Source: Salibacteraceae bacterium (lineage in GTDB: Bacteria > Bacteroidota > Bacteroidia > Flavobacteriales_G > Salibacteraceae). From it: a stretch of 10,827 nucleotides of DNA. Both the position numbers and the translations under genes were made by a program. How positions within the stretch are numbered: the first letter of the stretch is position 1; every line of letters begins with the position of its first letter. This document shows, piece by piece, positions 1-10,827 of the stretch. Where the stretch lies: positions 1 to 10,827 of the forward strand of contig JALRDM010000138.1 of the NCBI GenBank assembly GCA_023262195.1, given 5' to 3'. Below the pieces are notes generated by a model. The model saw only the letters and a program-made list of their open reading frames with translations, had not been told where the DNA came from and did no database searches.

Positions 1-170
1 CTACATTTGAAAGCACCAATCAGCCTATAAGACTCATCTTTACTATAGTATTTGCAATTTTGTTTGCTTATGGATCCGCTCAAACAAACAGCGCCAATAC
101 TACTTCAGCCGACTCAAGCTTAGACGCTGGTCAAAGCACCAACACACAACTGCTTAAATCAGCTGACTAA
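1..170 (+). CDS. 3' end of a small, possibly secreted ORF (partial)
   Basis: The frame is open from the window edge (first full codon at 3) to a TAA at 168-170, giving 55 residues. The start codon would lie upstream of the window. Near the beginning is a hydrophobic stretch after an Arg (RLIFTIVFAILFAYGSAQ), which looks like a signal-peptide core with an A-x-x-type cleavage region. A short Ser/Thr/Asn/Gln-rich tail follows. I do not recognise a family. The same frame stays open past the TAA apart from one more stop (TGA at 249), so this may instead be the remnant of a longer decayed gene. A real small exported peptide and a pseudogene fragment cannot be told apart from here. Confidence 0.3.
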   Translation, partial: TFESTNQPIRLIFTIVFAILFAYGSAQTNSANTTSADSSLDAGQSTNTQLLKSAD

Positions 171-263
171 GCAGCCATTCCAGTATTCCATGCATTGCTT
201 CATAGGAATAGCAAGGTAATTCCATTAAGCATCTACCACGAAACTGACTGAATTTTTTACAGT

Positions 264-458
264 GTGCCCGTTTACATCTCAACTCAAGGGATAGAACAGC
301 TTCCATTATCCATCACAAAAGAAGAACTTGAGGCGCTCGAATTTTCTAAAGCCAAAATTCGATCTATAGGTGAGTTTGCCCATGGCTTGATTCCTGACAA
401 AAATCAGCTCATAACCTTCCCCAATAAAATCAATTTTGCAACTTACAGTCAAAGCTGA
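264..458 (+). CDS. Hypothetical 64-residue ORF upstream of tryptophan dioxygenase, possibly a gene remnant
   Basis: An ORF starting with GTG at 264 ends six bases before the dioxygenase start. It encodes an ordinary-looking soluble peptide with a charged helical middle (KEELEALEFSKAKIRS), but I do not recognise any family and see no ribosome-binding site. It shares a reading frame with the partial ORF at 1-170, separated only by stops at 168 and 249. It could therefore be the tail of a broken gene, a small leader gene co-transcribed with the dioxygenase, or plain 5' untranslated sequence. Nothing else is visible between 171 and 464 except a weak, non-terminator hairpin at 184-210. Confidence 0.2.
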   Translation: MPVYISTQGIEQLPLSITKEELEALEFSKAKIRSIGEFAHGLIPDKNQLITFPNKINFATYSQS

Positions 459-464
459 ATTGAT

Positions 465-1412
465 ATGGATACAAGTAAAGAGCACCTCTTTGAACGCCTC
501 AAAGACAAATTTGAAGCGATTGGTCAAGATCCTTTGATCCATTTAGATGGCCTTGTTCATGCCAAACCAATAACTTACTGGGACTACATTCAAACCGATG
601 CCTTGCTCAGTTTGCAAACCATGCGAACTACACTCAAAGACGAAATGGTTTTCATCATGTACCACCAAATCAATGAGTTGCTTTTTAAAATGATCTTATG
701 GGAAATCGAGCAAGTGGCTACAAACGATAATCTGACTACCAGCTTTTTTGCTGAACGACTTGGTCGTATTAGTCGCTACTTTGATATGCTCAGTTCATCA
801 TTCACCATCATGGGTGATGGCATGGAAGTGGAGCAATACATGAAGTTTCGCAATACGCTTACACCAGCCAGTGGATTTCAAAGTGCGCAGTATCGAAAGA
901 TTGAATTCGCTTCGACCGAATTAATCAACCTCATCGATATTCGATTCAGAGCGACCATAGATCGCAATACTCCTTTTCAGCATGCATTCGACCATTTATA
1001 TTGGCAAGCCGCAGGTAAGGATCACAAAACCGGTAAAAAGACAGCGCTGCTCAAGTTCTTCGAAGAACGCTACATGGATGACTTCATCACATTCATGGAG
1101 ACCTACAACACCTTGAACCTTTGGACGAAGTACCAGTCGTTACCTAAAGCTGATCAAGAAAACGTGGAGCTTAAAAATGCCATGCGTCACTATGACCACA
1201 CGGTAAATATCCGATGGGTAATGGCGCACTATGATGCTGCAGGCAAATACTTAAACAGTGGCAAGAAAAAGGTAGAAGCTACGGGTGGCAGTGAGTGGCA
1301 GAAGTATATGCATCCTAAATATCAAAAACGCATTTTCTTTCCAGGACTTTGGACCAAGGAAGAGCTAGATAACTGGGGAATCGATAATTTGGAATCGTGC
1401 AAGATTCTGTAA
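465..1412 (+). CDS. kynA: Tryptophan 2,3-dioxygenase (haem enzyme, kynurenine pathway)
   Basis: This cytoplasmic haem enzyme inserts O2 into the indole ring of L-tryptophan to give N-formylkynurenine, the first step of the kynurenine route. The protein has 315 residues, all helical. Family blocks are clear: TYWDYIQTDALLSLQ (37-51), DEMVFIMYHQINELLFK (59-75), and FRNTLTPASGFQSAQYRKIE (128-147). Placing these against the characterised Xanthomonas enzyme gives active-site equivalents F63, H67, Y125, R129 and T273. The H67-to-Y125 spacing (58 residues) equals the Xanthomonas spacing, and H255 (RWVMAH) fits the haem-ligand histidine. About four extra residues (KKKV, 267-270) lie between that His and the TGGS substrate loop. 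The ATG at 465 has no Shine-Dalgarno sequence, as is usual in this phylum. The last 16 bases overlap the haemoglobin gene. Kynureninase and other pathway genes are not in the window. Confidence 0.95.
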   Translation: MDTSKEHLFERLKDKFEAIGQDPLIHLDGLVHAKPITYWDYIQTDALLSLQTMRTTLKDEMVFIMYHQINELLFKMILWEIEQVATNDNLTTSFFAERLGRISRYFDMLSSSFTIMGDGMEVEQYMKFRNTLTPASGFQSAQYRKIEFASTELINLIDIRFRATIDRNTPFQHAFDHLYWQAAGKDHKTGKKTALLKFFEERYMDDFITFMETYNTLNLWTKYQSLPKADQENVELKNAMRHYDHTVNIRWVMAHYDAAGKYLNSGKKKVEATGGSEWQKYMHPKYQKRIFFPGLWTKEELDNWGIDNLESCKIL

Positions 1413-1789
1413 ACGATATCACCTCGCTTGACGATATAAAGCTGTTCGTTGATGCCTTTTATACCCAAGTACAGCAAGACCAGTTGATCGGCCCTATTTT
1501 CAATTCAGTCATTCAAGATCGATGGCCTGTGCACCTAGAAAAGATGTATGGCTTTTGGCAAACCGTCTTGCTCAACGAACGTGCATATTCAGGCAGCCCA
1601 TTTCCTCCACACGCCAAACTGCCCATTGAAAAACAGCATTTTGACCGTTGGCTTAAGTTGTTTAACTCCACCATAGACATAAATTTCAAAGGAGACAAAG
1701 CGGATGAAGCTAAGTGGAGAGCCGCTAAAATGGCGGAGATGTTTCGATATAAAATCGACTATCTAAACAAGCAGAATCCAAACGGATAG
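1397..1789 (+). CDS. Group III truncated haemoglobin
   Basis: This is a small 2-on-2 globin of 130 residues, the usual length for group III (Ctb-like) proteins. Family landmarks are LIGPIFN (30-36), the WPVHLEKMYGFW block (43-54), FPPHAKLP (69-76) and HFDRWLKLF (81-89). By comparison with Campylobacter Ctb, the haem-pocket residues are Tyr22 (B10), His46 (E7), proximal His72 (F8) and Trp85 (G8), all present. The start must be the GTG at 1397: an in-frame stop lies at 1385-1387 and no other usable start codon lies before the conserved core. The gene therefore begins inside the dioxygenase gene and overlaps it by 16 bases, which implies translational coupling. Group III globins bind O2 very tightly and are linked to O2 or NO handling; the exact role here is inferred, perhaps O2 supply or NO protection for the neighbouring haem dioxygenase. 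Confidence 0.93.
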   Translation: MQDSVNDITSLDDIKLFVDAFYTQVQQDQLIGPIFNSVIQDRWPVHLEKMYGFWQTVLLNERAYSGSPFPPHAKLPIEKQHFDRWLKLFNSTIDINFKGDKADEAKWRAAKMAEMFRYKIDYLNKQNPNG

Positions 1790-1964
1790 ATTCGTAAGCC
1801 ACTCTCTTGAAAAATAAGGTCGTTTATAAAACCGATCCCACCAGCCAAGCGTTTTCGACTGCTTAAAACACTAAATTGATTGAACATTTGTTCTAAACCA
1901 GATATAAATGCTCTGAAATCTAAAATTTCATGTTTAGATAATCCTAGAATTCAAAGCACATTTA

Positions 1965-1972
1965 TATGTTTG
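1965..1972 (+). promoter_or_regulatory. Candidate -7 element upstream of exbB
   Basis: TATGTTTG matches the Bacteroidota sigma-ABfr -7 consensus TAnnTTTG exactly and lies 58 bases before the exbB ATG. No convincing TTTG/TTG -33 element sits 19-21 bases upstream, so support is partial. The 240-base gap between the globin and exbB otherwise holds no recognisable gene, RNA or terminator. Confidence 0.3.
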
Positions 1973-2030
1973 GCGACCGAAAAACAAAATCGACTATTTA
2001 AAAGCATACAAGCAACACTAAATCGTGACT

Positions 2031-2879
2031 ATGAAACGAAATATTTTATCCCTAACCATGACGCTAGCAATCTTATTTGCAGGTCTTGGAACTTCTTTCG
2101 CTCAAGATGATATGGAGCAAACGACAGAAGAAACCACCATGGACAGCTCAATGGCCGAAGAAGCGCCTGCTGAGCCTGTTGCTAAGCCAGAGCCTGTTGA
2201 GGAGATGGCAGATGAAAGTGCAGAAGTTGAGCCAGAGGAAGAAGCTTCACTTCACCAAACCATAAAGCAGAAGTTCATTGAAGGCGGTCCTGAATTCATG
2301 TCATTCGTACTCATTTGTTTGATTCTTGGTCTTGCTTTGAGTATTGAGAGAATCTTATACTTAAACGATGCTTCTACTAACAATGCTAAATTGGTAGATG
2401 AAGTTGAAAGTGCTCTTCAAAATGGTGGTGTTGAAGCTGCAATGGAAGTTTGCAGAAACACTAGAGGCCCAGTAGCCAGCATATTCTATCAAGGTTTGTC
2501 AAGAGCTGACCAAGGAGTTGATATGGTTGAGAAGTCTGTCGTTTCATATGGAAGCGTTCAAATGGGTCAACTTGAAAAAGGCCTTTCATGGATTTCATTA
2601 TTTATTGCACTAGCCCCGATGCTTGGTTTCTTCGGTACGGTAATCGGTATGATTGGTGCGTTTGACGCAATTGCAGCAGCGAACAATATCTCTCCAGGAA
2701 TTGTGGCAGGTGGTATTGGTGTGGCACTTATTACAACGGTATCTGGTCTTCTTGTGGCTATGGTGCTCCAAGTGTTTTACAACTACCTTGTTGCAAAGGT
2801 TGACAGCATTGTAAATGAAATGGAAGATGCTTCTATTTCACTCATCGATATTATGATCAAGCACAACACAGCTAAATAA
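2031..2879 (+). CDS. exbB: ExbB/TolQ/MotA-family proton channel subunit with signal peptide and acidic linker
   Basis: This is the core stator of an ExbB-ExbD motor that uses proton flow across the inner membrane to drive TonB-dependent outer-membrane transport. I place the start at ATG 2031 rather than the in-frame GTG at 2025, because MKRNILSLTMTLAILFAGLG then forms a clean signal peptide (cleavage near A24-Q25). Residues 25-72 are a periplasmic linker rich in Glu, Asp, Pro and Ala. The channel domain follows: membrane segments at about 89-108, 186-210 and 226-252, with the family motif APMLGFFGTVIGMIGAF at 195-211 and a cytoplasmic loop between the first two. The 282-residue length is typical for Bacteroidota ExbB, which is longer than E. 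coli ExbB because of the N-terminal extension. Six bases separate it from the next gene, so it heads a four-gene operon. Confidence 0.93.
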   Translation: MKRNILSLTMTLAILFAGLGTSFAQDDMEQTTEETTMDSSMAEEAPAEPVAKPEPVEEMADESAEVEPEEEASLHQTIKQKFIEGGPEFMSFVLICLILGLALSIERILYLNDASTNNAKLVDEVESALQNGGVEAAMEVCRNTRGPVASIFYQGLSRADQGVDMVEKSVVSYGSVQMGQLEKGLSWISLFIALAPMLGFFGTVIGMIGAFDAIAAANNISPGIVAGGIGVALITTVSGLLVAMVLQVFYNYLVAKVDSIVNEMEDASISLIDIMIKHNTAK

Positions 2880-2885
2880 TCAAGC

Positions 2886-3314
2886 ATGTTTGAAAAAGTA
2901 AATCAAATAGGAATGGCCGTTATCATGGCCATTGGCGTAGTGCTGATGGTTATGACGATGGGTATTGAGGTTACAGATGAAGGCGAGTGTTTGAATTGCG
3001 GAATTGAAGGCACATTCATTGGTCTTTCATACGTATTGCTCGCAATTGCTGTGATAGCCGCATTAGCTGGCACAGTAATGACTGCAATTTCAAATCCAAA
3101 GAAACTCATTGGATCTGCCAAAGGCATCGGAGCAATGATCGTGATTTTCGTGATCAGTTATGTACTTGCTTCTGATGAGGTAGTGAAAAGTTATGGTGAC
3201 ATTACCGCTACAACCTCCAAGATGGTAGGTGCTGGTCTCTTTACCTTTTATATTTTATTGGTATTGGCCGTATTGAGCATAATATATGCTGGAATTTCAA
3301 GACTGATAAACTAA
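2886..3314 (+). CDS. Small four-helix membrane protein in exb operon, with a CxxC loop
   Basis: This is a 142-residue hydrophobic protein of unknown function. Four membrane segments are visible at about 7-26, 44-67, 81-96 and 114-136. A polar loop between the first two carries GECLNCG, with Cys35 and Cys38 as a CxxC pair. If the N-terminus is cytoplasmic, that loop faces the periplasm, where the cysteines could form a disulfide or bind metal; topology and function are inference. It starts 6 bases after exbB and ends 9 bases before exbD, so it is certainly co-transcribed with the motor genes. I recall small membrane proteins at this position in other Bacteroidota exb operons, which points to an accessory or assembly subunit of the ExbB-ExbD complex. 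It shows no similarity that I can see to ExbB, ExbD or TonB. Confidence 0.75.
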   Translation: MFEKVNQIGMAVIMAIGVVLMVMTMGIEVTDEGECLNCGIEGTFIGLSYVLLAIAVIAALAGTVMTAISNPKKLIGSAKGIGAMIVIFVISYVLASDEVVKSYGDITATTSKMVGAGLFTFYILLVLAVLSIIYAGISRLIN

Positions 3315-3323
3315 TTAGACACC

Positions 3324-3947
3324 ATGGCGCGCAGTAAAAGAGAATTACAGGAGATCAATGCAGGTTCGATGGCGGACATTGCCTTCCTACTCTTGGTTTT
3401 CTTCCTTGTTACCACCACCATGGATAGCAGTTGGGGGCTTTCTCGAAAGCTTCCTCCACCTATTTTGGAAAACCAACCTCCTCCCCCACCAATTAAAGAT
3501 CGAAACGTATTCACCGTACTGGCAAATGCCAACGATCAACTCTTGGTTGAAGGAGAGCTTATGGAAATCTCTGAACTGCGAGCAGCGGCAAAAGAGTTTA
3601 TCGCAAATCCACAAAAGAAGGAAGACCTGCCACAGTTTAAAGAGGTTGATGTTGAACTGTTGGGTCCTACAATGGTTTCAAAGCAGGTAATATCACTCCA
3701 AAATGACAACGGCACCTCTTACAATCTTTACATACAAGTACAGAATGAGCTTGAGGCGGCTTACAATGAATTGAGGGATGAATTGGCCATGGAAAAGTTT
3801 GGTGTAAAGTACAGTGTCCTTGAAGACATTGCTCAGCATAGCGATTTACCCAGTGAGTCAGAACCGGCTAAGGCCAAAGTAAAAGCCATAAGAAAGGTTT
3901 ATCCGCAGCGTATTTCTGAAGCAGAACCAAAAGAAACAGGACAATAA
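3324..3947 (+). CDS. exbD: ExbD/TolR-family biopolymer transporter, long first copy
   Basis: This is a single-pass inner-membrane subunit of the proton-driven motor. Residues 1-15 are cytoplasmic. The membrane helix begins SMADIAFLLLVFFLV (15-29), with Asp18 matching the essential proton-carrying Asp25 of E. coli ExbD. The periplasmic part starts with a stiff proline-rich neck (PPP at 44-46, five prolines at 52-56), then an ExbD fold including VISLQNDNGTSYNLYIQVQ (122-140). A charged tail of about 50 residues follows. At 207 residues it is much longer than E. coli ExbD (141) because of an insertion around 90-115 and the tail. The proline runs are expected to need EF-P for smooth translation. 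It is the third gene of the operon, 12 bases before a second, shorter exbD. The pairing suggests that the two form a heteromeric ExbD dimer, which is inference. Confidence 0.92.
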   Translation: MARSKRELQEINAGSMADIAFLLLVFFLVTTTMDSSWGLSRKLPPPILENQPPPPPIKDRNVFTVLANANDQLLVEGELMEISELRAAAKEFIANPQKKEDLPQFKEVDVELLGPTMVSKQVISLQNDNGTSYNLYIQVQNELEAAYNELRDELAMEKFGVKYSVLEDIAQHSDLPSESEPAKAKVKAIRKVYPQRISEAEPKETGQ

Positions 3948-3959
3948 ATCGGAGAAAAG

Positions 3960-4433
3960 ATGTCAAAGTTTAAAAAAGACGGAAATAAAAATACTCCAGC
4001 AGTATCTACAGCATCGCTGCCAGATATTGTATTCATGCTCCTATTCTTCTTCATGGTAACAACAGTAATGCGAGAGGTTGATTTGAAGATTAAGCTCAAC
4101 CAACCTGAGGCAACTGAAATTGAGAAGCTTGAAGACCGCTCTTTGGTTGATTATATATACATCGGAGAACCACAGAACACTTCACTTTACGGAACGCTTC
4201 CCAAGATTCAATTGGACGATGATTTTGCCAGTGTAGAAGACATTCAAGATTATGTTTTCCAAAAGCGATCAGACAGGCCAGAAGCAGTGCATGGAGCTAT
4301 CATCATTTCCTTGAAAGTTGATGAAGAAACTAAGATGGGTATTGTGACAGATGTAAAGCAAGAATTGAGAAAAGCTCAATCATTGAAAATCAGTTACTCT
4401 ACGAGAGAGAAAGTAGATAAGAATTCGTTCTAA
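3960..4433 (+). CDS. exbD: ExbD/TolR-family biopolymer transporter, short second copy
   Basis: This is the second ExbD of the operon, 157 residues. A basic cytoplasmic start is followed by ASLPDIVFMLLFFFMVTTVM (18-37), where Asp22 is the predicted proton-carrying residue inside the membrane helix. The periplasmic domain begins near 40 and ends with a helix-strand unit, TDVKQELRKAQSLKISYST, typical of ExbD C-terminal folds. It differs strongly from the first copy: no polyproline neck, no long tail and a different insertion around 55-85, so the two are not a recent duplication. A GGAG sits five bases before the ATG, one of the few Shine-Dalgarno-like sequences in this window. It is the last gene of the operon, with a strong terminator 25 bases after the stop. 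Confidence 0.92.
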   Translation: MSKFKKDGNKNTPAVSTASLPDIVFMLLFFFMVTTVMREVDLKIKLNQPEATEIEKLEDRSLVDYIYIGEPQNTSLYGTLPKIQLDDDFASVEDIQDYVFQKRSDRPEAVHGAIIISLKVDEETKMGIVTDVKQELRKAQSLKISYSTREKVDKNSF

Positions 4434-4457
4434 TATTAAGCCTCATATAAAACTTGG

Positions 4458-4488
4458 AACCCTTTGAGCAATCAGAGGGTTTCTTTTT
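4458..4488 (+). terminator. Rho-independent terminator of the exb operon, embedded in the convergent gene's end
   Basis: A 10-bp stem (AACCCTTTGA, 4458-4467, with TCAGAGGGTT, 4472-4481; all paired, one U-G wobble) is closed by a GCAA tetraloop of the GNRA type. It runs into a U-rich tail (TCTTTTT, 4482-4488). It ends transcription from the four-gene exb operon. The stop codon and last five codons of the minus-strand protease gene lie within the right arm and U-tract. On the minus strand no good T-run follows the hairpin, so termination in that direction should be weaker. Confidence 0.88.
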
Positions 4489-5404
4489 GCCTGTTTAGTG
4501 GGTCTTCTGCCTTATTGCGAAAAAGGTATAACATCATGGCACTTGCCAGTAGCAAACTAGGAATCGCATATACCCAACTCATGCCGCTACCAAACATCTC
4601 GGCATCTGTCTCCAGTGACTCAACTCCAATAAAAAAGGCAAGGAATACGGCCAAGGCATTGTTGGCAAAGTGACCAAGCATGGGCGCCCACATTGACCCC
4701 GTCCAATGCGCGGCATAACCGAGCATTGCCCCTAAAATAAAGCGTGGAAAAAACCCTAAAAACTGCAAGTGAATAAAAGAAAACAAGAAAGCAGTGACCC
4801 AAATGGCTACGTGCACACGACCTCCAAACATGCGAACCATTAGCGGTTGTATCGCACCACGAAACAGCAACTCTTCTCCCACCGCTGGCAATAAGGCAAT
4901 CAAGAAGATGTTAAAAAGTAAATCACCAACATCATCCATCTGTAAGAAAAGCATGATGAGTTTCTCAGCATTGGCTTCTGTTTCATGCATCCACTGGTTT
5001 ATAGATTCTATCGGAAAATCAAGCCCCGCATTCCACTCCGCTAGAAACGTAATTAGTGGAAAGCACGCAACAATCCCAAGAAAGAAAACAATGCCTAAGG
5101 ACAGCCTGCTCGACTCCGGAAGGATAGTATAAGTATTACCTTTAATAAATCTCACATAGGCATAGTATGGGATAAAGAACAATCCAATGGATTGAGTGAT
5201 TTGTAGCACCTTCAATAACATGATTTGAAACGCATCTGCCCCAGCAACATTTCCAGCAGAGCTTATTGCGGTCATATCAACACCAAGGCTATAAAAAATC
5301 ACAGTGACTATAGAAAGCATTCCCCCCATGCCAAAAAGGCCCAGCAATGTCAGAAACATCAATTGGTTAAAAGCCGTTGTCCGCTTCAAAAAGTCAATTA
5401 CCAT
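4472..5404 (-). CDS. CPBP-family (CAAX-type) intramembrane metalloprotease
   Basis: This is a polytopic membrane protein of 310 residues with the three CPBP motifs: EExxxR (Glu177, Glu178, Arg182 in GEELLFRG), FxxxH (Phe208, His212) and HxxxN (His245, Asn249 in GHFANN). The Glu and His residues should bind the catalytic metal in the membrane. About eight hydrophobic segments are visible. An in-frame ATG exists at 5653, but it lies inside the opposite-strand dusB gene and adds a non-conserved polar extension. The ATG at 5404 (MVIDFLKRTTAFNQ) is the better start and leaves 37 bases to dusB. Bacterial members include CAAX-protease-like peptidases, bacteriocin self-immunity proteins and stress-related proteases; the substrate cannot be named here. 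Its 3' end overlaps the exb terminator. Confidence 0.88.
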   Translation of the reverse strand: MVIDFLKRTTAFNQLMFLTLLGLFGMGGMLSIVTVIFYSLGVDMTAISSAGNVAGADAFQIMLLKVLQITQSIGLFFIPYYAYVRFIKGNTYTILPESSRLSLGIVFFLGIVACFPLITFLAEWNAGLDFPIESINQWMHETEANAEKLIMLFLQMDDVGDLLFNIFLIALLPAVGEELLFRGAIQPLMVRMFGGRVHVAIWVTAFLFSFIHLQFLGFFPRFILGAMLGYAAHWTGSMWAPMLGHFANNALAVFLAFFIGVESLETDAEMFGSGMSWVYAIPSLLLASAMMLYLFRNKAEDPLNRQKETL

Positions 5405-5422
5405 AGCGCTCTGATTTGATTG

Positions 5423-5430
5423 TAGTTTTG
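5423..5430 (+). promoter_or_regulatory. Candidate -7 element for dusB, implying a very short leader
   Basis: TAGTTTTG is an exact TAnnTTTG match in the 37-base gap between the divergent protease and dusB genes. Transcription would start only about 5-8 bases before the dusB ATG. No clear -33 TTTG is present at the usual distance, where the sequence is the start region of the protease gene. Confidence 0.4.
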
Positions 5431-5441
5431 CTCTCGCAAAA

Positions 5442-6431
5442 ATGGTCAAGATAGCCGACATCGAATTAGGGGATTTTCCATTATTGCTCGCACCCATGGA
5501 AGATGTGAGCGACCCGCCCTTTCGTGCGCTTTGCAAACGGCACGGAGCGGATATGATGTATACGGAATTTATCAGCTCCGAAGGCCTTATTCGTGATGCC
5601 CATAAGAGCACACAGAAGTTAGACATATATGATGAAGAGCGGCCAATCGGCATTCAAATTTTTGGAGGCGATGAAGATGCCATGCGTCAGTCTGCTGAAA
5701 TTGTAGAACGCAGCAAACCAGAGTTACTCGATATCAATTATGGCTGTCCAGTAAAGAAGGTTGTTTGTAAAGATGCAGGAGCCGGAATCCTAAAGAATAT
5801 TCCAAAGATGGTGAAGCTCACAAAGGCCATTGTTGAGAGCACCAATCTTCCCGTAACTGTAAAAACGCGACTTGGGTGGGATCAATCGTCTAAGAAAATT
5901 GTGGAAGTAGCCGAAAGACTTCAAGATGTTGGAATTAAAGCTATTTCAATTCACGGCAGAACTCGTGTACAGATGTACAAGGGAGAGGCCGATTGGTCCT
6001 TGATTGGTGAAGTGAAGAATAACCCCCGAATAAACATTCCAGTTTTTGGCAATGGTGATGTGGACAGCCCACAGAAAGCACTCGAAATGAAAAATCGCTT
6101 CGGTGTAGATGGGGTGATGATAGGCCGCGCTGCAATCGGAAATCCATGGGTGTTCAACCAAATAAAACATTACATGAAAACTGGAACTGTACTACCCACT
6201 CCAGACATTAAGGAGCGCGCGGAGGCTGCAGCCGAACACCTCAAACGATCAGTAGAGTGGAAAGGGGAGCGCGTTGGCATCATGGAAATGCGTAGACATT
6301 ACTCTAATTACTTCAAAGGAATCCCTCACTTCAAGGAGACAAGAATGAAATTGGTAACTGAGGATGATTATACCGCCTTAATGCAGGTTTTATCAGAAAT
6401 CGGCCCCCTTCATGAAGAGATCACCCTCTGA
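5442..6431 (+). CDS. dusB: tRNA-dihydrouridine synthase, DusB type
   Basis: This FMN enzyme reduces specific uridines of the tRNA D-loop to dihydrouridine using NADPH. The protein has 329 residues, the normal length. The TIM-barrel N-terminal domain carries the family signatures: LLLAPMEDVSDPPFRALCK (14-32), and INYGCPVKKVV (98-108) with catalytic Cys102. Lys141 (VTVKTRLGW) and His171 (SIHGRTR) are the usual flavin and substrate contacts, and GNGD (203-206) and IGRAAIGNPW (227-236) form the FMN phosphate site. A helical tRNA-binding tail follows from about 255 (EMRRHYSNYFKG). The ATG at 5442 gives the standard N-terminus. The gene is divergent from the protease and its last 22 bases overlap the convergent permease gene. 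The DusB subgroup is assigned by overall similarity to bacterial DusB; which tRNA position it modifies is not read from the sequence. Confidence 0.95.
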   Translation: MVKIADIELGDFPLLLAPMEDVSDPPFRALCKRHGADMMYTEFISSEGLIRDAHKSTQKLDIYDEERPIGIQIFGGDEDAMRQSAEIVERSKPELLDINYGCPVKKVVCKDAGAGILKNIPKMVKLTKAIVESTNLPVTVKTRLGWDQSSKKIVEVAERLQDVGIKAISIHGRTRVQMYKGEADWSLIGEVKNNPRINIPVFGNGDVDSPQKALEMKNRFGVDGVMIGRAAIGNPWVFNQIKHYMKTGTVLPTPDIKERAEAAAEHLKRSVEWKGERVGIMEMRRHYSNYFKGIPHFKETRMKLVTEDDYTALMQVLSEIGPLHEEITL

Positions 6432-7636
6432 AGCTTTTTCTCATTCAATAGCGACTTCACGGGAATATAACTTGCTCCCAGACCAATTGAAAGGGTAACA
6501 CCAACAACTGCAAAGAGGTCAACCAGTTCAAGCTTTACAGGGTAGAATTCCACTATGCCACCTTGAAGAGGAAAAAACCCCACATACTGCTGCAAGAGTA
6601 TTATCGTGCTCCCTAAGCCGAGGCCAATAGACAATCCTAAAAGCGTAATCAAAGCTCCTTCATAAAGGAACAAGCGCTGAACCTCACCAACCGTATTTCC
6701 AATGGTGCGTAGTAGTGAAATATCCTTACGTTTTTCAATGATTAACATGGCCAGGCTTCCAATCATATTAAATGTTGCCACAATCATAATGAAGCATAAA
6801 ATGAAGAAGGTCACCCATTTTTCTGCTGCATTGGTTTTGTAGATTACATCGTTTTGCTCAATCCTTGATTTTACCGTAAACCCATCACCAAAGTGTGCTT
6901 TTAACCGATCTATCACTTCATCCAAGTCTTGATCATTTTTAAGCGTAATATCCACATAGCTGGCCTCATCAACGTATTGAAGCAAATCTTGTGCAAATGC
7001 TCTGCTTACGTACATGTACTTATAATCAAACTCAGGATTCATCGCCACAATGGAGCCCGGTATCACGCGCAGTTTATTGAATTTGTTTTGCGGGTTCATG
7101 GCCTTTACCGCATCACGCTTAGCAGCATAAACTGTAATCGGCAACACTCCATCGCTTATAAATAAGTTGAGTTTATCTGCAATGCCGTATCCTATAATAG
7201 CGGCTTCCTCGTTAAACTGAGTAAAGCCTAATGACCCTTCAACAACGTGCGAGTCGAGACCCAAATTTGGCAAGTATTCTTCTTGCATCCCTCGAAGTGT
7301 CACGATGCTTTGCTCGCCATCAAACTGCAAAAACACTGTCTCTTCTAACACAGGAGAGGCATCCGCTATTTCTGGCCATGCTTTTACAGCCTCATATTGA
7401 AAAGAGTCAAGGTCAAAGACCTTACCCTTGGTTGGTTCAATTCGAATATCTGGGTCAACAGTAGTGTACAGCTGTTCCACAAGACCTTCCAAGCCATTAA
7501 AGGCGCTTAAAACTATAATCATGGCCAAGCTGCCAACGGCAACCCCAGCGGTTGCAATGCCCGAAATAATGTTGATTACATTCCTATTACCCTTAGAAAA
7601 CAGATACCTGCGTGCAATAGAAAATGGAACATTCAC
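6410..7636 (-). CDS. FtsX-family ABC transporter permease, LolC/LolE-like
   Basis: This inner-membrane permease of 408 residues has the LolC/LolE/MacB layout: first membrane helix at about 22-46, a large periplasmic domain (about 50-270), then three helices at about 274-299, 324-349 and 370-395. EKRKDISLLRTIGNT (301-315), just after the second helix, is the cytoplasmic coupling motif that contacts the ATPase. The N-terminal FSIARRYLFS also matches LolC/E. Known relatives extract lipoproteins from the inner membrane for delivery to the outer membrane; that role is likely but not proven, since no ATPase (LolD) gene is in the window. The gene starts 3 bases after the rbfA stop and is surely co-transcribed with it. 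Its last 22 bases overlap the end of dusB on the other strand. Confidence 0.87.
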   Translation of the reverse strand: MNVPFSIARRYLFSKGNRNVINIISGIATAGVAVGSLAMIIVLSAFNGLEGLVEQLYTTVDPDIRIEPTKGKVFDLDSFQYEAVKAWPEIADASPVLEETVFLQFDGEQSIVTLRGMQEEYLPNLGLDSHVVEGSLGFTQFNEEAAIIGYGIADKLNLFISDGVLPITVYAAKRDAVKAMNPQNKFNKLRVIPGSIVAMNPEFDYKYMYVSRAFAQDLLQYVDEASYVDITLKNDQDLDEVIDRLKAHFGDGFTVKSRIEQNDVIYKTNAAEKWVTFFILCFIMIVATFNMIGSLAMLIIEKRKDISLLRTIGNTVGEVQRLFLYEGALITLLGLSIGLGLGSTIILLQQYVGFFPLQGGIVEFYPVKLELVDLFAVVGVTLSIGLGASYIPVKSLLNEKKLQRVISS

Positions 7637-7639
7637 AGC

Positions 7640-7978
7640 CTAGTCAGGTAATAGTTCATAGATGCGCTCAGCGTAGTCGAGTGAGTCGTCATGATAAAAT
7701 CTCAACTCAGGCATTTTGCGAAACTGATTTCTAATTTTAGGATAAAGCCTGTGGTGTACTTCACCTATATGCTCATTAAGATTGGCCACAAACTTTTTCG
7801 GTTCTTTTTCTGGAAACACACTTACGTAAACTTTCGCAAATCCTAAATCTGGAGCTACACGAACCACGGAAATCGTAACTATATTGCCAGTGGATAGATG
7901 CGAAAGCTCCTTTTGAAAAAGCAGCCCCAATTCTTTTTGCAACAATCTAGATACCTTTTGCTGTCTTACCGATTCCAT
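7640..7978 (-). CDS. rbfA: 30S ribosome-binding factor A
   Basis: This is a small KH-fold protein of 112 residues that binds the immature 30S subunit, helps process the 5' end of 16S rRNA and supports growth in the cold. The family pattern is present: an N-terminal helix KVSRLLQKELGLLFQKE (8-24), the strand pair around TISVVRVAPDLGFAKVYVSVF (35-55), the helix with HHRLYPKIRNQFR (75-87), and the final PELRFYHDDSLDYAERI (90-106) typical of RbfA. It is the first gene of a two-gene unit with the permease downstream, three bases apart. A perfect -7 element lies five bases before the ATG, so its mRNA may have almost no leader. Confidence 0.93.
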   Translation of the reverse strand: MESVRQQKVSRLLQKELGLLFQKELSHLSTGNIVTISVVRVAPDLGFAKVYVSVFPEKEPKKFVANLNEHIGEVHHRLYPKIRNQFRKMPELRFYHDDSLDYAERIYELLPD

Positions 7979-7983
7979 AAGGA

Positions 7984-7991
7984 CAAATGTA
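7984..7991 (-). promoter_or_regulatory. Candidate -7 element for rbfA; leaderless or near-leaderless mRNA
   Basis: Read on the minus strand, TACATTTG matches TAnnTTTG exactly and is followed by TCCTT and then the rbfA ATG. With the element centred near -7, transcription would begin at or within a few bases of the start codon. A convincing -33 element was not found. The 131-base gap to the divergent T9SS gene holds no other gene. Confidence 0.42.
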
Positions 7992-8086
7992 AGCCTTGCG
8001 TGATCGAATAATCGATTTTACTCGAATCAACACAGCAATCGTGAACGGAATAAACCAAGCACACAACAATTCCGTCTAGATTCATA

Positions 8087-8094
8087 TAACTTCG
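8087..8094 (+). promoter_or_regulatory. Candidate -7 element for the T9SS secreted protein
   Basis: TAACTTCG differs from TAnnTTTG at one base (a TTCG variant) and is 15 bases before the ATG at 8110. It is the best -7 candidate on the plus strand in this divergent gap. The -33 region is not recognisable. Confidence 0.35.
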
Positions 8095-8109
8095 CAAAAA
8101 CCGTGTTTT

Positions 8110-9621
8110 ATGAAACAACCATTACTCTTTTCTTTCTTGTCCATTTTGAGTGTTAGTCTTTCAGCACAAATTACCATCACCGATGCCGATATTGGAGATG
8201 CCGGTGATAGCATGGTAGTCGGAAATTACTCTCCGGACACTTCTATCAGTGTTGGTGGTAGTGGAAACCAAAACTGGAACTTCACCTTTGCGGTTGATGA
8301 CATCAATACCCTGAAATTTGAGGATCCAGCCAACACCAATCGTGCGGCACTTTTCCCGAATGCGGATATTGCCATAGAGCGCCAAGATGACACCCTCTTC
8401 TTTGCGAAAACCGCCACAGAATTTGCCTTGGATGGCTTATCAGGCGATGTAAGCGCTCTCACGGGAATCCCCTTAACCTTGGGCCTCAATATTGATGGAA
8501 ATGTTAAGCAAATTGAGTTTCCGGCCACATTTAACAGCTCTTTTGCTGACCAAGCCGTAATCGATACTACGGTTGACTGTGCCGCACTTGGGGCTGGTTC
8601 TTTTTGTGAGCAAGCTCGAGTAAAAAGAAGGTATATAGTGTCTGCTGAAATCGATGCTCACGGCTCACTTGAGCATTCAGGTGGTAAATACAACAATACA
8701 TTGCGTCAATATACTGAGGAACGCACCATTGATTCGGTTTGGGCAAACCTTCCGTTTATAGGCGGTCCACTCAACTTTATTCAAGAAATTGATTCAACAA
8801 GCCATATCTATCGATGGCTCGCGAATGATGAAGACTGGCCAGTACTTACGGCATTTGCTGATGCCGAAGGTGGTAACATGATTCAAGTAGAATTTCAAGT
8901 CGATACACTGCTCGCATACATTACCGGAAGCACTCAACCGTCATGTAACGGAGATTGCGATGGCAGCGCTACGGTTGAACCCATTGGGGACACAGGGCCA
9001 TTCACATTCAGCTGGCCAGCGAGTGCGGGAAACCAGTCTTCTGCAACCGGAACAAATCTATGTGCCGGCACATATATGGTTACTGTATCAGATAATCAAT
9101 CGAATTCCACCACAATAGAAGTAGTCATCAACGAACCTGCGCCTATGGCTGTAACAGGATCCATTAAAGGTGTGACCACAACCAATGATGGCGCTGTTGA
9201 TATCACGGCAAGTGGCGGCAGTGGCAACTACACCTACGCATGGGTGGGACCTGATGGCTTCTCTGCCACAACAGGAGATATTAGCGGCCTTGCTGAAGGC
9301 ACATACACAGTGACCATTGTGGATCAAAATGGTTGTGAGGTCACAGAATCATACATTGTAGTAGCAACAGGAATTGGTGAAATAAATCGCCAATCTTTAA
9401 CCCTGTTCCCAAATCCTGCAGATCAAGAAATCCAAATTACGAGCAAACATGTTATAGACGAGGTAATCTTGCTCGACCTTATTGGGAATCGAGTTTTACG
9501 TCAGCCTGTGAATAATGCAAAAATGAGGCTTGGAACAAGCGATATCAGTAACGGCATATACCTGCTACAAGTGTCAACAAACGATCAAGTATTGGTTGAG
9601 AAAATAACGATAAAACATTGA
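8110..9621 (+). CDS. T9SS-exported protein with SprB-like repeats and type A sorting domain
   Basis: This is a secreted or cell-surface protein of 503 residues. A signal peptide (1-19, MKQPLLFSFLSILSVSLSA, cleavage before Q20) leads into a beta-rich N-terminal region (20-272). That region has an ITITDADIGDAGD opening and a Cys pair at 157 and 166; I recognise its style from other Bacteroidota exported proteins but not its function. Two SprB-like repeats follow, at about 273-345 and 346-418, each with GSG/GxxxFxW-type strands and a CAGTYMVTV or AEGTYTVTI ending. The C-terminal T9SS type A sorting domain (about 429-503) starts SLTLFPNPADQEIQI and ends with VEKITIKH, so the protein should cross the outer membrane by the type IX system and have that domain removed. 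No catalytic motif is visible; adhesion or a structural surface role is inference. Its TGA stop lies within the first operator of the next gene. Confidence 0.88.
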   Translation: MKQPLLFSFLSILSVSLSAQITITDADIGDAGDSMVVGNYSPDTSISVGGSGNQNWNFTFAVDDINTLKFEDPANTNRAALFPNADIAIERQDDTLFFAKTATEFALDGLSGDVSALTGIPLTLGLNIDGNVKQIEFPATFNSSFADQAVIDTTVDCAALGAGSFCEQARVKRRYIVSAEIDAHGSLEHSGGKYNNTLRQYTEERTIDSVWANLPFIGGPLNFIQEIDSTSHIYRWLANDEDWPVLTAFADAEGGNMIQVEFQVDTLLAYITGSTQPSCNGDCDGSATVEPIGDTGPFTFSWPASAGNQSSATGTNLCAGTYMVTVSDNQSNSTTIEVVINEPAPMAVTGSIKGVTTTNDGAVDITASGGSGNYTYAWVGPDGFSATTGDISGLAEGTYTVTIVDQNGCEVTESYIVVATGIGEINRQSLTLFPNPADQEIQITSKHVIDEVILLDLIGNRVLRQPVNNAKMRLGTSDISNGIYLLQVSTNDQVLVEKITIKH

Positions 9622-9653
9622 TGAGTTTCAAAAGTCAAATTGACTTCTGTCAA
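9618..9653 (+). promoter_or_regulatory. Tandem FNR/FixK-type palindromes upstream of the response regulator-CRP/FNR gene
   Basis: Two sites of the form TTGA-N6-TCAA are present. Site A at 9618-9631 is TTGATGAGTTTCAA, and it contains the stop codon of the preceding gene. Site B at 9640-9653 is TTGACTTCTGTCAA, whose arms extend to six bases (ATTGAC/GTCAAT). Their centres are 22 bp apart, two helical turns, so both face the same side of the DNA. Extra GTCAA half-sites lie at 9634-9638 and 9659-9663. Site B is centred about 42-46 bases before the likely transcription start, a class II activator position. The downstream gene encodes a protein with a matching CRP/FNR DNA-binding domain, so autoregulation is the simplest inference. 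Confidence 0.6.
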
Positions 9654-9677
9654 TAATCGTCAAGAAAATATTAGTAC

Positions 9678-9685
9678 TACTTTTT
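9678..9685 (+). promoter_or_regulatory. Candidate weak -7 element of the response regulator gene
   Basis: TACTTTTT matches seven of the eight positions in TAnnTTTG (last G replaced by T) and lies 20 bases before the ATG. It begins 24 bases after the end of the downstream operator half-site. No -33 TTTG is present at the expected distance, where the operator sits instead. That fits an activator-dependent promoter, though the assignment is tentative. Confidence 0.3.
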
Positions 9686-9705
9686 ATGTGAAAATACCAA
9701 AGTAG

Positions 9706-10764
9706 ATGAAACAAATATTACTCATCGAGGACAATGTTGACGTGCGTGAAAATACGGCTGAAATACTGGAATTGGCAGGTTACCAGGTGTCAACGGCTGA
9801 AAACGGAAAAGTAGGAGCCAGCCTGGCGGTTACGGGCAATTTCGATATTATCATTTGTGATATTATGATGCCCGTACTCTATAGATCCGGTGTCTTACAC
9901 ATTCTGAATAAAAACCAAAAAACCAGTACAATTCCACTCATTTTCTTGACGGCTAAATCTGAGAAAAAAGATTTCCGAAAAGGAATGAATTTAGGTGCGG
10001 ATGATTATTTAACAAAGCCTTTTGAAGAAACCGAATTGCTCGAAGTAATCGAACGGAGGCTAGAGAAATCAGATAAATTAAAAAGTACACAAGCCAAGAA
10101 CCCTATCGACTTTATCGATACGGTAGAAAAAGGGGTGAACCTCACCGAACTCATTACCGAGAAAAATACTCGGCATTTTAAGAAAAAAGAAACCATATAC
10201 CGAGAAGGTGAGTATCCAAACGCTCTTTACTACATAAAATCAGGTAAGGTAAAACTGAGTAGAATCAGCGACTATGGTAAAGAGTTTATTACATCAATAT
10301 GCAGCGAAGGTGAATTCATAGGATATCTGGCATTGTTTGAGAACACTACTTTTCAAGAAGAAGCCATCACCATTGAAGATTCTGAGGTAGTTACAATTTC
10401 TTTTGACGAATTTCAAAAGCTACTTCACTCCAATCGCGAAGTCTCTAATAATTTCATTCGATTATTGTCAAGAAATGCTCTAGACCAAGAGGATCGCCTG
10501 CTCAAGCTCGCTTATGGCAATGTGCGCGAACGTGTGGCTTATGTATTGAATCATATTTACGAAAAGCATGGCACCAGTTCTTTAGATATTGGATTGAGTA
10601 TCTCTCGAGACGAGCTCGCAGGATATACAGGTATTGCCACAGAATCATTGATACGAACACTGAGCGACCTCAAAGCTGATGGTGTGCTTGCTACAGATGG
10701 TAGAAATTTGCAAATTCTCGATGCGGATAAACTGAAGAGAATCGCCAATGGACAGCCTGCTTAA
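9706..10764 (+). CDS. Response regulator fused to a CRP/FNR-type transcription factor
   Basis: This is a cytoplasmic regulator of 352 residues joining two modules. The receiver (1-121) has the acidic pair Glu8-Asp9, phospho-acceptor Asp52 (CDIMMP), Thr82 and Lys104-Pro105. A linker (122-146) leads to a cyclic-nucleotide-binding-like beta barrel (about 147-235), a dimer helix (about 236-262) and a winged helix (about 263-340). The helix-turn-helix, ISRDELAGYTGIATESLIRTL, starts at 299. Its recognition helix keeps Glu313 and Arg317 with the spacing of FNR Glu209/Arg213 and CRP Glu181/Arg185, the residues that read TGA-type half-sites. The FNR iron-sulfur cysteines are absent (only Cys51 and Cys199), and Glu218-Glu219 replace CRP Arg82-Ser83, so cAMP binding is unlikely. 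The usual DG of the receiver loop after MMP is replaced by Tyr59-Arg60. No partner histidine kinase is in the window. The gene is flanked by paired FNR-type sites. Confidence 0.92.
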   Translation: MKQILLIEDNVDVRENTAEILELAGYQVSTAENGKVGASLAVTGNFDIIICDIMMPVLYRSGVLHILNKNQKTSTIPLIFLTAKSEKKDFRKGMNLGADDYLTKPFEETELLEVIERRLEKSDKLKSTQAKNPIDFIDTVEKGVNLTELITEKNTRHFKKKETIYREGEYPNALYYIKSGKVKLSRISDYGKEFITSICSEGEFIGYLALFENTTFQEEAITIEDSEVVTISFDEFQKLLHSNREVSNNFIRLLSRNALDQEDRLLKLAYGNVRERVAYVLNHIYEKHGTSSLDIGLSISRDELAGYTGIATESLIRTLSDLKADGVLATDGRNLQILDADKLKRIANGQPA

Positions 10765-10767
10765 CGA

Positions 10768-10803
10768 TTGATGAACATCAAGTTAAGGATTGACCTGAAT
10801 CAA
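10768..10803 (+). promoter_or_regulatory. Second tandem pair of FNR/FixK-type palindromes, just after the regulator gene
   Basis: Site C at 10768-10781, TTGATGAACATCAA, is a perfect match to the classical FNR box TTGAT-N4-ATCAA. Site D at 10790-10803, TTGACCTGAATCAA, is a second TTGA-N6-TCAA palindrome. Their centres are 22 bp apart, the same as in the pair upstream of the regulator, and in both pairs the first site begins TTGATGA and the second TTGAC. Site C begins four bases after the regulator's TAA. The target is presumably a plus-strand gene that starts beyond the window. No terminator separates the regulator from this element. Confidence 0.6.
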
Positions 10804-10827
10804 GCGCGTCTGTTTTGATTTATACCC

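Follow-up and report, generated by a model that had tools for sequence, protein, structure and literature searches.

Organization of the locus

The window, by which we mean the whole stretch of DNA analysed (10,827 nt), contains four TTGA-N6-TCAA palindromes arranged in two pairs around a gene encoding a response regulator-CRP/FNR fusion, and the contig ends at 10827, 24 bases past the last of these sites. The features used in the analysis are the following; the three domains of the fusion protein scored above the Pfam gathering score.

5442..7978, both strands: Dus (+), FtsX-like (-) and RbfA (-) genes, the synteny that marks pair 1 as a predicted ccoI operator
8110..9621, + strand: secreted T9SS-sorted protein (SprB repeat, Por_Secre_tail; Pfam), the orthologue of which precedes a ccoI operator pair in 5 congeners
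9618..9631, + strand: pair 1, upstream site TTGATGAGTTTCAA, exact, overlapping the stop codon (9619-9621) of the T9SS-protein gene
9640..9653, + strand: pair 1, downstream site TTGACTTCTGTCAA, exact, 22 bp from the upstream site
9673..9705, + strand: apparent deletion scar, a histidine kinase tail (STTFYVKIPK-stop) directly before the ATG of the regulator
9678..9685, + strand: TACTTTTT, nearest candidate for a -7-like element, at a distance of 24 nt from pair 1 where 22 is standard, and departing from the yAnnTTTG consensus
9706..10764, + strand: response regulator-CRP/FNR fusion gene, 352 aa (Pfam)
9715-10050, + strand: receiver domain, PF00072
10171-10434, + strand: cNMP-binding domain, PF00027
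10528-10743, + strand: Crp-type HTH, PF13545
10768..10781, + strand: pair 2, upstream site TTGATGAACATCAA, exact
10790..10803, + strand: pair 2, downstream site TTGACCTGAATCAA, exact, with a -7 box expected from 10826

As the original prediction stated, all four palindromes are exact, and in each pair the two sites are spaced by 22 bp and follow the order TTGATGA.. then TTGAC... The four sites do flank the regulator gene, but the description of all of them as lying in short noncoding flanks does not hold for the site at 9618, which overlaps the stop codon of the upstream gene. Two further exact copies, at 7397 and 10403, are both intragenic and had not been reported. The window thus holds 6 exact sites against 0.51 expected, in agreement with the claim that well under one would occur by chance, and at least 6 were reached in none of 200 shuffles of the window. 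Lone exact copies are frequent in the genome (162 in its 2.1-Mb assembly) and a single site consequently means little. In this genome and 59 relatives, the search for 22-bp pairs in exact form returned only pair 1 and pair 2 from the own genome and one intragenic match from G001; the relaxed form described below returned conserved pairs, respiratory genes being among those behind them.

The fusion regulator

The predicted CRP/FNR-type helix-turn-helix with a Glu and an Arg was recovered: Glu313 and Arg317, placed in the recognition helix, are invariant in 102/102 aligned sequences, the window included. Relatives of the fusion protein were found in 80 named loci with 42-51% identity, nearly all titled as Bacteroidota groups. 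Three better known identities were considered for the protein and rejected. The oxygen sensor of FNR is an Fe-S cluster held by four cysteines, and these are absent from the fusion protein, the only cysteines of which are Cys51 and Cys199. The cAMP-binding cassette of CRP includes an arginine, and the corresponding stretch here, GEFIGYLALFENTTFQEEA, is without arginine at that position. FixJ is a receiver with a LuxR-type HTH, and the HTH found here is Crp-type. Scores of the CRP part against NCBIfam models were 88.2 for CRP (cut-off 266 bits) and 86.8 for FNR (cut-off 228 bits), the latter being among its best NCBIfam matches.

A paired promoter grammar in Bacteroidota

Inspection by eye of the usp promoters of five congeners (G001, G002, G004, G005 and G007) revealed two TGA-N6-TCA sites 22 bp apart, followed by nnnnTTTG 22 nt after the 14-bp downstream site. 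In G003 the left half is degenerate, in G015 the distance is 21 nt instead of 22, and no clear pair was seen by eye before usp in G008. The ccoS-ccoNO promoters of the same five congeners have a like layout by eye, except that the left half of the downstream site is weak; two of the five promoter sequences examined were truncated at their edge.

The spacing was then counted with the pattern TTGA-N6-TCA-N{4,16}-TGA-N6-TCA in the 13 genomes of the genus, the own genome included. Out of 98 distinct places, 22 had gap 10, which corresponds to the 22-bp spacing, whereas the 12 other gaps averaged 6.3 (sd 2.4). The 22 places include the two pairs of the window and the five usp pairs already seen, without which 15 remain to be compared with 6.3, and at least three of the 22 (G001:C25, G006:C4 and G003:C5) look non-promoter. 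The full pattern TGA-N6-TCA-N10-TGA-N6-TCA-N27-TTTG was present with at most one mismatch in 56/60 genomes, own included, and the 59 relatives yielded 280 such matches, whereas the reversed pattern gave 6; a single match came from the own genome. When both gaps were left free in 17 genomes, 37/59 places fell at (10, 27), a fraction inflated by the choice of these genomes partly for their many full-grammar matches, and the remainder was scattered over 120 other cells (one ambiguous row was counted at (11,27)). The own genome had 0 places in this two-gap test. The 80 named loci (535,540 bases) form a sample that was not picked by match number. At gaps (10,27) they gave 10 exact occurrences, where the 168 other cells averaged 0.03 with a maximum of 2. 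Allowing one mismatch raised this to 33 against an average of 0.51 (maximum 8), and 2 mismatches, with a weaker contrast, to 55 against 3.48, where one other cell reached a maximum of 37. The geometry claimed for the two pairs of the window is thus conserved in relatives, and the pattern is, on these sequence counts, a strict predicted promoter grammar across many Bacteroidota genomes.

A position of the box that the pattern leaves unspecified is A in 77% of 66 distinct exact sites taken from all loci, which gives yAnnTTTG, as would be expected of the -7 box of Bacteroidota. When TTGA-N6-TCAA was required to have an exact TAnnTTTG 10-40 nt behind it, 13 genomes showed no clear excess (38 versus 28 reversed) because the box is mostly yAnnTTTG. 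In FNR- and CRP-dependent promoters the class II position is -41.5. For Flavobacterium psychrophilum, the consulted part of PMC9723704 places TAnnTTTG at -12 to -5, and on that footing the two sites of the grammar would therefore centre at -63.5 and -41.5.

Genes behind the paired promoters

We collected 51 distinct exact sites from L020-L099 and L229-L284, and in 42 of these an ORF of at least 80 codons begins within 260 nt. Pfam was run on 20 of the following ORFs and identified Usp, COX1 (ccoN), heavy-metal ATPase (ccoI), radical SAM (HemN-like), MFS, Hsp20, TerB, DoxX and ArsR-type HTH proteins, eight small proteins among the 20 being without a Pfam match. By eye, the MFS target is NarK-like. 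FNR-type boxes hence stand upstream of cbb3 oxidase genes in relatives, at the ccoI and ccoN promoters; searches of the own assembly did not recover cbb3 genes. The one-mismatch place of the own genome (C359) precedes a small gene, and congener relatives of that gene also carry pairs.

Orthologues of the fusion regulator occur in 7/12 congeners (64-72% identity) and in G015 of the same family (65%). In all eight the regulator gene lies directly 3' of a PAS histidine kinase gene, an order also seen in many named loci; in the window no kinase gene precedes the regulator and the kinase tail alone remains. In G001, G002, G004, G005 and G007 the regulator closes a cluster of ccoS-ccoNO, ccoP, ccoG, ccoH, hemN, a TerB-like gene and the kinase, and is followed by two usp genes, with an LDH-like gene intervening in G005. 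Pfam confirmed the kinase and Usp for G003 and the ccoI ATPase for G005, the other names in the cluster coming from reading of the sequences.

Directly 3' of the regulator, 7/7 congeners that have it carry a pair with no more than one mismatch: before usp in G001, G002, G004 and G007 the pair is free of mismatches, and before an LDH-like gene in G003, G005 and G008 it has one. Since all seven carry this downstream pair, pair 2 probably controls the next transcription unit, as had been proposed, although that gene lies out of view because the contig stops at 10827. Of the -7 box of pair 2, expected from 10826, the contig would hold no more than the first two bases.

Origin of pair 1

The proposed autoregulatory pair upstream of the regulator is not ancestral. 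No exact TTGA-N6-TCAA lies between the kinase and regulator genes in the seven congeners and G015, and where exact sites do occur upstream of the regulator, in G005 and G015, they fall within the kinase gene. In the named loci, exact sites were likewise found in the gaps beside the regulator in 0/39 loci with a recognised gene (the pattern missed the gene in the other 41/80); TTGA-N6-TCAA is too strict for this purpose, and TGA-N6-TCA with fixed gaps was the form that worked.

Instead, pair 1 is by position a ccoI operator. In G001, G003, G007, G009 and G012 a pair stands right after the orthologue of the T9SS-protein gene and before ccoI, and in 5/5 of these congeners the first TGA of the pair is the stop codon of that orthologue. 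The opposite flank carries RbfA and FtsX, matching the window, and Dus was seen beyond them in G009 only. The ccoI gene behind the pair is full length in G001, G003 and G007, has 536 codons in G009 and is reduced to a broken start in G012. The 84-bp gap before the regulator in the window terminates in STTFYVKIPK-stop, and the kinases of 8/8 relatives end in GTTFx(V/I)x(I/L)P. The kinase tail before the ATG, together with the ccoI-operator position of pair 1, makes a deletion the simplest reading. It apparently removed the DNA from immediately behind the ccoI operator up to the end of the kinase gene and joined that operator to the regulator; in G003 the corresponding stretch spans about 10 kb, in G001 and G007 about 18 kb. 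Searches of the own assembly recovered neither CcoG nor CcoN, and no kinase orthologue or Usp; at 79% completeness this does not prove their absence. The phosphorelay control in the original prediction is doubtful in this genome, no kinase orthologue having been found. The receiver of the window deviates at 2/37 near-invariant columns (mean 0.46, sd 0.75), which is only suggestive of decay after loss of the kinase.

The ccoI -7 box apparently disappeared with the deletion; at the standard gap behind pair 1, TTTG is mismatched twice. The pairs of the window fall short of the full grammar because this box is lost and that of pair 2 would lie past the contig end, and autoregulation is consequently unproven. 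Self-regulation from pair 1 is possible, as a secondary arrangement and not as the ancestral design.

Interpretation and alternative readings

We consider the following account the best explanation of the data as a whole, with a probability of about 0.68: the pairs belong to a FixK/FNR-like microaerobic regulon of Bacteroidota, they act through two dimers, and a deletion shaped the present locus. The intact module of the congeners would comprise ccoI; ccoS-ccoNO; ccoP; ccoG; ccoH; hemN; the TerB-like gene; the PAS histidine kinase; the fusion regulator; and usp-usp. The kinase, presumably in response to low oxygen, would phosphorylate the receiver of the fusion protein, after which two dimers would occupy the DNA through their CRP-type parts, on the same face and separated by two turns. 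Of these, the downstream one, at -41.5, would contact RNA polymerase as a class II activator replacing a -33 box, assisted by the upstream dimer at -63.5, so that the predicted effect is activation and not repression. In the own genome the deletion would have taken ccoI through the kinase and left the former ccoI operator, pair 1, before the regulator, while pair 2 would drive the next unit (LDH-like or usp in relatives).

Chance deserves hardly any weight as an alternative. It could appeal to the abundance of single exact sites in the own genome, but the shuffles of the window, the equal spacing at orthologous places of relatives and the spacing tests all disfavour it; the pairing is non-random, and the paired sites are very probably real control elements. 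The identity of their reader is less secure. The operators might be real and read mainly by a different, unfused CRP/FNR protein, the fusion protein binding weakly or elsewhere. Such a protein can be a reader, because G019 and G022 have 9 and 10 matches with no full-length fusion protein at E 1e-30; G043 has 6 without one, CRP-only matches exist (e.g. G017 and G043), and grammar matches were kept without the fusion protein in G006 and G009-G012. We nevertheless regard this reading as rather unlikely and think that in this genus the fusion protein is likely to read the sites, as its gene is located inside the cbb3 cluster of congeners with its targets on both sides, every congener that has it also has a pair behind it, and the median number of matches is 6 in the 25 relatives with a full-length fusion protein versus 2 in the other 34 (kinship ignored, own genome excluded).

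For pair 1 alone a stronger competitor exists, one that we take seriously without favouring it: the pair may be a relic ccoI promoter, deprived of its -7 box and target, that does not regulate the fusion gene. Kinase-tail sequence occupies the place of the -7 box, and G009 and G012, which are without the fusion gene, keep pairs before a shortened or broken ccoI. On the other side, every half-site of both pair-1 sites is perfect, better than those of the relatives, and TACTTTTT, 24 nt away, could serve as a -7 element. A relic would be compatible with the best explanation for the whole regulon. An assembly error, with no deletion behind it, is an improbable source of the junction between pair 1 and the regulator. 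The genome is metagenome-derived and split into 420 contigs at 79% completeness, but the contig is continuous and ungapped, the assembly likewise shows no CcoG, CcoN or kinase, and congeners show similar losses.

To a wider proposal we give even odds: that a phylum-wide two-dimer promoter at -63.5/-41.5 over TAnnTTTG is a main switch for low oxygen in Bacteroidota, that its reader is a kinase-controlled receiver-CRP fusion, FixJ and FixK in one, and that here a deletion has put the regulator, once a member of the kinase operon, behind its own operator. Among the matches listed in searches of the open-access literature, we found no paper on a regulator inducing the Bacteroidota cbb3 oxidase at low oxygen, and none recognisable by title or abstract on the paired grammar or the fusion regulator in Bacteroidota. 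With a 65-base promoter rule in which two gaps are fixed, such a regulon could be read from many genomes, and the window offers a view of how it may erode, the oxidase module and kinase not being found and the regulator and operators being kept.

Comparison with known systems

In F. psychrophilum, the consulted part of PMC9723704 reports induction of cbb3 oxidase and heme genes under oxygen limitation, so that this transcription map and the paired promoters have in common the TAnnTTTG box and cbb3/heme genes; FNR and Crp do not occur in its main text and no paired operator appears, as far as the consulted part goes. Flavobacteriales and Saprospiraceae homologues in bioreactor CRP/FNR regulons are likened to MalR in the part of PMC8510549 consulted, and FixK2 is named in the literature entry for PMC9104804. 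The best solved relative of the CRP part is the CRP/FNR-family structure PDB 2gau (E 1.3e-27), the matched chain of which (232 residues) is, unlike the fusion protein, without a receiver domain.

In rhizobia the cbb3 oxidase is controlled by FixLJ-FixK (FixK2). The present system resembles it in the PAS histidine kinase and response regulator beside cbb3, CcoGHIS-type and hemN genes and in the TTGA-N6-TCAA CRP/FNR-type boxes at a class II position. It differs in that receiver and CRP-type domain are joined in one protein, in place of FixJ (LuxR-type HTH) plus FixK, and in its strict operator pairs, 22 bp apart over a TAnnTTTG box. With Escherichia coli FNR, which is known for this box sequence and the -41.5 position, the paired promoters share both, whereas the fusion protein is without the cysteine cluster and carries a receiver domain in front.

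Apparent erosion of the cbb3 module within the genus

On several occasions within the genus, the cbb3 module was apparently lost or disrupted. The oxidase gene ccoN is absent from five congener genomes (G003, G006, G009, G010 and G012), and G011 has it only in part. For ccoI, G009 and G010 carry a shortened copy and G012 a broken one. Operator pairs are retained alongside these lost or damaged cbb3 genes.

Alignment of the regulator with its relatives located a divergent stretch in the receiver domain:

9874-9888: receiver motif, regulator residues 57-61

At these residues the window regulator reads VLYRS whereas all eight close relatives compared read ELDGY. The phosphorylation-site Asp of the ICDIMMP motif is retained in the window regulator. 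The replacement of ELDGY by VLYRS possibly reflects relaxed constraint following loss of the kinase.

Remnant and other genes in the window

171-368, + strand: degraded C-terminal fragment of an LDH-like gene, with internal stops and similarity to a G005 protein

This fragment is 56% identical to the G005 protein across 68 residues. In G003 and G005 the LDH-like gene lies 3' of the regulator, whereas the window remnant lies at the contig end away from it. No overlap of more than 10 bases was found between the two contig ends. Either a tandem duplication or a separate remnant is compatible with this arrangement.

Elsewhere in the window, a tryptophan-2,3-dioxygenase-family gene and a bacterial-type globin gene (465-1789) overlap by a few bases, and consecutive genes at 2025-4433 encode an ExbB-like protein, a 142-aa membrane-like protein with no Pfam match and two ExbD-like proteins.

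A small conserved gene with a paired operator

Many congeners and the window's own genome carry a paired operator at a small conserved gene of about 130 aa:

VHIDDLHFEH... gene: loci L224, L220, L214, L222, L223, L251, L253, L255 and own-genome contig G000:C359 (L254)

The single member tested, L251, gave no Pfam match. In several of the genomes carrying this gene, an aspartyl-tRNA-synthetase-like gene is divergent from it.
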